64,000 bases of DNA from Myroides fluvii. GTDB taxonomy: Bacteria > Bacteroidota > Bacteroidia > Flavobacteriales > Flavobacteriaceae. The position numbers and the translations under genes are program-made. The stretch covers positions 310,001 to 374,000 of the forward strand of contig NZ_CP039934.1 in NCBI RefSeq assembly GCF_009792295.1, given 5' to 3'. The notes beneath the pieces are model-generated. The model saw only the letters and a list, made by a program, of their open reading frames with translations, had not been told where the DNA came from and ran no database searches. Numbering within the stretch: the stretch's first letter is position 1; every line of letters starts with the position of its first letter. This document shows, piece by piece, positions 1 to 64,000 of this stretch.

Positions 1-165
1 GCTGCACAAGCCGTTGGAGACGACGCCATTCAAAAAAGAGTATCCGGGCAAGTAAACCCCGATTCCTTTACGCACGGCAGCTCAAAACAACGCAAAGAGT
101 GGTTCATGAAAGGCTATCAAACAGGTGACATCAAACAAGGAAATACCTTCGATTTTATCAAATAA
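1..165 (+). CDS. C-terminal end of YpfJ-type neutral zinc metallopeptidase (partial)
   Basis: Only the last 54 codons are present; the gene begins left of the window and ends in TAA. The tail contains DSFTHGSSKQRKEWFMKGY followed by TGDIKQGNTFDF, which matches the C-terminus of the putative neutral zinc metallopeptidase family (YpfJ), where FTHGSS-x-QR and a GD-x6-CDTF-like ending are typical. The HExxH zinc site would lie upstream and cannot be seen. Physiological substrates of the family are not well known. The next gene starts 20 bp downstream on the same strand, so the two may be co-transcribed. Confidence 0.72.
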   Translation, partial: AAQAVGDDAIQKRVSGQVNPDSFTHGSSKQRKEWFMKGYQTGDIKQGNTFDFIK

Positions 166-185
166 CAATCTACTTAAAAACCATA

Positions 186-968
186 ATGACTAATTTAAAA
201 CAAACAATTCAACGAATTTTACATGAAGGATATAACATCCAACCTTTTCTAGTAATGAGAGAAGCGGCTGTTTACTACAAGAAAACCATAGTACTGGTTG
301 TTGTCAGTCTTTTATTCGCCCTTTTTATTACTTCCTTTTTGGGTTCTATGGCTGTAACGCGTTTTATCGATATCAATGAAGCTACTACGCCTGCGGAGAT
401 TCAAGAAAAACTCTTTGAATTAAGCAACCAACTCACTCAACCACCTTTGTTGTACACCTATCTGCTCTTTGCCGTTCTCTTTTCTGCTTTGGGTAGTGTA
501 CTCATTGCTGGATTTTACAAAATAAACGCTGAAGCAGCTCTCGGACAAACGCCTCGTTTTACGAGCGTTTTTAAATATTTTTTTAGTATTAAGGGACTCT
601 ATATCTTTGTCGCACAAGGACTGATTACCTTATTCTTTACTGGATTTTCAGTATTGCTAAAGGAATACCAATTAGAAATGGTCTCGATTATTATCAATTG
701 GCTGATTAATATCCTAACGATATTCGTTACACCCTTAATCATCTTTGGACGTATGTCTCCTTTTACGGCAATCAAAACGAGTATTCAAGTCGTAAATAAA
801 CAACCGCTTCCTATTATACTAACGGTGATATTGAATTACTTTCTAGTATTCTCCGGTTTATTTTTCTTTGTTGTTGGGATTCTAATTACCCTCCCCTACT
901 TATTCTCTATTTACTTTACTTTGTATAAACAGATTATTGGTTTCAACTTAGAAGAAGAAAAAATATAG
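186..968 (+). CDS. Integral membrane protein of unknown function
   Basis: A 260-aa protein with about six hydrophobic segments, near residues 32-57, 90-112, 136-156, 168-195 and 213-250 (the last looks like a hairpin of two). Between them are short polar loops rich in Lys and Gln. I recognise no catalytic motif and give no function. It follows the metallopeptidase tail by 20 bp and is closed by a very strong hairpin terminator at 989-1030, so the two may form the end of one transcription unit. Inner-membrane location is inferred from hydrophobicity alone. Confidence 0.65.
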   Translation: MTNLKQTIQRILHEGYNIQPFLVMREAAVYYKKTIVLVVVSLLFALFITSFLGSMAVTRFIDINEATTPAEIQEKLFELSNQLTQPPLLYTYLLFAVLFSALGSVLIAGFYKINAEAALGQTPRFTSVFKYFFSIKGLYIFVAQGLITLFFTGFSVLLKEYQLEMVSIIINWLINILTIFVTPLIIFGRMSPFTAIKTSIQVVNKQPLPIILTVILNYFLVFSGLFFFVVGILITLPYLFSIYFTLYKQIIGFNLEEEKI

Positions 969-988
969 CAGATTCCACTATTCAAAAT

Positions 989-1030
989 AAACAGAAGCTC
1001 CGCTTTCACTTGAAAGCGGAGCTTCTGTTT
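989..1030. terminator. 20-bp perfect stem terminator
   Basis: The left arm at 989-1008 and right arm at 1011-1030 are exact reverse complements of 20 bases. A T-rich stretch follows on the plus strand. It ends the membrane-protein gene at 186-968. Confidence 0.9.
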
Positions 1031-1034
1031 ATTG

Positions 1035-1066
1035 CTTTTTTGTTTTTTTGCTTTTTTGCTTTTTTG
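1035..1066. repeat. 8-bp tandem repeat, CTTTTTTG x4
   Basis: Four consecutive 8-bp units of CTTTTTTG; the second unit has T in place of the first C. It directly follows the terminator stem, so it may also serve as its T tract. Confidence 0.85.
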
Positions 1067-1119
1067 TGCAATTCTTTCGATTAAAGAGTGACTCTTTTTT
1101 AGAATTTTTGGCTCTGTCT

Positions 1120-1196
1120 CACTTCTCACTTCTCACTTCTCACTTCTCACTTCTCACTTCTCACTTCTCACTTCTCACTTCTCACTTCTCACTTCT
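1120..1196. repeat. 7-bp tandem repeat, CACTTCT x11
   Basis: Eleven exact head-to-tail copies of CACTTCT fill 77 bp, followed by a degenerate CT-rich tail to about 1225. The repeat lies between the 3' ends of two convergent genes (membrane protein and comM). The unit is not a multiple of three, and the open frame through it is low-complexity and has no coding support. Copy number is likely to vary by slipped-strand mispairing. Confidence 0.95.
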
Positions 1197-1229
1197 TTCC
1201 TCTCTCTTCTTTCCTCACCCTCTCACCAA

Positions 1230-2768
1230 TCACTTAAACCATCCCTCTCGATCCAAACTGCGGTATTGAATGGCTTCGGCAATATGACTCGCTTCTATTT
1301 TATCACCGTGTTCTAAATCAGCGATTGTCCTAGCTACCTTTAGAATTCGATCATAGGCACGAGCAGACAAATTCAGTCGATCCATAGCCTTTTTTAACAA
1401 CGCCAATGATTCTGCTTCTAAATTGCAGTACTCCCGTAACAAAGGTGTTGTCAATTGGGCGTTATAATGGATTCCAGGATGTGTGGCAAAGCGTTGAATT
1501 TGCTTCTTTCGAGCTTCGATAACCCGTTGACGAATAGCAGCACTCGGCTCAGCCAGTTGTTTATCTGCTAGTTTTTCAAAAGGCACGGGGTTGACTTCAA
1601 TATGTAGGTCGATGCGATCTAATAAAGGACCTGATATTTTATTGATATACCGTTGCATTTCCGCATGCGTGGATTGCACCATGGCTCCTGGCTCTTGAAA
1701 ATAACCACTCGGACTAGGGTTCATACTAGCCACAAGCATAAAAGATGAAGGGTACGTAATGGTAAACTTTGCCCGAGAAATTGTCACCTCTCGATCTTCC
1801 AAAGGTTGACGCATTACTTCTAAAACCTCGCGTTTAAATTCTGGTAATTCGTCCAAAAACAAGACTCCATTGTGAGCAAGTGAAATTTCACCAGGTTGTG
1901 GATAGCTCCCTCCTCCTACTAAGGCGACAGATGATGCAGTATGATGGGGGTTTCGAAACGGGCGTATGCGAATTAGTCCCTTTTCTTTTGCTTTTCCCAC
2001 AACACTGTGTATTTTGGTCGTCTCTAGCGATTCCTCCAAGGTCATGGGAGGTAAAATACTCGCCAATCGCTTTGCCAACATGGTCTTACCTGAACCTGGT
2101 GGGCCGATCAAAATGATGTTATGTCCACCTGCAGCGGCAATCTCCATGGCTCTTTTAATACTTTCCTGTCCTTTGACATCCTTAAAATCTCGATCCAGCA
2201 GATCCTCTTGATCCCAAAGGTCCTCCTCAAAATTGAGTTGGTAGGGTTCCAATACACTTTTTCCTTCAAAAAAAGCAATCACCTCGCTAATATTGTCTAC
2301 TCCATACACTTCTAATCCATCGACAACTGCAGCTTCTTTTTGATTTTCCTTGGGCAAAATAATCCCTTTAAACCCTTCTTCTTTTGCCTGAATTGCGATA
2401 GGCAAAGCCCCATTAATACACTGTAATGTACCGTCCAAAGACAACTCTCCCATCAGGATATACTGATTTTCATCTACCTGAATTTTAATCTGTTCTGAAG
2501 CAATTAAAATTCCTATGGCAATAGGCAAATCATAGGCAGAGCCTTCTTTTCGCATATTGGCAGGAGCTAAATTAATCGTAATGCGTTTCCCTGGCAATCG
2601 ATAACCTGTATTGGCTAAAGCCGCCGCAATTCGATAAGAGCTTTCCTTAATTGCATTATCTGCCAATCCGACTAAATAATAACCTACCCCGTGATCCACG
2701 TTGACTTCTATGGTTATGGTGGTTGCATCAATACCAAACACCGCACTTCCTGCTATTTTTGTTAACAT
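1230..2768 (-). CDS. comM: YifB/ComM family Mg-chelatase-like AAA+ ATPase
   Basis: A 512-aa protein, the usual length of the family. The N-terminal ChlI-type domain spans roughly residues 1-170 and contains the family run [20 protein letters not shown]. Walker A is GPPGSGKT at 222-229 and Walker B is [10 protein letters not shown] at 301-310. A C-terminal Mg-chelatase-like domain ends near residue 510 with [17 protein letters not shown]. In other bacteria ComM is a helicase that promotes branch migration when transformed DNA is integrated; whether this organism takes up DNA is not shown here. It is a single gene, divergent from the efflux operon at 3066. Confidence 0.93.
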
Positions 2769-3065
2769 ACCTCGTATTTATTGTTAATATTCTTTTCTTA
2801 ATTTTATGCTTAATCAAATTTTATTCCTAAATTCAAGGAAGCGAAAAATGTAGAGTTGTAGAACACATCCCCAATTGGCAACGCTTTTTTTTATTTCATA
2901 TTTTTTTTTGTTTTTTATTTCAAGAATGAAAAAATAACATAGAAAGCTATTAATCAATAAATTACAACCATTAAAATAGTTTGATTACACGAAAATATTC
3001 ATTTTGGCACTCTAGTTGAATAACTACTATCAACGAAGAAAGAATTCATCACCTACAACAATTAA

Positions 3066-4232
3066 ATGAACAGTATGAAAATGATAACAAATCGAAAAGT
3101 ATATTTTATTGGTTTTGCAGCCATCGTAATGATTGGAACATTGATTGCAATCAATAGTTGCAATATTGGCAACTCTAAAACATTAGACCCAAGAGAGAAT
3201 GCCATCGCCTTGCCTATCATTCAAATTGATACGACAACGGCGATCACCATTAAAGATTACATTGGCAATATTGAAGGTAAAATAAATGTAGAGATTCGTC
3301 CGCAAGTAGAAGGAACCTTGGATCAAATATTTGTTGATGAAGGGGCTTATGTACACGAAGGGCAACCTTTGTTTCAGATTAATCCCCAACCTTATCGCGA
3401 GATTTTAAACAATATGATTGCTACAGAAAATGTAGAAAAAGCGAAATTAAAAAATGCTCAATTGGAAATTGACCGTTTAAAACCTTTAATTGACAATGAA
3501 GTAATAGCCGAAGTACAATTGGAGACTGCGAAATCAAACTATGAAATAGCAAGAGCTTCTTTAGCTAAAGCTTCTGCTGCGGTTGCTAGTGCGCAGATCA
3601 ATTTAGATTACACGACAATCAAAGCGTCTGTAAGTGGTTACATTGGGCGTATGCCTAAACGCATTGGAAACTTAGTTAGCAGAGGGGATAAAGAACCGTT
3701 GACCGTTCTTACCGATGTCAGTGAGGTTTATGTGTATTTTGGGATGAGTGAATCGGATTTCCTTTATTTCACGAAAGACACCAAAAAGTCAGATAGTACG
3801 CGCATTACCTCATCGGGGCAGATTTTACCAGAAGTTACTTTAATCCTAGCAGATGGACACGAATATGGAGAAAAAGGAAAAGTAGATATGGTAAACGGAC
3901 AGGTGAACCGCAACACGGGATCCATTTCCCTCCGCGCTTCTTTTCCCAATTCACAAGACGTTATGCGTTCTGGAAATACAGGAACAGTAAAATTACGTGA
4001 AACGAAAGCACATGTAATTTTAATTCCACAAGAAATGACTACAGCTATTCAGGATAAAACCTTTGTCTACCTTTTAGATCAAGATGATAAAGTTAAACTA
4101 CAATCAATCCAATTGGACGGAGTTTCGGGTACAAACTACATTGTATCGGAGGGACTTCAAATTGGCGATCGCGTAATTAAAACGGGATTCGATAAGTTAA
4201 CAGAAGGAATGTATGTGAAGGCGATGAACTAA
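3066..4232 (+). CDS. RND efflux periplasmic adaptor (membrane fusion protein)
   Basis: A 388-aa HlyD/AcrA-type subunit. An N-terminal hydrophobic segment ends in a lipobox-like INSC near residue 32, suggesting a lipid-anchored adaptor. A lipoyl half-motif lies at about 75-110 (IRPQVEGTLDQIFVDEGAYV). A coiled-coil hairpin follows at about 115-170, then the second lipoyl half (TTIKASVSGYIGRM) and the beta-barrel and membrane-proximal domains. It is the first gene of a three-gene operon, with the permease 48 bp downstream. The exact start is uncertain, because ATG codons occur at 3066 and 3075. The adaptor would link the inner-membrane pump to the outer-membrane channel. Confidence 0.93.
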   Translation: MNSMKMITNRKVYFIGFAAIVMIGTLIAINSCNIGNSKTLDPRENAIALPIIQIDTTTAITIKDYIGNIEGKINVEIRPQVEGTLDQIFVDEGAYVHEGQPLFQINPQPYREILNNMIATENVEKAKLKNAQLEIDRLKPLIDNEVIAEVQLETAKSNYEIARASLAKASAAVASAQINLDYTTIKASVSGYIGRMPKRIGNLVSRGDKEPLTVLTDVSEVYVYFGMSESDFLYFTKDTKKSDSTRITSSGQILPEVTLILADGHEYGEKGKVDMVNGQVNRNTGSISLRASFPNSQDVMRSGNTGTVKLRETKAHVILIPQEMTTAIQDKTFVYLLDQDDKVKLQSIQLDGVSGTNYIVSEGLQIGDRVIKTGFDKLTEGMYVKAMN

Positions 4233-4280
4233 TCTTCTGCCTTATTCACCTATTTTTCACCGCTACTAAAATAAAAAAAT

Positions 4281-7200
4281 ATGCTAAAGACTATTATAGA
4301 TCGTCCGATACTAGCTACCGTTATTTCGATTATGTTCGTTTTACTTGGACTAGTAGGACTAACCTTATTGCCTATTACACGTTTTCCAGAGATTGCACCC
4401 CCAAGTGTGAGTGTGTCTACGTCTTATCCTGGAGCGAATGCTGAAACCGTAGCCCAAAGTGTTTTACTCCCTATTGAGGAAGCAATCAATGGAGTGGATA
4501 ACATGACCTACATCAGTTCAAAAGCGAGTAATAGTGGTTCAGGAACAATCAATGTTTTTTTTAAGGCAGGGACAGACCCTGATCAAGCCGCTGTAAACGT
4601 ACAAAACCGCGTAAGTAAAGCATCCAGTGATTTGCCTTCTGAAGTGAATGAAAACGGAATTTCCGTTACGCCTCGTCAGAGTGGTAATATCATGACGATT
4701 AACTTTTTCAGCGATCACCCAGAGGGAATTTACGATGAGACTTTCTTACAAGCCTATACGCAGATTAACATCAACCGAGAGCTTTTACGTGTTCCGGGGG
4801 TGGCTGCAGTAGGGCGTGTAGGTGCACGTGATTACTCGATGCGTACCTGGTTAAATCCAGAGAAACTAGCCTTGTATGGACTAACGCCTCAGGATGTCAT
4901 AGCGGCAATCAAAGATCAAAACTTCGAAATTGCACCAGGTAACTTTGGAGAAACGTCAGAAGAGGCTTTTGAAACGGCCTTAAAACACAAAGGAAGGTTC
5001 AGTCAACCCGAAGAATATGAAAACATTGTAATCAAAACCAATATTGATGGATCTGTTTTGTTGTTGAAAGATGTGGCTCGTGTTGAATTCGGAGCCTCTA
5101 ATGTCGGCAGTGACAACAGCGTCAATGGTTATCCTGGTTTAACAATGAATATTACGCAGACTGCAGGTTCTAACGCAAGAGAAATAGACATTGCAGTGCG
5201 AAAAGTATTGGAGCGCGTTGCACAAACTTTTCCGAAGGGGATTCACTATGCAATCAGTTATTCCGTAAAAGATCAAATTGACGAATCAATTAGCCAGGTA
5301 AGAAGTACGCTTTTTGAAGCTTTTTTCCTTGTATTTATTATCGTTTATTTGTTTTTACAAGATTTTAGATCGACGATTATTCCAGCAATTGCCATTCCCA
5401 TTTCTTTAATTGGAACCTTGTTCTTTATCTATTTGATGGGATTCTCTATCAATGTATTGACCATGTTTGCCTTGGTTTTAGCCATTGGTATTGTAGTGGA
5501 TGATGCCATTGTCGTCGTAGAGGCGATTCACGAAAAAATGCATCAAACGGGATTAAAAGCCAAAGAAGCGACCATTGAAACCATGAATGAGATTACAAGA
5601 GCCATCATCTCGATTACCTTGGTTATGTCTGCTGTATTTTTACCCGTTGGTTTTATGCAAGGTCCTGCGGGAATATTTTACAAACAATTTGCCTATACCC
5701 TTGCCTTTGCAATTCTAATTTCAGCGGTTAATGCTTTAACGCTGAGTCCTGCTTTATGTGCCTTGTTTTTAAAACAACCCAAAGCAGAGGAATTAGCTAG
5801 TCAAAAGGAAACAAATCCAATCAAAAGAGTATCTGCTCGTTTTTTCTTTGCCTTTAATACGGCTTTTGATTCGTTCACGAACAAATATGTAGCGACTATT
5901 GGCAAATTAATACGCAATAAAAAAGTAGCCATCGCGGGATTAGTATTAATCATCGGATTGGGTGTATTCTTTTTATATAAAACGCCCTCTTCTTTTATTC
6001 CAAGAGAGGATGATAGTTACATCACTTATTCGTTAGCCATGCCTCCTGGGGCTTCTCTTGCGAGAACCAAAGTAGTCCTAGCGAAAGCGGATAGTATTTT
6101 GAAAATGAGAACAGACATCGAGGGCATGACTGCTATTTCGGGATATAATACCATTGACGGAAATGCGAGTCCTTCTTTTGCTGTGGGATACATCAACCTC
6201 AAACCATACAAAAAGAGAGGGAAAATTAAAAATATAGATGACATTATCGATGAAGTTCAACAAGATTTAGCTGTTATACACGAGGCTACCTTCAATGTAT
6301 TTCCTCGACCAACGATTCAGGGATTTGGAGATTTTGGGGGAATTGAATTTGTCTTGCAAGATCGATTAGGAGGAGATTTCAGCTCATTTAGTCAGGCCGC
6401 AGATGGTGTCATCAAAGAATTAAATGAGAGAGAAGAAATTGGATCCGCTTTTACTTCATTCAAAGCTAATTTCCCTCAATACTTACTCGAAATTGACTAC
6501 ATCAAAGCCAAATCGCTAGGAGTAAGTGTAAAAGATTTGATGAATACAATCAAAAACTACTATGGAAGGGTTAAAGCAGGTGATTTCAACCGATTTGGAC
6601 GTACTTATCGCGTCTATATGCAAGCAGATATTGAGTACAGAGAAAGCCCGCAATCCTTTAGTTCGATTTACGTCAAAAATAAAGATGGAGACATGCTACC
6701 CGCCAATACGTTGGTTAAACTGAAAAAAGTATTGGGACCCCAAACGGTTAATCGTTACAATCTATACAATGCGATTACGGTTAAGGTAAACCCGAGTCAA
6801 GGATATAGTACTGGAGATGCGATGAAAGTCATAGAAGAAGTAACGAGCAAAATGCCAGGAAACTATTCCTATGAATTTACGGGTATGTCTTTGGAAGAAA
6901 AGGATTCTGGTCATCAAGCTATTTTTATTTTTGCCTTGAGTATTATTTTTGTCTACTTTTTACTTGCCGCCCAATATGAGAGTTACTTTTTACCTATTGC
7001 GATTCTATTAACGGTTCCGACAGGTTTATTGGGTGTAGCGCTATTTGTCAATTTAGCTGGGTTACAAAACAACATATACGTACAAGTTGGTTTGGTTATG
7101 TTAATTGGGTTATTAGCTAAAAATGCTATTTTAATTATCGAATTTGCGCTTCAACAGCGCAAAAAAGGATTATCCATTATCGAAGCGGCAACGGAGGGAG

Positions 7201-7430
7201 CTAAAATGAGGCTACGTCCTATTTTAATGACTTCTTTCGCATTCGTAGCGGGTCTAATTCCTTTAATGTTCACCGTTGGTCCATCTGCACAAGGAAATCA
7301 CTCCATTAGTTTTAGTGCCGCTGGAGGAATGCTCTTTGGGGTGGCTGCAGGTATTTTTATTATTCCTGTCTTATTTGTCATCTTCCAAACGATCGACGAA
7401 CGATTAAAAGCAAAATTTACTAACGATTAA
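4281..7430 (+). CDS. RND multidrug efflux permease (AcrB/MexB, HAE1 family)
   Basis: A 1049-aa inner-membrane pump of full length for HAE1 permeases. It starts with the canonical FIxRPI-like segment (IIDRPILATVISIMFVLLGL). TM4 carries the proton-relay pair in GIVVDDAIVVVE at about residue 405. Two large periplasmic loops and twelve transmembrane segments are evident, and the second half shows the family GLLAKNAILIIEFA motif. Substrates cannot be predicted from sequence; homologues export drugs, dyes and detergents using the proton gradient. It sits between its adaptor and its outer-membrane factor (10 bp gap). No regulator gene is adjacent. Confidence 0.96.
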   Translation: MLKTIIDRPILATVISIMFVLLGLVGLTLLPITRFPEIAPPSVSVSTSYPGANAETVAQSVLLPIEEAINGVDNMTYISSKASNSGSGTINVFFKAGTDPDQAAVNVQNRVSKASSDLPSEVNENGISVTPRQSGNIMTINFFSDHPEGIYDETFLQAYTQININRELLRVPGVAAVGRVGARDYSMRTWLNPEKLALYGLTPQDVIAAIKDQNFEIAPGNFGETSEEAFETALKHKGRFSQPEEYENIVIKTNIDGSVLLLKDVARVEFGASNVGSDNSVNGYPGLTMNITQTAGSNAREIDIAVRKVLERVAQTFPKGIHYAISYSVKDQIDESISQVRSTLFEAFFLVFIIVYLFLQDFRSTIIPAIAIPISLIGTLFFIYLMGFSINVLTMFALVLAIGIVVDDAIVVVEAIHEKMHQTGLKAKEATIETMNEITRAIISITLVMSAVFLPVGFMQGPAGIFYKQFAYTLAFAILISAVNALTLSPALCALFLKQPKAEELASQKETNPIKRVSARFFFAFNTAFDSFTNKYVATIGKLIRNKKVAIAGLVLIIGLGVFFLYKTPSSFIPREDDSYITYSLAMPPGASLARTKVVLAKADSILKMRTDIEGMTAISGYNTIDGNASPSFAVGYINLKPYKKRGKIKNIDDIIDEVQQDLAVIHEATFNVFPRPTIQGFGDFGGIEFVLQDRLGGDFSSFSQAADGVIKELNEREEIGSAFTSFKANFPQYLLEIDYIKAKSLGVSVKDLMNTIKNYYGRVKAGDFNRFGRTYRVYMQADIEYRESPQSFSSIYVKNKDGDMLPANTLVKLKKVLGPQTVNRYNLYNAITVKVNPSQGYSTGDAMKVIEEVTSKMPGNYSYEFTGMSLEEKDSGHQAIFIFALSIIFVYFLLAAQYESYFLPIAILLTVPTGLLGVALFVNLAGLQNNIYVQVGLVMLIGLLAKNAILIIEFALQQRKKGLSIIEAATEGAKMRLRPILMTSFAFVAGLIPLMFTVGPSAQGNHSISFSAAGGMLFGVAAGIFIIPVLFVIFQTIDERLKAKFTND

Positions 7431-7440
7431 AAAAAACAGT

Positions 7441-8913
7441 ATGATTAAAAAAAGAAACACTGCTCCTTTAACGCTCGTTTTTTTATTGGGGACAAGTTTG
7501 ACCTTATTTCAAGCTTGTGCTCCTCAATCAAACTATAGAACTCCAACAGTTGATCTCCCTGAAACATACAGAGGGCAACATGACAGTATAGCTACGCAAG
7601 ACTCACTGAGCATCTCGGCCATCAAGTGGCGTGACTTCTTTCAGGATGAGCAATTGACGAATTTAATAGACAAAGGATTAACGCATAATTTTGATATGCA
7701 GAATGCCCTTAAAAATTTAGAAATAGCCGCACAAAAAACAAAACAGGCCAAGTTGGAATGGTTGCCTTCTATAGGTTTAGAAGCAGGGAGTGTAGCCTAT
7801 CAATATCGCTCTGAGAATTATTATGGTACCCCTTCTACTAATTACTATAAAAATAAAGGAGAAGAGCCACCAACCAATATGTATGTTAACTCTGCACAAT
7901 ACACTTCAGGTTTAGACTTGAGCTGGGAAATCGATATTTGGGGAAAGATCAAAAGTCAAACCGCAGAACAATTGGCGCGTTTTCTGCAAACAGCAGAAGC
8001 GAAAAAAGCCATTCAGACCGAACTGATTGCCAAGATAGCACAAGGTTATTACAACCTACTATTATTAGATGCGCAAATGGAGGTAGCACAGACGAATTAC
8101 GAATTAACAAAAAACACATTAAAGATTGTTGAATTACAACGTGATGCAGGACAGATAACCTCTTTAGCTATCACGCAAACCCGCAATCAAATGTTAGTGG
8201 CTAAAGCGCTAATTCCATCCCTAAAGCAACAAATTGCCACGCAGGAAAATGCACTTTCCTTATTGACAGGTCAATTACCAACGAGCATAGTGAGGGAAGT
8301 TAAGCTTGCAGATGTTAAACAGGAAGAGCTAGGAAGTATCGGCTTGCCTTTGGCCTTGCTACACTATCGTCCAGATGTGCAAATGGCAGAATTAGAACTA
8401 AAAGCAAGAAATGCCGCAGTAGGTGTTGCACAAACCGCTCGATATCCTTCCTTAACGATTAATCTTGAGGGGGGGGTTAACAGCATGCTAGGAGAAAATT
8501 GGTTCAATATTCCAGGTTCTCTTTTTGGAAGCTTAATCGGAAAAGTAGCCAATCCTATTTTCAACAAACGCAAGCTAAAAACAGCTTTTGAAGTAGCGAA
8601 AATAGAACGCACAAAGAGTGAAATCGACTTTCAAAAAACGGTATATACGGCCGTAACCGAAGTAACAGATGCTTTGATTAACCTCAAAACTTCAGAGGAA
8701 CAGATCGAAATAGCAGATGAACAAGTAACGACTTCTCGTTTGGGTGTGAAGCAATCGAACTTATTATTCAACAGTGGATATGCAACCTATATTGAGGTCA
8801 TCAATGCGCAGAAAAATATGTTGGACAATGAGTTAAACCTAAATAAACTGAAATTGAACAAGCTTCAGTATGGAGTACAATTATACAAATCATTAGGTGG
8901 TGGTTGGCAATAA
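7441..8913 (+). CDS. Outer-membrane factor of RND pump (OprM/NodT family lipoprotein)
   Basis: A 490-aa TolC-like channel. The signal sequence ends in a lipobox-like FQAC near residue 26, so the mature protein is probably acylated. Two internally related OEP repeats follow, the first at about 60-260 and the second at about 290-485, rich in the long amphipathic helices expected for the periplasmic tunnel. The family motif LLHYRPDVQMAELELKA lies near residue 305. It is the last gene of the efflux operon; a hairpin terminator follows at 8951-8991. The full three-part operon is what one expects of a functional exporter. Confidence 0.94.
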   Translation: MIKKRNTAPLTLVFLLGTSLTLFQACAPQSNYRTPTVDLPETYRGQHDSIATQDSLSISAIKWRDFFQDEQLTNLIDKGLTHNFDMQNALKNLEIAAQKTKQAKLEWLPSIGLEAGSVAYQYRSENYYGTPSTNYYKNKGEEPPTNMYVNSAQYTSGLDLSWEIDIWGKIKSQTAEQLARFLQTAEAKKAIQTELIAKIAQGYYNLLLLDAQMEVAQTNYELTKNTLKIVELQRDAGQITSLAITQTRNQMLVAKALIPSLKQQIATQENALSLLTGQLPTSIVREVKLADVKQEELGSIGLPLALLHYRPDVQMAELELKARNAAVGVAQTARYPSLTINLEGGVNSMLGENWFNIPGSLFGSLIGKVANPIFNKRKLKTAFEVAKIERTKSEIDFQKTVYTAVTEVTDALINLKTSEEQIEIADEQVTTSRLGVKQSNLLFNSGYATYIEVINAQKNMLDNELNLNKLKLNKLQYGVQLYKSLGGGWQ

Positions 8914-8950
8914 TAAATTGGTGTATTTTTTTCACAGCCATTCTCCTATA

Positions 8951-8991
8951 AAAGCGAAAAGAGGAATAACTTTCCTCCTTTTCGCTTTTTT
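8951..8991. terminator. Bidirectional terminator between efflux operon and TPR gene
   Basis: AAAGCGAAAAG at 8951-8961 pairs with CTTTTCGCTTT near 8978-8988, with further partial pairing inside and T runs on both strands. It lies between two convergent genes and serves both. Confidence 0.82.
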
Positions 8992-10055
8992 TATTTTTCT
9001 TCTACTTGCTGTTCTAACTCGGATGCTTTTTCCTGTATCCACTCTTGCATCCATTGCTGGAAGGACTCTACTTTCTTCTCGTTTTTATCTAGCCATTGTT
9101 TATTTCCCCCAGGAGTCATCTGATAAATATAGTTACAAAAAACATCCTTTTCTCTTATTGCATTAAAGAAAGGTACATAAAACACTAAGTCTAATTCCAA
9201 CATAGAAGCTGGATTTTCTGTTTTCACTCCTTGCAACAAACCTAAAAAATTAGTAGTCCTATCACAGAATCCTTGTATATCTTGTCCTATTTTCAGTTCG
9301 AAATTTGCCGCAGCATTGAGCACTAATCCCATCTCAACCATTCCATACTTGGAATCTGCTTCCAAACTTCCTTTTGGAATTGTTAGATTGACTACATTTT
9401 TCTCCTCTGTTGAAACAGTCACCCCATGTGCAAAGGATTGCTCAATCAATTGCAACATCTTTACACTGCGTGCCGAATGCTGATCTAACAACAAGAAAAA
9501 GTAAGCGGACAACATAGATTCGATGCGCAACTGCTGACTTTCTTTTAGAACAGCCAACATATAATGCGAACTAGCATGTAGGGGGTTATCGTAAATACCC
9601 GCTACTAAAGCCCGTTCCGCTCCATCAAGATTATTCAGTTTAAAATAACAGATAGCCAAGTTGTAATACACCATAACATCTGCCTCATATTTTTCTATCG
9701 TATCTTCTAATAATTCAATTGCTTCCTGTACGCGATTTTGATTACTTAACGTCGATGCTTTAACTACAATAGCAGGAACAGTATATCTCCCTCCTCTTTC
9801 GATTGCTTTATTACTGTATTCAAGGGCTAAATCATATTGTTTCGCATACATATAACTCATGCCTATTTCATAATATGCAATACTAGAATTTGGATCTAAT
9901 TCCAACATTTTTTGGTAACTCTCAATGGCCTTTTCATACTGTCCATTGTCGTGATAAGCAATTCCTTCTTTTACTAATTCTTCCAATTGATTTTGAGCTT
10001 GAACTGCTACAAGGGAAAACAGCGATAAACACAGAACGATTACATACTTTTTCAT
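8991..10055 (-). CDS. Secreted TPR-repeat protein
   Basis: A 354-aa protein with a clear signal peptide (MKKYVIVLCLSLFSLVAVQA, cleavage after AQA). Tetratricopeptide repeats occupy about residues 25-200, for example the unit AYYEIGMSYMYAKQYDLALEY. The C-terminal 150 residues have no motif I recognise. It is likely periplasmic. TPR domains mediate protein contacts, so no catalytic role is proposed. It is a single-gene unit, convergent with the efflux operon, and its stop codon abuts the shared terminator. Confidence 0.78.
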   Translation of the reverse strand: MKKYVIVLCLSLFSLVAVQAQNQLEELVKEGIAYHDNGQYEKAIESYQKMLELDPNSSIAYYEIGMSYMYAKQYDLALEYSNKAIERGGRYTVPAIVVKASTLSNQNRVQEAIELLEDTIEKYEADVMVYYNLAICYFKLNNLDGAERALVAGIYDNPLHASSHYMLAVLKESQQLRIESMLSAYFFLLLDQHSARSVKMLQLIEQSFAHGVTVSTEEKNVVNLTIPKGSLEADSKYGMVEMGLVLNAAANFELKIGQDIQGFCDRTTNFLGLLQGVKTENPASMLELDLVFYVPFFNAIREKDVFCNYIYQMTPGGNKQWLDKNEKKVESFQQWMQEWIQEKASELEQQVEEK

Positions 10056-10185
10056 AACGAAATGATTGGAATTATTATAAATCTTAAGCGTCCAAGATAC
10101 TCCTTTTTTATTTTATTAACCAGTATACCCTTTAAATGGTACAACAAATATTCTCGAGGTTATTAGTAATTAAATTTATACCCCT

Positions 10186-10193
10186 TATCTTTG
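10186..10193 (+). promoter_or_regulatory. -7 promoter element (TATCTTTG) for DUF4265 gene
   Basis: TATCTTTG matches the Bacteroidota -7 consensus TANNTTTG, 45 bp before the ATG at 10238. I see no good -33 TTTG at the expected distance, so this is moderate evidence. Confidence 0.5.
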
Positions 10194-10237
10194 CAAGTGA
10201 AGAGCTACGACTAATTCCCTAATTTAAAAAGACAAGT

Positions 10238-10708
10238 ATGAAAGAACAATACGAACAGATTGCCATTCAATATCACAGTGAAGTATTAGAAAAAGAGACA
10301 GAAGAGATTTTATGGGGAATTGTAGTTGATGCAGAGAAAAATTTGTTTCAGATAGACAATATTCCGTTCTATGGTCCGGAATTATCTTGCGAAGATGTGG
10401 TGCATGCCACCTATGATGAGAAAGCAAAGCGCTATCAAGTGGTACACGTGGAGCAACCTTCTGGAAACACGACAGTTCAAGTGATGGTACTCAAAGAAAA
10501 ATACAACCGTGAGGATTTGTACAACGAGATTTTATACGCACAAACGGAAATTGAATTAGTAGATGATTATTACTTCGTCATCAATGTCCCTGCAAAAACA
10601 GATTACAAAAATGTATATGCCATTCTAGCTGCTTTAGAAGAAGAACAGGTTATTTCTTTTGCTGAGCCTAATTTATCACCAAAGCACAATGCAGATATTA
10701 GAAAATAA
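10238..10708 (+). CDS. DUF4265 domain protein
   Basis: A 156-aa cytoplasmic protein that fits DUF4265 over most of its length. Family-like features are the early VLEKETEEILWGIVVD, the NIPFYGPELSCEDVVHA segment, and the SGNTTVQVMV strand. No biochemical function is established for this family. It has its own -7 element and its own terminator, so it is monocistronic. Confidence 0.72.
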   Translation: MKEQYEQIAIQYHSEVLEKETEEILWGIVVDAEKNLFQIDNIPFYGPELSCEDVVHATYDEKAKRYQVVHVEQPSGNTTVQVMVLKEKYNREDLYNEILYAQTEIELVDDYYFVINVPAKTDYKNVYAILAALEEEQVISFAEPNLSPKHNADIRK

Positions 10709-10745
10709 AAAAAAGCCTCGTAAAAAATGAATACGAGGCTTTTTT
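10709..10745. terminator. Bidirectional terminator
   Basis: AAAAAAGCCTCGTA at 10709-10722 pairs with TACGAGGCTTTTTT at 10732-10745. It lies between the convergent DUF4265 and MBOAT genes. Confidence 0.9.
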
Positions 10746-10759
10746 ATTTCTATTTTTTC

Positions 10760-12421
10760 TTAGAACTGGAAGTAAATAAAGGGTTGCGGACCTGCTGTAG
10801 CAGTTGCATACACCACCCAAAACACAAATCCCAACACCACTGATTTAACAAAGATTGGTGCAACATTAAACCATTGATGAGGAATAGCCATCCAACGTTT
10901 AGGAATAAAATGCCATACAAATCCAATAGCGATTAACAAAAATACATTTTTGTATCCCATGATAATTGTTTTCCAAGCTTCCCAATCGTATTCAAGATCT
11001 GCAATATTATAAATGATATTCAATGCCGTATCAAATGAATTCGCACGGAAGAAAATCCAACAGAACGTAACAAAGTGAAACGTCAAAATAATGGAAATCA
11101 CGCGCCATACAAAAGAAGCGGGTTTATCTTTTTTACGCGGAAACAACTCCATCACTAATTTGTGTACAGCTAGAGCAATTCCGTGTAAAGCCCCCCATAC
11201 GATAAAACGCAAGCTAGCCCCGTGCCACAATCCCCCTAACAACATCGTGGTCAGCAAATTGAAGTTGGTAAACAAACTCTTTTCTTTTGTTTTAGACAAA
11301 GCGATGGTCAATAGAAACACAACCAAAGATAAAATACCGATAATCAAAGGGTAAATACTCGAGTTGTAGCTATACACTCCCCAACCTATAATTCCAACGA
11401 AAAACAGCCCTGGAAAGAAGTATCCTCCAAACGTTCCCTTTCGATTCCCTCCTACTGAAATATAAAGAAAATCCTTTAGCCAAGTAGATAAGGAAATATG
11501 CCATCTTCTCCAAAATTCCGTAATAGACGTAGACTGATAAGGCAGATTAAAGTTCATCGGCAGGCGATAACCCAATAGCAAAGCAATACCAATAGCCATA
11601 TCAGAATATCCAGAGAAATCACAGTAAATCTGAATGGCATAACCGTAAGAAGCCATTAAATTTTCAAAAGCAGTATAACTATTTGGAGCATCGAATACGC
11701 GATCTACAAAATTAATGGATATATAATCTGAGATAACAGCCTTTTTTAAAAGCCCTCCAATAATTAACAACATTCCTTCATTTACCTGTTCTCTTGTAAC
11801 TAAAAGATTGGAGTAGATCTGAGGAATAAAATCCTTTGCCCGCACAATAGGTCCAGCGACCAATTGAGGAAAGAAAGAAATGAAAAACAGATAGTCTAAA
11901 AAGTTTTTAGTGGGTTCTATTTCTTTGCGATAAATCTCAATAATATAACTAATCGACTGGAAGGTATAAAACGAAATTCCAACAGGTAAAATCAAATCAT
12001 CTAAATGGAATTTGGTATCTGCGAAGAAATTAAATCCATCTAAAAAGAAATTGGTATATTTAAAATAGCCTAATAATCCGAGATTTAACACCACACTTAA
12101 GGTGAGTAAGAATCGCTTTTTCGCCTCATTTGTACTGTGGTGGATGGTATTGGCAAAGGTGTAATCCATCAACGATGATCCTATCAAAATGAAGAGGTAC
12201 AAACCACTTGATTTATAATAGAAAAACAAGGAGAACAGCACCACATACAATAAGCGGGCATGAAACGTTTTTCTTAGACCAATATAAATAACGTAGAAAA
12301 CAATAAACATCCCCAAAAACAAAGCCGAGTTAAACAACAAGGGTTCTTTGGGGTTAAATGTAAACCAGTGAATCACGTCATCCAAGGTTACAGTGGGCAA
12401 TTCTATATTAAATAGACTCAT
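10760..12421 (-). CDS. MBOAT family membrane O-acyltransferase
   Basis: A 553-aa polytopic membrane protein with about eleven to twelve hydrophobic segments. It carries the AlgI/PatA/DltB-type motif RRWHISLSTWLKDFLYI near residue 300 and, further on, GGLWHGASLRFIVWGALHG, which holds the histidine normally taken as catalytic. MBOAT proteins of this type move acyl groups across the inner membrane for transfer to alginate, peptidoglycan or teichoic acid. Its start overlaps the end of the upstream SGNH gene by 14 bp. The pairing MBOAT plus SGNH proteins is the known layout of envelope O-acetylation systems; the acceptor glycan here is inferred, not shown. Confidence 0.9.
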   Translation of the reverse strand: MSLFNIELPTVTLDDVIHWFTFNPKEPLLFNSALFLGMFIVFYVIYIGLRKTFHARLLYVVLFSLFFYYKSSGLYLFILIGSSLMDYTFANTIHHSTNEAKKRFLLTLSVVLNLGLLGYFKYTNFFLDGFNFFADTKFHLDDLILPVGISFYTFQSISYIIEIYRKEIEPTKNFLDYLFFISFFPQLVAGPIVRAKDFIPQIYSNLLVTREQVNEGMLLIIGGLLKKAVISDYISINFVDRVFDAPNSYTAFENLMASYGYAIQIYCDFSGYSDMAIGIALLLGYRLPMNFNLPYQSTSITEFWRRWHISLSTWLKDFLYISVGGNRKGTFGGYFFPGLFFVGIIGWGVYSYNSSIYPLIIGILSLVVFLLTIALSKTKEKSLFTNFNLLTTMLLGGLWHGASLRFIVWGALHGIALAVHKLVMELFPRKKDKPASFVWRVISIILTFHFVTFCWIFFRANSFDTALNIIYNIADLEYDWEAWKTIIMGYKNVFLLIAIGFVWHFIPKRWMAIPHQWFNVAPIFVKSVVLGFVFWVVYATATAGPQPFIYFQF

Positions 12422-13856
12422 TTGTCTGTGTAGTTTCTGTTGAAAAATAGTTCTGATATACCTTCATTAATCCTTCAAAAAACAAGGTTCCAGTATATTC
12501 ATAACCTTTAATGGTATAATGTACTAAGTCTTTGGACAACATTTGTTCATCAATCAAATAAGGCAATCCCAGGGTGCCTCCTAAGTTGTAATACATATCC
12601 CAAATCGCATAGTTTTGCTCAATGCCATTAATGATAATTTCATTGGCCAACGTACTTGCTATTGTATTGGGTTTTCCTTTTGAAAAATAACTAGGGGGCG
12701 GTGAGGTAACTAAAATTGACGTTTGCGGGTTTCTAGTTTTCACTTCCATCAAAAATCGATTGATCTCCTTTCTAAAACTCGCTCCATCAATTTTATCAAA
12801 AGCTTCATTTGTTCCCAAGGACAAGATAATCAAATCTGCTTCCAGTCCTTCTAATTGTTCAAAAAACAAAGGATACTTGTTGTAATCTGAATAGCGTGCA
12901 CCATTAACGCCAATCGTGTGGTATACGATTCCCGGTTGATCATTTTCTAATACCAGTCCATTTAAGTCATTCGACTCATTTTGAGCCACAGCATACAGAT
13001 AAAACTGTGCTGTTGTACTAGGGAAATCAAAAGAAACAAACGTTTTTTGCTTGTTGTAATTAACAGGATGAAACACCGAAGTAGCAAGCTGTGGTCGTTC
13101 AACTTCTTTTGTGGGAATCACTAAAGTTTTACCTGCTTGTATTGCGGTAGATTTTAACTTATTTAATTGTTTTAAATGCGCTACTGTGGTATTGTATTTT
13201 TGTGCAATACCCGATAGTGATTCTCCAGCTTTAATTTTATGTGAACTCGTCTTAGCGACTGTTGTATTGGTTAAATTCAGTTCGCGATCCGTTGTTCCTA
13301 CCCGATACGTCAATTCGTCAGTAGGGGTAAAAAGTTTCACTCTAGTGAAAGCAAATTTACTTTCTCTCAAATCGACCTTAATCACTGCGTCTTTGGTACT
13401 AGAAGACAAGGCGATGCCACTCAACCCTACTTTAGCGCCATTAACTGGATAGATATTTCTTCTGTTCTCCCAGTCAGAATTACTAGAATAACGCACGAAA
13501 TTATTGCTATTGGTACGTGCTAACTGATAGGGAAAAGTAAATCCCAATCCCCCATTTCCAAACTGTTCTTGGATCAAATTGCGCACTTTTCCACTAAAAA
13601 AATCAGCTTGAATATGCGAATCTCCAATGTGAACAATATTGACTTTTTTTCGCTCGCCCTGACTCAATTCTCTCAAGCTAGTAAAAAAATGTTTTAATTG
13701 TTCTGGATAATAAATCATATTCTTGTAGGGCTCATTTAGTGTATCTTGTACCTGAGCTGTATCTATATCTTCCTGATCTTTTGGTTGTACTTGAGCTAAA
13801 ATACTCGTGCTCACCAAAAGCAGTAGAGAAACCATAACTTTACTCCCTTTCTTCAT
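12408..13856 (-). CDS. Periplasmic SGNH/GDSL hydrolase with internal LysM domain
   Basis: A 482-aa protein with a signal peptide (cleavage near residue 21). Block I of the SGNH fold is VHIGDSHIQAD with the nucleophile Ser at about 77. A LysM domain occupies about 203-250 (HKIKAGESLSGIAQKYNTTV). SGNH block III-like LSLGTNEAFD is near 345 and the block V Asp/His pair is in DLVHYTIKGYEYTG (443-456). The LysM module therefore sits inside the hydrolase, between blocks I and III. LysM binds GlcNAc-containing glycan such as peptidoglycan, so an acetyl-transfer or deacetylation role on peptidoglycan is plausible. It overlaps both neighbouring genes. Confidence 0.86.
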   Translation of the reverse strand: MKKGSKVMVSLLLLVSTSILAQVQPKDQEDIDTAQVQDTLNEPYKNMIYYPEQLKHFFTSLRELSQGERKKVNIVHIGDSHIQADFFSGKVRNLIQEQFGNGGLGFTFPYQLARTNSNNFVRYSSNSDWENRRNIYPVNGAKVGLSGIALSSSTKDAVIKVDLRESKFAFTRVKLFTPTDELTYRVGTTDRELNLTNTTVAKTSSHKIKAGESLSGIAQKYNTTVAHLKQLNKLKSTAIQAGKTLVIPTKEVERPQLATSVFHPVNYNKQKTFVSFDFPSTTAQFYLYAVAQNESNDLNGLVLENDQPGIVYHTIGVNGARYSDYNKYPLFFEQLEGLEADLIILSLGTNEAFDKIDGASFRKEINRFLMEVKTRNPQTSILVTSPPPSYFSKGKPNTIASTLANEIIINGIEQNYAIWDMYYNLGGTLGLPYLIDEQMLSKDLVHYTIKGYEYTGTLFFEGLMKVYQNYFSTETTQTNESI

Positions 13857-15339
13857 TGGACACCGTATCTATTTCTTTTTGAACTTTATTTCTATGTAGG
13901 GAATCTTCATTCAAATTACTTCTCCCTCTTTGTCTAGTTTCCCCTCCTTTTTCTTTTTTATACGTAGCGTATCCTTCTTCTAATTGTTTAAAAATTAAAG
14001 CAGATACCGTTTGTGCACCTCTAAAATTAAAGTGGGTGTAATCTTTATTAGCTTTCGCTGGTGATCCTTCTACCCATTGAACCATCGAACCTTTTCCTCC
14101 CATCGCCTCATATAAATTGAAAAAACCCGTTTTGGATTCCATTGCATACTTGCGCTGTGCACGCATCAATGGGGTTACCGCTGAATCAGTTGCCATGGTC
14201 AAATCATATTTCGTCGACTTATCAGCTGTAGAAATAACTAAGATGGATGCTTTTGGAAAACACTGTCTTAAATGACTAACGACTTTATTCATTTGTTTGG
14301 TATACCAACTGTAATTATGTGATCCATAATTTAATACATTGGTTCCATAATGTAAGATAATCAAGCTATAATCCAATTCTTTTTGGAATTTCTGCATGAC
14401 AGCTACGTTGAATAAAGATAAAGGTAATCCGGAGTTTCCGCGGCTTGAAAAATTATCTACCTGTACCCCCGTTGGACTACTAACATCGATACCATATAAC
14501 GGAATCGAATCCGCATGAAGAAATTGCAATTTCAATTGTTTGATTGAACTTCCTCCGGTCAATTTCAGTTTATTCAATGCTGTAGCGGCATTTAAGGATT
14601 TTCGAAGGGTATCTTTTTGCATAATAACCTCAACTGTACCGCGTGTATTAGTCGATCTACCATAATACAATGTTGGGTTATTCAGCGTCGTCATATTGCG
14701 TATATTACCTGCTTGATAACTTACCCAGGTAGGTCTTACGGTGTCTTTAACAAAGAACACTTGTCCACCTACACCAAACGGTTTGCGTGGATTTTTTACA
14801 TTTAAATAAGACTGAACCTTCCAATTTGGCGAATACTTATGCGTCACAGATCCCCTAGATTGAGAAGACTCCGACGTAATTTGGATAAATCCAACCCCAG
14901 AACCCCCGTATTTATCTTGGTAATTTTTGCGCAAATCTTGAACAATCATATCACCATCTGTCATAGAATCTCCATAATAGGCGATACGCGCACGTCCTTG
15001 ATTTTCCATCTCTACTTGGTACAAACGGCTAAAGAAGTAATCCAAAAAGACCATTCCTTTAAAGCTTGCTTCCCCTTCATTGGAAAACAAATCTTCTTCT
15101 TGAATGACAAGTACTTCTCCTTCTTCTGTATCAGAAGCAGGAGTAGTTTCTCCTTTTACGGCTACTTTTTCCTCTTCAATTGCCTCCAATAACAAGCTGT
15201 CAATTACCACATTGCTCGTTTTGGGTTTTTCTTCCGAAAAAATCTTTTGAGGCAAATTTGCCTTAAAGAATAAAAAAAAGCCACTAGCCAATATAACAAT
15301 GGCTAATGACTGTATCATGTATGATTTTACTACTTTCAC
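13840..15339 (-). CDS. Membrane-anchored SGNH/GDSL hydrolase-like protein
   Basis: A 499-aa protein anchored by one N-terminal transmembrane segment (about residues 8-27) followed by an acidic linker. SGNH block I is RIAYYGDSMTDGD near residue 125. Block III-like LHYGTNVL is near 328 and the Asp/His block is DYTHFNFRGAQ near 434. About 190 residues lie between blocks I and III, more than in minimal SGNH enzymes, so an extra domain is probably inserted as in its downstream neighbour. It follows argS by 11 bp and overlaps the LysM-SGNH gene by 17 bp. It probably works with that gene and the MBOAT in glycan O-acetylation. Confidence 0.85.
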   Translation of the reverse strand: MKVVKSYMIQSLAIVILASGFFLFFKANLPQKIFSEEKPKTSNVVIDSLLLEAIEEEKVAVKGETTPASDTEEGEVLVIQEEDLFSNEGEASFKGMVFLDYFFSRLYQVEMENQGRARIAYYGDSMTDGDMIVQDLRKNYQDKYGGSGVGFIQITSESSQSRGSVTHKYSPNWKVQSYLNVKNPRKPFGVGGQVFFVKDTVRPTWVSYQAGNIRNMTTLNNPTLYYGRSTNTRGTVEVIMQKDTLRKSLNAATALNKLKLTGGSSIKQLKLQFLHADSIPLYGIDVSSPTGVQVDNFSSRGNSGLPLSLFNVAVMQKFQKELDYSLIILHYGTNVLNYGSHNYSWYTKQMNKVVSHLRQCFPKASILVISTADKSTKYDLTMATDSAVTPLMRAQRKYAMESKTGFFNLYEAMGGKGSMVQWVEGSPAKANKDYTHFNFRGAQTVSALIFKQLEEGYATYKKEKGGETRQRGRSNLNEDSLHRNKVQKEIDTVSNEERE

Positions 15340-15350
15340 AAAGAACGAAA

Positions 15351-17129
15351 TTACATACGATTTGGTACCGCAATTCCCAACAAAGAGAATGCGTCTTGGA
15401 TCACCAAACCAACTTTTTGAGATAATTGTACTCTAAACGTTTTCAACGTTAGGTCTTCTTCTCCAAGAATAGAAACCGATTGATAAAAAGAATTGTATTC
15501 TTTTACCAAGTCATACACATAATTTGCAAGTAAAGCTGGACTATGTGAACGTGCTGCATTTTGAATTACTTCTGGGAAGTCTTCCAACAACTTAATTATT
15601 TCCTTTTCTTTCGGATCTAAAGCGATAGCCGTTATTTCAGTTGATAAATCAAACGCTGCTCTGCGCAAAATCGATTGAATACGCGCATAAGCATATTGAA
15701 TAAACGGTCCTGTATTTCCAGCAAAATCGACAGATTCTTCCGGATTAAACAAGATGCGTTTCTTAGGATCAACCTTTAAAATATAATATTTAAGCGCCCC
15801 TAAACCGATGGTGTTATAGAGCGTTTCTTTTTCCTCTTCCGAATAACCTTCTAATTTACCTAATTCTTCTGAAATCGAACGAGCCGTATTGGTCATTTCT
15901 TCCATTAATTCATCTGCATCTACAACCGTACCCTCTCTACTCTTCATTTTTCCTGAAGGTAAATCTACCATTCCGTAAGACAAATGGAATAAACTATCGG
16001 CCCAATCAAACCCTAAGCGTTTCAGAATCAAGAACAACACTTTAAAGTGATAATCTTGCTCATTTCCAACGGTATAGACCATCCCTCCAATATCAGAAAA
16101 ATCTTTTACACGTTGAATCGCTGTACCGATATCTTGTGTCATGTACACGGATGTACCATCTCCACGAAGGACTAACTTTTCATCTAATCCATCGTCTGTT
16201 AAGTCAATCCAAACAGAATTATCTTCTTTTTTAAAGAATACACCACGTGCTAATCCGTCTTCAACAACATCTTTACCTAGCAAATACGTATCACTTTCGT
16301 AATAGTTCTTATCAAAATCGATTCCCAAGTTTGCATAAGAAACGGCAAAACCATCATATACCCATTGGTTCATCATTTTCCATAACTCAATTACTTCAGG
16401 CTTTCCAGCTTCCCAATCCAATAGCATTTCTTTTGCCTCCTTTATAATTGGCGCTTCTAATTTAGCTTGATCTTCTGTCAGACCACTCGCCATCAGATCT
16501 TTAATTTGAGCCTTGTACTCCACATCAAATTTCACGTAGTAGTTTCCTACTAGTTTATCGCCTTTTAATCCTGTTGAGGTTGGAGTTTCTCCATTGCCAA
16601 ACTTTTGCCAAGCCAGCATAGACTTACAAATATGGATTCCTCTATCGTTGATAATTTGTGTTTTATACACCTTTTTCCCCGAAGCTTTTAAAATTTCAGC
16701 AACCGAAAATCCAAGTAAGTTATTGCGTACGTGACCTAAGTGTAACGGTTTATTTGTATTAGGCGAAGAATATTCAACTAATACTGCTTTATCATTTGCG
16801 TCTGGAGTTTTAAACCCATAGTGTTCCTCTTTATTCATCTCCGCAAAAGAAGATAAATAGTAACTTTCTGCAACAACTAGATTCAAAAATCCTTTTACGA
16901 CATTAAACCGCTCTATTTCAGTTGTATTTTCAACTAAATACTCACCGATTTTAGTTCCTATTTCGATAGGATTTCCTTTAATCTGTTTTAAAAATGGAAA
17001 AATAACAACTGTAATATCTCCTTCAAATTCTTTCCTAGTAACTTGATATTCTACTTTATCAATTACTACATCGTACAGCTCTTTGGCTGCATTTATAATC
17101 TGAGGAGTTAAAATCTGATTCAACATCAT
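15351..17129 (-). CDS. argS: Arginyl-tRNA synthetase
   Basis: A class I aminoacyl-tRNA synthetase of 592 aa from the first ATG. The HIGH-type signature is HLGHVRNNL near residue 121. The KMSKS region has the relaxed ArgRS form KMKSREGT. The N-terminal Add1 domain and C-terminal DALR anticodon-binding domain (ending AFSLLGIAVPNRM) are both present. It charges tRNA-Arg in the cytoplasm. Two adjacent ATGs (17129 and 17126) are possible starts; an upstream TTG at 17135 lies too near the predicted transcription start. It heads a tight minus-strand series with the two SGNH genes and the MBOAT, which would then share its promoter. Confidence 0.97.
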   Translation of the reverse strand: MMLNQILTPQIINAAKELYDVVIDKVEYQVTRKEFEGDITVVIFPFLKQIKGNPIEIGTKIGEYLVENTTEIERFNVVKGFLNLVVAESYYLSSFAEMNKEEHYGFKTPDANDKAVLVEYSSPNTNKPLHLGHVRNNLLGFSVAEILKASGKKVYKTQIINDRGIHICKSMLAWQKFGNGETPTSTGLKGDKLVGNYYVKFDVEYKAQIKDLMASGLTEDQAKLEAPIIKEAKEMLLDWEAGKPEVIELWKMMNQWVYDGFAVSYANLGIDFDKNYYESDTYLLGKDVVEDGLARGVFFKKEDNSVWIDLTDDGLDEKLVLRGDGTSVYMTQDIGTAIQRVKDFSDIGGMVYTVGNEQDYHFKVLFLILKRLGFDWADSLFHLSYGMVDLPSGKMKSREGTVVDADELMEEMTNTARSISEELGKLEGYSEEEKETLYNTIGLGALKYYILKVDPKKRILFNPEESVDFAGNTGPFIQYAYARIQSILRRAAFDLSTEITAIALDPKEKEIIKLLEDFPEVIQNAARSHSPALLANYVYDLVKEYNSFYQSVSILGEEDLTLKTFRVQLSQKVGLVIQDAFSLLGIAVPNRM

Positions 17130-17146
17130 TAACAAAATTTAATAGG

Positions 17147-17154
17147 CAAAGATA
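17147..17154 (-). promoter_or_regulatory. -7 promoter element for argS
   Basis: On the minus strand TATCTTTG matches TANNTTTG, 18 bp before the ATG at 17129. I see no convincing -33 element. A start of transcription near 17141 would give a leader of only about 12 nt. Confidence 0.5.
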
Positions 17155-17294
17155 ATTCTTATTTTATCATGAATAAAATAGATAAAAGGAAAATTTATAT
17201 CCAAAGGAATTGGTTTTCTTATTTTATTTTAGAGAAGCGTTCTTTTTAATTGATTAATCCGGCTGTATTCCTTCAAAAAAGCAAAAAAAGAAGG

Positions 17295-18416
17295 CTATAA
17301 TTCCTTATTTGTTTCTCTCTTTCTATATTCTAGTGGTGGTAAATCATGTAAATCTTTAAATGCGCGATAAAAAGAGGTAGTAGAGCTAAAGCCTACCTCT
17401 ACGCCTATTTCTTTTACGGATAGCTCAGTATACTGGGAATTCGTCAACATTTGTTGCGCCTTCGATACACGAATTGCATTGACATACTGATTAAAATTAG
17501 TTTGTAACTGGTTAGAAAAAAAATAGCTCAACTCATACTTACTCGTTTCTAAAGTTTCGGCTAACTTGGTTAGACTAAGGGTAGAATCAAAGAAATACTG
17601 AATTGGCAATCCTGCTAAAGATTCTTTTATCATTTGCAAACGTTGAATATCTACATTTGATTTCGCATATTTAGTCCATTCTTTTTTGTCATTCGTTCTT
17701 GGAGCTGTAGCCTCGGACAAGGGTACAAATCGTTCACGATGCTCTTGAGGTACAAACGCGTATAGCTTAGCTATATATTGCTGAAGAAAAACTAAACTCA
17801 AAAACAACAATACAAAAATAAATAGAAGTAAGCTCACCGTCATCATCCACTTGAAATTAACAAAAAAAACGGCTACGAACAGACTGCTATTCAAAATAAA
17901 AAAACAACTAAACAACAGGAAAGGCTTCCCTTTCTTATGAGGTACATTTTTTAAAGCCGAAAGGAATAAAAAACTATAATACAACATAGAGACAAACAAG
18001 AGAGCCACGAAGGATAAAAGAAAAACCTCCTCTTCTATATCAAAAAGATCCTGGATAAAAAACTCAATCAAAGTCAATATAGCTAAGACATAAGATAAAT
18101 AAAACTCAACTATATATCCTTTATTTCGGTTGACTATTTTGTTCGACTCGATAAAACAAAAATAATAACTAGGCCAAAACAAGAATAGGAATCCCACAAT
18201 GACATGATTGACAATACGCTCACTCTGTACAATAAATACAATTAACTCAACGATTGAAAATAAAAGTATTAACCAAGTAAATTGTCGCCTTCTATCAAAG
18301 TGATTTTCTTTTGAAGGATTGATTTTACCATCTAAAACCAAAGTAAATACATTAACTACACACAGTATTGTAAGGATGATAACCGCAAAAAGACTTTCTA
18401 TCGTATACAATTCCAT
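17295..18416 (-). CDS. Membrane-embedded AraC-family regulator
   Basis: A 373-aa protein: about seven hydrophobic segments over residues 1-220, then a soluble C-terminal AraC-type double helix-turn-helix (about 275-370). The C-terminal hallmark is VKEIGVEVGFSSTTSFYRAFKDLHDLPPLEYRK, given here only as the recognisable GF-x-S-x-x-x-FYRAFK core. I chose ATG at 18416; a GTG at 18425 directly abuts the stop codon of the upstream gene. The layout suggests a one-component regulator that senses a membrane signal and binds DNA from the membrane. It is the second gene of a pair with the TPR-AraC gene. Confidence 0.83.
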   Translation of the reverse strand: MELYTIESLFAVIILTILCVVNVFTLVLDGKINPSKENHFDRRRQFTWLILLFSIVELIVFIVQSERIVNHVIVGFLFLFWPSYYFCFIESNKIVNRNKGYIVEFYLSYVLAILTLIEFFIQDLFDIEEEVFLLSFVALLFVSMLYYSFLFLSALKNVPHKKGKPFLLFSCFFILNSSLFVAVFFVNFKWMMTVSLLLFIFVLLFLSLVFLQQYIAKLYAFVPQEHRERFVPLSEATAPRTNDKKEWTKYAKSNVDIQRLQMIKESLAGLPIQYFFDSTLSLTKLAETLETSKYELSYFFSNQLQTNFNQYVNAIRVSKAQQMLTNSQYTELSVKEIGVEVGFSSTTSFYRAFKDLHDLPPLEYRKRETNKEL

Positions 18417-18425
18417 GATAAGCAC

Positions 18426-20021
18426 TTATTTTTTTTCTATTTTTTCAAGGTATTGAATAAAAAAAGAAGGATTAACACCAATACTCTTTTTAAACTCTAC
18501 AGAAAAACTACTATGAGAACCAAACCCCACAACCTCTGCTAGGTGACTAATTTTGTAGTCTCTATATTCTTTTTCAAAACGCATGAGTTTCACACTTTCT
18601 AAAAGCCTTAATTGTGTAAGATAGGTTTTAAATTCTACTTGCTTATGTTTTTGAAAAACATAAGCAAGAGCTGTTGTAGTTGCTTGACAATATTCTGCCA
18701 GCATTTCTAACGTAAGTGCGCTATTTGTAAAACGCTTTTCTTGCTCAAAGCGAAGCAAAGCTTCTATGATTGCTTTTTCCTTTTCATCACAAGGTATATT
18801 ATACCAACTCAATCCTTGAAAAAAGGCGGCTAACTCACTTTCTTTAGCTTGAACTATTTTTTGTAAAAAAGCAGTCGAAGACTCTTCCCCTGCTTCATTC
18901 TCCTTATTTCTTTTGCGTCTTATAACGAAATAAATTCCTGGAGCCAACAACAAAACAACTAAAAATGAAACAATTACAACTAAATACTTTTTATTTTTAG
19001 TTGTAATTTCATCTTTAAATTGTTGCTGTTGTTCTAATAATTCATTAACTGTTTTTGTTCTAAACGCTTCTTTTTCGTGTCGTTCATTCAAGTACAATTT
19101 ATTATACTTGCTATAATTTTCCCAATCCTCAATGGATTCATAATATTCTCTCAAATAATCATAACAAGTTTCCTTGAGATCTCTATTATCATTAACTATC
19201 GCTATATGTAACCCTTTGTGATAGTAATCTAAAACTTGATTAGCTGTAACCGGGCGCTGTTGTAACACATAAAGTTTTGCTAATCCTGCATAAATATATC
19301 CTAAAGCAAGGTAATCTTCAATGTCCTCCTCCTTCCTGATATATTCATATCCCTTATCATATGCTTTTTCTGCCTTGTCATATTGCTTGAGTTCTAGGTA
19401 ATTGATTCCTCTATCCTGTTCTAGCGAACACATATAGTGGTTATAATGAATAAGTGCTGTGCCAACTTTAGCGATATAACTTTCCGCACGCTGGATACTC
19501 AATAGAGCTTCATTATAATTTTTTTGATCATAATAATAAGCTGACAATAAATGATAATAATAAAAATAGGAAAAATTGCGATCATGTTCACCTGGAACAA
19601 GTGGAATTACAGTTTCAATCTTATCAAAATACAACTTAGCCTCATTAAAAAGACCCAAACGACTGTATTCAGCTCCAACGAAACCATACAAACGGCTCAA
19701 CCATTTATAGCTTTTGTTTTTTTCTGCTAAATCAATCGCTTGAAAAGCATATTGTAAAGAAGTTGGAATATTAAATTCATCGTGATAAAGATAGGCATGT
19801 ATAAAGAGAGCGTGTACTTTCACATGAATATCAGTCTCATTTTTATAAATTGAATCCACCAAGAAAAAAGCTCTTTCTTTATTTTTCGATCGAACCTCTG
19901 TGAGGATATTTGCCAATAGCATTTCTGATTTACTTACTTGTGCTTGTGCCAAGGTGCAAATGAGAAGAACGATAAGTATCCCAAAATTTCTTTTTTTCTT
20001 CATCCATTTTTTATTTAACAT
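18426..20021 (-). CDS. TPR - transmembrane - AraC-type regulator
   Basis: A 531-aa protein with a signal sequence (MKKKRNFGILIVLLICTLAQAQ), TPR-like helices over about 30-320, one transmembrane segment near 345-365 (YLVVIVSFLVVLLLAPGIYF), and a C-terminal AraC helix-turn-helix (about 430-525) with VVGFGSHSSFSVEFKK. The predicted topology puts the TPR sensor in the periplasm and the DNA-binding domain in the cytoplasm, an arrangement well known in Bacteroidota. It is directly followed by the membrane AraC gene, with no gap if that gene starts at GTG. Target genes are unknown. Confidence 0.84.
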   Translation of the reverse strand: MLNKKWMKKKRNFGILIVLLICTLAQAQVSKSEMLLANILTEVRSKNKERAFFLVDSIYKNETDIHVKVHALFIHAYLYHDEFNIPTSLQYAFQAIDLAEKNKSYKWLSRLYGFVGAEYSRLGLFNEAKLYFDKIETVIPLVPGEHDRNFSYFYYYHLLSAYYYDQKNYNEALLSIQRAESYIAKVGTALIHYNHYMCSLEQDRGINYLELKQYDKAEKAYDKGYEYIRKEEDIEDYLALGYIYAGLAKLYVLQQRPVTANQVLDYYHKGLHIAIVNDNRDLKETCYDYLREYYESIEDWENYSKYNKLYLNERHEKEAFRTKTVNELLEQQQQFKDEITTKNKKYLVVIVSFLVVLLLAPGIYFVIRRKRNKENEAGEESSTAFLQKIVQAKESELAAFFQGLSWYNIPCDEKEKAIIEALLRFEQEKRFTNSALTLEMLAEYCQATTTALAYVFQKHKQVEFKTYLTQLRLLESVKLMRFEKEYRDYKISHLAEVVGFGSHSSFSVEFKKSIGVNPSFFIQYLEKIEKK

Positions 20022-20666
20022 TCAATACCATCGCGCTCATTTGAATAATCATAACCACATCCTCAATCGCAATTACTTGGGCAATCCTAAATTTTTAAAG
20101 CGAATCAATGCTATTTCTATCAAACATGCAAATTACGAAAGAATTTCAGACTTTTTAAAATCTATTATTACGCTCCAAAGCCAATTTTTAAAAAAAATAA
20201 CTCTTGTTAACACAATCTCACTATTGACGAAGGTTGCGATAGATTTGAACCAACTTTTTCTAAACATCAGAAACAAACTACTACTTTACCCCTACATTCA
20301 CTGTAATTTATTCAAATTAACTGCTAATTCTCAATATGTAAATGTTAAAAAAGTCAACGAGAAAAAAGTAAAAAGACTTAATTCAAAAAAATAACCTAAC
20401 ACACTAACAGTCATTAACTTAATCAACATTACCAAATTATTAGAAAAGATTTTATTACTTTTTTGAAAAGCCTTTGCTTTCTTTTTTCGACAATTTTGAG
20501 ACAGATATAATCACAACCTAGGAAGGCTATCTTTTTCGTGCGTTGCGTTTTACGTAGCAGCACTTCGTCGTCCCCACAACAAGTATACAGATACCTTCCT
20601 TCTTGTGAGAGACTTTAACTAAGTCTCCTATCATACTATTTCTGTAAAAAATGAACCAAAATTGCT
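20022..20666. other. 645-bp intergenic region with structured leader
   Basis: AT-rich and without a supportable gene. The right third holds nested inverted repeats (20521-20632, listed separately) just before the secreted-protein gene. The left part should hold the minus-strand promoter of the TPR-AraC gene, but I find no clean TANNTTTG match there. Confidence 0.6.
20521..20632 (+). promoter_or_regulatory. Structured 5' leader of secreted protein gene
   Basis: GGAAGGCTATCT at 20521-20532 can pair with AGATACCTTCC at 20589-20599 (one bulged C), enclosing a GC-richer stretch with GTGC/GCAC pairing. A second small hairpin, GAGACTT/AAGTCTC, lies at about 20610-20630. There is no T run, so it is not a simple terminator. 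It lies 35-145 bp upstream of the ATG at 20667 and could be a cis-regulatory RNA or an operator region. Confidence 0.45.
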
Positions 20667-21947
20667 ATGAAACGAAAAAAAAATCAGATTCTATTCAGCC
20701 ATTTAATCTTCTTATTCTTTAGTTTGTCTTTGGCATTTACGAGCACAGCTGGGAATGCCAATTGTACAAATCCACCAAACTCTATTTTGCTTACTCCAAC
20801 TAGAACAGTATTAGAAGCAGGAAAATCGTACCACATTAATGAAAACACAACCTTAACAGGAAATAGTCTTACCATAAAAGCTGGTGCTAAATTATACATT
20901 CCTACAGGTGTAGTTCTTCAAGCTGGAGGCACCATGCACATGGAGGGAGGAGAAATCAACATCTGTGATCATGCTGGTTTTTTCTTCAAAGGAGCGGTAA
21001 ATATTGGGAAATTAGCGAGTCAAAAGGACGCTATTATCAATGTAGGAAATTTTAGTTTTTTTAGCGTTAATGGATCCATCAGTCAACTTGACCCTTCTAG
21101 CGGAAACGCAGATACCCCTGGCAAAGCACAATTTAATTTAGGGGATGGTGCAAATATCAATGTTTGCGCTACCCTATCTATTGCTTCCCTTCACTATCCG
21201 ATGGTTAACTATGTTGGTGTTGGTGATGTCAATGCCAATGTAGTCAATCGCGCTCCTGCCGCAGGTACGCCTGGCGCACGCTTATCTGAATCAGAATTCG
21301 TCAATTGGTTTGCCTTAGCCGGTTTGGCGCACGTATCACCAGGAAACGCAAACTTGTGTACCAATGCTTCGGCTTGTCAAGACATGTGGCCTCCAGGGCT
21401 AAAACAAGAGATTGAGGGTATCTGTTCTGAAACGGGAGGAAATACCAATCCCAAACCCGCATTAACCCTAACCAAAACGGGTAAATTTAACGAAACAAGT
21501 GAAAATGAAGGATATGCGAGTATTGGAGAGACTATAACGTATACTTTTAAAGTAAAAAACACAGGAAATGTTCCTTTGCGAAGAATTCTAATTACAGATG
21601 ATCGTTTAACAGATCTTCCTACACCTGCGTACATGAGTGGAGACACCAACAACGATGGTTTACTCGATACCACAGAGACCTGGACCTATCAAGCGATTTA
21701 CACCCTAAAAGAAGAAGATATAGATCGAAATGCAGTATATAACATTGCTACAGTAAAAGGTTCTGATTTCAAGTATAATACAGCTACTGCAACTTCTTAT
21801 GATCCTAATCCATTACCTTTAGACACACCGGATCACCCAGGCGTGCTAGCTGACTGTCCTAAATGTACGATTGTACTATTAAAAGAGTACTTCCTTTTAG
21901 TCACCAATCCACATATTATACAATTAATGAGAAACCTCGATGATTAA
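20667..21947 (+). CDS. Secreted protein with DUF11-like repeat domain
   Basis: A 426-aa exported protein with a signal peptide (cleavage near residue 29-31). Residues 40-240 are rich in Gly, Asn and short beta strands and look like a parallel-beta surface domain; Cys residues occur there. Residues 265-375 form one DUF11-like (DUF7507) repeat with the marks IGETITYTFKVKNTGNVPL and DTTETWTYQAIYTL. Large Flavobacteriaceae adhesins carry many such repeats and end in a T9SS sorting domain; here the protein stops 50 residues after a single repeat with no sorting domain. It may be a short relative or a truncated remnant. Confidence 0.72.
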   Translation: MKRKKNQILFSHLIFLFFSLSLAFTSTAGNANCTNPPNSILLTPTRTVLEAGKSYHINENTTLTGNSLTIKAGAKLYIPTGVVLQAGGTMHMEGGEINICDHAGFFFKGAVNIGKLASQKDAIINVGNFSFFSVNGSISQLDPSSGNADTPGKAQFNLGDGANINVCATLSIASLHYPMVNYVGVGDVNANVVNRAPAAGTPGARLSESEFVNWFALAGLAHVSPGNANLCTNASACQDMWPPGLKQEIEGICSETGGNTNPKPALTLTKTGKFNETSENEGYASIGETITYTFKVKNTGNVPLRRILITDDRLTDLPTPAYMSGDTNNDGLLDTTETWTYQAIYTLKEEDIDRNAVYNIATVKGSDFKYNTATATSYDPNPLPLDTPDHPGVLADCPKCTIVLLKEYFLLVTNPHIIQLMRNLDD

Positions 21948-21975
21948 CCTCTCGTTAAAAAAATAATCTATACGC

Positions 21976-22001
21976 AAGACTTAGTAATCAAACTAAGTCT
22001 T
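21976..22001 (+). terminator. Terminator after secreted protein gene
   Basis: AAGACTTAGT at 21976-21985 pairs with ACTAAGTCTT at 21992-22001, followed by a run of T on the plus strand. Confidence 0.85.
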
Positions 22002-22046
22002 TTTTTATCATCTTCCCCCAGTTCTTTTCCTATCCGCTTTTTTACC

Positions 22047-22054
22047 TATATTTG
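22047..22054 (+). promoter_or_regulatory. -7 promoter element for PH-domain gene
   Basis: TATATTTG is an exact TANNTTTG match 23 bp before the ATG at 22078. The upstream -33 position is T-rich but has no exact TTTG. Confidence 0.5.
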
Positions 22055-22077
22055 ATTCAAAATCAATCAAATTGACT

Positions 22078-22503
22078 ATGAAAAAATTCCCAGCAAAGAA
22101 AAAAGGATTCCTTGTATATCCAATCATTGCGAGTATTATTCCCGTGGTTGTTTTTTTCACCCATGAAGGTAGTCTAAAACACCTCTGGTTTGACTTTGCT
22201 CTAAGTAGTTTGCCCTTTTTGTTATTGATTTGGATCTACTTTTCTACTACCTATTGGATTCAGGACAATCACCTACATTATCGATCTGCATTTATCCGTG
22301 GAAAGATAAGCATTATTCGCATCAATGAAATTCAATTAAACAAGTCGTTATGGGTGGGATTAAAGCCAGCTCTAGCTACCAAGGGAATGATTATCACGTA
22401 CAACACCCATGATGAAATCTACATAGCCCCGATTGACAATAAAGAGTTGGCAAATGAATTAATAGAAATTAACCCTGATATTAAAACAGTAAATCACCCC
22501 TAA
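22078..22503 (+). CDS. Small membrane protein with bacterial PH-like (YyaB-type) domain
   Basis: A 141-aa protein from ATG 22078; a TTG two codons upstream (22072) is a weaker start. Two hydrophobic segments lie near residues 11-28 and 41-60, followed by a short beta-rich domain beginning IQDNHLHYRSAFIRGKI. This resembles the YyaB-like PH-domain family (DUF1200-type). Function of the family is unknown. It has its own promoter element and appears monocistronic. Confidence 0.66.
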   Translation: MKKFPAKKKGFLVYPIIASIIPVVVFFTHEGSLKHLWFDFALSSLPFLLLIWIYFSTTYWIQDNHLHYRSAFIRGKISIIRINEIQLNKSLWVGLKPALATKGMIITYNTHDEIYIAPIDNKELANELIEINPDIKTVNHP

Positions 22504-22640
22504 TTAATAAGGAGGCATTCTTTTTGAGGGAAATTTCACGATCAGTGAATAAGGGTAAAAAACATTTCGAATCGCTATATCAATCAACGCAAGACGCAAG
22601 TGATACACAATAGAAGCTTGTACACTATAAAACAAAAAAA

Positions 22641-22660
22641 GCCTATTCAAATGAATAGGC
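22641..22660 (-). terminator. Terminator of tRNA-Val array
   Basis: GCCTATTC (22641-22648) and GAATAGGC (22653-22660) pair around AAAT. On the minus strand a T run follows, placing it just after the last tRNA gene. Confidence 0.87.
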
Positions 22661-22670
22661 TTTTTTGTTG

Positions 22671-22745
22671 TGGGCGATGAGGGATTCGAACCCCCGACCC
22701 TCTCGGTGTAAACGAGATGCTCTGAACCAGCTGAGCTAATCGCCC
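22671..22745 (-). tRNA. tRNA-Val (TAC), last in array
   Basis: A 75-nt cloverleaf: acceptor arms GGGCGAT and ATCGCCC, D arm GCTC/GAGC, anticodon loop TTTACAC with anticodon TAC, T loop TTCGAAT. CCA is not encoded. The anticodon stem is TCTCG/CGAGA, as in the copy at 23091. It is the fifth gene in transcription order. Confidence 0.97.
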
Positions 22746-22769
22746 GAATTGTATGTAATCTAAATATTG

Positions 22770-22844
22770 TGGGCGATGAGGGATTCGAACCCCCGACCCC
22801 CTCGGTGTAAACGAGGTGCTCTGAACCAGCTGAGCTAATCGCCC
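22770..22844 (-). tRNA. tRNA-Val (TAC)
   Basis: Same cloverleaf and anticodon TAC. The anticodon stem is CCTCG/CGAGG, differing from the two outer copies by a compensatory change at pair 27:43. It is separated by 24 bp from the next copy. Confidence 0.97.
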
Positions 22845-22867
22845 GAATTGCGTTAATTAAAAATATG

Positions 22868-22942
22868 TGGGCGATGAGGGATTCGAACCCCCGACCCCCT
22901 CGGTGTAAACGAGGTGCTCTGAACCAGCTGAGCTAATCGCCC
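22868..22942 (-). tRNA. tRNA-Val (TAC)
   Basis: Identical to the copy at 22770-22844 over the whole 75 nt as read. Anticodon TAC; CCA not encoded. Confidence 0.97.
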
Positions 22943-22966
22943 GAATTAACTTTTATTTAAATATTG

Positions 22967-23041
22967 TGGGCGATGAGGGATTCGAACCCCCGACCCCCTC
23001 GGTGTAAACGAGGTGCTCTGAACCAGCTGAGCTAATCGCCC
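22967..23041 (-). tRNA. tRNA-Val (TAC)
   Basis: Identical to the two copies at 22770 and 22868, with the CCTCG/CGAGG anticodon stem and anticodon TAC. Confidence 0.97.
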
Positions 23042-23090
23042 AAATAAATATTTCTATAAATTCGGAATATTTCAATATGTGTAAGAATGG

Positions 23091-23165
23091 TGGGCGATGA
23101 GGGATTCGAACCCCCGACCCTCTCGGTGTAAACGAGATGCTCTGAACCAGCTGAGCTAATCGCCC
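23091..23165 (-). tRNA. tRNA-Val (TAC), first in array
   Basis: First gene transcribed. The anticodon stem is TCTCG/CGAGA, as in the last copy. It lies about 34 nt downstream of the predicted transcription start. Anticodon TAC; CCA not encoded. Confidence 0.97.
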
Positions 23166-23180
23166 TTTCTTAATGAACGT

Positions 23181-23199
23181 GTAATCATGTGTTGATTAC
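23181..23199 (-). promoter_or_regulatory. Hairpin at 5' end of tRNA-Val transcript
   Basis: GTAATCA and TGATTAC (7-bp arms) surround a 5-nt loop. Its upstream edge coincides with the predicted transcription start, about 6-7 nt after the -7 element. It would either fold at the extreme 5' end of the precursor or act as a dyad operator. Confidence 0.6.
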
Positions 23200-23204
23200 G
23201 GGTG

Positions 23205-23234
23205 CAAATATACGACGGGATTTTATGTTTGCAA
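23205..23234 (-). promoter_or_regulatory. Promoter of tRNA-Val array
   Basis: On the minus strand TTG at 23234-23232, 19 bp, then TATATTTG at 23212-23205. This fits the Bacteroidota vegetative promoter (TTG/TTTG, about 19 bp, TANNTTTG) and lies just upstream of the first tRNA. Confidence 0.82.
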
Positions 23235-23252
23235 GCTTTTTGAAACTTTTTT

Positions 23253-24470
23253 TTATAAAATTTCAGCTACCACAAACGTACTCCCTCCTATATAAATCAG
23301 GTCTTCTACCCCAGCCAAAGCTTTAGCCTGCGCATAAGCTTCTGGTATTGAATCACAAACAACTCCCTCCAATCCAAATTCCTTCGCTTTCTCTGCTAAA
23401 ATATTCCCATCTAATCCGCGAAAAATAGTTGGCTTCGCAAAGAAATATTTAGCCTCTTTAGGCAAAAAAGGCAATATACTTTGTAAATCTTTATCATTCA
23501 CCACACCAAAAACAAGATATAATTGCTTGTATCTTTCCGTTTTTAGCTGTTCCATTACAATTGAAAGACCGTGTTCATTGTGGGCCGTATCTGCAATAAC
23601 CTTCGGATTTTCTTGTAAAACCTGCCAACGTCCTTGTAATTTTGTATTTGCCACCACGTTATTCAGTCCATTTACCTCATCTTCTGCTGTGATTGAAAAA
23701 TCTTTTCGCACTAATGCAATCACCTGACGAACAGTTCGTATGTTTTTTTGCTGATAGATTCCTTTTAAATCAGAGGTCCACCCATTAGACGCAAAAGTTT
23801 CTGAAGCAAAATAAATCGGGCTTTCCATTTCCTTAGCTTTAGCGATAAAAACGGGTTTTGTTTCAGCTGTATATTCTCCTATCACTACAGGAATGTGGGG
23901 CTTTATAATTCCTGCCTTTTCTCCAGCAATTGCCGCTAGTGTATTTCCAAGAAACGCAACGTGATCTTTTCCTATATTCGTAATCACAGATACTAACGGT
24001 GTAATAATATTGGTTGCATCCAATCTACCGCCCATCCCTACTTCTATAACCGCAACATCTACCTCCTCTTCTTTAAAATACTGGAAAGCCATCCCCACAG
24101 TCATTTCGAAAAAACTCAGGGATTCACGTTCAAAAAAAACTTTATTTGCCTCGATAAAATCAACGACAAATTTTTCTGTTATCTCTTCTCCATTTATTTT
24201 GATGCGCTCTCTAAAGTCTTTTAGATGTGGTGAGGTATATAACCCTACTTTATAGCCAGCTTCTTGTAAAATAGAAGCCAACATAGAGGAAGTCGATCCT
24301 TTGCCGTTTGTACCAGCAATGTGTAAGGTTTTAATCTGCTTTTCGGGATGGTTTAAATGGGCCGCTAATTTTTCAATATTCGACAAATCTGCTTTGTAAG
24401 CAATTGCTCCTTGTTGTTGGTACATTGGAAGTTGTTCAAACATCCATAAGACAGTTTCTTGATAGGTCAT
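23253..24470 (-). CDS. folC: Bifunctional folylpolyglutamate synthase / dihydrofolate synthase
   Basis: A 405-aa Mur-ligase-type enzyme. The ATP-binding loop is HIAGTNGKGSTSSML near residue 50, followed by the family segment GLYTSPHLKDFRERI. A central-domain metal and ATP site lies around EVGMGGRLDATNI, and the C-terminal domain includes VIADTAHNEHG. It adds glutamate to dihydropteroate or tetrahydrofolate in the cytoplasm. It lies upstream of the tRNA-Val array on the same strand, but the array has its own promoter. anmK lies 165 bp upstream on the same strand. Confidence 0.95.
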   Translation of the reverse strand: MTYQETVLWMFEQLPMYQQQGAIAYKADLSNIEKLAAHLNHPEKQIKTLHIAGTNGKGSTSSMLASILQEAGYKVGLYTSPHLKDFRERIKINGEEITEKFVVDFIEANKVFFERESLSFFEMTVGMAFQYFKEEEVDVAVIEVGMGGRLDATNIITPLVSVITNIGKDHVAFLGNTLAAIAGEKAGIIKPHIPVVIGEYTAETKPVFIAKAKEMESPIYFASETFASNGWTSDLKGIYQQKNIRTVRQVIALVRKDFSITAEDEVNGLNNVVANTKLQGRWQVLQENPKVIADTAHNEHGLSIVMEQLKTERYKQLYLVFGVVNDKDLQSILPFLPKEAKYFFAKPTIFRGLDGNILAEKAKEFGLEGVVCDSIPEAYAQAKALAGVEDLIYIGGSTFVVAEIL

Positions 24471-24635
24471 GGCTTAAAAAATATAGGACGAACGCCTACG
24501 ATCACTAATTATTTTTTATAAATCTCTCTGTTTCAAATACTTTAATAAAACAACGTTTTACTTTGAAAAAGTCAATCAAAGATAGGTCGTTTTGCGGCTG
24601 TTAACCAAGTAGATTAACGTTTTTAAACCACACAA

Positions 24636-25724
24636 TTACCACACTGGATCAAAAATATCGTAGATAATACCCGCACTGTGATCGTATTGCGCTCCAGTAA
24701 CACTAGCTAATGTATTGACTTCATCTCTCACCTTAAGCACGCCCAATAAAGCAAAAATAAGCGCTTCCTTGTAGTTAATCAGCACAGGTTGCGGTATATC
24801 AAATTGATAGGATGCCGCATGATAACGAATGCGCTCCATCAAATAGTGATTAAAAGCTCCGCCTCCGGTCACTAAAATTCTCGCTTGTTCGGGCAATTGA
24901 ATCCCTTGAGCAATTTGCTGTGCAATATGTTCTACAAACGTAGCCAAATAATCTTCCGCCGTTTGAGGATACAATGCTATTAAGGGTTGAATATGACTCG
25001 CTACAAATTCAACGCCCAATGATTTTGGCGCCGTTTTCGCATAGTAATCCAATCCATTTAGCGCTTCCAATAAAGGAGAAGATATTGTACCTGCTTGCGC
25101 TAATTTTCCTTCATCATCATATAAAAAACCACAGCGTTGTGCTTGTTCATTGAGCAGAACATTAACAGGGCACAGATCATACGCAAGGCGATAATTCAGT
25201 TTATTTTCATAAGAGACGTTCGCAAAACCACCAAGATTCAAACAAGCATCATACTCGCTAAAAAGCAAGCGATCACCTATAGGAACTAAGGGAGCTCCTT
25301 GGCCTCCTAACAGTACATCTTGCACGCGAAAATCACAAACCACCTTATGTTGAATCAAATCCGCCAAAATGGGTAGATTTCCAATCTGAACGGTATATCC
25401 CAAATCGGGGCGATGTAAAATAGTATGTCCGTGTGAACAAACAAAGTCAACAGATTCTAAGGCGTGTTCTTGAATAAAGGCAGTAATCACTTCCGCTAAA
25501 TGCACGGTATACTGTTCATCTAACACATCTAATTCTACCTTATTTAAAGTAATGGCTGTTTTCAGTTTCTTTCTCCATGTTTCTGTGTAAGGCATCGTTT
25601 GCCCTTGTTCAATTTCAAACGACCATTTTCCTTGATTGAAAGACAAGGTAACATAGACCAAGTCGACTCCATCAAGAGAAGTTCCTGACATGATTCCGAT
25701 AACGCGGTATTGACTATTTTTCAT
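24636..25724 (-). CDS. anmK: Anhydro-N-acetylmuramic acid kinase
   Basis: A 362-aa ASKHA-fold kinase. I chose ATG 25724, which puts the phosphate-binding loop IGIMSGTSLDGVD at residues 10-22, as in known AnmK; an ATG at 25742 would add six residues. Other marks are FVCSHGHTILHRP, GDRLLF and ILVTGGGAFNHYL near the C-terminus. It phosphorylates 1,6-anhydro-MurNAc to MurNAc-6-phosphate during recycling of peptidoglycan. Other recycling genes such as murQ are not visible here. The acyl-CoA dehydrogenase diverges about 100 bp away. Confidence 0.94.
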   Translation of the reverse strand: MKNSQYRVIGIMSGTSLDGVDLVYVTLSFNQGKWSFEIEQGQTMPYTETWRKKLKTAITLNKVELDVLDEQYTVHLAEVITAFIQEHALESVDFVCSHGHTILHRPDLGYTVQIGNLPILADLIQHKVVCDFRVQDVLLGGQGAPLVPIGDRLLFSEYDACLNLGGFANVSYENKLNYRLAYDLCPVNVLLNEQAQRCGFLYDDEGKLAQAGTISSPLLEALNGLDYYAKTAPKSLGVEFVASHIQPLIALYPQTAEDYLATFVEHIAQQIAQGIQLPEQARILVTGGGAFNHYLMERIRYHAASYQFDIPQPVLINYKEALIFALLGVLKVRDEVNTLASVTGAQYDHSAGIIYDIFDPVW

Positions 25725-25747
25725 AGGTATAAATTTACGCATACTAA

Positions 25748-25778
25748 TTGAATATTTGATATTATTCCGCTATATTTG
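25748..25778 (+). promoter_or_regulatory. Promoter of acyl-CoA dehydrogenase gene
   Basis: TTG at 25748-25750, 20 bp, then TATATTTG at 25771-25778. It lies 45 bp before the ATG and matches the Bacteroidota consensus. Confidence 0.7.
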
Positions 25779-25822
25779 AACTTCTAAATTTTACAGATTA
25801 CAAAGCATAAAATAAACAATCA

Positions 25823-26965
25823 ATGGATTTTAAATTAACAGAAGAACAACTAATGATTCAACAGGCTGCGCGTGATTTTGCACAGACCGAATTATTACCA
25901 GGTGTTATTGAAAGAGACGAGCATCAAATTTTCCCAACAGAGCAAATCAAAAAATTAGGTGAGCTTGGTTTTTTGGGAATGATGGTTGATCCAAAATATG
26001 GAGGAAGTGGATTAGATAGCGTATCTTACGTACTAGCAATGGAAGAAATTGCAAAAGTTGACGCTTCTACTGCTGTAGTTTTATCTGTTAATAACTCATT
26101 AGTTTGTGCAGGTTTAGAGAAATATGCAAATGAAGAGCAGAAAGAAAAGTACTTAACTCAGGTAGCTTCAGGAGAAGGAATCGGAGCTTTTTGTTTATCT
26201 GAGCCAGAAGCAGGATCCGATGCAACTTCTCAAAAGACAACGGCTATTGACATGGGGGATTACTACCTATTAAACGGTACAAAAAACTGGATTACCAACG
26301 GTAGTACAGCCTCTTTTTACATTGTAATTGCACAAACAAATCCAGAAAAGAAACACAAGGGAATCAATGCTTTTATCGTAGAGAAGGGATTGCCAGGATT
26401 TGAAATTGGAGCAAAAGAGCAAAAAATGGGAATCCGTGGATCTGATACTCACACCTTATTATTCACAGACGTAAAAGTACCAAAAGAAAATCGAATTGGC
26501 GAAGACGGTTTTGGTTTTGCTTTTGCGATGAATGTATTGAATGGAGGGCGTATTGGTATTGCATCTCAAGCACTGGGAATTGCACAAGGAGCCTATGAAT
26601 TATCGCTTAAATACGCCAAAGAGCGCAAAGCTTTTGGAACAGAAATCATCAATCACCAAGCAATCGCATTTAAATTAGCAGATATGGCAACACAGATTTC
26701 TGCTGCTAGAATGCTTTGTTTAAAAGCTGCTGCTGAAAAAGACGCAGGGCAAGATATTTCAGTTTCTGGTGCTATGGCAAAGTTATTTGCTTCTAAAACA
26801 GCAATGGACACCACAATAGAGGCAGTACAAATTCACGGTGGAAATGGATATGTACGCGAATATCACGTTGAGCGTATGATGCGTGATGCTAAAATCACAC
26901 AGATCTATGAAGGAACGTCTGAAATTCAGAAAATTGTTATTTCCAGAGGAATTTCAAGAGACTAA
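25823..26965 (+). CDS. Acyl-CoA dehydrogenase (short-chain/butyryl-type)
   Basis: A 380-aa flavoprotein of standard length. Family signatures are GAFCLSEPEAGSD near residue 130 and, at the C-terminus, QIHGGNGYVREYHVERMMRD followed by IYEGTSEIQ, which holds the catalytic base Glu. It oxidises acyl-CoA to trans-2-enoyl-CoA using FAD and passes electrons to ETF. The sequence is closest in feel to butyryl-CoA/short-chain enzymes, but chain length cannot be fixed. It is monocistronic with its own promoter and terminator. Confidence 0.95.
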   Translation: MDFKLTEEQLMIQQAARDFAQTELLPGVIERDEHQIFPTEQIKKLGELGFLGMMVDPKYGGSGLDSVSYVLAMEEIAKVDASTAVVLSVNNSLVCAGLEKYANEEQKEKYLTQVASGEGIGAFCLSEPEAGSDATSQKTTAIDMGDYYLLNGTKNWITNGSTASFYIVIAQTNPEKKHKGINAFIVEKGLPGFEIGAKEQKMGIRGSDTHTLLFTDVKVPKENRIGEDGFGFAFAMNVLNGGRIGIASQALGIAQGAYELSLKYAKERKAFGTEIINHQAIAFKLADMATQISAARMLCLKAAAEKDAGQDISVSGAMAKLFASKTAMDTTIEAVQIHGGNGYVREYHVERMMRDAKITQIYEGTSEIQKIVISRGISRD

Positions 26966-26988
26966 ATTTTATTCTTTACACATACAAT

Positions 26989-27013
26989 AAAAGCGATCCA
27001 ATGGATCGCTTTT
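26989..27013. terminator. Terminator after acyl-CoA dehydrogenase
   Basis: AAAAGCGATCC (26989-26999) pairs with GGATCGCTTTT (27003-27013). It lies between convergent genes and may serve both strands. Confidence 0.87.
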
Positions 27014-27047
27014 ATCTTTTTAAACCTATCTATCAATTTATCTCCCT

Positions 27048-27926
27048 TTACTGTACTTGAATCGTTATCGGTAAAGTGAATTGAGATCGTACTGTTCGAT
27101 TATCCTGACGAGCAGGCTTCCATTTTGGCATACTCTTCAATACACGAATCGCCTCTTTTCCTGTTCCATATCCAGGATCACGCAATACTCGAATATCTGT
27201 AATGCTCCCGTCTTTTTCAACAACAAAAGACAAAATCACTTGCACCTTAGCTGTATGATCAGGTACGTGTATTTCGCGGAACTTAGAAACAAACGTTTGG
27301 CTAAAATGCGCCATGCCTCCCATAGGTTCTGCTTTTTCAGTTGTAAAATGAACAATATCATTTCCCCCTTCTTTATCATCGAGAATTTCTGTGCTTGTAC
27401 CCGTACCATCCACAACAACTCCAGGGATTTCATCAATTAAAATTTGTCCTTCCTCATTGCCTTTTATCGTTGTACTACCGATTAAAACATCGACTAAATT
27501 CTCTTGCTTAGCGGGTTCTTCCGTTACTTCGGTGGCTGAAGCTACTTCTAGTATAGTAAATCGCGCTACATCCATGCTAGAAGCAGGTGCACTGCTCTCT
27601 TCTGTCTTAGGTTCTTCTACTACTGGTTTTACGTCTTCTAATTCATCCTTTGGAAAATCTAAATCATCCAGCTCTACGGGTTGATCCAACGTTCCAAAAT
27701 CACAATAGATGATTTCTCCAGCTGCCAATCCACTTTCTTCTTCAAAAAAAGAAGAAATAGCCGTTGGTACAACAAATACAAAAGCGAATAAACACAAACC
27801 ACTTCCCAAAGCTAAGAGTGTAGTTCTAGGACTTTCTAGACGTAATTTGTAGGCGCCATATTGTTTATTTCGACCTGCAAATACAATATCTAACCAATCT
27901 TTCTTAAATAAATCATTTTTTGCCAT
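27048..27926 (-). CDS. tonB: TonB-family energy transducer
   Basis: A 292-aa protein from ATG 27926 (MAKNDLFKKDWLDIVFAGRN, the usual start of Bacteroidota TonB). A longer open frame extends to 28016 but its extra 30 residues do not resemble the family. A transmembrane anchor lies near residues 35-55, followed by an acidic, Glu- and Pro-containing linker, and a C-terminal TonB domain (about 205-292) with VEKDGSITDIRVLRDPGYG and a final strand VRSQFTLPITIQVQ. It couples proton-motive force to outer-membrane receptors. No exbB or exbD gene is adjacent. Confidence 0.9.
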   Translation of the reverse strand: MAKNDLFKKDWLDIVFAGRNKQYGAYKLRLESPRTTLLALGSGLCLFAFVFVVPTAISSFFEEESGLAAGEIIYCDFGTLDQPVELDDLDFPKDELEDVKPVVEEPKTEESSAPASSMDVARFTILEVASATEVTEEPAKQENLVDVLIGSTTIKGNEEGQILIDEIPGVVVDGTGTSTEILDDKEGGNDIVHFTTEKAEPMGGMAHFSQTFVSKFREIHVPDHTAKVQVILSFVVEKDGSITDIRVLRDPGYGTGKEAIRVLKSMPKWKPARQDNRTVRSQFTLPITIQVQ

Positions 27927-28177
27927 AACGAACTGTTTTAATTGATTAAACCTAATACACGTCACAATGCATCTCCCCCCCTTCATTATTACATTGTTTC
28001 TAATAAAATTAAACAATAATAATTAATATACAAATAAAATAGACACAACCTTTAAAATTTAACAAACTAAACAAACTAAAACAAAACATATCGCAACACA
28101 ACAACAACTCTTTTCCTATTCTTGTATCGCTAAAAATCATTGCAGGATAAAATCAAAAAATGCAACGCAACATTTTG

Positions 28178-28185
28178 TACATTTG
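28178..28185 (+). promoter_or_regulatory. -7 promoter element for hybrid kinase gene
   Basis: TACATTTG matches TANNTTTG, 26 bp before the ATG at 28212. I see no clear -33 partner. Confidence 0.45.
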
Positions 28186-28211
28186 TGGTTCAATTCTAAC
28201 GAAACACCAAC

Positions 28212-30656
28212 ATGAAACCCACAAAGTCAATCAAAATAAAAATCATATTCTTATATATTATTCTATTAGGAGCAGTGTTCTTTTCGGGTTTTTACATATA
28301 CAAAGAAGCTAAAAAATTCACCTTACCCGAGGAACAAGTAGTCAAGGAAAACAACAAGATTTTTCTTGTTAGTAGCACCCTAAACAACCTGTATTCATCC
28401 GAGATTTACAGCAGAAATGCCATCGTTACTGGAAACAACAAAGACATTCAAAGCTATTATTCTCATTTGGATACTTTAGTTAATCTAATAGATCGTATTA
28501 AACTAACGACAACAGACCAAGCCATTCATCAAAAAATTGATTTGGTCCAAGGCCTATTAAAAAAGAAAAAAGTCAGTTTTAACAATATCATTAAGGCGAG
28601 AAAAGAGATTAATGAAGATCGAAACTACAGCGAAGCTATTGACAAGATTTACAATATTCGCGATGAAATAGAAAAGAAAATTCAGCCCATCGTTATTCAA
28701 TCCAAAGAAAAAGAAAAGCGAAGCGGTTGGGCTAGATTATTTAAAGGCGATCACACCGATACCATCACCAAAACGATTAATTATCCCAACGTTACTGATT
28801 CGCTGATCAATGCTATGGAAAGCATTATCCTCAAAGCACAAGAAAAAGTGAATCAACAGCAGGCAAATCTTTTAAAAGAAGAACAGAAACTCGTCATTGA
28901 GAATAAAAACATCACCAATGAATTGCGTAAAATCCTTGAGAGCATTGAACAAAACCTACTAACGCTTTCCTATCAAAATATAAACGAATCTAAAGCACGT
29001 ATAAGCACAGCCTCTACTAATATTGCTTATATAGGAGGTTCTGCTTTATTCGTTATTATTATTTTGGGATATATCATCATCAAAGACATCAACCAAACTC
29101 AAGAATATCGTTTAAAATTAGAGCAACTCAACAAAGAGCGAGAAGTATTGTTGCGCAGTAAAACCATGTTATTTGCTACGGTAACTCACGATTTACAAAC
29201 ACCTTTAGGCAGTTTAATTGGCTTCTCCAACCTGTTAGAGTCGGCAGAATTAAACGCCAAACAACGTCAGTACCTCAACAACATACAGAGCTCAACGCAA
29301 TACATTGCAAATCTAATTAACGATTTAACGGATTTCTCTAAATTAGAAAACAACAAAATCAGCATTCAAGAAAAGGCATTTAATCCAAAAGATCTGTTGG
29401 AAAGCATATGCGCACCTTTAGTTCCCAATGCAGATAACAAGAAAATCAAACTAAAATGGACGGTAGATCAAGCCCTGAATAACACCTTCATTTCAGACCC
29501 CTATCGCTTGAAGCAGATTGTAACTAATTTAATTACCAATGCGATTAAATTCACCCAAAAAGGCGGTGTATTTATAGAGGCGATTAGATTAGAAGACCAA
29601 TTGCAAATCAAGGTTATCGACACGGGGATTGGGATTGAACAAAATCAAATTGAAAATATATTTAAGGAATTTAGTCAAGCCAATGAAGGAATAGAAAAAC
29701 GCTTTGGCGGAACAGGATTGGGACTTAATATATCCAAACGCTTAATTGGTTTATTAGGAGGTGAAATAAAAGTAGAGAGCATCTTAGGAGAAGGTTCTAT
29801 TTTTACCTTGACCATCCCTTTAGAAGAAGCAGATATACAAGTAAACACCCATACCACAGTTCATCAGTACAAAGAGCTATTTACCGTGTTAAGTCAAAAT
29901 AAAATTCTCGTTGTAGATGATGATAAAATTCAACTACAATTGATGGAAGAATTGCTTTCGCCTTTATTCAAACAAGTCGAAATACTCAACGATTCATCTG
30001 AAATAGAATCTATTTTAGAACAGCATACGTATGATGTTATCCTCAGTGATATTCAGATGCCAAAAATGGATGGTTTTGAGATGATTGAACTCTTGCGTAC
30101 AAACCCAAAGTACAGTGCAATTCCCGTTATTGCCTTATCAGGTAAACGCGACCTCACACTTGAAGATTTCACGCATGCTGGGTTTACTGCTGCGCATCAA
30201 AAGCCAATTCAATTACAAGAGTTATTAATCCTCATCACACAACTGCTACATCCGGATTATCAAGTTGATTTTAATCCCGTATCCAGTAGTACATCACTAT
30301 CGGATGAGAGACCTGCGCAATTATACGATATAAATCAAATTAAACAATTTATAGGCGAAGATAGTGCCGCCCTACGCAAGTTTGTCGTCATTTTTGTTGA
30401 TAGTACGCAAGAGAATCTACTAGATTTAAACTATGCCACAGATGATTTTGACTATGATACAATTAGCAATATTGCACACAAAATGTTGCCTATGTTTAAA
30501 CAACTTCACATCCATCACCTAGTGCCTTCGTTAGAAAAATTAGAAGATAAAACCCTGCTATTTGAAACAAAGCAGGAGCTAGCTCAGTATATTCAAACGC
30601 TTGCTCAACAAATTCAAGAAGTTATTCAAGATTTACAAGAGCAGTATTTGGATTGA
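28212..30656 (+). CDS. Hybrid sensor histidine kinase (HisKA-HATPase-REC-Hpt)
   Basis: An 814-aa membrane kinase. TM1 is near residues 9-28, a helical periplasmic sensor covers about 30-270, and TM2 is near 272-290. HisKA has the phospho-accepting His in VTHDLQTPL near 326. HATPase_c shows the N box (NLITNAIKFT), the G1 box (DTGIGI) and the G2 box (FGGTGLGL). A receiver follows with phospho-acceptor Asp in LSDIQMPKMDGFE near 613, and an Hpt domain ends the protein with His in IAHKMLPMF near 755. All phosphorelay elements are present in one chain, but no cognate DNA-binding response regulator is adjacent. The signal is unknown. Confidence 0.93.
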   Translation: MKPTKSIKIKIIFLYIILLGAVFFSGFYIYKEAKKFTLPEEQVVKENNKIFLVSSTLNNLYSSEIYSRNAIVTGNNKDIQSYYSHLDTLVNLIDRIKLTTTDQAIHQKIDLVQGLLKKKKVSFNNIIKARKEINEDRNYSEAIDKIYNIRDEIEKKIQPIVIQSKEKEKRSGWARLFKGDHTDTITKTINYPNVTDSLINAMESIILKAQEKVNQQQANLLKEEQKLVIENKNITNELRKILESIEQNLLTLSYQNINESKARISTASTNIAYIGGSALFVIIILGYIIIKDINQTQEYRLKLEQLNKEREVLLRSKTMLFATVTHDLQTPLGSLIGFSNLLESAELNAKQRQYLNNIQSSTQYIANLINDLTDFSKLENNKISIQEKAFNPKDLLESICAPLVPNADNKKIKLKWTVDQALNNTFISDPYRLKQIVTNLITNAIKFTQKGGVFIEAIRLEDQLQIKVIDTGIGIEQNQIENIFKEFSQANEGIEKRFGGTGLGLNISKRLIGLLGGEIKVESILGEGSIFTLTIPLEEADIQVNTHTTVHQYKELFTVLSQNKILVVDDDKIQLQLMEELLSPLFKQVEILNDSSEIESILEQHTYDVILSDIQMPKMDGFEMIELLRTNPKYSAIPVIALSGKRDLTLEDFTHAGFTAAHQKPIQLQELLILITQLLHPDYQVDFNPVSSSTSLSDERPAQLYDINQIKQFIGEDSAALRKFVVIFVDSTQENLLDLNYATDDFDYDTISNIAHKMLPMFKQLHIHHLVPSLEKLEDKTLLFETKQELAQYIQTLAQQIQEVIQDLQEQYLD

Positions 30657-30745
30657 AGTTCCTTGAAATGCGGTGAGTTGTGATGTGGTAGATTTTCAGC
30701 CAAAAAACAATCAACCTTATTTAAGAATATTCAACCGATACCCCA

Positions 30746-30782
30746 TAAAAAAAGGTGCCCTTTTTCAAGAGCACCTTTTTTA
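30746..30782. terminator. Bidirectional terminator between kinase and fabV
   Basis: A stem built on AAAAAAGGTGC and GCACCTTTTTT with one mismatch and a T-rich loop. It lies between convergent genes. Confidence 0.83.
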
Positions 30783-31979
30783 TTATTTTATACTAGCTAC
30801 ATCTACCAGTTCATTTGTTTCAGCATTGTAGTCGATCGCGTCAAATTCAAATCCGAATAAATTAAAGAAGTCTTTTCTGTACCCTTCTAAGTCGGAGATT
30901 TCATTGATATTATCTGAGTTAATTTCCACCCAAAGTTTAGCTACTTCGGCTTGAACATCTTCTCTCATTTCCCAATCATCTACTCTAATTCTTCCTTCAG
31001 AATCAAGAACCATTGTTTTATCTGCATATAAACGACTGTCGAATAAGCGATACATTTGCTCAATACATCCCTCGTGAATATTTTTCTCTTTCATTACTTT
31101 GTACAACAAAGAGATATATAACGGCACTACTGGAATAGCAGAGCTCGATTGTGTCACTAAAGCTTTATTTACAGAAACATAAGACACCCCATGTAAATCT
31201 ACCAATAAATTATTGATTGTAGGAACGGTTGCTTCTAAATCATTTTTAGCCATTCCTATTGTTCCATTTCTATAAATTGGATACGTCAATTCTGGTCCGA
31301 TATAAGAATACGCTACTGTTTTCACACCTTCTGCTAAAACACCAGCTGCTTTCAAGTCTTCCATCCAGAATTTCCAATCTTCACCTCCCATTACAGCGAT
31401 CGTATTATCGATATCACTTTGCTCTGTCACAGGATCAATGGTTATATTCGATACTACACCTGTATGAAAATCAACCGTTTTATCAGAAAAAGGTTCATTA
31501 ATAGGCTTTAAAACAGACGCATAAGCTACGCCCGTTTTCGGATGAGTACGTCTCGGCGACGCTAAACTATATACTATTAAATCTACTTGACCTAAATCTT
31601 GTTTAATCAATTCGATTGTTTGTTTTTTAATATCATCAGAGTAAGCATCTCCATTTATACTTTTTGCATATAGACCTGCTTTGGCAGCTTCTTGTTCAAA
31701 GGCTGCTGAATTATACCAACCTGCAGTTGCTGGACGGCCTTCTGTTGCAGATTTTTCAAAAAACACACCGATAGTTGCTGCGTCAGAACCAAAAGCTGCA
31801 GAAATGCGTGATGCCAATCCAAAACCAGTAGAAGCACCAATTACAAGTACTTTTTTAGGCCCATTCGCTATTTTTCCTTTTGATTGAACATATGCTATTT
31901 GTTGTTTAACATGTGCTGCACATCCTTCAGGATGAGAAGTTAAGCAGATAAATCCACGAGTTCTAGGTTGTATAATCAT
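30783..31979 (-). CDS. fabV: Trans-2-enoyl-ACP/CoA reductase, FabV type
   Basis: A 398-aa NADH-dependent reductase of typical FabV length. It starts with MIIQPRTRGFICLTSHPEGC, has the dinucleotide loop GASTGFGLASRIS near residue 48, and the catalytic Tyr-x8-Lys motif in YPIYRNGTIGMAK. It reduces the enoyl group in the last step of fatty-acid elongation; FabV enzymes are known to be refractory to triclosan. It has its own consensus promoter and is monocistronic. Whether a FabI also exists cannot be judged from this window. Confidence 0.96.
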   Translation of the reverse strand: MIIQPRTRGFICLTSHPEGCAAHVKQQIAYVQSKGKIANGPKKVLVIGASTGFGLASRISAAFGSDAATIGVFFEKSATEGRPATAGWYNSAAFEQEAAKAGLYAKSINGDAYSDDIKKQTIELIKQDLGQVDLIVYSLASPRRTHPKTGVAYASVLKPINEPFSDKTVDFHTGVVSNITIDPVTEQSDIDNTIAVMGGEDWKFWMEDLKAAGVLAEGVKTVAYSYIGPELTYPIYRNGTIGMAKNDLEATVPTINNLLVDLHGVSYVSVNKALVTQSSSAIPVVPLYISLLYKVMKEKNIHEGCIEQMYRLFDSRLYADKTMVLDSEGRIRVDDWEMREDVQAEVAKLWVEINSDNINEISDLEGYRKDFFNLFGFEFDAIDYNAETNELVDVASIK

Positions 31980-32052
31980 TCTTTCTATTTTTTTACTTTA
32001 CTACGCTGTAAATTATTTTTCTTGTTTCGAATTGATAGTATCAATGCAAATA

Positions 32053-32082
32053 CAAATATAAGCAACTCTTTTTATATGCAAA
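32053..32082 (-). promoter_or_regulatory. Promoter of fabV
   Basis: On the minus strand TTTG at 32082-32079, 18 bp, TATATTTG at 32060-32053. This is an exact fit to the Bacteroidota consensus. A dyad with arms ATTGATA and TATCAAT appears just downstream, near the expected transcription start, and might be an operator. Confidence 0.82.
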
Positions 32083-32232
32083 TGAAATAGTGTAGAGAAA
32101 ATAGCAATAGGTGAGCTTAAGGGCAGATTGCTTCCCTTGGGTGATTTTCATCGATGAGAAGAAGGTTTATCTACTAGGAGAAGTGTTGTTCGCTCAATGC
32201 GTTTTACAAGGTACAAAACGCACAGTGCACAC

Positions 32233-33339
32233 CTATCTCTTTTGCAAAATATTCGCAATATACTCTGAAGGAGATACGCCTTCAAATTTTTTAAAAGCTC
32301 TAAAAAAAGAGGTTCTAGAATTAAATCCACATTCATCACCTAATTCAGAAACTGAGATATCAAAATTTCTTTTCTCCAATAATTCTTTGGCGTATTCCAC
32401 TCGTAGTTTATTGATGTAGGCATTAAAATTCATGCCATAGGTTGTTGAAAAGAACTGAGACAAGTGGTGTTTGGCAATCTTGCTTTCACGTTCTAAATCA
32501 TCCAGTGTAAAATTGAGTTTGAGGTAGGATTTTTTGTCTTGCAACACTTGTTCTACCTTTACTTTATAAGTTTCTAAAACATCATCTGCAAGCTTTGATT
32601 TTTCATACTTCAACAACAGCTGCTCCTCTTCTACTGACACAGGTTGTGGAGCAGTTATGGCAACCACTTTGACGTATTTTAATCGCGTCATATAATAGTT
32701 AAATATCACGACAGAAAAACACAACAAAGCCAGGTAAGTCACTGAAAGATCGTAGTATAATATACTTCCGTAAAACACAACTCCCATCGAAACTAAAGCC
32801 ATGAAAATCATAATCCACATCACCCTTAAAATCAGAAGTCGGATATTGTTGTTCAGCATCAACTTATTGATTTTAAAGTACCCAGTAAATGCATAGCCAA
32901 TATACTGAAATACTTCAAAAGAGTAGAGTACCATTAAATAGCCGTAGGCTTCTTCACTGTCAATATCTGTCGATTTACTCACAAAATACCCATAAAAGGC
33001 CAGCAATAACAAAGTGGGAATGAAATGTAAAATAAAGAAAAAATACCTTGACGTATTGGTCACCACCTTATTCACTTCATCCGACAATAAAACCAAACAA
33101 CAATAAAATGTCGGTGCGTAAACAGTATTTAACGGCAGGCCTAAACTCAGAAATTTATAATCGGAGAACACAAGCCTCAAGCACAAGATTACAATGATAT
33201 GCAAAACAAAAAACAACAAAAAAGCATGAAGTGTTTTTTGTGTTTTTGTCGTTGTTGTCAGTGTGGAATTGACGATAAACGAGATGCTACCAAAAATAAT
33301 TGCAGCTGTTAATACAGCTAAGTTGAAATAAAATTCCAT
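32233..33339 (-). CDS. Membrane-embedded AraC-family regulator
   Basis: A 368-aa protein with about seven hydrophobic segments over residues 5-220 and a C-terminal AraC double helix-turn-helix over about 270-365. The first HTH includes LERESKIAKHHLSQFFS and the second the well-kept ELGDECGFNSRTSFFRAFKK. It has the same architecture as the gene at 17295-18416. It is the downstream member of a pair; 10 bp separate it from the gene above. Signal and targets are unknown. Confidence 0.83.
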   Translation of the reverse strand: MEFYFNLAVLTAAIIFGSISFIVNSTLTTTTKTQKTLHAFLLFFVLHIIVILCLRLVFSDYKFLSLGLPLNTVYAPTFYCCLVLLSDEVNKVVTNTSRYFFFILHFIPTLLLLAFYGYFVSKSTDIDSEEAYGYLMVLYSFEVFQYIGYAFTGYFKINKLMLNNNIRLLILRVMWIMIFMALVSMGVVFYGSILYYDLSVTYLALLCFSVVIFNYYMTRLKYVKVVAITAPQPVSVEEEQLLLKYEKSKLADDVLETYKVKVEQVLQDKKSYLKLNFTLDDLERESKIAKHHLSQFFSTTYGMNFNAYINKLRVEYAKELLEKRNFDISVSELGDECGFNSRTSFFRAFKKFEGVSPSEYIANILQKR

Positions 33340-33349
33340 ACCGATACTA

Positions 33350-34300
33350 CTAAGCTATTTGACTGCGATATACCGATGGTGTTTTTCCAACAAAAAGCTT
33401 AAAGTATTTATTAAAGGTTGATTTAGAACTAAAACCACATTCTTCAACAATGGCTTCAATGGTCAGATTATTGCGTTCTTGCAAAAGTTCTTTTGCATGT
33501 AAGATTCGATATTGAGCCACCATGTGATAAAAAGAAGAATTCAATTGGTGGTTGATTACAGTAGAAACTTCTTGTTTGCTCAAACCAACTGCTTCTGCCA
33601 AATCCTCTAAAGAAAATGAATTAGTCAAAAACTCATCACTTGTTTCAAAAAAGTCTACAATCGTTCGTTCCTTATCTTCAACAACATAGCTATAGGATTT
33701 AATATCCGCTTTGTTTACGATAAAAGTAGGTACTTGATTTAAAATGGTTTTGTTACTTCCATTGATCGTAACCAAACTCAGCAAACTGAACAAACAAACC
33801 AATACAGACAATCCCGTTTGAAAAAACACATATTCAATACCGAAGTCAGCATAAATATAGGTAACTAAAAAGAATATCACTTTAGCAATTAAACACGCAA
33901 TCATATAGTTGCAAAAGAAACCAATAAACCCTAAAACGCTTTGATTAGCCGAAGAAGGTTTTATCATCTTTGCTTCTTTGTAAATCAACATTAAATAAGT
34001 TAATACATAGGCAAAAATAAGTGATCCTATATATTTAAATGGGAATAAATTCGGCAATAAAATCATTAAGATCACAACGCTAAAATGCAGGATAAACTCT
34101 CCTACAGATGGTTCGATATGACTAGCCGTTTTTCTTGTAAAAAAATACAATAGCGGGATAGCTAAGTGAATAAAATTTAGATTTACACCTAAGTAAATCA
34201 CTACAAGTTGAATAAGAGATATTGCCAAAATACTTTTAACAATGCTCTCGAAGTTAAAATGGTTTTTTAAAGAACCATCAAATGTTTTAATTAGTTTCAT
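33350..34300 (-). CDS. Membrane-embedded AraC-family regulator
   Basis: A 316-aa protein with about five to six hydrophobic segments in residues 20-180 and a C-terminal AraC-type DNA-binding region (about 220-315). The helix-turn-helix motifs include LAEAVGLSKQEVSTVINHQL and IVEECGFSSKSTFNKYFK. It is the first gene of the second tandem pair and lies 10 bp before its partner, so they are probably co-transcribed. It faces a long gene-free region upstream. Confidence 0.82.
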   Translation of the reverse strand: MKLIKTFDGSLKNHFNFESIVKSILAISLIQLVVIYLGVNLNFIHLAIPLLYFFTRKTASHIEPSVGEFILHFSVVILMILLPNLFPFKYIGSLIFAYVLTYLMLIYKEAKMIKPSSANQSVLGFIGFFCNYMIACLIAKVIFFLVTYIYADFGIEYVFFQTGLSVLVCLFSLLSLVTINGSNKTILNQVPTFIVNKADIKSYSYVVEDKERTIVDFFETSDEFLTNSFSLEDLAEAVGLSKQEVSTVINHQLNSSFYHMVAQYRILHAKELLQERNNLTIEAIVEECGFSSKSTFNKYFKLFVGKTPSVYRSQIA

Positions 34301-35249
34301 AATGTTAGTGGTGATGATGTATTAATATTAATACCTCTACCCTCACATATTGCGTCGTGACAATACTGCATAGCAATATAGGCACGATTCTCTATTAAGT
34401 GGGGACTTAAGATAATAGATGCTCGCCTATTACTACTTTTTTTACTTTCGTTTAAAGCGTGACAAAATTATTATTTATTTTTTAGATTAACATATTATTT
34501 AACACTACAAAATGAGATTTACATATTCTTCACCTATTCGCATTTTACTTCTTATAATAATTAAATTATCAAGACAAAACACTTAAAGTTACTAAACATA
34601 TCCAGCAAATTATTCAGATTATCATATTAATTTATCGCCATTTAATACAATAAACACAATTGATTATCCAATTAACTGCTTATTTACTTCTAGCCTTCCA
34701 CTTGTTTCCAACATTTTTATATCGAGTAAACAACATAAAAGCAAGGGTACAAATCATCTAGGCATCAAAATCTCATTTCATCTATACATTAGACTAGAAC
34801 ACCCTAAAAAAGTCACATCCACATTGGTAATTTCAACAAAAAAAACCAAGAACAATTCATTGATTTATACAATAAAAAACACATCTATCAATAAAGAAAT
34901 TAAATAAAGCAAAACAAAACTTGTATAACGTTAAATTCAATACACATAACACAATTTTAAATTTTAATTTATCACTCCATTTTTCTGTAACTTTCTCTAT
35001 TTATCCCCACCCTTAATCCATATATTCTCAAATAGAGAACTACTTAATCTTGTTGGTTCAAAAGCGACACTGAGCAACTTGCTCTATTTTTTAACAGTCT
35101 ATTCTTTTATGGTGATTTTCAAATAAGCAAGCCTAACCCCATCTCAACTACATCCGTTCCTTGCGTAGCCTACTCTGAAATTTGTTGGTTGACCTTCAAA
35201 AAAAAATGCCCCAAAAAACTTGGAGCATCTTAAGGCATTTATAGTATGT
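34301..35249. other. Gene-free AT-rich region of about 950 bp
   Basis: I see no supportable gene on either strand; open frames are short and of skewed composition. Near its left end ATATTGC (34347-34353) and GCAATAT (34373-34379) form a spaced dyad close to the start of the AraC pair. The right end holds a terminator hairpin at 35208-35230. Base composition is clearly more AT-rich than the genes around it. Confidence 0.65.
35208..35230 (-). terminator. Terminator-like hairpin after lipoprotein gene
   Basis: ATGCCCCAA and TTGGAGCAT pair with one mismatch around a short loop; on the minus strand a run of T follows. It lies about 20 bp past the lipoprotein stop. Confidence 0.7.
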
Positions 35250-36047
35250 TTACTGTGCTTCCTCTACAGGAGGGGCAGTAGCTTCGTTACTTTCTTCAGT
35301 ACTTAAGACATTTAATGGATCATAACTTTTAACTTCCCATGTAGGATCTGTCAAATCAATATAGAAGTAATTGACATTGTCATTTTTATCGAAAGCTCCA
35401 TTTTTATTGATATCTTCAATTGTTCTAAAATACAATCGATTTTGCACATCAATTACGGTCCAGTCCAATAATTCTTGTAAATAAGGGCTTAGTTTCTTGA
35501 ATTCTTTACCACTACCTCTACTGATATACAGTGTTTTAATATCATTCGAATCAATTTTACCATCGCGATTCGTATCGGCATCAAAGACATTATATACTAA
35601 AATATTTTTCTTTAATTTTTCTGCTATGACATTCAAATACACCACAGATTGAATTTGAATTTTTTTATTTGTCAACGGCCTAATCTCTAGAGAATCCTTA
35701 TGCTGAAACATTAAGTTTTCTAAATACCCCGTAATTTCGAATGGCACATAATTGGATACCGTATAAGAAAATTGACTAACCTTACTTGTACCGTATTTAC
35801 TTGGACTTGTATACACTCTTACTTCACCAACAGGGTGAATTAAATAGGAAGAGCTACCGACAACCAAAGGCAAATCAGCAATTCTGATATCTTCTGTTTT
35901 TTCTTTTACCGCTTCTTGTTGTTCTTGTGTTTCTACCTCGTCTTTGTAGATCACTTTTGGTTTTTCTTCTTGTCCTTTACAAGAGAAAAACAACACAGCG
36001 GAAAAAACACTTACTACGAAACCTAATTTTGTTTTCATTCTTTTCAC
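35250..36047 (-). CDS. Lipoprotein with two EF-hand-like calcium loops
   Basis: A 265-aa lipoprotein. The signal peptide ends in a lipobox-like FFSC near residue 23. Two loops look like EF-hand/dockerin calcium sites: DTNRDGKIDSND and DINKNGAFDKND. Between them is an aromatic, beta-rich domain. I do not recognise a family beyond this. It is the last gene of a series with the M23 peptidase and the TonB receptor (47 bp gap), so an outer-membrane role tied to that receptor is plausible but unproven. Confidence 0.7.
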   Translation of the reverse strand: MKRMKTKLGFVVSVFSAVLFFSCKGQEEKPKVIYKDEVETQEQQEAVKEKTEDIRIADLPLVVGSSSYLIHPVGEVRVYTSPSKYGTSKVSQFSYTVSNYVPFEITGYLENLMFQHKDSLEIRPLTNKKIQIQSVVYLNVIAEKLKKNILVYNVFDADTNRDGKIDSNDIKTLYISRGSGKEFKKLSPYLQELLDWTVIDVQNRLYFRTIEDINKNGAFDKNDNVNYFYIDLTDPTWEVKSYDPLNVLSTEESNEATAPPVEEAQ

Positions 36048-36094
36048 TATTGATGATTCAAAGATACGTTTTTTACGAATGCTCTACGAAAAAA

Positions 36095-38611
36095 TTAAAA
36101 CGTTAGCGCTACTTTAATATTAAGTGTTCTTTGCGTCATATAATTCGGTATTGCATATTCTTTATTGCTACTGATATCTCTCATCCACGTATTGGTAATG
36201 GCGTTATCAAAATCGAATACGTTATACACCTCTACCCCGACTTGTAGCTGATCGATGCCCTGGAGCCAACTGCGATTCTGTCCGATGTTTTTGTCTTTGA
36301 AAACGTAATTAAATCCCAAATCTGCACGTTTGTAATCGCGCAATCTTCCTTGATACAAATACGGATCGACATAAGCAGGAGACCCCCCTGGAAGTCCAGT
36401 GCTATACACGGCATTGAGGTACAATCTCAGGTTGGGAATAGAAGGCACATAATCTTGAAACAACAACCCAAATTTTAGTCGTTGATCTGTTGGTCGAGCA
36501 ATGTATCCCTTGTTTTGGTAATTTTCTTCTGCTTTCATAAAACCAACGCTAACCCACGATTCGGTTCCCTCAATAAATTCACCATACAAGCGCATGTCAG
36601 CTCCATAAACATAAGCTTTCGCCTCGTTATTGGCCACATAGCGCATACGCACATTGTCTAAGGTATAAATATTAGCGTCTTGTATATTTTTGTAATATGC
36701 TTCAGAATGAAGACCAAAATTTCTCCCCCACATCTTAAAGCGATATTGATGTCCAAGTACGAATACCCAGGCTTTTTGCGCTTTTAAATCGGGATTTAAC
36801 TCCCCGTCAAATCCTCTATACTCCCGATAAGATGGTGGTTGTTGATAAAGTCCTAAGGCCAAAGAAAACAACATCTCTTTATCCCAATTACTCGGTTCAA
36901 AAGCAATTTGTGCTCTAGGACTCACCACTACTTTGCTCTTATCACTTTCAGACATCTTCCACCACTGCATGCGAGCACCAGCATTAAGAGTGATTTTTGC
37001 ATCCGTTGTATATAGGGCTTTATTCCATTCTCCATAGGCCATAAAGCGATTAATATCCACTGTATGTTGCGTTTGAAGTGCAGCATAAGGGTGTATCGCT
37101 GGCAAAACGTATCCCAATGAATCCATCAGTTCCCATTCGGACAAACGGTCTTTGATATTTTCTTTGGTATATTTTACTCCCCAATGAAGCGATGCGTCTG
37201 AATCTCTAAACAAAGCCTTTCCTTTTAGCTCGGCACTCAAAGCCAAAGCATCATAATTATTTCGGGCATGTAAAAATTGAGAAGCGATTCCTTTCTTTAC
37301 AGGAGCAGGTCTTTCGATATCCTTACCAAAAAGCGGATCAGCATCATATTCGGCTTGATCCACTAGTAAATAAGAGGCTTCTATGTCGTAATATTCTTTT
37401 TCTTGGGTGTGATAAGCAGAGAAAACAGCTTCTATTTTATTGTCGTCCTTCCATACATAAGAAGAAGTAAAAGCGCCAAACAACGAACTGTACTTATCTT
37501 CTTCTCTTCCGTCATATAGCACAGTTACATTGGATACACTATTATAAGCTCCAAAAGAAACATTGGCGCGGTTGGGCTCATATTTATAGTGATTCCCAGT
37601 CATATTTCCCAAAAAGCTAAAACTCCATTGCTCGTCTAATTTATAGTTCACAGATGTTTGTGCATCCATAAAAACAGGTTTATAATACCCATCGTCGTCG
37701 GAGCGATTCATCAACAATCGATTGTTGTGATAGCGCATGCCCATAACCGCTGTTAGTGCCTTGTCTTTCGATACTAAATCTACTGTAGCACCCGCACCTA
37801 AAAAACTCGCTTGCAAATAGGCTTTATTTTCGATCGGCTTGCGATAGGTAATATCTAAAACCGAAGACAGCTTATCGCCGTATCGCGCTTTAAATCCTCC
37901 AGCAGAAAAGGAAATATCTTCCACCATCGTCGGGTTTATAAAACTCAATCCCTCTTGTTTACCCGAACGCACTAAAACTGGACGATACATTTCAACTCCG
38001 TTAACATAGATGAGATTCTCGTCAAAACTTCCTCCTCTCACGTTATATTGGCTACTGAGTTCGTTGTTAGAATTCACACCTGCCAATGTAGTTAATCCCG
38101 TTTCTAAGCGATTACTTGTAGCAACTGCAGGTGTAATATCTGACAAATTCACGCTAGAGAGATCGCGTTCAAAACCCCCTTTAGGTGTCACAATTGTAAT
38201 ATTATCCAACACTTGCTCCTGTTTATTGGATTCTTCTTTCAGTACTTGGATTGTTTGTTCTTTGTTTTCACTTGTCCGTTTCAAACAATCAAAACGAACA
38301 AATTGAAACGAACCGTCTGTAAGATAGAAGGTTCCTGGATCCAAACAAAGAAGTGAATCTGGTATCGTTATATACACCTTTTCTACTTTTGGAATTTCCA
38401 ATTGAAAGCCCCCTTCCTCATCAGTCAAAACCTCTCCAATTGCGCCTAGTTTTTCCTCGCGTGTTCCTTGATAAACCGTAATGGTCACCTTGGGAATTCC
38501 CTTTTGATTTTCATTATTCACAACCTTACCTCTCAATACGACAAGCTCTTGAGCATATAGACATACGCTCAATAAACAAACAAGTAGTGTAATTCCCAAT
38601 CGGTGTATCAT
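36095..38611 (-). CDS. TonB-dependent outer-membrane receptor with carboxypeptidase-regulatory-like N-domain
   Basis: An 838-aa outer-membrane protein with a signal peptide (cleavage near residue 20). A CarboxypepD_reg-like domain covers about 25-95, a plug domain about 140-250 (SQYNVRGGSFDENLIYVNGV, then GGFKARYGDKLSSVLDITYR), and the rest is a beta-barrel ending with Phe, as is usual for outer-membrane barrels. The ligand is unknown. It starts 3 bp after the M23 peptidase gene and is followed by an EF-hand-like lipoprotein. Uptake would need TonB, a copy of which is encoded at 27048. Confidence 0.92.
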   Translation of the reverse strand: MIHRLGITLLVCLLSVCLYAQELVVLRGKVVNNENQKGIPKVTITVYQGTREEKLGAIGEVLTDEEGGFQLEIPKVEKVYITIPDSLLCLDPGTFYLTDGSFQFVRFDCLKRTSENKEQTIQVLKEESNKQEQVLDNITIVTPKGGFERDLSSVNLSDITPAVATSNRLETGLTTLAGVNSNNELSSQYNVRGGSFDENLIYVNGVEMYRPVLVRSGKQEGLSFINPTMVEDISFSAGGFKARYGDKLSSVLDITYRKPIENKAYLQASFLGAGATVDLVSKDKALTAVMGMRYHNNRLLMNRSDDDGYYKPVFMDAQTSVNYKLDEQWSFSFLGNMTGNHYKYEPNRANVSFGAYNSVSNVTVLYDGREEDKYSSLFGAFTSSYVWKDDNKIEAVFSAYHTQEKEYYDIEASYLLVDQAEYDADPLFGKDIERPAPVKKGIASQFLHARNNYDALALSAELKGKALFRDSDASLHWGVKYTKENIKDRLSEWELMDSLGYVLPAIHPYAALQTQHTVDINRFMAYGEWNKALYTTDAKITLNAGARMQWWKMSESDKSKVVVSPRAQIAFEPSNWDKEMLFSLALGLYQQPPSYREYRGFDGELNPDLKAQKAWVFVLGHQYRFKMWGRNFGLHSEAYYKNIQDANIYTLDNVRMRYVANNEAKAYVYGADMRLYGEFIEGTESWVSVGFMKAEENYQNKGYIARPTDQRLKFGLLFQDYVPSIPNLRLYLNAVYSTGLPGGSPAYVDPYLYQGRLRDYKRADLGFNYVFKDKNIGQNRSWLQGIDQLQVGVEVYNVFDFDNAITNTWMRDISSNKEYAIPNYMTQRTLNIKVALTF

Positions 38612-38614
38612 CTG

Positions 38615-40321
38615 TTATTTTCTAAAAAAATGTGTGGTATAAGTCGCTTCGTTATTCATGTTATCCGTCACTTTGATAATCACGTCATTGCGACCAGAAA
38701 CAACGACTCCATCGCGGAATAAATGTACTATTTTTTTTGTTTTATAATCGTAGTCCAACAACATCCATTTTCCGTTGATACTTCCTTCAATTTTATCAAT
38801 TCCCGAATCGGCATCTTGAATTAAAAAAGAGATTTCCTTTGCATTGCTCAACCAGTCTCCTTCTTTGAAACTCGGTTGATAAATTTTAGGTGGTGTACGA
38901 TCAATTGCATAGGTATAATCGCCTAGTTTCTTCGTGTAAATAGTAAACAACTTTCCTTTTTTATGTGTTTTCACATAGGCTTTACTGCCATTTGGGCTAA
39001 GTTGAGCTAAATACGCTTTTTCCAACTCTGCGTCAGTTAATCCGAACCCACTCACATCAACCGTCAACGTCATATTCTTAAATCCAGCCACAACATCTTT
39101 GTGCAACGTTACCACTTTATCTTTGGCATTGAAAATAAATTGAAAATCACGGTAAAAAGCATTAGCGGGAATTGTCACCGTTGCAAAATCCTTTTCCAAT
39201 ATAAAATCCCTTGTCGACACGATATCGTAACGATCACCTTCTGTTACATCTATACTCTCTACTCGAGCGACAAAATCATCAGCATAGGCAACGGGAATTT
39301 CAATTGTCGTTTGATTGCCGTGATAATCCGAAGCCACAATTCGATAAATATAGCTTTCTCCAGGTTTAACTGTCAAAATCCCTTGATTGCCTTTATCTAC
39401 TTTCAACACAGAAAGTGGGTACGGAATTTCAACAAACATTTTTTGCACTTTCGCTTTGGTTTGTTTTACACGTCCGTAGTCTACCAAAGCATTGACAAAA
39501 CCGGTTTCGCTAAAGGAGAACGTATCAAATTGATAACTAAAACTCGGTGTTCCATTAATAAACGTTTCAAGCTTATAAACGCCATTTTTATTGGCATTAT
39601 TATTCGAGGTATCATGCATATCAATACCAAAGCTAATTTTTCCTTTGGCTGTAATAGGATCCACTGCCAAGACGCCATTGCGCATTTTGTAGGACAGTTG
39701 AATAGGATTGCTATTTTTGTTAATGGTTGCATCTGCTGAAATTGGATAGGCATAAACCGCATTAACTGTTGGAGCCTCTGTATCGAGAAGCATTTCTTTC
39801 ATCCCCTTGCTCAGAGGATTGATGATATTCTGCGTTTTCGTATCGCGGAATTCGTAGTGTAAATGTGGCCCACCTGAGCCACCTGTATTTCCGGTATAGG
39901 CAATAATATCCCCTTTTTTTACTGGAATTTCATTGCGTTTCGGATAGATTTCAATTTCAAATACGCGTTGTTTGTAATGGGTATCCAATACGCGTTGTGC
40001 AATTGTTCCTTCATAGCCATTTAAATGACCATAAACAGTAGTTATCCCATTGGGATGATCGATATACAAAGCCTTCCCATACCCCCAAGTCGATACTTTT
40101 ATTCTAGAAACATAGCCGTCTGCGGGTGCATAAACAGGCAAGCCAATACGTTGTTGCGTTTTTATATCCAATCCTGAGTGAAAATGACTTCCTCTTAATT
40201 CGCCAAAGTTACCCGAAGCGTGAATGGGTATATCTAAAGGGTTAGCAAACTCTATCGATTGCGATTGCCCAAAAGCAAACAAAGCAGAGCAAACAAAAAA
40301 ACCAGTGAAACGCTTTTTCAT
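38615..40321 (-). CDS. M23 family (LytM-type) metallopeptidase
   Basis: A 568-aa secreted protein from ATG 40321 (a TTG three codons upstream is less likely), with a signal peptide ending near residue 19. The zinc and catalytic residues of M23 are in place: HFHSGLDI (HxxxD) near 45-52 and PHLHYEF (HxH) further on. The remaining 380 residues are beta-rich and resemble Ig-like domains. M23 enzymes cut peptidoglycan cross-bridges. It is the first gene of a unit with a TonB receptor and a lipoprotein. Confidence 0.92.
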   Translation of the reverse strand: MKKRFTGFFVCSALFAFGQSQSIEFANPLDIPIHASGNFGELRGSHFHSGLDIKTQQRIGLPVYAPADGYVSRIKVSTWGYGKALYIDHPNGITTVYGHLNGYEGTIAQRVLDTHYKQRVFEIEIYPKRNEIPVKKGDIIAYTGNTGGSGGPHLHYEFRDTKTQNIINPLSKGMKEMLLDTEAPTVNAVYAYPISADATINKNSNPIQLSYKMRNGVLAVDPITAKGKISFGIDMHDTSNNNANKNGVYKLETFINGTPSFSYQFDTFSFSETGFVNALVDYGRVKQTKAKVQKMFVEIPYPLSVLKVDKGNQGILTVKPGESYIYRIVASDYHGNQTTIEIPVAYADDFVARVESIDVTEGDRYDIVSTRDFILEKDFATVTIPANAFYRDFQFIFNAKDKVVTLHKDVVAGFKNMTLTVDVSGFGLTDAELEKAYLAQLSPNGSKAYVKTHKKGKLFTIYTKKLGDYTYAIDRTPPKIYQPSFKEGDWLSNAKEISFLIQDADSGIDKIEGSINGKWMLLDYDYKTKKIVHLFRDGVVVSGRNDVIIKVTDNMNNEATYTTHFFRK

Positions 40322-40330
40322 AATGTACAA

Positions 40331-40663
40331 TTTATTGCTAAAATAAAGAATAATCTAAAATTCGCGCCTCCTTTTCCACAAAACCTCAGATTAACCGCGT
40401 CCGTACTCTATCAAAAATCCATCAAATAAAGCTAGTTTCCTCCTATAGTTCTGAAAATGTGTGGTCATAACTTTACTTTATCAAGCCTTTAAAAATAAAA
40501 CAAGAATTATTAAACATTTCACTCCTAAAAACAGTGAATACATTCCTTAGTTAGTTATTAAACAATTTCCTATCCATTCACGCGAACTTTTCACAGAAAA
40601 TATTTTAAAATCTAAATACTAATTGTAACTTTGTAAAAGAATAGTGAATATTTATTTTGTGAC
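40331..40663. other. 333-bp intergenic region
   Basis: No gene seen. TAACTTTG at 40626-40633 matches the -7 consensus TANNTTTG for the plus-strand coiled-coil/zapA unit; I see no clear -33 partner. The minus-strand promoter of the M23 unit should also lie here. Confidence 0.55.
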
Positions 40664-40954
40664 ATGAGTGAACTAACGGACATAATTAATGCATTGGAAG
40701 TAAAGTTTGCAAAACTTGTACAGCGATTAGATCAATTGGAAGCGGAGAACAACAAGCTAAAACAAAATTTAATTGAGGCACAGCAAGAAATTCAACAAAA
40801 TGAGAGTCAATTGGACGACATTTACAAAAAGTATGAATCTCTTCAATTAGCCAATTCACTATTGGGCAGTGACGAAGGAAGAAAAGATACGAAACTCAAG
40901 ATAAATTCATTGATAAGAGAGATTGACAATTGTATCGCTCAACTCAGTAAATAA
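40664..40954 (+). CDS. Small coiled-coil protein upstream of zapA
   Basis: A 96-aa protein that is almost entirely helical, with heptad-like Leu/Ile spacing and many Glu, Gln and Lys residues over about 5-70. It has no signal peptide. It precedes zapA by 8 bp and is probably co-transcribed with it, which suggests a partner in cell division, perhaps ZapB-like. That role is inferred from position and shape only. Confidence 0.75.
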   Translation: MSELTDIINALEVKFAKLVQRLDQLEAENNKLKQNLIEAQQEIQQNESQLDDIYKKYESLQLANSLLGSDEGRKDTKLKINSLIREIDNCIAQLSK

Positions 40955-40962
40955 AGCTAGCT

Positions 40963-41262
40963 ATGAGTCAAAATGAACAACTAAAAATCAAGATATCGAT
41001 AGCTGATCGCGTATATCCGTTAACGGTTACCTATGCACAAGAAGAGGCATTGCGTTCAGCATCAAAGAAGATTGATATCATGATTACTCAGTTTGAGGAT
41101 AGCTATGCGGTACGAGATAAGCAAGATGTTTTGGCGATGTGTGCTTTACAATTGGCATCACAAACGGAACAGAAAACGATTGATAAGTCTGAGAATTACA
41201 ACAAAGCTGTTGACCGATTAGTTCGATTGGATGAAGCCTTGGATCGTATACTTTCTAAATAA
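40963..41262 (+). CDS. zapA: Cell division protein ZapA
   Basis: A 99-aa protein of ZapA length. The N-terminal part (LKIKISIADRVYPLTV, then QEEALRSASKKID) matches the ZapA core, followed by the MCALQLASQTE helix and a coiled-coil tail. ZapA bundles FtsZ filaments at the division site. It lies between a coiled-coil protein gene and a 6S RNA gene; zapA next to the 6S RNA gene is also the arrangement in Escherichia coli. Confidence 0.9.
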   Translation: MSQNEQLKIKISIADRVYPLTVTYAQEEALRSASKKIDIMITQFEDSYAVRDKQDVLAMCALQLASQTEQKTIDKSENYNKAVDRLVRLDEALDRILSK

Positions 41263-41294
41263 AACGTTCTTATTTAAAGGAAAAAACTAAAAAA

Positions 41295-41466
41295 GATACT
41301 GCTCACATTAGTAAACCGTTTTGATAAACTCAACACTAACAAATTAAAATGGGTGAATCATTGCTACTAAAGCATGCTGCATTTATGCAGATCCTTGAAC
41401 AGCAAGCTAACCCAAAACTTGTTTAAATCAGAGTTTATGCAACTCTACTGATGTGGGCTTTTTTTT
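41295..41466 (+). ncRNA. ssrS: 6S RNA (6S-Flavo type)
   Basis: About 170 nt with the closing stem, internal bubble and T-run end expected of 6S RNA. CTCACATTAGTA (41302-41313) pairs fully, allowing G-T, with TACTGATGTGGG (41446-41457). TAAACTC (41325-41331) pairs with GAGTTTA (41431-41437). The apical arm has further pairing, including CTGCA/TGCAG. TTTTTTTT follows the last stem. An alternative hairpin, TCAGAGTT/AACTCT-A-CTGA (41428-41451), would break the closing stem, as in the refolding step of known 6S RNAs. It lies directly after zapA, a conserved position. Confidence 0.8.
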
Positions 41467-41485
41467 ATATAATTATAAAACACAT

Positions 41486-43048
41486 ATGGATATACTATTT
41501 ATTGTTGGAGGAGTTTTGGTAGGTGCAAGCATAGGTTTTGCCATCGCAAAATACCTAGAAAAAAACCATGCTTCATCTGTTTTACAAAACGCTAATAATG
41601 AAGCTAAAACAATTATACGCGACGCAAAGACAGAAGGAGAATCTACTAAAAAGGAGAAAATTCTTCAAGCAAAGGAGAAATTTATTGAGCTAAAAGCGGA
41701 GCATGAGCAAGTTATTTTATCGCGTGATAAAAAGATAGCGGAGGCAGAAAAGAGAACGAGAGATAAAGAATCTCAAATTTCCAATGAATTATCTAAAGCC
41801 AAGAAGGCGGCTGAAGAAAGCGAAAAAATCATCAAAGATTACGATGTTAAGCTTGAACTTATCGAGAAAAAACAAGAGGAAGTTGATCGCTTACACCGCA
41901 CGCAAGTGGAGCAATTAGAGATTATCTCTGGTTTAACGGCTGATGAGGCGAAAAATCAAATCATTGAAAGCCTTAAAACAGAAGCGAAAGCAGATGCGAT
42001 GTCGTATATTCAAGATACGATTGAGGAGGCTAAATTAACGGCTCAACAAGAGGCGAAAAAAATCATCATCAGCACGATTCAACGTGTAGGAACAGAAGAG
42101 GCAGTAGAGAACTGTGTATCGGTATTCAACATTGAATCGGATGATGTAAAAGGGCGTATTATTGGTCGTGAAGGACGAAATATTAGAGCAATTGAAGCTG
42201 CTACTGGAGTGGAAATCATCGTTGATGACACCCCTGAAGCAATCATCCTTTCTTGCTTTGACCCTGTAAGACGTGAAATTGCACGTTTATCACTACACCG
42301 TTTAGTAACTGACGGACGTATTCACCCTGCTCGTATTGAAGAGGTTGTTGCTAAGACAACAAAGCAAATTGAGGAGGAAATCATTGAAATTGGAAAGAGA
42401 ACCGTTATCGATTTAGGAATTCACGGGTTACACCCAGAATTGATTAAAATCGTTGGTCGTATGAAATATAGATCGTCTTACGGTCAAAACTTATTACAAC
42501 ACTCGCGTGAGGTAGCTAAATTATGTGGTTTAATGGCTGCAGAATTAGGTTTAAACGTCAAATTAGCCAAACGCGCAGGATTACTTCACGATATTGGTAA
42601 AGTACCTGAAACAGAAAGCGAATTACCACACGCAATTTTAGGTATGCAATGGGCGGAGAAATATGGTGAAAAACCAGAAGTTTGCAACGCTATTGGAGCG
42701 CATCACGATGAAATTGAAATGACAACCTTAATTGCACCAATTATCCAAGTGTGTGATGCTATTTCTGGAGCGAGACCTGGAGCGAGAAGACAAGTATTGG
42801 ATTCTTATATTCAGCGTTTAAAAGACCTAGAAGGTATTGCCAATGAATTTGGTGGAGTTAAAAACTCGTACGCAATTCAGGCAGGTAGAGAATTACGTGT
42901 AATCGTTGAAAGTGAAAAAGTTTCCGACGAAATGGCAGCTACTTTATCTTTTGATATTTCGCAAAAAATTCAAACAGAAATGACATATCCTGGTCAAGTA
43001 AAAATTACAGTAATCAGAGAAACTAGAGCAATCAACATTGCTAAATAG
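41486..43048 (+). CDS. rny: Ribonuclease Y
   Basis: A 520-aa protein from ATG 41486 (MDILFIVGG); a longer open frame starts inside the 6S RNA terminator and is not credible. The order is an N-terminal transmembrane anchor (about 2-22), a long coiled coil (about 30-190), a KH domain with [15 protein letters not shown], and an HD domain with the metal pair in GLLHDIGK. It is an endoribonuclease that starts mRNA decay at the membrane. It begins 20 nt after the 6S RNA T run, so it depends on readthrough or a promoter inside the 6S gene. Confidence 0.95.
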
Positions 43049-43063
43049 GACTGAAATACTCAT

Positions 43064-43101
43064 AAAAAAAAGCGTTATAGTTGACTATAACGCTTTTTTT
43101 A
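43064..43101. terminator. Bidirectional terminator between rny and xerD
   Basis: GCGTTATAGT and ACTATAACGC pair around TG, with A and T runs on either side. The xerD stop codon lies inside the right flank. Confidence 0.92.
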
Positions 43102-44016
43102 TGGCTTCTTTATACTTCTAGGATGATATTGATCCATCACTCCTTTCAACTTCTCTCTACTGATATGCGTGTAGATTTCTGTAGTTAAAATCGATTCATG
43201 TCCCAACATCAATTGAATCATGCGAATATCGGCTCCATTTTCTAAAAGATACGTTGCAAAGGAATGTCGAAAACTATGTGGACTAATATTTTTTTGAATA
43301 TTGACTTTTTTTGCTGCCTGTTTGACAATCGTAAAAATCATGGCTCGCGTTAAACGCCCCCCTCTGCGATTTAAAAACACAACATCACTATCCTCTTTTT
43401 TTACCTGCATGTGGTTGCGAATGGTTTCTTTATATAAAGTAATAAATCGCATCGTATCTGGATCAATAGGCACAAAGCGATGCTTGCTCCCCTTCCCTAT
43501 TACGCGAATGAACCCTTCTTCAAAAAAGAGATCACTCAGGCGCAAATTGACTAATTCACTCACGCGCAACCCACAACTATACAAGAGCTCCAGCATCACC
43601 TTATTTCGGTAACCTTCATTCACAGACAGATCAAAGGTTTCAATCATAGCATCAATCTCCTCCATCGCTAACACTTCGGGAAGTTTTCGCCCTAACTTGG
43701 GAACTTCCAATAAATCGGTAGGTGCTTTTTCAATCTGTCCATCGACAATTAAAAAAGTAAAAAAACTCTTTAAACCTGAGATAATACGCGCCTGCGAAGT
43801 TGGCGCCAAGAGTGTTGAAATTTGATATACAAATTCATTGATGTGTTCTGGCGTAACCGCTTGTGGGGTTACTACGATTTCACTGTGGTTTAAAAATTGA
43901 ACAAATTTCATCAAATCCAATTCATAGCTTTCGATAGAATTCTCTGCTAGCCCTCGTTCTAATTTCAAATAATGGATATACGATTGCAGGGTAATCTGCC
44001 AACTTTTACTACTCAT
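43099..44016 (-). CDS. xerD: Tyrosine recombinase XerD/XerC
   Basis: A 305-aa recombinase from ATG 44016 (MSSKSWQ); a start at 44061 would run into the upstream gene's terminator. The N-terminal SAM-like core-binding domain spans about 1-95. The catalytic domain has Arg in SCGLRVSELVNLRL, the HxxR box in HSFRHSFATYLLENGADI, His in MLGHESI and the nucleophile Tyr in TTEIYTHIS. It resolves chromosome dimers at dif. No dif-like site or mobile element is adjacent, so a housekeeping Xer role is likelier than an integrase. The XerC/XerD assignment is by overall likeness. Confidence 0.9.
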   Translation of the reverse strand: MSSKSWQITLQSYIHYLKLERGLAENSIESYELDLMKFVQFLNHSEIVVTPQAVTPEHINEFVYQISTLLAPTSQARIISGLKSFFTFLIVDGQIEKAPTDLLEVPKLGRKLPEVLAMEEIDAMIETFDLSVNEGYRNKVMLELLYSCGLRVSELVNLRLSDLFFEEGFIRVIGKGSKHRFVPIDPDTMRFITLYKETIRNHMQVKKEDSDVVFLNRRGGRLTRAMIFTIVKQAAKKVNIQKNISPHSFRHSFATYLLENGADIRMIQLMLGHESILTTEIYTHISREKLKGVMDQYHPRSIKKP

Positions 44017-44050
44017 TTTCTCTTGATTCGTTTCATTCAAAGATAAAAAA

Positions 44051-44074
44051 AAGAGCTTCAAAACTGAAGCTCTT
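44051..44074 (-). terminator. Terminator after outer-membrane barrel gene
   Basis: AAGAGCTTC (44051-44059) pairs with GAAGCTCTT (44066-44074). A run of eight T follows on the minus strand. Confidence 0.85.
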
Positions 44075-44104
44075 TCTTGTATTCTATTATTTACCGTTCT
44101 GTGA

Positions 44105-44752
44105 TTAGAATTTGTAAACTAATCCGAATGTAGCGTTGTCAAAGAAGTTATTGAAAACGTTTAAGTTTGCTTCTGTAGAAGAAACACTTTCTATTTTATT
44201 TCCGTTTTGTTTAGCATCGTAGTTGCTGTAGCTAAATACATTTCCTAAAGCAAACGTAACAGCTAATTTCTCAGTTACGAAATAGTTGAATCCTAAATCA
44301 ATACCTGCAGCTAATCCTGTTTCTTTATACTTAGCATCAGAAACTTTATTCTCTTGGTATCCTACTCCAACTTCAGCATACGTTTTGAAACGGCTACCTA
44401 ATTCTAAGAAGTAGTAACGAGCGAATGCTCCAGCGTATAATTTAGTTCCAGTAACGTCAACTGGCAATACATCAGACTCTAAAAGACCTTTACCAAAGCC
44501 TAAAGAAGCTCCAACAGCTACTTTATCACTTAAGAAATATCCAACTTTAGGATTAAAAGTATAATGTGTCGTTTTGTCTTTCAATCCAGAATTTGAATCT
44601 TTGATTACTTTATCAGAAATTTGGAAACTTCCTTCAATCATGATGTTTCCTTCTTGGAAACCAAATGTTGGTTTTTCTTTTTCTTGAGCGTTAGCTGTGA
44701 ATCCAAACGCAGCAACAGCTGCTAACGATAGTACTAATTTTTTCATATTCAT
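44105..44752 (-). CDS. Outer-membrane beta-barrel protein
   Basis: A 215-aa protein with a signal peptide (cleavage after ANA near residue 22). Alternating hydrophobic strands cover the rest, and it ends in LVYKF, a C-terminal Phe typical of outer-membrane barrels. It fits the small OmpA-like/porin-family barrels of Flavobacteriia, about eight strands. No function is known. It is monocistronic with its own terminator. Confidence 0.82.
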   Translation of the reverse strand: MNMKKLVLSLAAVAAFGFTANAQEKEKPTFGFQEGNIMIEGSFQISDKVIKDSNSGLKDKTTHYTFNPKVGYFLSDKVAVGASLGFGKGLLESDVLPVDVTGTKLYAGAFARYYFLELGSRFKTYAEVGVGYQENKVSDAKYKETGLAAGIDLGFNYFVTEKLAVTFALGNVFSYSNYDAKQNGNKIESVSSTEANLNVFNNFFDNATFGLVYKF

Positions 44753-45075
44753 TAATTTTTTTCTATTAACTAAGTACGAAATTAAGGCATCTCCCCTTAA
44801 GATGACGTTTATTTAATAAAACTATAACATTAAAGAAACATTGTAAATTTAAAAAATTAACATGATATTGTAAATCAATTAGTTATTCCGTTATTACAAA
44901 TAGTTAACATTTAGTTAATTTCAAGAAAAATCGCACTTTAGAAGGCATTGAAAAACTAAAAGACTGAGAATGAATGGAAACTAAATTCGAATCCTACTAA
45001 ATATTACCATTTTCTTTTGTTTAACCAACCTGAATATTAAATATCTTTGTTTCACTGTTACACTAAATTCAAAGC
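44753..45075. other. 323-bp divergent intergenic region
   Basis: No gene seen. It separates the minus-strand barrel gene from plus-strand aroQ and holds the aroQ promoter at its right end. Confidence 0.6.
45016..45049 (+). promoter_or_regulatory. Promoter of aroQ
   Basis: TTTG at 45016-45019, 22 bp, TATCTTTG at 45042-45049, 26 bp before the ATG. The -7 element is exact; the spacer is at the long end. Confidence 0.6.
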
Positions 45076-45492
45076 ATGAAAATTCTAATACTCAATGGCC
45101 CTAATCTTAATTTATTAGGTAAAAGAGAGCCTACTATTTATGGAAGCACGAGTTTTGAGGCTTATTTTGAGCAACTACAGCTTGATTTTCCTTCTTTCGA
45201 ATTGGACTATTTTCAATCCAATAGCGAGGGGGTATTAATTGACAAACTACACGAGGTTGGTTTTAGTTATGATGGTATTGTATTCAATGCGGGCGCTTAT
45301 ACGCACACTTCTATAGCATTAGGAGATGCGATTGCCGCTATTCAAACCCCAGTTATTGAAGTACACATTTCCAACACACAGGCTCGTGAAGAGTTCCGAA
45401 AGACATCTAAGTTAGCCCCTTATTGCCAAGGAGTAATCCTGGGATTTGGTTTAAAAAGTTATGCACTAGCCCTTCGCGCTTTTGAGAATTAA
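45076..45492 (+). CDS. aroQ: 3-Dehydroquinate dehydratase, type II
   Basis: A 138-aa enzyme of normal type II length. It begins with ILNGPNLNLLGKREPTIYG, which holds the catalytic Arg and Tyr, followed by FNAGAYTHTSIALGDAI, and the substrate-binding EVHISN. It converts 3-dehydroquinate to 3-dehydroshikimate in the shikimate pathway. Its stop codon overlaps the start of the DUF5686 gene by one base (TAATG), indicating translational coupling. Confidence 0.96.
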   Translation: MKILILNGPNLNLLGKREPTIYGSTSFEAYFEQLQLDFPSFELDYFQSNSEGVLIDKLHEVGFSYDGIVFNAGAYTHTSIALGDAIAAIQTPVIEVHISNTQAREEFRKTSKLAPYCQGVILGFGLKSYALALRAFEN

Positions 45493-47972
45493 TGTATAAA
45501 AACACAACAAAGATTGCTTTATCTCTAATTTTCCTTATAGTTTTTCTATGGGGCAATTGGTGCTATGGACAATCGATTACTGGGAGAGTATTCTCAGATA
45601 AACAAACGCCACTTGTGAATTGTTTGGTTTTTATACCAGGAACTATGCATCAAACGCGCACAGATGAAACTGGTTTATTTACAATTAATTGGGACTCAAA
45701 GCGACCTATTTTTATCCAGAAAGAAGGCTATGAAAATAAACGATTAAAGTACAACAAGCAAGAAGAGCCTTTCGTTGTTTCTCTAACGCCTTTAGATAAG
45801 CGCAACATTCTTTATACCGATCAGCAAGATTTGTATGCTACTTATCTACTTTCGTTAGTTTATGAGCATTTCAAACAGCGAGCCGACAACTACCAAGTCG
45901 CTTATTATGCAAAGGGAGACCTACAACTCAATACACAGCGCTCTTCTTATCTAGGACAACAACGCAAGGACTTAGATCCGGCTTTGGACATCGATAGTGA
46001 AGAATCGGGGAATTTCATTTACCTCAGCGAAATTAGCTCTGACTTGGATTATCGCAATAAGATGATCAGTAAAGAGACCGTACAGGTACTACAAGAACGA
46101 GGAAATGGAAAAGACTTGCTCTTTCTAACAGGAACAGACAATGATTTTAATATTTTTAGTCCAGAAGTTTCCAAGCAGATTAATGTTGTATCTCCCCTAC
46201 TTCCGTATGCAAATACCTATTATTTCTTTGATATCATCATGGAAGAACAGGTGGGTGATGATACTGTTTACCGCGTATACTTTACACCTAAACGCGATCG
46301 AGAGCCCATTATGGAAGGATATATTGAATTTACAAACAAGAATTGGCAAATATTGTCTTTTTACGCTAAGATGCAAGGCAATAATGTAAATGTCAAAAAC
46401 ATCAACAACTTACAGATTAAACAAACGTATACCTATTCTCCTTCTTTGAATGCCCATGTAAAAGCCGCTCAAACCTTGGTGTTTGATGGTCGATTTATCG
46501 TTTTCGACTTCATAGGTAAATTTGAAAGTAGTTTCTCTAATTACACCGAGAAACCAGAACATTTAATGGAGAACAAGACCAATGAATATTTAACTTTTAC
46601 CAAAAAATACAACGTTGACGAAGAGGAAAAACTAGCTGCTATTCGTCCTTTTCACTTGCTAGAAAGCGAAAAAAAATACTTTGACCAAAAGTCGATTTTC
46701 ACAACGGACAACACCAAAGTGATTTTAGATTCTATTGATAAGCGAACCAATAATTTTACAGTTTTTAAATTAATCAAAGGATACAACTATACGAATTCGT
46801 ATAAAAACAGTTCCTATAGTTATCACGGGCTACTTTCTACCTTCGCATTTAATGCGGTACAGGGATTTAATATTACATCGGGAATTGACTATACCAAAAT
46901 TAGATCCAACAATGCTGCGACCTCATATGGTGTAAATGTTAGCTATGGTCTTAGTGAGAATAAATTTCGTTTTTTAGGTTACGCCTCTCATGTATTCAAC
47001 CAACAGGATTATCGTACAATACGATTAGAGGCGGGGGAGTCCATTGAGCAGTTTAATCAGGATGATCCAATTAAAAAGCCCATCAATTCTTTTGCTTCTG
47101 CTTGGTTTGGAAAAAACTATGCAAAGTACTTTCAAAAGAAGTTTTTCGCTCTGAATTACAGTCAATATTTGGGGACTAATTTTACTTTCGATGGACGGTT
47201 AGAATATGCTTATCGCGAGAATTTGTACAATAATATTCAAAATCCGCCTTTTGTACCGACATTGGATTTTACGTCAAACAATCCTTTGAATCCTTCGGAT
47301 TTTGAAAGTCCAACGTTCAAACCGAATGGCGTTGTAAAACTACAAGCCAATGTACAAGTGGTCTTTGACCAAAAAACGATTAGTTACCCCAACAAAAAAC
47401 AATATATACAACAGTCGAAGTACCCTGTTTTGGAGATTCACTTAGAAAAAGCATGGAATACGACGGACCGAAATTTCAGCTATACCTTTGGTTCTATTGC
47501 CACAAAATACCAAAATAACATCGGCAATATTGGAGCATTGTACACGGGTATTTCTATTGGACAATTCTTTGAACAGAATCAAATTCCCTTTACTGACTTC
47601 AAACATTTTAATGGCAATCAAACCTTTATTGGTTCAACCGCTATTTACAATAAACAATTTAATTTACTGCCGTACTATGCATATAGCACGAATAAGTCCT
47701 ATGTCGAATTTCACTTAGAACACGATTTCCGCGGTTACATCCTCAATAAAATTCCACTGTTAAATAAAACCAGGTATTCCCTTATTGTTGGTTTTCACTT
47801 ATTACAAACCCCAGATCAACCAACCTACAAAGAGTTTAGTATAGGATTAAATAACTTTGGGTTCAAAAAATTTAGACCTTTTAGAATTGATTACTTTACC
47901 TCTTTTTCCAACAACAAGACAAATCACGGGATTGTATTGGGAATAAAAGTTTTAGATTTAATTCAGAAATAA
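45492..47972 (+). CDS. DUF5686 / carboxypeptidase-regulatory-like outer-membrane protein
   Basis: An 826-aa secreted protein. The signal sequence ends near residue 25 (CYGQ). A CarboxypepD_reg-like domain covers about 27-95 (ITGRVFSDKQTPLVNCLVF). The rest fits the DUF5686 family, with a beta-barrel-like C-terminal half ending in ITLGIKVLDLIQK-type strands. The function of DUF5686 proteins is not established; outer-membrane location is inferred. The start overlaps the aroQ stop by one base. Confidence 0.8.
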   Translation: MYKNTTKIALSLIFLIVFLWGNWCYGQSITGRVFSDKQTPLVNCLVFIPGTMHQTRTDETGLFTINWDSKRPIFIQKEGYENKRLKYNKQEEPFVVSLTPLDKRNILYTDQQDLYATYLLSLVYEHFKQRADNYQVAYYAKGDLQLNTQRSSYLGQQRKDLDPALDIDSEESGNFIYLSEISSDLDYRNKMISKETVQVLQERGNGKDLLFLTGTDNDFNIFSPEVSKQINVVSPLLPYANTYYFFDIIMEEQVGDDTVYRVYFTPKRDREPIMEGYIEFTNKNWQILSFYAKMQGNNVNVKNINNLQIKQTYTYSPSLNAHVKAAQTLVFDGRFIVFDFIGKFESSFSNYTEKPEHLMENKTNEYLTFTKKYNVDEEEKLAAIRPFHLLESEKKYFDQKSIFTTDNTKVILDSIDKRTNNFTVFKLIKGYNYTNSYKNSSYSYHGLLSTFAFNAVQGFNITSGIDYTKIRSNNAATSYGVNVSYGLSENKFRFLGYASHVFNQQDYRTIRLEAGESIEQFNQDDPIKKPINSFASAWFGKNYAKYFQKKFFALNYSQYLGTNFTFDGRLEYAYRENLYNNIQNPPFVPTLDFTSNNPLNPSDFESPTFKPNGVVKLQANVQVVFDQKTISYPNKKQYIQQSKYPVLEIHLEKAWNTTDRNFSYTFGSIATKYQNNIGNIGALYTGISIGQFFEQNQIPFTDFKHFNGNQTFIGSTAIYNKQFNLLPYYAYSTNKSYVEFHLEHDFRGYILNKIPLLNKTRYSLIVGFHLLQTPDQPTYKEFSIGLNNFGFKKFRPFRIDYFTSFSNNKTNHGIVLGIKVLDLIQK

Positions 47973-48000
47973 CCGTGAGTTTTGCTTTGTTAACCGTAAT

Positions 48001-48963
48001 TTACTGATATTTCTTCAACGCTAATTTCACTTTAGTTCCTTCCTGAACTTCAACGGGATGATTAAAGTACAAGGCTCTATTATTTTTAAACTTGGCACAA
48101 ACAAGATAACCATCTCCATTAAAATACGATTGTTGTACTTCAACTTCCACTACGCCTTTTTGTTTGGAAATCATCAATTGATGTGGATAGATTAACAGCA
48201 CTTCATCTTCTTTGGTATCAGGGGTAAAATCAGAAATATACAATTCGTTCACTTCACCAAATAGCGTAGCGACGTATTTATCTGAGGGATATTCATATAA
48301 ATCTTGTGTATCTCCATAATCCACTACTCGACCGTCTTTGAGCACGATGGTTTCATCAGCAAAGCTCAATACATCCATACTATCGTGAGTAGCGACAATG
48401 CAAGTAATATTATTTTCTTTGAGGTAGGCAAAAATCTTGCGACGCAAAACGCTTCTTCTTGCATAATCAATATGGCTAAACGGTTCATCTAATAACAATA
48501 CCTCTGGTGCTACTGCTAAAGCTCTAGCAATAGCTACACGTTGTTGTTGACCACCGCTCAAAAGCTTGACTTTTACATCGGCAAAGGCGGTCATTTCAAT
48601 TAGCTCTAATAACTCTGCTATTTTTGCTTGCTTTTTTTCTAAGTTAAAATTTGAAAGGTACTTACCGATATTTTCAGCAACACTCGTATGGGGCATTAAA
48701 TCAAAATCTTGAGCTAAATAGCGCATATTATCCATACCTGGTACCAGATTATAAGCAGGACCGAGTACTTGATTGTTTTTCCAAAAAATTTCACCTTGAT
48801 CTAAGTCGTGTAAACCGTAAATCAATTTCAATAGGGTACTTTTTCCACATCCACTTTCACCGAGCAAAGCTACGTGTTTTCCTTTTTCAATAACTAAATC
48901 AATGGCGTCTATAACGGTGAAATTGGCTGTATAACTAAACGATATATTTTTTAATAAAAGCAT
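48001..48963 (-). CDS. ABC transporter ATP-binding protein (PotA/CysA-like)
   Basis: A 320-aa ATPase. Walker A is GESGCGKST near residue 34, the Q loop follows, the signature is LSGGQQQRVAIARAL near 134, and Walker B is VLLLDEPFSHID. Residues 230-320 form a TOBE-like C-terminal domain, as in importer ATPases of the PotA/CysA/MalK type. No permease or binding-protein gene is next to it, so its partner and substrate are unknown. It lies tail-to-tail with the DUF5686 gene (28 bp). TATCTTTG on the minus strand at 48988-48981 may be its -7 element. Confidence 0.88.
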   Translation of the reverse strand: MLLLKNISFSYTANFTVIDAIDLVIEKGKHVALLGESGCGKSTLLKLIYGLHDLDQGEIFWKNNQVLGPAYNLVPGMDNMRYLAQDFDLMPHTSVAENIGKYLSNFNLEKKQAKIAELLELIEMTAFADVKVKLLSGGQQQRVAIARALAVAPEVLLLDEPFSHIDYARRSVLRRKIFAYLKENNITCIVATHDSMDVLSFADETIVLKDGRVVDYGDTQDLYEYPSDKYVATLFGEVNELYISDFTPDTKEDEVLLIYPHQLMISKQKGVVEVEVQQSYFNGDGYLVCAKFKNNRALYFNHPVEVQEGTKVKLALKKYQ

Positions 48964-49051
48964 GTCAAGATTTTAAAGTACAAAGATAAAAATATCTTAG
49001 GATGGACTCTATAAAATTCCAAGAAAGACACAAAAATAATAGTGTAAAAAA

Positions 49052-49079
49052 AGGGATAAGTCACAATTGGCTTATCCCT
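49052..49079 (-). terminator. Terminator downstream of trxB
   Basis: AGGGATAAG and CTTATCCCT pair around a 10-nt loop; on the minus strand seven T follow. It lies about 70 bp past the trxB stop. Confidence 0.82.
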
Positions 49080-49147
49080 AATTTATTATGTATTTTCTTG
49101 CGGTCAAAATCCATTTTAAAATGGAAATCTCCTGCTTGTTTTTAGGA

Positions 49148-50092
49148 TTATTCTTGAGAAGCTAAATAGCGTTCAGCATCTAAAGCTGCAATACAGCCAG
49201 ATCCTGCTGCAGTAATTGCTTGTCTGTAGTCTTTATCTTGTACATCTCCACATGCAAAAACACCTTCAATATTTGTTTTGCTCGTTTTACCTGTAGTGAT
49301 TAGATATCCTGTTTCGTCCATTGTTAATTGCCCTTTGAAGATATCTGTATTGGGTTTATGACCAATTGCAACGAAAAAACCAGTTGCGGGAATGTCTTGT
49401 TCAACTCCCGTTTCGTTATTTTTAACTTTGATTCCCGTCACTACCTGACCATCACCTAATACCTCAACTGTACTAGTACTCAGTAAGATTTCGATATTTT
49501 CTGTTTGACGAACGCGGTCTTCCATAATTTTAGAAGCTCTAAATTTATCGCTGCGCACTAACATGGTCACTTTTTTACACAGTTTAGAGAGGTAATGTGC
49601 TTCTTCACAAGCTGAATCTCCTGCTCCAACAATAACCACTTCTTGGTTTCTGTAGAAGAATCCATCACAAACTGCACAAGCAGAAACTCCTCCTCCAAGG
49701 TTTAAATAATGTTGTTCCGAAGGCAATCCCAAATACATCGCGGTTGCTCCTGTTGAAATAATCACCGTATCAGCGTGTACCTCGGTTGTTTCGTTTACCC
49801 AAACTTTTTTAACAGCTCCACTTAAATCAACTTTAGTCACCCATCCATCTCTTACTTCTGTTCCAAAGCGCTTAGCTTGAGCCTCTAGTTGTAGCATCAT
49901 TTCAGGTCCTGTAACACCTTCTGGATATCCTGGGAAGTTTTCTACATCATTTGTTGTTGTTAATTGCCCTCCTGGTTGTAATCCTTGGTATAAAACAGGA
50001 GACATATTCGCTCTAGCAGCGTAAATTGCAGCCGTATATCCTGCAGGTCCTGATCCAATAATTAAACACTTTGTTCTTTCTATCGTTGACAT
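49148..50092 (-). CDS. trxB: Thioredoxin reductase
   Basis: A 314-aa flavoenzyme. FAD-binding GSGPAGYTAAIYAARA is near residue 13, the redox-active disulfide is CAVC in SACAVCDGFFYR near 137, the NADPH loop is GAGDSACEEA, and FACGDVQDKDYRQAITAAGSG is near the C-terminus. It reduces thioredoxin with NADPH in the cytoplasm. It is monocistronic with a consensus promoter and its own terminator. Confidence 0.97.
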   Translation of the reverse strand: MSTIERTKCLIIGSGPAGYTAAIYAARANMSPVLYQGLQPGGQLTTTNDVENFPGYPEGVTGPEMMLQLEAQAKRFGTEVRDGWVTKVDLSGAVKKVWVNETTEVHADTVIISTGATAMYLGLPSEQHYLNLGGGVSACAVCDGFFYRNQEVVIVGAGDSACEEAHYLSKLCKKVTMLVRSDKFRASKIMEDRVRQTENIEILLSTSTVEVLGDGQVVTGIKVKNNETGVEQDIPATGFFVAIGHKPNTDIFKGQLTMDETGYLITTGKTSKTNIEGVFACGDVQDKDYRQAITAAGSGCIAALDAERYLASQE

Positions 50093-50118
50093 AATACTCT
50101 TTTTATTAATTGTAAAAA

Positions 50119-50148
50119 CAAAAATACCCTTTTTCCGTGCTTTTCAAA
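50119..50148 (-). promoter_or_regulatory. Promoter of trxB
   Basis: On the minus strand TTTG at 50148-50145, 18 bp, TATTTTTG at 50126-50119. Both elements fit the Bacteroidota consensus. The leader to the ATG at 50092 would be about 20 nt. Confidence 0.8.
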
Positions 50149-50293
50149 GTACTTTTATAAAGAAATAACTTATATCAACATAAAGAAAGCCTATCAATGG
50201 AAAATAGATTCCCTTGTTTTTTCATGGGGAAACGCCTCCTTTTTTTCTTTTGGGGTACCTCTATTTTTACAACAAATTTATACCACTCCAATT

Positions 50294-51568
50294 TTACTTA
50301 GCATCTAAGTGAAGATAGCCCGTTTTCTTTACCGTATAACTTGTATTCTTCGTTTTTTTCTCATACGTAATGAGGTAATAATAGGTTCCTGCTGACAATT
50401 TACCTCCGCCTTTTTGAGTCCCTCTAAATACATTGCCTTCGCTATTGTAATTTTTAGTTTCGTAGATTTTTGTTCCCCATCTATTGAAAAGTTGAACCTT
50501 GTTGTTTGGGTATTTATCAATATTTTTAATGATAAAGTAGTCGTTGTTATCTCTTCCCGTAGCATTGACGTAATTGTAAATCACCAACTCATCATCCTCT
50601 GGTCCATTGTCAACCATACGTGCTAACGTAAAATATCCAAAATTAGAAATATTTGCTGGAGTGGTTATTGTTTTATTTTCCCTATCGACAACTCCTCCTA
50701 AATCTTCCCATTGCTTTACTGCTGAATTCCAATGAACAATGTGTAAATTTTGTTCGGTATTTTGTAACAAATCGGGCAATAGAGTATGCTCATCCCAACT
50801 TAATGTCAGCATAAAACTAGTTTGATTCTTTTTTGCTGTTTCGACCTTCCAATATTCACGGGTATTTATTTGTTTGATTTCAGGCACATGGGTTTGGTGT
50901 ATTTCAAAAAAAGCAGGATCATGATAGACATAATTACACAGTACGACATCCTTGTTATTTTTAGGAGCACTGATACTAGCTGGTCGATAGTGTTGTTTGT
51001 TTCCCACAGGAAAAATAAAGGGCTCTGCTCCTACTTTTTCTACCGCTCCATCAACAAAACTACTAGCGCTGCTATTTTTATATTTGGCGTTGGGCATAAA
51101 ACTCATCAATCCAGCGGGTTGATTGGTGACCGTATTGACAACAGCATCCACGATAATCACTCCTTCTTTAAAGTTAGCTTCTCCCCAAATATCGAGATTG
51201 GCTTTTAGATCAAACCAAAACGCTGTATTGAGATCAAAAGTAACCTTATGGAGGTCCACAACCTTGTTGCCTGCAATAATCGTATGTTGCTCTTTTGTAC
51301 TTACAAATCGCACTTCACCCGTGTCTAAGGTTTTAGTGTAGGTAAAAGCTCCATCATTAGTAAAATTCCCAAAGTAATACGCCAATCCATCATTGACTAA
51401 CTGTCCTTGTGTCTGATTGGAAAAATCCGAATACGAACTCAAAATAGTTTTACTATTCACTTGTAGTATTCCTTTGTTAAAAAAAACATTATTTTGCGCA
51501 ATCCCTATACTTGGACTACATACTATAGTACTAGCAAGCAGCAAATGAAGCGAGTATTTTTTTTTCAT
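50294..51568 (-). CDS. T9SS substrate with gliding-motility-type (type B) C-terminal domain
   Basis: A 424-aa exported protein with a signal peptide (cleavage near residue 24). The middle is a beta-rich surface region with no family I can name. The last 85 residues match the gliding-motility-associated sorting domain (TIGR04131/CHU_C): YPNNKVQLFNRWGTKIYET, a Gly-rich turn, then LSAGTYYYLITYE and a final GYLHL strand. In Flavobacterium johnsoniae such type B substrates depend on SprF-like proteins; a SprF-like gene starts the same-strand series 6 kb upstream. Likely cell-surface. Confidence 0.86.
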   Translation of the reverse strand: MKKKYSLHLLLASTIVCSPSIGIAQNNVFFNKGILQVNSKTILSSYSDFSNQTQGQLVNDGLAYYFGNFTNDGAFTYTKTLDTGEVRFVSTKEQHTIIAGNKVVDLHKVTFDLNTAFWFDLKANLDIWGEANFKEGVIIVDAVVNTVTNQPAGLMSFMPNAKYKNSSASSFVDGAVEKVGAEPFIFPVGNKQHYRPASISAPKNNKDVVLCNYVYHDPAFFEIHQTHVPEIKQINTREYWKVETAKKNQTSFMLTLSWDEHTLLPDLLQNTEQNLHIVHWNSAVKQWEDLGGVVDRENKTITTPANISNFGYFTLARMVDNGPEDDELVIYNYVNATGRDNNDYFIIKNIDKYPNNKVQLFNRWGTKIYETKNYNSEGNVFRGTQKGGGKLSAGTYYYLITYEKKTKNTSYTVKKTGYLHLDAK

Positions 51569-51682
51569 GGTATTCTAAATTAATCTCACTATTGGTTGAC
51601 TCATTGCCAAATAGCAAGGCATATGAAAATTATCATTTGTATTTCAATTGGCTAAAGCCCTATGTATCGATTAGATTTTGAC

Positions 51683-52825
51683 TTACTGAAGTACAGCGTT
51701 TTGCGGTTTATTTTTTGTTTTACAAACAGCATCTTCCGTTCGTTTAAAACTTTCATAACTCCTAAATCCACTGATCAGTATGAGATCTGCCTCTGTATCT
51801 TGTTCGGGATCACCTGTTGCTTTTAACCTGAGGTATTCGTTATACCTGCATTGGTTGATATATTGAGAAAAATTCTTTTTATACGTAGCATTAATAAATT
51901 GCGAGAGATAACTTCTGTTCGTCATTAAGTCACTCAAAAGGTCTGTAATTTTCAGTTGAGGATTTAAAAAGGGTTTAGTTTCTAGGATATAAGTTTCGAA
52001 CTTTTGCTTGTCAATTGCCAGTTCTTTTACCTTTTTACACCCGTCTAGGTCAAAATTCTTTTCCTCTTCTAAAATATCTTCTGTTATCTGGGCAAAATTT
52101 TCGCAAAACAGATTGTAACAAAGACTAATGTTAAAAAACATAAATAAAAAGTTAGGGATTAACTGCCCTACAAGAAGATTTGTTTGAAGTTGTGGAAATA
52201 TATAAAAAACAATAGATCCTGGAAATAACAAAAATCCAATAGCAAAAATGGGATAGAGCCAAAATAGAGAATCTCGTTCTTCGTCTGAAGAATAATTGGC
52301 AATGTTCTTTCTATACTTCAACAAGCGAAAGAGAGATAATAATAAATAAATTAAATTAAAAACAGTAGTTGTAATCCCCTCTTCATTGGAAAGCAAAAAA
52401 GTAAATATACTCTTCATTGGCAAAAGCCCTTCCATTTGTATTTCGAGCCCCGTAATGTGGTAGAAAAGAAAACCAAGACACAACGTCAAGGTAATTCCAT
52501 AGTGAAAGTATTTAAATTTTTCTTTCTTCTTCAAGCGAGTCAAGATAAAAATAAGATGATAAAACAAGGTAGGCATTAACAAAGTAGACAAAAAGTTCAC
52601 TCCTTTCAAGCAGGGTAAGCGCCAAATTTGAAATACTTCAAAAAACGTCGTACTATGAAAGAAAATGCAAACAATATAGAACAAGATCAAAACAAGGGTT
52701 GTTTTTCTCACCCCTACATCATTTTTATCATCAATTAGTTTAAGTCCCAATAAAGCCAAACAAAAGAGGGCTGAAAATATTGAGGAGGAGAATGATACTC
52801 CTAAAAAAAGGTATTCGTAATCCAT
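51683..52825 (-). CDS. Membrane-embedded AraC-like protein with degenerate C-terminus
   Basis: A 380-aa protein from ATG 52825, 10 bp after the upstream stop; a GTG at 52858 would overlap that gene by 23 bp. About seven hydrophobic segments cover residues 5-225, then an AraC-like region covers about 275-375. The first HTH (LLSDLMTNRSYLSQFINATY) is well kept. The second is worn: ILISGFRSYESFKRTEDAV keeps GF and F but lacks the usual F-x-R-x-FKK. DNA binding may be altered or depend on the partner gene next to it. Confidence 0.77.
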   Translation of the reverse strand: MDYEYLFLGVSFSSSIFSALFCLALLGLKLIDDKNDVGVRKTTLVLILFYIVCIFFHSTTFFEVFQIWRLPCLKGVNFLSTLLMPTLFYHLIFILTRLKKKEKFKYFHYGITLTLCLGFLFYHITGLEIQMEGLLPMKSIFTFLLSNEEGITTTVFNLIYLLLSLFRLLKYRKNIANYSSDEERDSLFWLYPIFAIGFLLFPGSIVFYIFPQLQTNLLVGQLIPNFLFMFFNISLCYNLFCENFAQITEDILEEEKNFDLDGCKKVKELAIDKQKFETYILETKPFLNPQLKITDLLSDLMTNRSYLSQFINATYKKNFSQYINQCRYNEYLRLKATGDPEQDTEADLILISGFRSYESFKRTEDAVCKTKNKPQNAVLQ

Positions 52826-52835
52826 AATTATTTTT

Positions 52836-53954
52836 TTATTGTTGTCGTTTTTCAGCACTTTGTACAGCTCTTAAATAATGGCGATAATCTGAAAATCCTG
52901 CCTGGAGTACTAAATCTTCCAGGCTGTTTTCTTTGCCTATTGCCTGAAGGTATTTCACTTCTTTCAGTCTCCAACAATTGATAAATTGACAAACATTACA
53001 ATGGTAGGTTACATTAATAAACTTGGACATATAAGTTCTATTAACACCAAAATAACTCACGAGGGTATCCAAGCGAAAATCCTTTTTGGTATAAGGTTTA
53101 TCTTTAGTAAAATAGTTGACAATATCTTGTTGTGTCAATAGGTTATCTACACCAGTATTCGAGTTAATAAATGTAGATTCTAACAGCTCATTTGCCAAGG
53201 TACCTGTTTGATCCACAGCGACAATCTGTCCTGAAGACAGCATTACATTAGTTTTATAGGCTACTGGAATTTTTATTCTATTTTTTTCCAACAACATATT
53301 AAATGTCAATATGATATGTTGAAAAGAAAGTACAAAAACCGTTATACCTTGTACAATAATGCTGTAATTGTTCAAACTAAAGAAAAGGGTGAATATCAAT
53401 TTAAAAGTCAAGATTAAGTGAACCCAATTCAATCTTTTAATTCGAATTTTTCGCTTGTTTTTTTCTTGGTGATACAAATACACTCTCCTCCAACACAGTA
53501 CCGTATAGACACCTGTATTTAGGGTAATATAAATGCTCAAATATCGAGCGGAAAAAGTTTGAAAGTCCAATTGTTGATACCCATTGGTTTGTGCCAATGC
53601 ATAAATAAAAGCATAAGACAGCACAAATACGACAAAAGTCATTTGATATTGCAAATAGTTAAACTTCTTTTTTGCTGGAATGATATAGCAAATAAAGTGG
53701 TAAAAACACACCTGAGACAAGGTGATAAACAACGACATCGCTGGGAGCAAAAAAAGGCGACCTCCCGTTAATTTCTGTGTTAGATTATCTGTAGCCCACA
53801 AAGCTATTAAAGCTAAATAATATCCTCCTAAGGTTCTTAAAATTGGTATTTCGGTTACGGAAAGGTTTTTATAAAAAACTACCATTAGAATAATTCCACA
53901 TGTCATAGATGAAATCATTGGAATGGAAATTAAAATGTACTTCAATAGTTCCAT
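52836..53954 (-). CDS. Membrane-embedded AraC-like protein with degenerate C-terminus
   Basis: A 372-aa protein with about seven hydrophobic segments over residues 5-220 and an AraC-like tail over about 275-372. The first HTH is recognisable (LVSYFGVNRTYMSKFINVTY). The second ends early: VLQAGFSDYRHYLRAVQSA keeps the GFSD core but lacks the FKK and P-x-x-YR tail. It resembles its downstream partner in layout and in wear. It lies in the T9SS-linked locus, about 100 bp after the CI-like HTH gene. Confidence 0.77.
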   Translation of the reverse strand: MELLKYILISIPMISSMTCGIILMVVFYKNLSVTEIPILRTLGGYYLALIALWATDNLTQKLTGGRLFLLPAMSLFITLSQVCFYHFICYIIPAKKKFNYLQYQMTFVVFVLSYAFIYALAQTNGYQQLDFQTFSARYLSIYITLNTGVYTVLCWRRVYLYHQEKNKRKIRIKRLNWVHLILTFKLIFTLFFSLNNYSIIVQGITVFVLSFQHIILTFNMLLEKNRIKIPVAYKTNVMLSSGQIVAVDQTGTLANELLESTFINSNTGVDNLLTQQDIVNYFTKDKPYTKKDFRLDTLVSYFGVNRTYMSKFINVTYHCNVCQFINCWRLKEVKYLQAIGKENSLEDLVLQAGFSDYRHYLRAVQSAEKRQQ

Positions 53955-54056
53955 TGTTTTTTCTTTTACTGTTCTATTTTTACTAGCTTTTTTATTTTAT
54001 AAGCGCTCAATTAACAATAGCAAAAACACCTTTATTTCTTCTACACCCTCACATGC

Positions 54057-54701
54057 TTAACAAGGTAAATGTTTGATCCACTGAAACACTTCAATTATTT
54101 CACTTTCTTTTACCGTGTAAGTTTCTCCCGTATCTTTTTTTAAGTAAAGCACCTTTTCCTGCTGATCTACTTGTACTAGTTGATGGCTTATAAAACCTTT
54201 TTTAGCTAGTAAAAACACAAAGTTTTGACCTACTTCAACAGTTGAAAAATCTACCTTTTTGCAAAACACATAGACCAAGGACGATTTCTCCTCTCCTTGT
54301 ATTGTAGCATATAGTTGAATCACAATATCGAAGCAAACTTGTTTGGGGTAATAAATTTGTTTGAGTTTTTGATATTTTCCTTCTATACTCAAATAGTATT
54401 CCAAATAATCGTTGATGTAAATAATTGGTATATTTATATAGTTCTTTTCAATGGTTTTATTGGGATAATCAATAAAAAATAATTCATTTAAATCGATACC
54501 ATATTCGTTACACACTTGAATTAACTTGGAGTAACACAGTGTATTTCTCTTTTTCCAAGAGGAAATCGTATTGGGTTTTAAATTAAAAATAGAGGCTAAT
54601 TCTTTTGCTGACTTTACACCTAATAAAATTTTTAATCTAGTTAAAATTTCTTTTGAAGAATTAATCACCTGCGGTGATTTTGTTAATTGACTGTTCATCA
54701 T
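54057..54701 (-). CDS. Phage-CI-like HTH regulator
   Basis: A 214-aa protein. Residues 15-75 form a lambda-repressor-type HTH in the style of the phage CI family (LLGVKSAKELASIFNLKPNT, then ISSWKKRNTLCYSKLIQVC). The C-terminal 130 residues are beta-rich, with a strand pattern compatible with an S24-like fold, but I cannot identify the Ser/Lys dyad. No phage genes are near. A 28-bp dyad (54769-54796) and a smaller one (54734-54745) lie just upstream, fitting autoregulation. Confidence 0.78.
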   Translation of the reverse strand: MMNSQLTKSPQVINSSKEILTRLKILLGVKSAKELASIFNLKPNTISSWKKRNTLCYSKLIQVCNEYGIDLNELFFIDYPNKTIEKNYINIPIIYINDYLEYYLSIEGKYQKLKQIYYPKQVCFDIVIQLYATIQGEEKSSLVYVFCKKVDFSTVEVGQNFVFLLAKKGFISHQLVQVDQQEKVLYLKKDTGETYTVKESEIIEVFQWIKHLPC

Positions 54702-54733
54702 AGTTCTGTATCATTATACTTTTACCTTTTTTA

Positions 54734-54745
54734 GTTGCAAGCAAC
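54734..54745. promoter_or_regulatory. Small dyad upstream of CI-like gene
   Basis: GTTGC and GCAAC surround AA, 33 bp before the start of the HTH gene. It is short, and is offered as a possible operator only. Confidence 0.35.
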
Positions 54746-54768
54746 GAGTTTGGTAAAATAGGATAAGT

Positions 54769-54796
54769 AATTCAGGTGAGTGCACCCACCTGAATT
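54769..54796. promoter_or_regulatory. 28-bp near-perfect dyad, candidate operator
   Basis: AATTCAGGTG at 54769-54778 and CACCTGAATT at 54787-54796 are exact inverted repeats around a GTGCAC core; only one symmetric pair (54779/54786) fails to match. There is no T run directly after it on either strand, so a terminator is less likely. It lies 68 bp upstream of the CI-like gene start and 16 bp after the stop of the preceding gene. Confidence 0.6.
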
Positions 54797-54811
54797 CAAT
54801 AAAGTAAAAAT

Positions 54812-56065
54812 CTATTTTGCTGTAAACTCTAGGATTACTTCATAATCACCCTCTGCTATCGGAAAATACATTTTTCCATTTCCGAGGTTAAAATCTACTT
54901 TGGTTTGCATTTCGTGAATAATAACATCTGTTACTACAGTAGTAACGAGTTTTTTTCCGTCAAAAACCTGAATATTCAATACGCGATCAATATGTCGTGC
55001 TTCAGCAGGTAGCTTGCCGTCAATCTCTATTCTTTTTGCTTTAGCCCCTGTAATTTTTGTTGAGGTCTTGTAGATAAAAACAGCATCGCCATCAATTGTA
55101 TTTCCTGTTTTTATCACCTTATCTGTCGTAATTTTATTTCCTATTTCTTCTTTTATAATTTGCGTATTGTTTGTAATGGAATTAATCACCGTTTCCGACA
55201 AATCGGCCACTACTTTTTCATTCGTTTCTGGGTCAATATAATAAACACTATTAGCTGGAATATCATCAATAGCATCTACCGTAAAATAAACGTTTCCACC
55301 TTGATTTAAAATGTTGGTAATTTCATTTTTGATGGTTTCATTGTTCTCGATAATAGTAGTCACATCAGCAGTAAGATTCAGGTAATCTACTCGATTGTCC
55401 TCTCCTAAATATTGGTAAAATACTTCCCCTTTTTTGGTCGTTGTAAAATCTGGAGCCACATTGACGTCAACAAAAACCGGAGCTTGTCCATCCTCTTCAA
55501 TTTTTGCTTTTTTAAAGAAAGTACGCGTTTCAAATTCTTTGATATTTTCTTCTAATTGTACAGGAGTACGGATATAAGCAGAAGTAGTTTCATCGTAACT
55601 GATGCTGTAGATTTTACCGTCTACTGGATCAATAACAAGGGCGGCTTGACTCAATGCTTTATCGCTACTATTAGGGTTTGTAGGAACTAAGACATCCACT
55701 ACTCTTTTCAGTTCACCTAAATTAAGTTGATCACCATTCCCATTCCCATTAATGATATTGGTAACTGAGGTTTCTAAAGTTACTTGATCTATAATTTGAT
55801 TCCACTGATTGGCATTCCAAAAATAAAATCCTTTGGGTAAAGCATCTCCTGTATTAAACACAAGTAAACTTTCAACTTGTTCTCCTTCAATTGGAGAAAA
55901 ATTAGTTTCATTGGTCAATTGTACTCTTGGAATTAAAATCCCTTTATTTCCTGCTTCTACATCTAACATAGCCGAATTAGCTGGTGTAGGAGTTCCAATA
56001 CCTACTTGTGCATTTGCTGCAAAATTTGCGCCTAATACTAGCGCGAAGAATATAATTCTTTTCAT
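54812..56065 (-). CDS. Secreted surface protein with GIGTPTP-type N-terminus
   Basis: A 417-aa protein with a signal peptide (cleavage near residue 19). It then has QVGIGTPTPANSAMLDVEAG and KGILIPRVQL, an N-terminal motif common in large secreted proteins of Bacteroidota, often followed by fibre-like repeats. Residues 215-300 contain a repeat-like run (TTIIENNETIKNEITNILN, then NSITNNTQIIKEEIGNK). I see no T9SS sorting domain. It follows the 295-aa gene by 23 bp and probably shares its transcript. Function is unknown; a surface structure is inferred. Confidence 0.74.
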   Translation of the reverse strand: MKRIIFFALVLGANFAANAQVGIGTPTPANSAMLDVEAGNKGILIPRVQLTNETNFSPIEGEQVESLLVFNTGDALPKGFYFWNANQWNQIIDQVTLETSVTNIINGNGNGDQLNLGELKRVVDVLVPTNPNSSDKALSQAALVIDPVDGKIYSISYDETTSAYIRTPVQLEENIKEFETRTFFKKAKIEEDGQAPVFVDVNVAPDFTTTKKGEVFYQYLGEDNRVDYLNLTADVTTIIENNETIKNEITNILNQGGNVYFTVDAIDDIPANSVYYIDPETNEKVVADLSETVINSITNNTQIIKEEIGNKITTDKVIKTGNTIDGDAVFIYKTSTKITGAKAKRIEIDGKLPAEARHIDRVLNIQVFDGKKLVTTVVTDVIIHEMQTKVDFNLGNGKMYFPIAEGDYEVILEFTAK

Positions 56066-56088
56066 ATATTAAAATTTATTTTTTATTT

Positions 56089-56976
56089 TTAATTCAATTT
56101 TTCAATGATAATATTGATTTGTTTTTTAACGTTGTATGAACTGTTATCTGGTAGTCCTATTGCAGTAATGCGATACATTTCAGCAGTAGCCTCAAGTGCA
56201 ATAATAATTACGCCCATTTCGTTTTTAGATAGCCTTAGATAATCATAACCATTCCCATCATCACGATACATATAATTCCAGCTACGAGAAGAAAGTTCTT
56301 TTGTACGATAGATAGTAGTAGTGACAGTAGGACTGCTTAATCCTTGTTTGCTAAACCATATGGATGCAATATTGGGACGATTGACATCATACTTAAATTG
56401 CAAATAGGCTAAATCTTTGAAAGGATTCCCTTTACTACTAAACAAATCAACTGCTCTTACACAAAAATCCCCTATTCGTATTTCCGAATTAACTTCTATA
56501 TTACCTTCCCATAAAGTGGCTTTACTTGCACGGCGAATTCTATCCCAAGAAATAATATCCCATGATCCGTTGTGATTGCTTACAATAGACATATACTCAC
56601 CAGGAAGAAGCTCCTGAGAACCAACGCTAGTACCATAAGCATTACCAGCTCTAAACCCCTGCCCTGACTGTGTTTTAACCGTTAACTTTTTGGTCGGTGA
56701 CATATTTTTAATTTGATACGTACGTCCTGTAGCTAAATCATTCATTTTAGCCGTTGTAGGTAACACAAAAGTCCCATCTCCCGTAGCTCCCGTATAGGTA
56801 AGCGTATAATCATCATCGTTGATATCATAAGGTGAAGTCCCAGATATTTCGTGGTATTTACCCGAAAATGATCCATTAACGGTTAGCGTACTTGACGCAT
56901 TAGGAGTATTAATCCCGACTTGAGCCCATGACAAACCTGTTGTTAATACCATGGTAATCCATAGTCTTTTTTTCAT
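56089..56976 (-). CDS. Secreted surface protein, related N-terminus to its neighbour
   Basis: A 295-aa exported protein with a signal peptide (MKKRLWITMVLTTGLSWA, cleavage near residue 18). It begins QVGINTPNASSTLTVNGSF, matching the pattern of the next gene's N-terminus. Residues 45-150 resemble a fibre-like beta region (TYQIKNMSPTKKLTVKTQSG). No sorting domain or enzymatic motif is visible. It is the second gene of the SprF series, about 600 bp after it, and 23 bp before the 417-aa gene. Confidence 0.73.
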   Translation of the reverse strand: MKKRLWITMVLTTGLSWAQVGINTPNASSTLTVNGSFSGKYHEISGTSPYDINDDDYTLTYTGATGDGTFVLPTTAKMNDLATGRTYQIKNMSPTKKLTVKTQSGQGFRAGNAYGTSVGSQELLPGEYMSIVSNHNGSWDIISWDRIRRASKATLWEGNIEVNSEIRIGDFCVRAVDLFSSKGNPFKDLAYLQFKYDVNRPNIASIWFSKQGLSSPTVTTTIYRTKELSSRSWNYMYRDDGNGYDYLRLSKNEMGVIIIALEATAEMYRITAIGLPDNSSYNVKKQINIIIEKLN

Positions 56977-57584
56977 TGCGAACTTGTTTAATTTTCTGTT
57001 GCAAAGAAATTGCTACTCTTCAAAAAAAATTAAATAAAAAGTAAAAAACTAGATGTAAATATAATTTTACACTTTTATTTTTTGTAAAAAACAGAGATAA
57101 CAATCATAAAAAAACAAAATAAACCACTCAAACACAATTAATTAAGAATTGGACCCATTTCTCTATTTATTTTATTTCAATTCTATACATAAATAGAAGA
57201 AAAAGGTATATTTCTAAAGAAATGAAACAAAAACCTCTTAGAAAAAAATGGGAATTCATCAATTTGCACCCTTCAACGGTATAAAAAAGAAAGTGCAGGA
57301 AAAAAAGTAGTATAATCACATAGTAAATCCTTTCTAAATCTCCCTATATGTGCCATAAGGTATGTCTTCCTGCTTTTCGATTTTTTGTCCCTTGTTGATT
57401 TTTATTTATCCATTGCTTTCAGTCCTACCAGACTTTACGAACGGAGCCTATAGTGCAATAAAAAAGAAGAACAGCGTTCTTCCTTTTTCCATTAAAACTT
57501 ATTTTATTTGACACCGCTAAAGCATTACAGTTGTATTTTTCACCACGATCAAACGGTCAATACAATTAACTTCAAGTGCTTTTC
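56977..57584. other. 608-bp intergenic region
   Basis: AT-rich, with no gene seen. It holds a terminator-like hairpin for the SprF gene (57466-57482) at the right and presumably the promoter of the 295-aa gene at the left; I find no exact TANNTTTG there. Confidence 0.6.
57466..57482 (-). terminator. Terminator-like hairpin after sprF-like gene
   Basis: GAAGAAC and GTTCTTC pair around AGC, followed by a T run on the minus strand. It lies about 100 bp past the stop codon. Confidence 0.7.
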
Positions 57585-58514
57585 TTAAAAAAATCTACGC
57601 GTACTTTTAGTATTAGAATTCCATCGTCCTCCCCAGTCAAAACGCATAAAGAGTTCATGTGTTCCTACATTGTAGTGATTTAATTTTGTCGTATCAAAAT
57701 CATATGCATAACCGATAAACCAATTTGAATCAATTTGAAAGCCTGTTAGAGCACTAAAGGAGGAGTTCCAACGATAAGAAGTACCAATAGTGAATTTCTC
57801 TTGAAACAAGAAATTGGCCGTTACATTCATTTCAGTTTGCCCCTTGCTAATTTTAGATAAAAAGGCTGGTTTTAACAACCAATCAGCCCCTAAGTCAAAG
57901 ATATACCCTCCCATTAAATAGCATACAGGATACTCGCGCATGGTTATTCTTTTTACATCATCGTAATAATCAACAGTAAACATTTGAGGAACTGACAGTC
58001 CTAAATAAGCCAGATCGGAATAAAAATAGGCTCCTGCACCAATATTCGGACTAAATTTATTGCTAAAATCATCGTAATTAAATGGTCCTGCTTGATCATA
58101 AATATTCAGTTTTGAATACGATAAACTCAACAAATTAACATTCCCTTTTACCCCTAAGGCTAGTTTATATACTGCATTTAGATTAACGGTATAAGCTAAA
58201 TCTACGGCAATGTTATTTTCATTCATAGCACCAATATGATCATTGGTAAAATTAACTCCTAATCCCAATTTAGAATTTTGTAGGGGAGTTGTAACTCCAA
58301 GGTTTGCCGTTTTAGGCGCCCCATCAATCCCCATCCATTGATTGCGGTATAAACCAAAAATACTAATCGATTCTCTACTCGCCGCATAAGCGGGATTAAT
58401 TGTTGTTGGATTATACATATATTGAGTATACGTCGGGTTTTGTTGAGCAAAAAGTACCGAACGAAAACCAAATATCAAGAGGCTTACACCTATTCTAGTT
58501 AGTTGTTTTCTCAC
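57585..58514 (-). CDS. PorP/SprF family type IX secretion outer-membrane protein
   Basis: A 309-aa protein with a signal peptide (cleavage near residue 23). Its N-terminus, NPTYTQYMYNPTTINPAYAAS, is the hallmark of the PorP/SprF family. The remainder is beta-barrel-like and includes GFQIDSNWFIGYAYDFDTTK near the C-terminus. SprF-like proteins are needed for surface export of particular T9SS type B substrates in Flavobacterium johnsoniae and usually sit near them. Here a type B substrate (50294-51568) lies in the same-strand series. Confidence 0.9.
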   Translation of the reverse strand: MRKQLTRIGVSLLIFGFRSVLFAQQNPTYTQYMYNPTTINPAYAASRESISIFGLYRNQWMGIDGAPKTANLGVTTPLQNSKLGLGVNFTNDHIGAMNENNIAVDLAYTVNLNAVYKLALGVKGNVNLLSLSYSKLNIYDQAGPFNYDDFSNKFSPNIGAGAYFYSDLAYLGLSVPQMFTVDYYDDVKRITMREYPVCYLMGGYIFDLGADWLLKPAFLSKISKGQTEMNVTANFLFQEKFTIGTSYRWNSSFSALTGFQIDSNWFIGYAYDFDTTKLNHYNVGTHELFMRFDWGGRWNSNTKSTRRFF

Positions 58515-59211
58515 AGATTGTTATATTAAATTAGTTATTTGCAAGGAATAGCCGTTAACGATGGCTCTATTTATACAGGAGTGAACCTCGTGTTGAGAAA
58601 ATCAAGACTTTCCAATCTTGCTTAAGTATCTAGTGGAAATTTCAGAAACAATAGGTCGTTTTCTATGTATCGTACTTTACCTAGGTAAAAGAAGTTTGCC
58701 TATTTCAGGCAAACTTCTAGGAAACAACAGTGTAACTCTTCATGATTTCATTATAATCTCATCTGATTATTCTCTGGAATTGAACAACAGCGCAAACAAA
58801 CTCTTGTTTAATTCCTGTGTTTATTATTTTTTTAAATAGAGAGAACATCAAGAATCAAATAGGAAATCATGTAGTGAACAAATAATACTTTTCTTTTTCA
58901 CAAGGCAAAATTGAAGAAACAACAGACAAAAAAAGGCGTAAAGTGTAAATAAAAAAAATATTAAAATCAAATTAATAAAATAGCAATACCAATTGATCAA
59001 ATATCAAAAGCAAAAAATTAATGCGCTCTTTCTATTAGACTCTAACACATCGTGTAAGAAAAAAATGGCGCGTTGTTGTTCCTTTTTTATTCACAGAACA
59101 ATAATGCTAAACTATCAGGCAAATATTTTAATTTAGCTGTTTATAGCGGAAGTAAAATACATCCTAGATGATTTGTATCCACGCATTCTGTTTTCGAATT
59201 AATCGTGACCT
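58515..59211. other. 697-bp intergenic region with palindromes
   Basis: No convincing gene. A 14-bp palindrome and an adjoining 12-bp hairpin (58676-58718) are listed separately. Promoters for the minus-strand sprF-like gene and the plus-strand Crp/Fnr gene must lie here, but neither is clear. Confidence 0.6.
58676..58718. promoter_or_regulatory. 14-bp palindrome joined to a 12-bp stem hairpin
   Basis: TTTACCTAGGTAAA (58676-58689) is a perfect palindrome. It is followed at once by AGAAGTTTGCCT (58690-58701), a 5-nt loop and AGGCAAACTTCT (58707-58718). Only a short T run (four) follows on the minus strand, so a terminator is possible but not strong. It lies about 160 bp upstream of the sprF-like gene. 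Confidence 0.55.
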
Positions 59212-59796
59212 ATGACTAAAACGACCCTTTTTATAGAACATATAGAACAATTCACTAGGAAACTTTCTTCGAGTGAAATAGCCTCCATTGTCTCTTTTGT
59301 TTCGTTTCAATCTACTGCAAAAAAAACAAATCTTCAGGAAGCAGGGGGGCTTTGTGAATCGATTTACTTTGTTCTTTGCGGTTGTTTGCGGAGTTATTAT
59401 ATCAAAGAGAATGGTACAGAGCAAACTCTTGACTTTGCCATTGAAAAATGGTGGTTAACGGATAACTTGGCTTTTGCAAACCACAGTGCTAGTAATTTTT
59501 GGATTCAAACGGTTGAATCCTCTGATATAGTGAGTATCAGTAGCACAAATTTCACCTCCTTACTTGCTGCCCATCCTGTCGTGGAAACGTATTTTAGAAT
59601 TATGTTCCAAAAAGCGCATGGTGCTGCTCAATATCGATTAAAATTGCTATATGAATACAGTCGTGAGGAATTGTACTTTCACTTTGAAGAGCAGTTTCCA
59701 TCCTTTGTTCAACGTATTCCTCAATATTTATTAGCCTCATATTTGGGCTTTAGCCCTGAGTATTTAAGTGAAATTAAAAAGAAACGCTTTTCTTAA
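59212..59796 (+). CDS. Crp/Fnr-family transcription regulator
   Basis: A 194-aa protein. Residues 10-120 form the cyclic-nucleotide-binding-like beta-barrel (ESIYFVLCGCLRSYYIKENG, TEQTLDFAIEKWW). The C-terminal region ends with an HTH-like segment (RIPQYLLASYLGFSPEYLSE, then IKKKRF). The cAMP-contact Arg-Ser motif of true Crp is not evident, so the ligand is unknown. It is followed by a carboxymuconolactone-decarboxylase-family gene 61 bp downstream on the same strand, probably its target. Confidence 0.86.
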   Translation: MTKTTLFIEHIEQFTRKLSSSEIASIVSFVSFQSTAKKTNLQEAGGLCESIYFVLCGCLRSYYIKENGTEQTLDFAIEKWWLTDNLAFANHSASNFWIQTVESSDIVSISSTNFTSLLAAHPVVETYFRIMFQKAHGAAQYRLKLLYEYSREELYFHFEEQFPSFVQRIPQYLLASYLGFSPEYLSEIKKKRFS

Positions 59797-59857
59797 ACCA
59801 GTTGAAGTTTTCTCACCTGTACTTCTTCTAGCTTTGAGGATATTAAAAAGTTATATC

Positions 59858-60295
59858 ATGACAAAGAGAAAAGCGATTTACAGCGTGGATCCCACAGCAT
59901 ACGACGGAATGCTAAAACTTGAGCAATACCTCAGCGAATCACAACTGACAGCTACCCATAAAGAGCTCATCAAGATACGAGCTTCTCAGTTAAATGGTTG
60001 TGGTTATTGCTTAGACATTCACACCAAAGATGCATTAGCGCATGGAGAATCTGCTAGGCGTTTACTCGTGCTAGCCGGTTGGAGAGAAACAACACTTTTT
60101 ACGGCAGATGAACAACTCATTCTCGCCTTAACAGAAGCCGTTACTTTTATTCACAAAGGTGGGATTAGTGATGAATTATACCAAGAAGCAGCCCAATTGT
60201 TTGGCGAAAAATACCTTGCCCAATTACTCCTGTGTATGGTGACCATTAACGCATGGAATCGCATTGGAATTGCTACCCATCTAAAAGCGAAATAA
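59858..60295 (+). CDS. Carboxymuconolactone decarboxylase family (AhpD-like) protein
   Basis: A 145-aa protein from ATG 59858 (MTKRKAIYSVD); a longer open frame overlaps the upstream gene and has no family likeness in its first 30 residues. The core is LIKIRASQLNGCGYCLDIH, holding the CxxC redox pair and the His that typify AhpD-like members. Such proteins act as alkylhydroperoxidase-type reductants. It is paired with the Crp/Fnr gene, which suggests a regulated stress response. Confidence 0.88.
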   Translation: MTKRKAIYSVDPTAYDGMLKLEQYLSESQLTATHKELIKIRASQLNGCGYCLDIHTKDALAHGESARRLLVLAGWRETTLFTADEQLILALTEAVTFIHKGGISDELYQEAAQLFGEKYLAQLLLCMVTINAWNRIGIATHLKAK

Positions 60296-60360
60296 AGGAT
60301 GGTTATTCGTTTTCGATTACTTATTAAAAAACGTTGACTGTTACTAATTAATGGATATAA

Positions 60361-60392
60361 AAAAAAGCTTGAGTTGGAACTCAAGCTTTTTT
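60361..60392. terminator. Bidirectional terminator
   Basis: AAAAAAGCTTGAGTT and AACTCAAGCTTTTTT are exact reverse complements around GG. It lies between convergent genes. Confidence 0.93.
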
Positions 60393-60439
60393 TTATGGCT
60401 TACAAATAATATATGATTTGACTCATTCACGTTGAATTT

Positions 60440-61264
60440 TCACAAACCGAAATTGTATTTTACTTTCATTCCTAACGTAAACATCCTCAAACTATAGCGA
60501 TTATTTTCGCCAGGTAAACTACTATTCAGCTCTTCTCTTCCTTTATAGGTTAGCACAGATTTACTGCCTTCATCAGTAGAACCTAAATCAAAATCCCCAA
60601 ACAAACCAAAAGCAAGTGCTTGATTATTGGATAAATTATATCTCACTCCTACTTCTGCAAGTATAAAAAACCCATTGTGTAGTTTGAGCTTATCTTCTTG
60701 TTGTTTAGTACCCAGATTACCAAAACCAGCATAGGTCGGATTATGTAATTCAGCATCCCATTGCTCATAGTAGCCACTAGTTTTTATTCCTTCTAAGGTT
60801 AAGGTTGACTTTACTTTAGAATAAATCTGGTATTTGATGCCTGCTGTAGCATAGAGGCGCCATTTTTCACTTCCTAAACTTGGCCCCATATACTGCACTT
60901 TAATAGGAATAGCAAAATAATTCCCACTCAGTTCTTCCTTGAATTTTGCCATTTTATAGCGAAATTCAAATACTGCCCCTTGTGCGTCTATAGACGGACT
61001 AGTCCCTTGATAATCAGAATCTTCTTTAGTAAAACGATATACCCCTGCTTCAAGACCAACACCAAGAGAAATGTTTTGGTGAATTTCTTGCATATACAAA
61101 GCTGAAAAACCAAAGGTAGATCCAGTAGACATCGAAATACTCGGTTGTCTTACCCCAGCCAATCCCCCTAAGGCAGAGATTTCTATTTCTTGCGCCTTTA
61201 CTTGGGGCGCCTGCAGTCCGAGTATCATACTCATCGTCCATCCAATTATTTTTATTGTCTTCAT
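60440..61264 (-). CDS. Outer-membrane beta-barrel (porin-family) protein
   Basis: A 274-aa protein with a signal peptide (cleavage near residue 24, VKAQ). The mature part has alternating beta strands (for example EVGVRYNLSNNQALAFGLFG) and ends in LGMKVKYNFGL. It resembles the PorT/OMP_b-brl family of small barrels. It starts one base after the stop of the large T9SS adhesin gene, so the two are surely co-transcribed and may interact at the surface. Confidence 0.82.
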   Translation of the reverse strand: MKTIKIIGWTMSMILGLQAPQVKAQEIEISALGGLAGVRQPSISMSTGSTFGFSALYMQEIHQNISLGVGLEAGVYRFTKEDSDYQGTSPSIDAQGAVFEFRYKMAKFKEELSGNYFAIPIKVQYMGPSLGSEKWRLYATAGIKYQIYSKVKSTLTLEGIKTSGYYEQWDAELHNPTYAGFGNLGTKQQEDKLKLHNGFFILAEVGVRYNLSNNQALAFGLFGDFDLGSTDEGSKSVLTYKGREELNSSLPGENNRYSLRMFTLGMKVKYNFGL

Positions 61265-61265
61265 T

Positions 61266-64000
61266 TTATTTTTTTACTGCAAATTTGATTGTCTCTCTTT
61301 TTCCATTTAATTCAAAAACAGCTACATACATCCCTCCTTGTATTGTTTGAGGCAAGTAGATCTCTGTTTGCTCTCCTTCTATTGAAAAGGTATGAACTAA
61401 CTGTCCATTTAAATTGAATACTTGCACTGGAATTCCTCTCAATTGAACTCCAGTAACGTGTACTTCTAGGGTTGTTCGTTGTCCCAAGGTCACGGGATTG
61501 GGATACAATTGAATGACTGCTTTTGCAGCGGTTGTCTCTTCCATTGGACAAACGTGAATCTCCTCTCCTTCTGCGGTTTTAACAATTGCGTGATATACAG
61601 CTTTATGATCTAATATGGTCATAGCCCCAGCAGAGTATACTTGCTCTTCTGATATCAAACTTCCATTTTTAAACCACTTAAATCCAACGAAATTGTAACC
61701 GCCATTCGTTTTTGGATTTTTGTTAATCAACAAGGTGTTATTAAACTTTTGTACTGCAACATCGGCAAAGGCAAACGGTTTCTCAACTACAATGACATAA
61801 GTTTCTTTTACTTTTCCATTTTGTGAAACCACAGTGACCATTTGTTTGTAAATACCTGGTTTAGGTACAGCTAGTATAAATGTAGCACTAGGGGTAATTT
61901 GAGCGCCCTCATCTACAGCAATTTTCACCGCTACTGTTGTGCGTAAATCTTCACAACTCATTACATGATAAATTTCACTCTGAGGTTTGGTATACTGTTG
62001 CTCTTCAATCCAGATATCGTGTATCGTGGCATCGTTGTTTACAATGCGCAGTACTCGAGTTACAGCAGTTGCTGGATGATAATTCTTATCTCCTACTTGC
62101 GTTACAGTAACCGTAATTTCCCCTACTTTTTTAAGTGTCACCCAACCTGTTGTACTCACTTCAGCCGCTGATTGAGTACCGGCATAGGTATACGTATATT
62201 GTAAAGGTAAACCCGACGATGTGGCCGCCTGAAGTTGAAAATCTTCACTCTCGTCTAAGATTAGGGTTTCCAATTCATCAAATCGAATTTGTTGATTTGC
62301 CTTTTCTATTTTCAAAATAGCAACTAACTCTGCATTTTGATAGTTGTTTCCACCACTAATTTTTGCTTTAACTTCATAAGCTCCGACCTCTATTTTTCCA
62401 TTGTTGATGTGTTCTACAGTCACTCCTTGTGGCAATGATCCTGAAACAAAAATATACTTCGCAGTGCCGTCATACGTAAATGTTTGTCCTTCAAATTGGA
62501 TGTGTTCAATAGCTGCTTTCCCAATTTTCAAAGTCGCGCGAAGCGTGATATTTTCGTAATCATTCCCTCCTTGAACTACAGCAATAACGGTATAAGTTCC
62601 CACGGCTACCTTGTCATTACCTTGATAGGTTACACTTACACCTTCAGGTAAATTTTGTATCGTAATTTGCTTGGCTGTTCCATCGTAAACGAAAGTAGCA
62701 TCTTCAAATATTAAACCGGATAAAGCATGTCGAATTTGAAGAGTAGCTTCTAGCCTATTGTCTTCGTAGTTTAGTCCACCATGAAGCAATGCTATAGCCG
62801 TATAATCTCCTACCTCTACCTGTTGATTGCCGTCGTACGTTACACTTACTCCTTCCGGAAGTACGCCTGTAATTTCAATGGTCTTAGGTGTGCCATCATA
62901 TAAGAATGATTCATTGACAAATGTGATTCCTCTAATCATTGCTTTGGTAATTTCCAGCGTTCCTACTTCGTATTGAATATTGTAATTCACCGATTCATAC
63001 CCACTTGCTTCAACAGTATATATTCCTACGTTCACGGCGTCTATAGCAGCTCCATCATACTGTAATGTTCCGTGTAATACATTTGCCCCTTCACCATATA
63101 CAAACCCTTGATAAGTTACATTCCAGGTTGTATGTGCTCTTCCGTCATACACCTTCGTTTGATTACTTGGTAAAACCGTCAACGGAGCTCTATCTACATG
63201 CAGCGTAAATCGCACTTCTTCAGCTGGTAAATATTCGGTATTCCCAGCTTGATTAACCAGAACTTCTGTTTCTCCAGCTCCTTTTATCACAATCCTACCT
63301 CCTTCAATCGCAGCAACAGAAGTATCTGTTATTGTATAGGTCAAAGGCAATTGACTTGTGGTTTCACCTACTAGAAACGGAACATCTCCGTATATTTTAT
63401 TGACATCCTCTACCGAAATAACTTGTTCTTTTACCTTAATCGTGGTAAAGTTAATTTTTTGCCATGTAGAACAATTCGCTGCAACACGCACGTAAACGTC
63501 ATACGTTACTTCTGGAGACAATCCTTGTATTTGTTGCGTATTCGTTGCATTTTCTATTAAAGTTCCCTCTCCTTGTACAAATCCTTCTACGCCATATTCT
63601 ATTTCGAAAACAGTAACCGTAGACGCAATTTGTAGCGTTGCTGTTTCCTCTCCAATATGTTCTATATTGAGTTGAACTGGTGGACAGCGCAAAGCTTCAA
63701 TATCAATAATCACTTCTATTTCTCCATATTTTGTGGCATGCTGAACCGCAGTTGCTCTTACTTTTACCACTCCATTAGCCAGAGCAGTAACGAGCCCTTG
63801 TTGATTGACTAATGCAAATTCGGCGCCTTCAACAAGAGACCATGTCACGGTTTGACTTGCTTCAGCTGGGGTTATGTTGGCTAAGAGTTGTATTGTGCCA
63901 TTTTCGGTTGTAATCGCAGCAGGAATATTGTTTTCTGTAATCACGTTTACTGCAGTTATTTCAACAGCAGGACGTTGAATATCTAACGTATAATCCTCTA
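61266..64000 (-). CDS. Large modular adhesin with MBG-type repeats and T9SS type A sorting domain (partial)
   Basis: The reading frame stays open to the right edge, so the start is outside; at least 910 residues are visible. From the visible N-terminal side the order is a Big_2-like Ig domain, an Fn3-like domain (VTYDVYVRVAANCSTW), a beta region, one MBG_2/YDG-type domain (VLPSNQTKVYDGRAHTTWNV), then three tandem MBG-like repeats of about 70 residues (each with F-x-YDGT-x-K and VTY-x-G-like marks), a further Ig-like domain, a Cys-containing beta domain and the T9SS type A C-terminal domain (VIQLYPNPVTLGQ, then GMYVAVFELNGKRETIKF). It would be exported by T9SS and fixed on the cell surface. 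Confidence 0.88.
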   Translation of the reverse strand, partial: EDYTLDIQRPAVEITAVNVITENNIPAAITTENGTIQLLANITPAEASQTVTWSLVEGAEFALVNQQGLVTALANGVVKVRATAVQHATKYGEIEVIIDIEALRCPPVQLNIEHIGEETATLQIASTVTVFEIEYGVEGFVQGEGTLIENATNTQQIQGLSPEVTYDVYVRVAANCSTWQKINFTTIKVKEQVISVEDVNKIYGDVPFLVGETTSQLPLTYTITDTSVAAIEGGRIVIKGAGETEVLVNQAGNTEYLPAEEVRFTLHVDRAPLTVLPSNQTKVYDGRAHTTWNVTYQGFVYGEGANVLHGTLQYDGAAIDAVNVGIYTVEASGYESVNYNIQYEVGTLEITKAMIRGITFVNESFLYDGTPKTIEITGVLPEGVSVTYDGNQQVEVGDYTAIALLHGGLNYEDNRLEATLQIRHALSGLIFEDATFVYDGTAKQITIQNLPEGVSVTYQGNDKVAVGTYTVIAVVQGGNDYENITLRATLKIGKAAIEHIQFEGQTFTYDGTAKYIFVSGSLPQGVTVEHINNGKIEVGAYEVKAKISGGNNYQNAELVAILKIEKANQQIRFDELETLILDESEDFQLQAATSSGLPLQYTYTYAGTQSAAEVSTTGWVTLKKVGEITVTVTQVGDKNYHPATAVTRVLRIVNNDATIHDIWIEEQQYTKPQSEIYHVMSCEDLRTTVAVKIAVDEGAQITPSATFILAVPKPGIYKQMVTVVSQNGKVKETYVIVVEKPFAFADVAVQKFNNTLLINKNPKTNGGYNFVGFKWFKNGSLISEEQVYSAGAMTILDHKAVYHAIVKTAEGEEIHVCPMEETTAAKAVIQLYPNPVTLGQRTTLEVHVTGVQLRGIPVQVFNLNGQLVHTFSIEGEQTEIYLPQTIQGGMYVAVFELNGKRETIKFAVKK

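Follow-up and report, generated by a model that had tools for sequence, protein, structure and literature searches.

A candidate regulated type IX secretion surface locus in Myroides fluvii with paired membrane AraC-like proteins and a common promoter box

Cognate pairs of type B CTDs and PorP/SprF proteins have been described in Flavobacterium johnsoniae, where SprB-SprF and Fjoh_3952-3951 are examples, the shuttle is encoded directly downstream and three substrates are orphans (PMC12618676). Such pairing and anchoring by PorP are both published (PMC12618676, PMC9143113), the latter paper describing the PorE-PorP-PG1035 complex of Porphyromonas gingivalis. Transmembrane transcription regulators are likewise known (PMC10269533), as are the co-component pairs ToxR/ToxS and VtrA/VtrC (PMC9214523), and the accessible parts of these two papers make no mention of AraC. 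How Bacteroidota choose among their many PorP/type B surface systems seems little described in the literature searched, and no description of the locus analysed here was met in the literature on Myroides type IX secretion or on Myroides odoratus AraC. The locus offers concrete regulators, a promoter box and targets for this choice.

The locus occupies 50294..58514 of the window, the 64,000-nucleotide stretch of Myroides fluvii DNA that was analysed, and ORF reading confirmed the seven minus-strand genes that the initial annotation had placed there (Table 1). Its assignments of a PorP/SprF protein, a phage-CI-like HTH protein and a type B substrate of the type IX secretion system (T9SS) also held in profile searches. 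The PorP protein scored above the cut-off of both curated family models (250.5 bits against PF11751, cut-off 22.3; 240 bits against TIGR03519, cut-off 90.55), and the CI-like protein matched PF07022 at 35.4 bits. The C-terminal sorting domain of the 424-aa protein is recognized through the CHU_C T9SS domain (74.1 bits, cut-off 27); its score against the type B model TIGR04131 (30.2) falls below the cut-off of 35, and its orthologues at L026 and L027 score 38.3 and 35.2, respectively. The pattern QVGI-x-TP-x-x-x-S, ascribed to both secreted proteins, fits the 295-aa protein (QVGINTPNASS) but not the 417-aa protein, in which an additional residue precedes the S (QVGIGTPTPANS). No match between the two proteins was obtained with BLAST at 1e-4 or with HMMs at 1e-6, so that their resemblance consists of a short motif in the N-terminal region, following the signal peptide. 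No sorting domain is recognizable in either, and neither matches any Pfam or NCBIfam family at E 0.1; the model predicted for the 417-aa protein is of poor quality outside a C-terminal beta-sandwich (315-417). Both are putative T9SS cargo or fibre/appendage parts, and the steady presence of QVGI proteins without a recognized sorting domain beside type B loci raises the question of their export route.

Table 1. Features of the locus and its upstream regions, in window coordinates
Feature	Position	Strand	Remarks
Block TTGATCAATTGG, upstream of the PorP box	58989..59000	-	Largely kept in an alignment of the four syntenic loci
PorP promoter box: TATTTACACTTT, N30, TTTG	58906..58951	-	One mismatch to the pattern
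Hairpin with trailing T run, between PorP box and PorP	58690..58718	-	Folds in 4/4 syntenic loci
PorP/SprF-family outer membrane protein	57585..58514	-	309 aa, GTG start
Hairpin aligned with one after the relatives' first CI gene	57466..57482	-	That CI gene is absent here
Upstream repeat TTTTTACAAAAAATAAAA	57073..57090	-	TTTTTACAAAAAGTAAAA in L046, L050 and L052
Diverged box before the 295-aa gene: TTTTTACTTTTT, N30, TTTG	57002..57047	-	Two mismatches
295-aa protein	56089..56976	-	Predicted signal peptide, QVGINTP start; orphan family
417-aa QVGI protein	54812..56065	-	Predicted signal peptide
Hairpin without a T run, between 417-aa and CI genes	54771..54794	-	In 4/4 syntenic loci
CI-like HTH regulator	54057..54701	-	214 aa
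AraC1	52836..53954	-	372 aa; predicted seven-helix membrane part and AraC-type DNA-binding end
AraC2	51683..52825	-	380 aa; about seven hydrophobic segments and weak AraC-type match
424-aa T9SS substrate	50294..51568	-	CHU_C / type B sorting domain

As with the F. johnsoniae pairs, the window encodes a type B-like substrate and a PorP/SprF protein within the same locus, and each of the two has orthologues of its own in related genomes. The comparison with SprB/SprF is imperfect, because the window PorP gene lies upstream of the type B gene and apart from it, with five genes between them, three of which encode regulators. A SprB-type gliding adhesin, very large, repetitive and moving over the cell surface, is also a poor counterpart to a substrate of 424 aa. 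The PorP family and a type B substrate are shared with the P. gingivalis complex as well, but no PorE-like gene, as a static PorE complex would call for, adjoins the window PorP gene among the ORFs at the locus. This genome has six other short type B loci, five of which include such a gene, and at the syntenic loci L046, L050 and L052 the PorE of a neighbouring operon lies about 1 kb upstream. Among the 12 PorP/SprF genes of the genome, the one in the window is alone in not directly following a type B gene.

Conserved gene order was the test on which the initial annotation had staked its reading, and at the corresponding site of three further genomes (L046, L050 and L052) the genes again run PorP, QVGI protein, CI-like protein, two AraC-like proteins and type B protein, which argues that the locus is more than a chance grouping. 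The 295-aa gene is absent from the same place in all three. Nine loci, spread over five genomes, have the CI-AraC-AraC trio, and the stretches retrieved around them carry a PorP gene at all nine and a type B gene at eight. In the two single-contig genomes, each of the four AraC1 genes has a PorP gene no farther than 8.5 kb away; the random mean was 0.24 such genes, and none of 20,000 draws reached four. Variation in PorP proteins tracks that in type B proteins (r 0.883 across 22 pairs), a relationship that named the protein's own partner correctly in only 4 of 12 cases. An ordinary type B/PorP locus into which unrelated regulators were inserted, with no functional meaning in the neighbourhood, is improbable: the trio accompanies PorP at nine of nine loci in different arrangements, and the promoter box described below precedes PorP in four genomes. 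With 12 PorP genes in the genome the neighbourhood is nevertheless less surprising, a second tandem pair of membrane AraC-like proteins at 32233-34300 has neither PorP nor a type B gene among the ORFs listed around it, and in G281 the trio persists without orthologues of the 417- and 424-aa proteins. Regulation might also be secondary, with the trio and its surface genes forming a cassette that duplicates or moves and makes the surface differ from strain to strain. Several genomes do have more than one AraC1 locus (three in G098, two each in G290 and G382), the 295-aa gene and the first CI gene trade places between genomes, and L048 contains a transposase-like ORF. Against this highly improbable alternative, the window locus keeps the same neighbours in five genomes, and no recombinase was found among the ORFs read at the locus. 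The initial overall reading, that of a regulated T9SS surface locus, is supported by the gene order, the company of trio and PorP, and the promoter box; the wider interpretation, with its possible inducible appendage or adhesin, is partly supported.

The two proteins first described as membrane AraC-like have predicted membrane helices, and their AraC-type ends are weakly matched, with HTH_18 below its cut-off of 33.6 bits in both (20.4 in AraC1, 16.7 in AraC2). HTH_18 was matched at E 0.1 or better by all 24 aligned members of the 372-aa family (best 3e-7), and the predicted model of AraC1 begins with seven long helices at the N-terminus and closes with an AraC-like part that contains two HTH units; its matches to solved AraC-type domains are weak (best E 4.8e-3). 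The C-terminal domain with two HTH units that defines AraC/XylS proteins is thus recognized from family HTH_18 matches and a predicted model, and that a single protein combines a DNA-binding domain with membrane segments is a prediction from hydropathy and the model. The most likely start codon of AraC2 is a conserved ATG at 52825 rather than the GTG at 52858, leaving a gap of 10 nt to AraC1. As in ToxR/ToxS and VtrA/VtrC, a membrane DNA-binding protein would have its partner encoded alongside; the window differs in that each of the two proteins is predicted to cross the membrane about seven times and has an AraC-type end, and membrane receptor and DNA-binding activator may here be one protein. 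The CI-like protein shares the PF07022 HTH with CI/S24-type repressors, but it is encoded at a chromosomal surface-gene locus. The S24 peptidase domain of self-cleaving CI/LexA-type repressors (Peptidase_S24, PF00717) is matched at E 0.1 by 14 of 26 aligned relatives and not by the window protein.

The promoter box, new here, reads TTTTTACA[C/G]TTT with TTTG 30 nt further on and precedes PorP, QVGI, 295-aa-type and some CI genes, including members of these families away from the trio. Counted with up to one mismatch, it has 36 matches in the five genomes that possess the AraC pair, where the reversed pattern yields 11. Genes of these families follow 21 of the 36 matches, including 10 of the 12 exact ones, with the remaining 15 located elsewhere; for matches not used to define the pattern the figure is 15 of 30. 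The window's genome has no exact box and six one-mismatch matches (three for the control), half of them before family genes, and within the window no box was found ahead of the type B gene or of either AraC gene. CI-family genes occur in 45 of the 398 genomes of the genus sample, 40 of them without an AraC1 match. Twelve control genomes were taken from these 40, leaving QVGI/PorP gene content out of account, and they contained no exact box and 21 one-mismatch matches against 15 for the reversed pattern, none beside family genes. The excess in genomes with the AraC pair, and the lack of a clear excess in the twelve relatives without it, suggests that the regulators switch the structure on, and the pattern across genomes associates the box with the AraC pair rather than with the CI-like protein.

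It is unlikely, in view of this pattern, that the CI-like protein binds the box and represses the set while the AraC pair serves another signal or other targets. Eight loci with CI and QVGI genes and no AraC pair in the same five genomes (L055, L056, L057, L059, L060, L062, L063 and L067) also lack the box at one mismatch. CI-like genes are, for their part, close to the presumed targets: 20 of 28 have a QVGI or 295-aa-type gene no more than 2.5 kb away, in the two single-contig genomes 7 of 10 have a QVGI match no more than 3 kb away (0.32 at random), and at three sites the box precedes CI genes themselves. The link between box and AraC pair is a presence/absence pattern within one clade, which another factor limited to the five genomes would also fit. 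The distance of 30 nt between box and TTTG exceeds the usual spacing of sigma-factor sites, and the box is concentrated at AraC loci, leaving little likelihood that it is the site of an alternative sigma factor or other clade-only regulator with the AraC pair as a passenger. In favour of that alternative, the box keeps a fixed distance from TTTG before unlinked genes, and the sprB-sprF operon of F. psychrophilum is driven from alternative sigma sites (PMC9723704).

The best overall explanation, to which we give an even chance, is a T9SS surface set with PorP as carrier, switched by the AraC pair via the common box. By analogy with F. johnsoniae and P. gingivalis, the 424-aa protein would exit by the T9SS translocon and be taken up by the window PorP, which likely carries and anchors it, the 417- and 295-aa proteins being its likely partners outside the cell. 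The AraC proteins may pair up as sensors in the inner membrane and would switch the set on by binding TTTTTACA[C/G]TTT at about -50 to -39, an activator position adjoining RNA polymerase, and the CI-like protein may tune or reset the QVGI operon; such a locus would be inducible. A far-reaching extension, offered tentatively, is that two paired GPCR-shaped seven-helix receptors, each with an inner AraC domain, switch a T9SS surface regulon from the membrane via one box and, with a CI-like partner and target genes, duplicate as a cassette, giving one Myroides lineage several separately sensed surface coats.

The upstream regions contain further conserved elements. The PorP box is present in all four syntenic loci, and the form found in the window also precedes the orthologous PorP in G098, G290 and G382. 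The diverged box before the 295-aa gene aligns with the exact box before the QVGI gene in L046, L050 and L052, and was left out of the match count owing to its two mismatches. The TTGATCAATTGG block is possibly a second regulator site. The hairpin in the PorP leader, at about -17.5 kcal/mol in each of the four syntenic loci, could be a leader terminator or the end of a small RNA.

All seven minus-strand genes that the initial annotation ascribed to the locus are present among the ORFs of the window. From PorP, the series continues downstream with the 295-aa and 417-aa genes, whose products share a short N-terminal QVGI motif, a CI-like HTH gene, two genes for AraC-like membrane proteins (AraC1 and AraC2, the latter most likely starting at ATG 52825, 10 nt past the end of AraC1) and the type B gene, whose 424-aa product carries a T9SS sorting domain. 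Conserved gene order was likewise found in three further genomes. The loci L046 (G098), L050 (G290, Myroides odoratus XSfan, on the contig of L026) and L052 (G382, Myroides sp. 1354, on the contig of L027) share the order PorP, CI, QVGI (414-422 aa), CI, AraC1, AraC2, type B, followed by a gene that we take to be thioredoxin-reductase-like. The shared genes have identities of ~69-84%, and the 417-aa and 424-aa orthologues score 643-665 and 674-709 bits, respectively. In all three relatives a full type B-PorP-PorE operon, missing in the window, lies directly upstream. The first CI gene of the relatives is replaced in the window by a hairpin aligning with the 3' end of that gene, and in the intergenic alignment the window's 295-aa gene separates the 417-aa gene from the aligned QVGI promoter. 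In a fifth genome, G281 (L049), the syntenic site still carries the AraC pair together with two CI genes; a whole-genome search there found no 417-aa or 424-aa orthologue (best matches 146 and 335 bits). The 417-aa family (P0031 and relatives) is listed under PF26696 in the protein database, with no match at E 0.1 in the Pfam search itself.

The host genome of the window (one contig, 3.77 Mb) contains 12 PorP/SprF genes, and the surroundings of all 12 were inspected. At 11 loci a type B gene immediately precedes PorP, short (429-490 aa) in six cases and long (1217-1980 aa) in five; the PorP gene of the window is the sole exception, lying upstream of its type B gene with five genes between. A PorE-like gene (~650 aa) comes next at 5/6 short-type loci; OmpA, PD40 and carboxypeptidase-regulatory domains were seen in the single PorE-like protein checked. 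Five of the six short-type loci have one or more QVGI-type genes on the same strand within the fetched stretch. Across 22 PorP proteins, distances correlated with those of the paired type B C-termini (0.883; 0/5000 permutations as high), to which the division of type B proteins into a long and a short class contributes. Profiles picked the right partner in just 4/12 own pairs. Two publications describe PorP/type B pairs as usually specific, with type B proteins anchored by PorP, and propose PorE for static complexes (PMC12618676, PMC9143113). Since PorE is absent at the PorP locus of the window, this anchoring model would suggest that the complex either is unattached to the cell wall or uses a PorE borrowed from elsewhere. 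Two distant type B loci of the same genome, L043 and L044 (~3.29 and 2.75 Mb), appear to be recent duplicates: their PorP genes reach an equal Pfam score (281.4 bits), and the PorE-like proteins there begin identically. Myroides sp. 1354 carries a doubled type B gene start (L027, 12391-12806), in which a 99-aa piece precedes the complete gene and shares its N-terminus.

AraC1-family genes were detected in 5/398 genomes of the genus sample (E 1e-10), where the trio of CI-like, AraC1 and AraC2 genes occurs at nine loci, the window and L046 to L053; the proteins nearest to the window's AraC proteins carry the names Myroides odoratus and Myroides sp. The fetched stretches hold a PorP gene at 9/9 trio loci (in L049, where the contig begins, just its end); type B genes lie on eight of these stretches. 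At L048, a transposase-like ORF separates CI from AraC, and AraC2 is split in two pieces. In the two single-contig genomes, all four AraC1 genes lie within 8.5 kb of PorP (random mean 0.24) and 7/10 CI genes have a QVGI match within 3 kb (random mean 0.32), each reached in 0/20,000 draws. All 28 CI matches were inspected; 20 have a QVGI or 295-aa-type gene within 2.5 kb and eight do not.

Intergenic alignment also revealed a block common to the QVGI promoters of the three relatives and the region preceding the window's 295-aa gene. The sequence GTTTTTACACTTT (at most one mismatch) precedes QVGI, CI or 295-aa-type genes at 7/8 other cassette loci, L046 to L052, and its form has diverged in L053 and the window. 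Searching the five whole genomes with TTTTTACRCTTT-N30-TTTG (at most one mismatch) gave 36 matches, compared with 11 for the reversed pattern. By our own count 21 precede family genes (PorP 4, QVGI 10, 295-aa-type 3, CI 3, AraC1 1) and 15 do not. Among the 12 exact matches, ten precede family genes, one stands before a small lipoprotein-like gene that neighbours a 295-aa-type fragment, and one lies among unrelated genes. The definition of the box drew on six of the 36; half of the other 30 precede family genes, namely the four syntenic PorP genes, a QVGI operon adjoining a presumably metK-like gene in four genomes, three CI, two 295-aa-type genes remote from the trio, one further QVGI and one AraC1. 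The window's genome has no exact match and six one-mismatch matches (control, three), half of them before family genes. In the two single-contig genomes, 11/21 matches fall within 1.5 kb of a listed family-gene coordinate (random mean 0.69; 0/20,000 draws).

For comparison, twelve sample genomes were chosen for the presence of the CI family and absence of an AraC1 match, irrespective of QVGI or PorP content. They contain no exact match and 21 with one mismatch (15 for the reversed pattern), and the fetched surroundings of these 21 contained no recognisable PorP, QVGI, CI, AraC, type B, PorE or 295-aa-type gene. CI loci of the five genomes that have QVGI genes but no AraC pair are also without the box. 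Judged by this distribution, the candidate promoter box accompanies the AraC pair; the association lies within one clade. A flavobacterial promoter box, TAnnTTTG at -12 to -5, is described in PMC9723704. If TTTG is the end of this element, the 12-mer would lie at about -50 to -39. That is the usual place of activators contacting RNA polymerase. Synteny and the promoter box support the earlier proposal of a regulated T9SS surface locus, whose surface 'appendage' is putative. We rate the locus as one of the type B/PorP kind, with an unusual, testable control module.

Features of the locus and its surroundings in the window
Feature	Position	Strand	Remarks
PorP gene		-	309 aa; first gene of locus; 608-nt gap before 295-aa gene
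295-aa and 417-aa genes		-	23 nt between them; both products with predicted signal peptide
Box before PorP	58951-58906		box present in 4/4 syntenic loci
Long PorP leader	58515-58905	-	terminator-like hairpin kept in four genomes
Hairpin with T run, between PorP box and PorP	58718-58690	-	folds in 4/4 syntenic loci
Hairpin without T run, between 417-aa and CI genes	54794-54771	-	folds in 4/4 syntenic loci
892-aa protein	61266-63944	-	just beyond locus
Second tandem AraC-like pair	32233-34300	-	368 and 316 aa
tRNA-Val genes	22670-23165	-	five consecutive; anticodon tac
6S-Flavo RNA	41328-41436	+	

The hairpin with the T run could be the end of a short leader or small RNA, and the PorP leader as a whole is a possible attenuator or source of a small RNA of ~200 nt. 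The second hairpin could protect the QVGI mRNA end.

The 892-aa protein has MBG and Ig-like domains; its T9SS sorting tail scores weakly, at 18.6 bits against a cut-off of 27. The second AraC-like pair has predicted membrane segments and a distant AraC1 HMM match, and no PorP or type B genes are among the ORFs listed around it. At L060 and L062, a CI gene is followed by five and six same-strand QVGI-type genes in a row, with neither AraC pair nor box.
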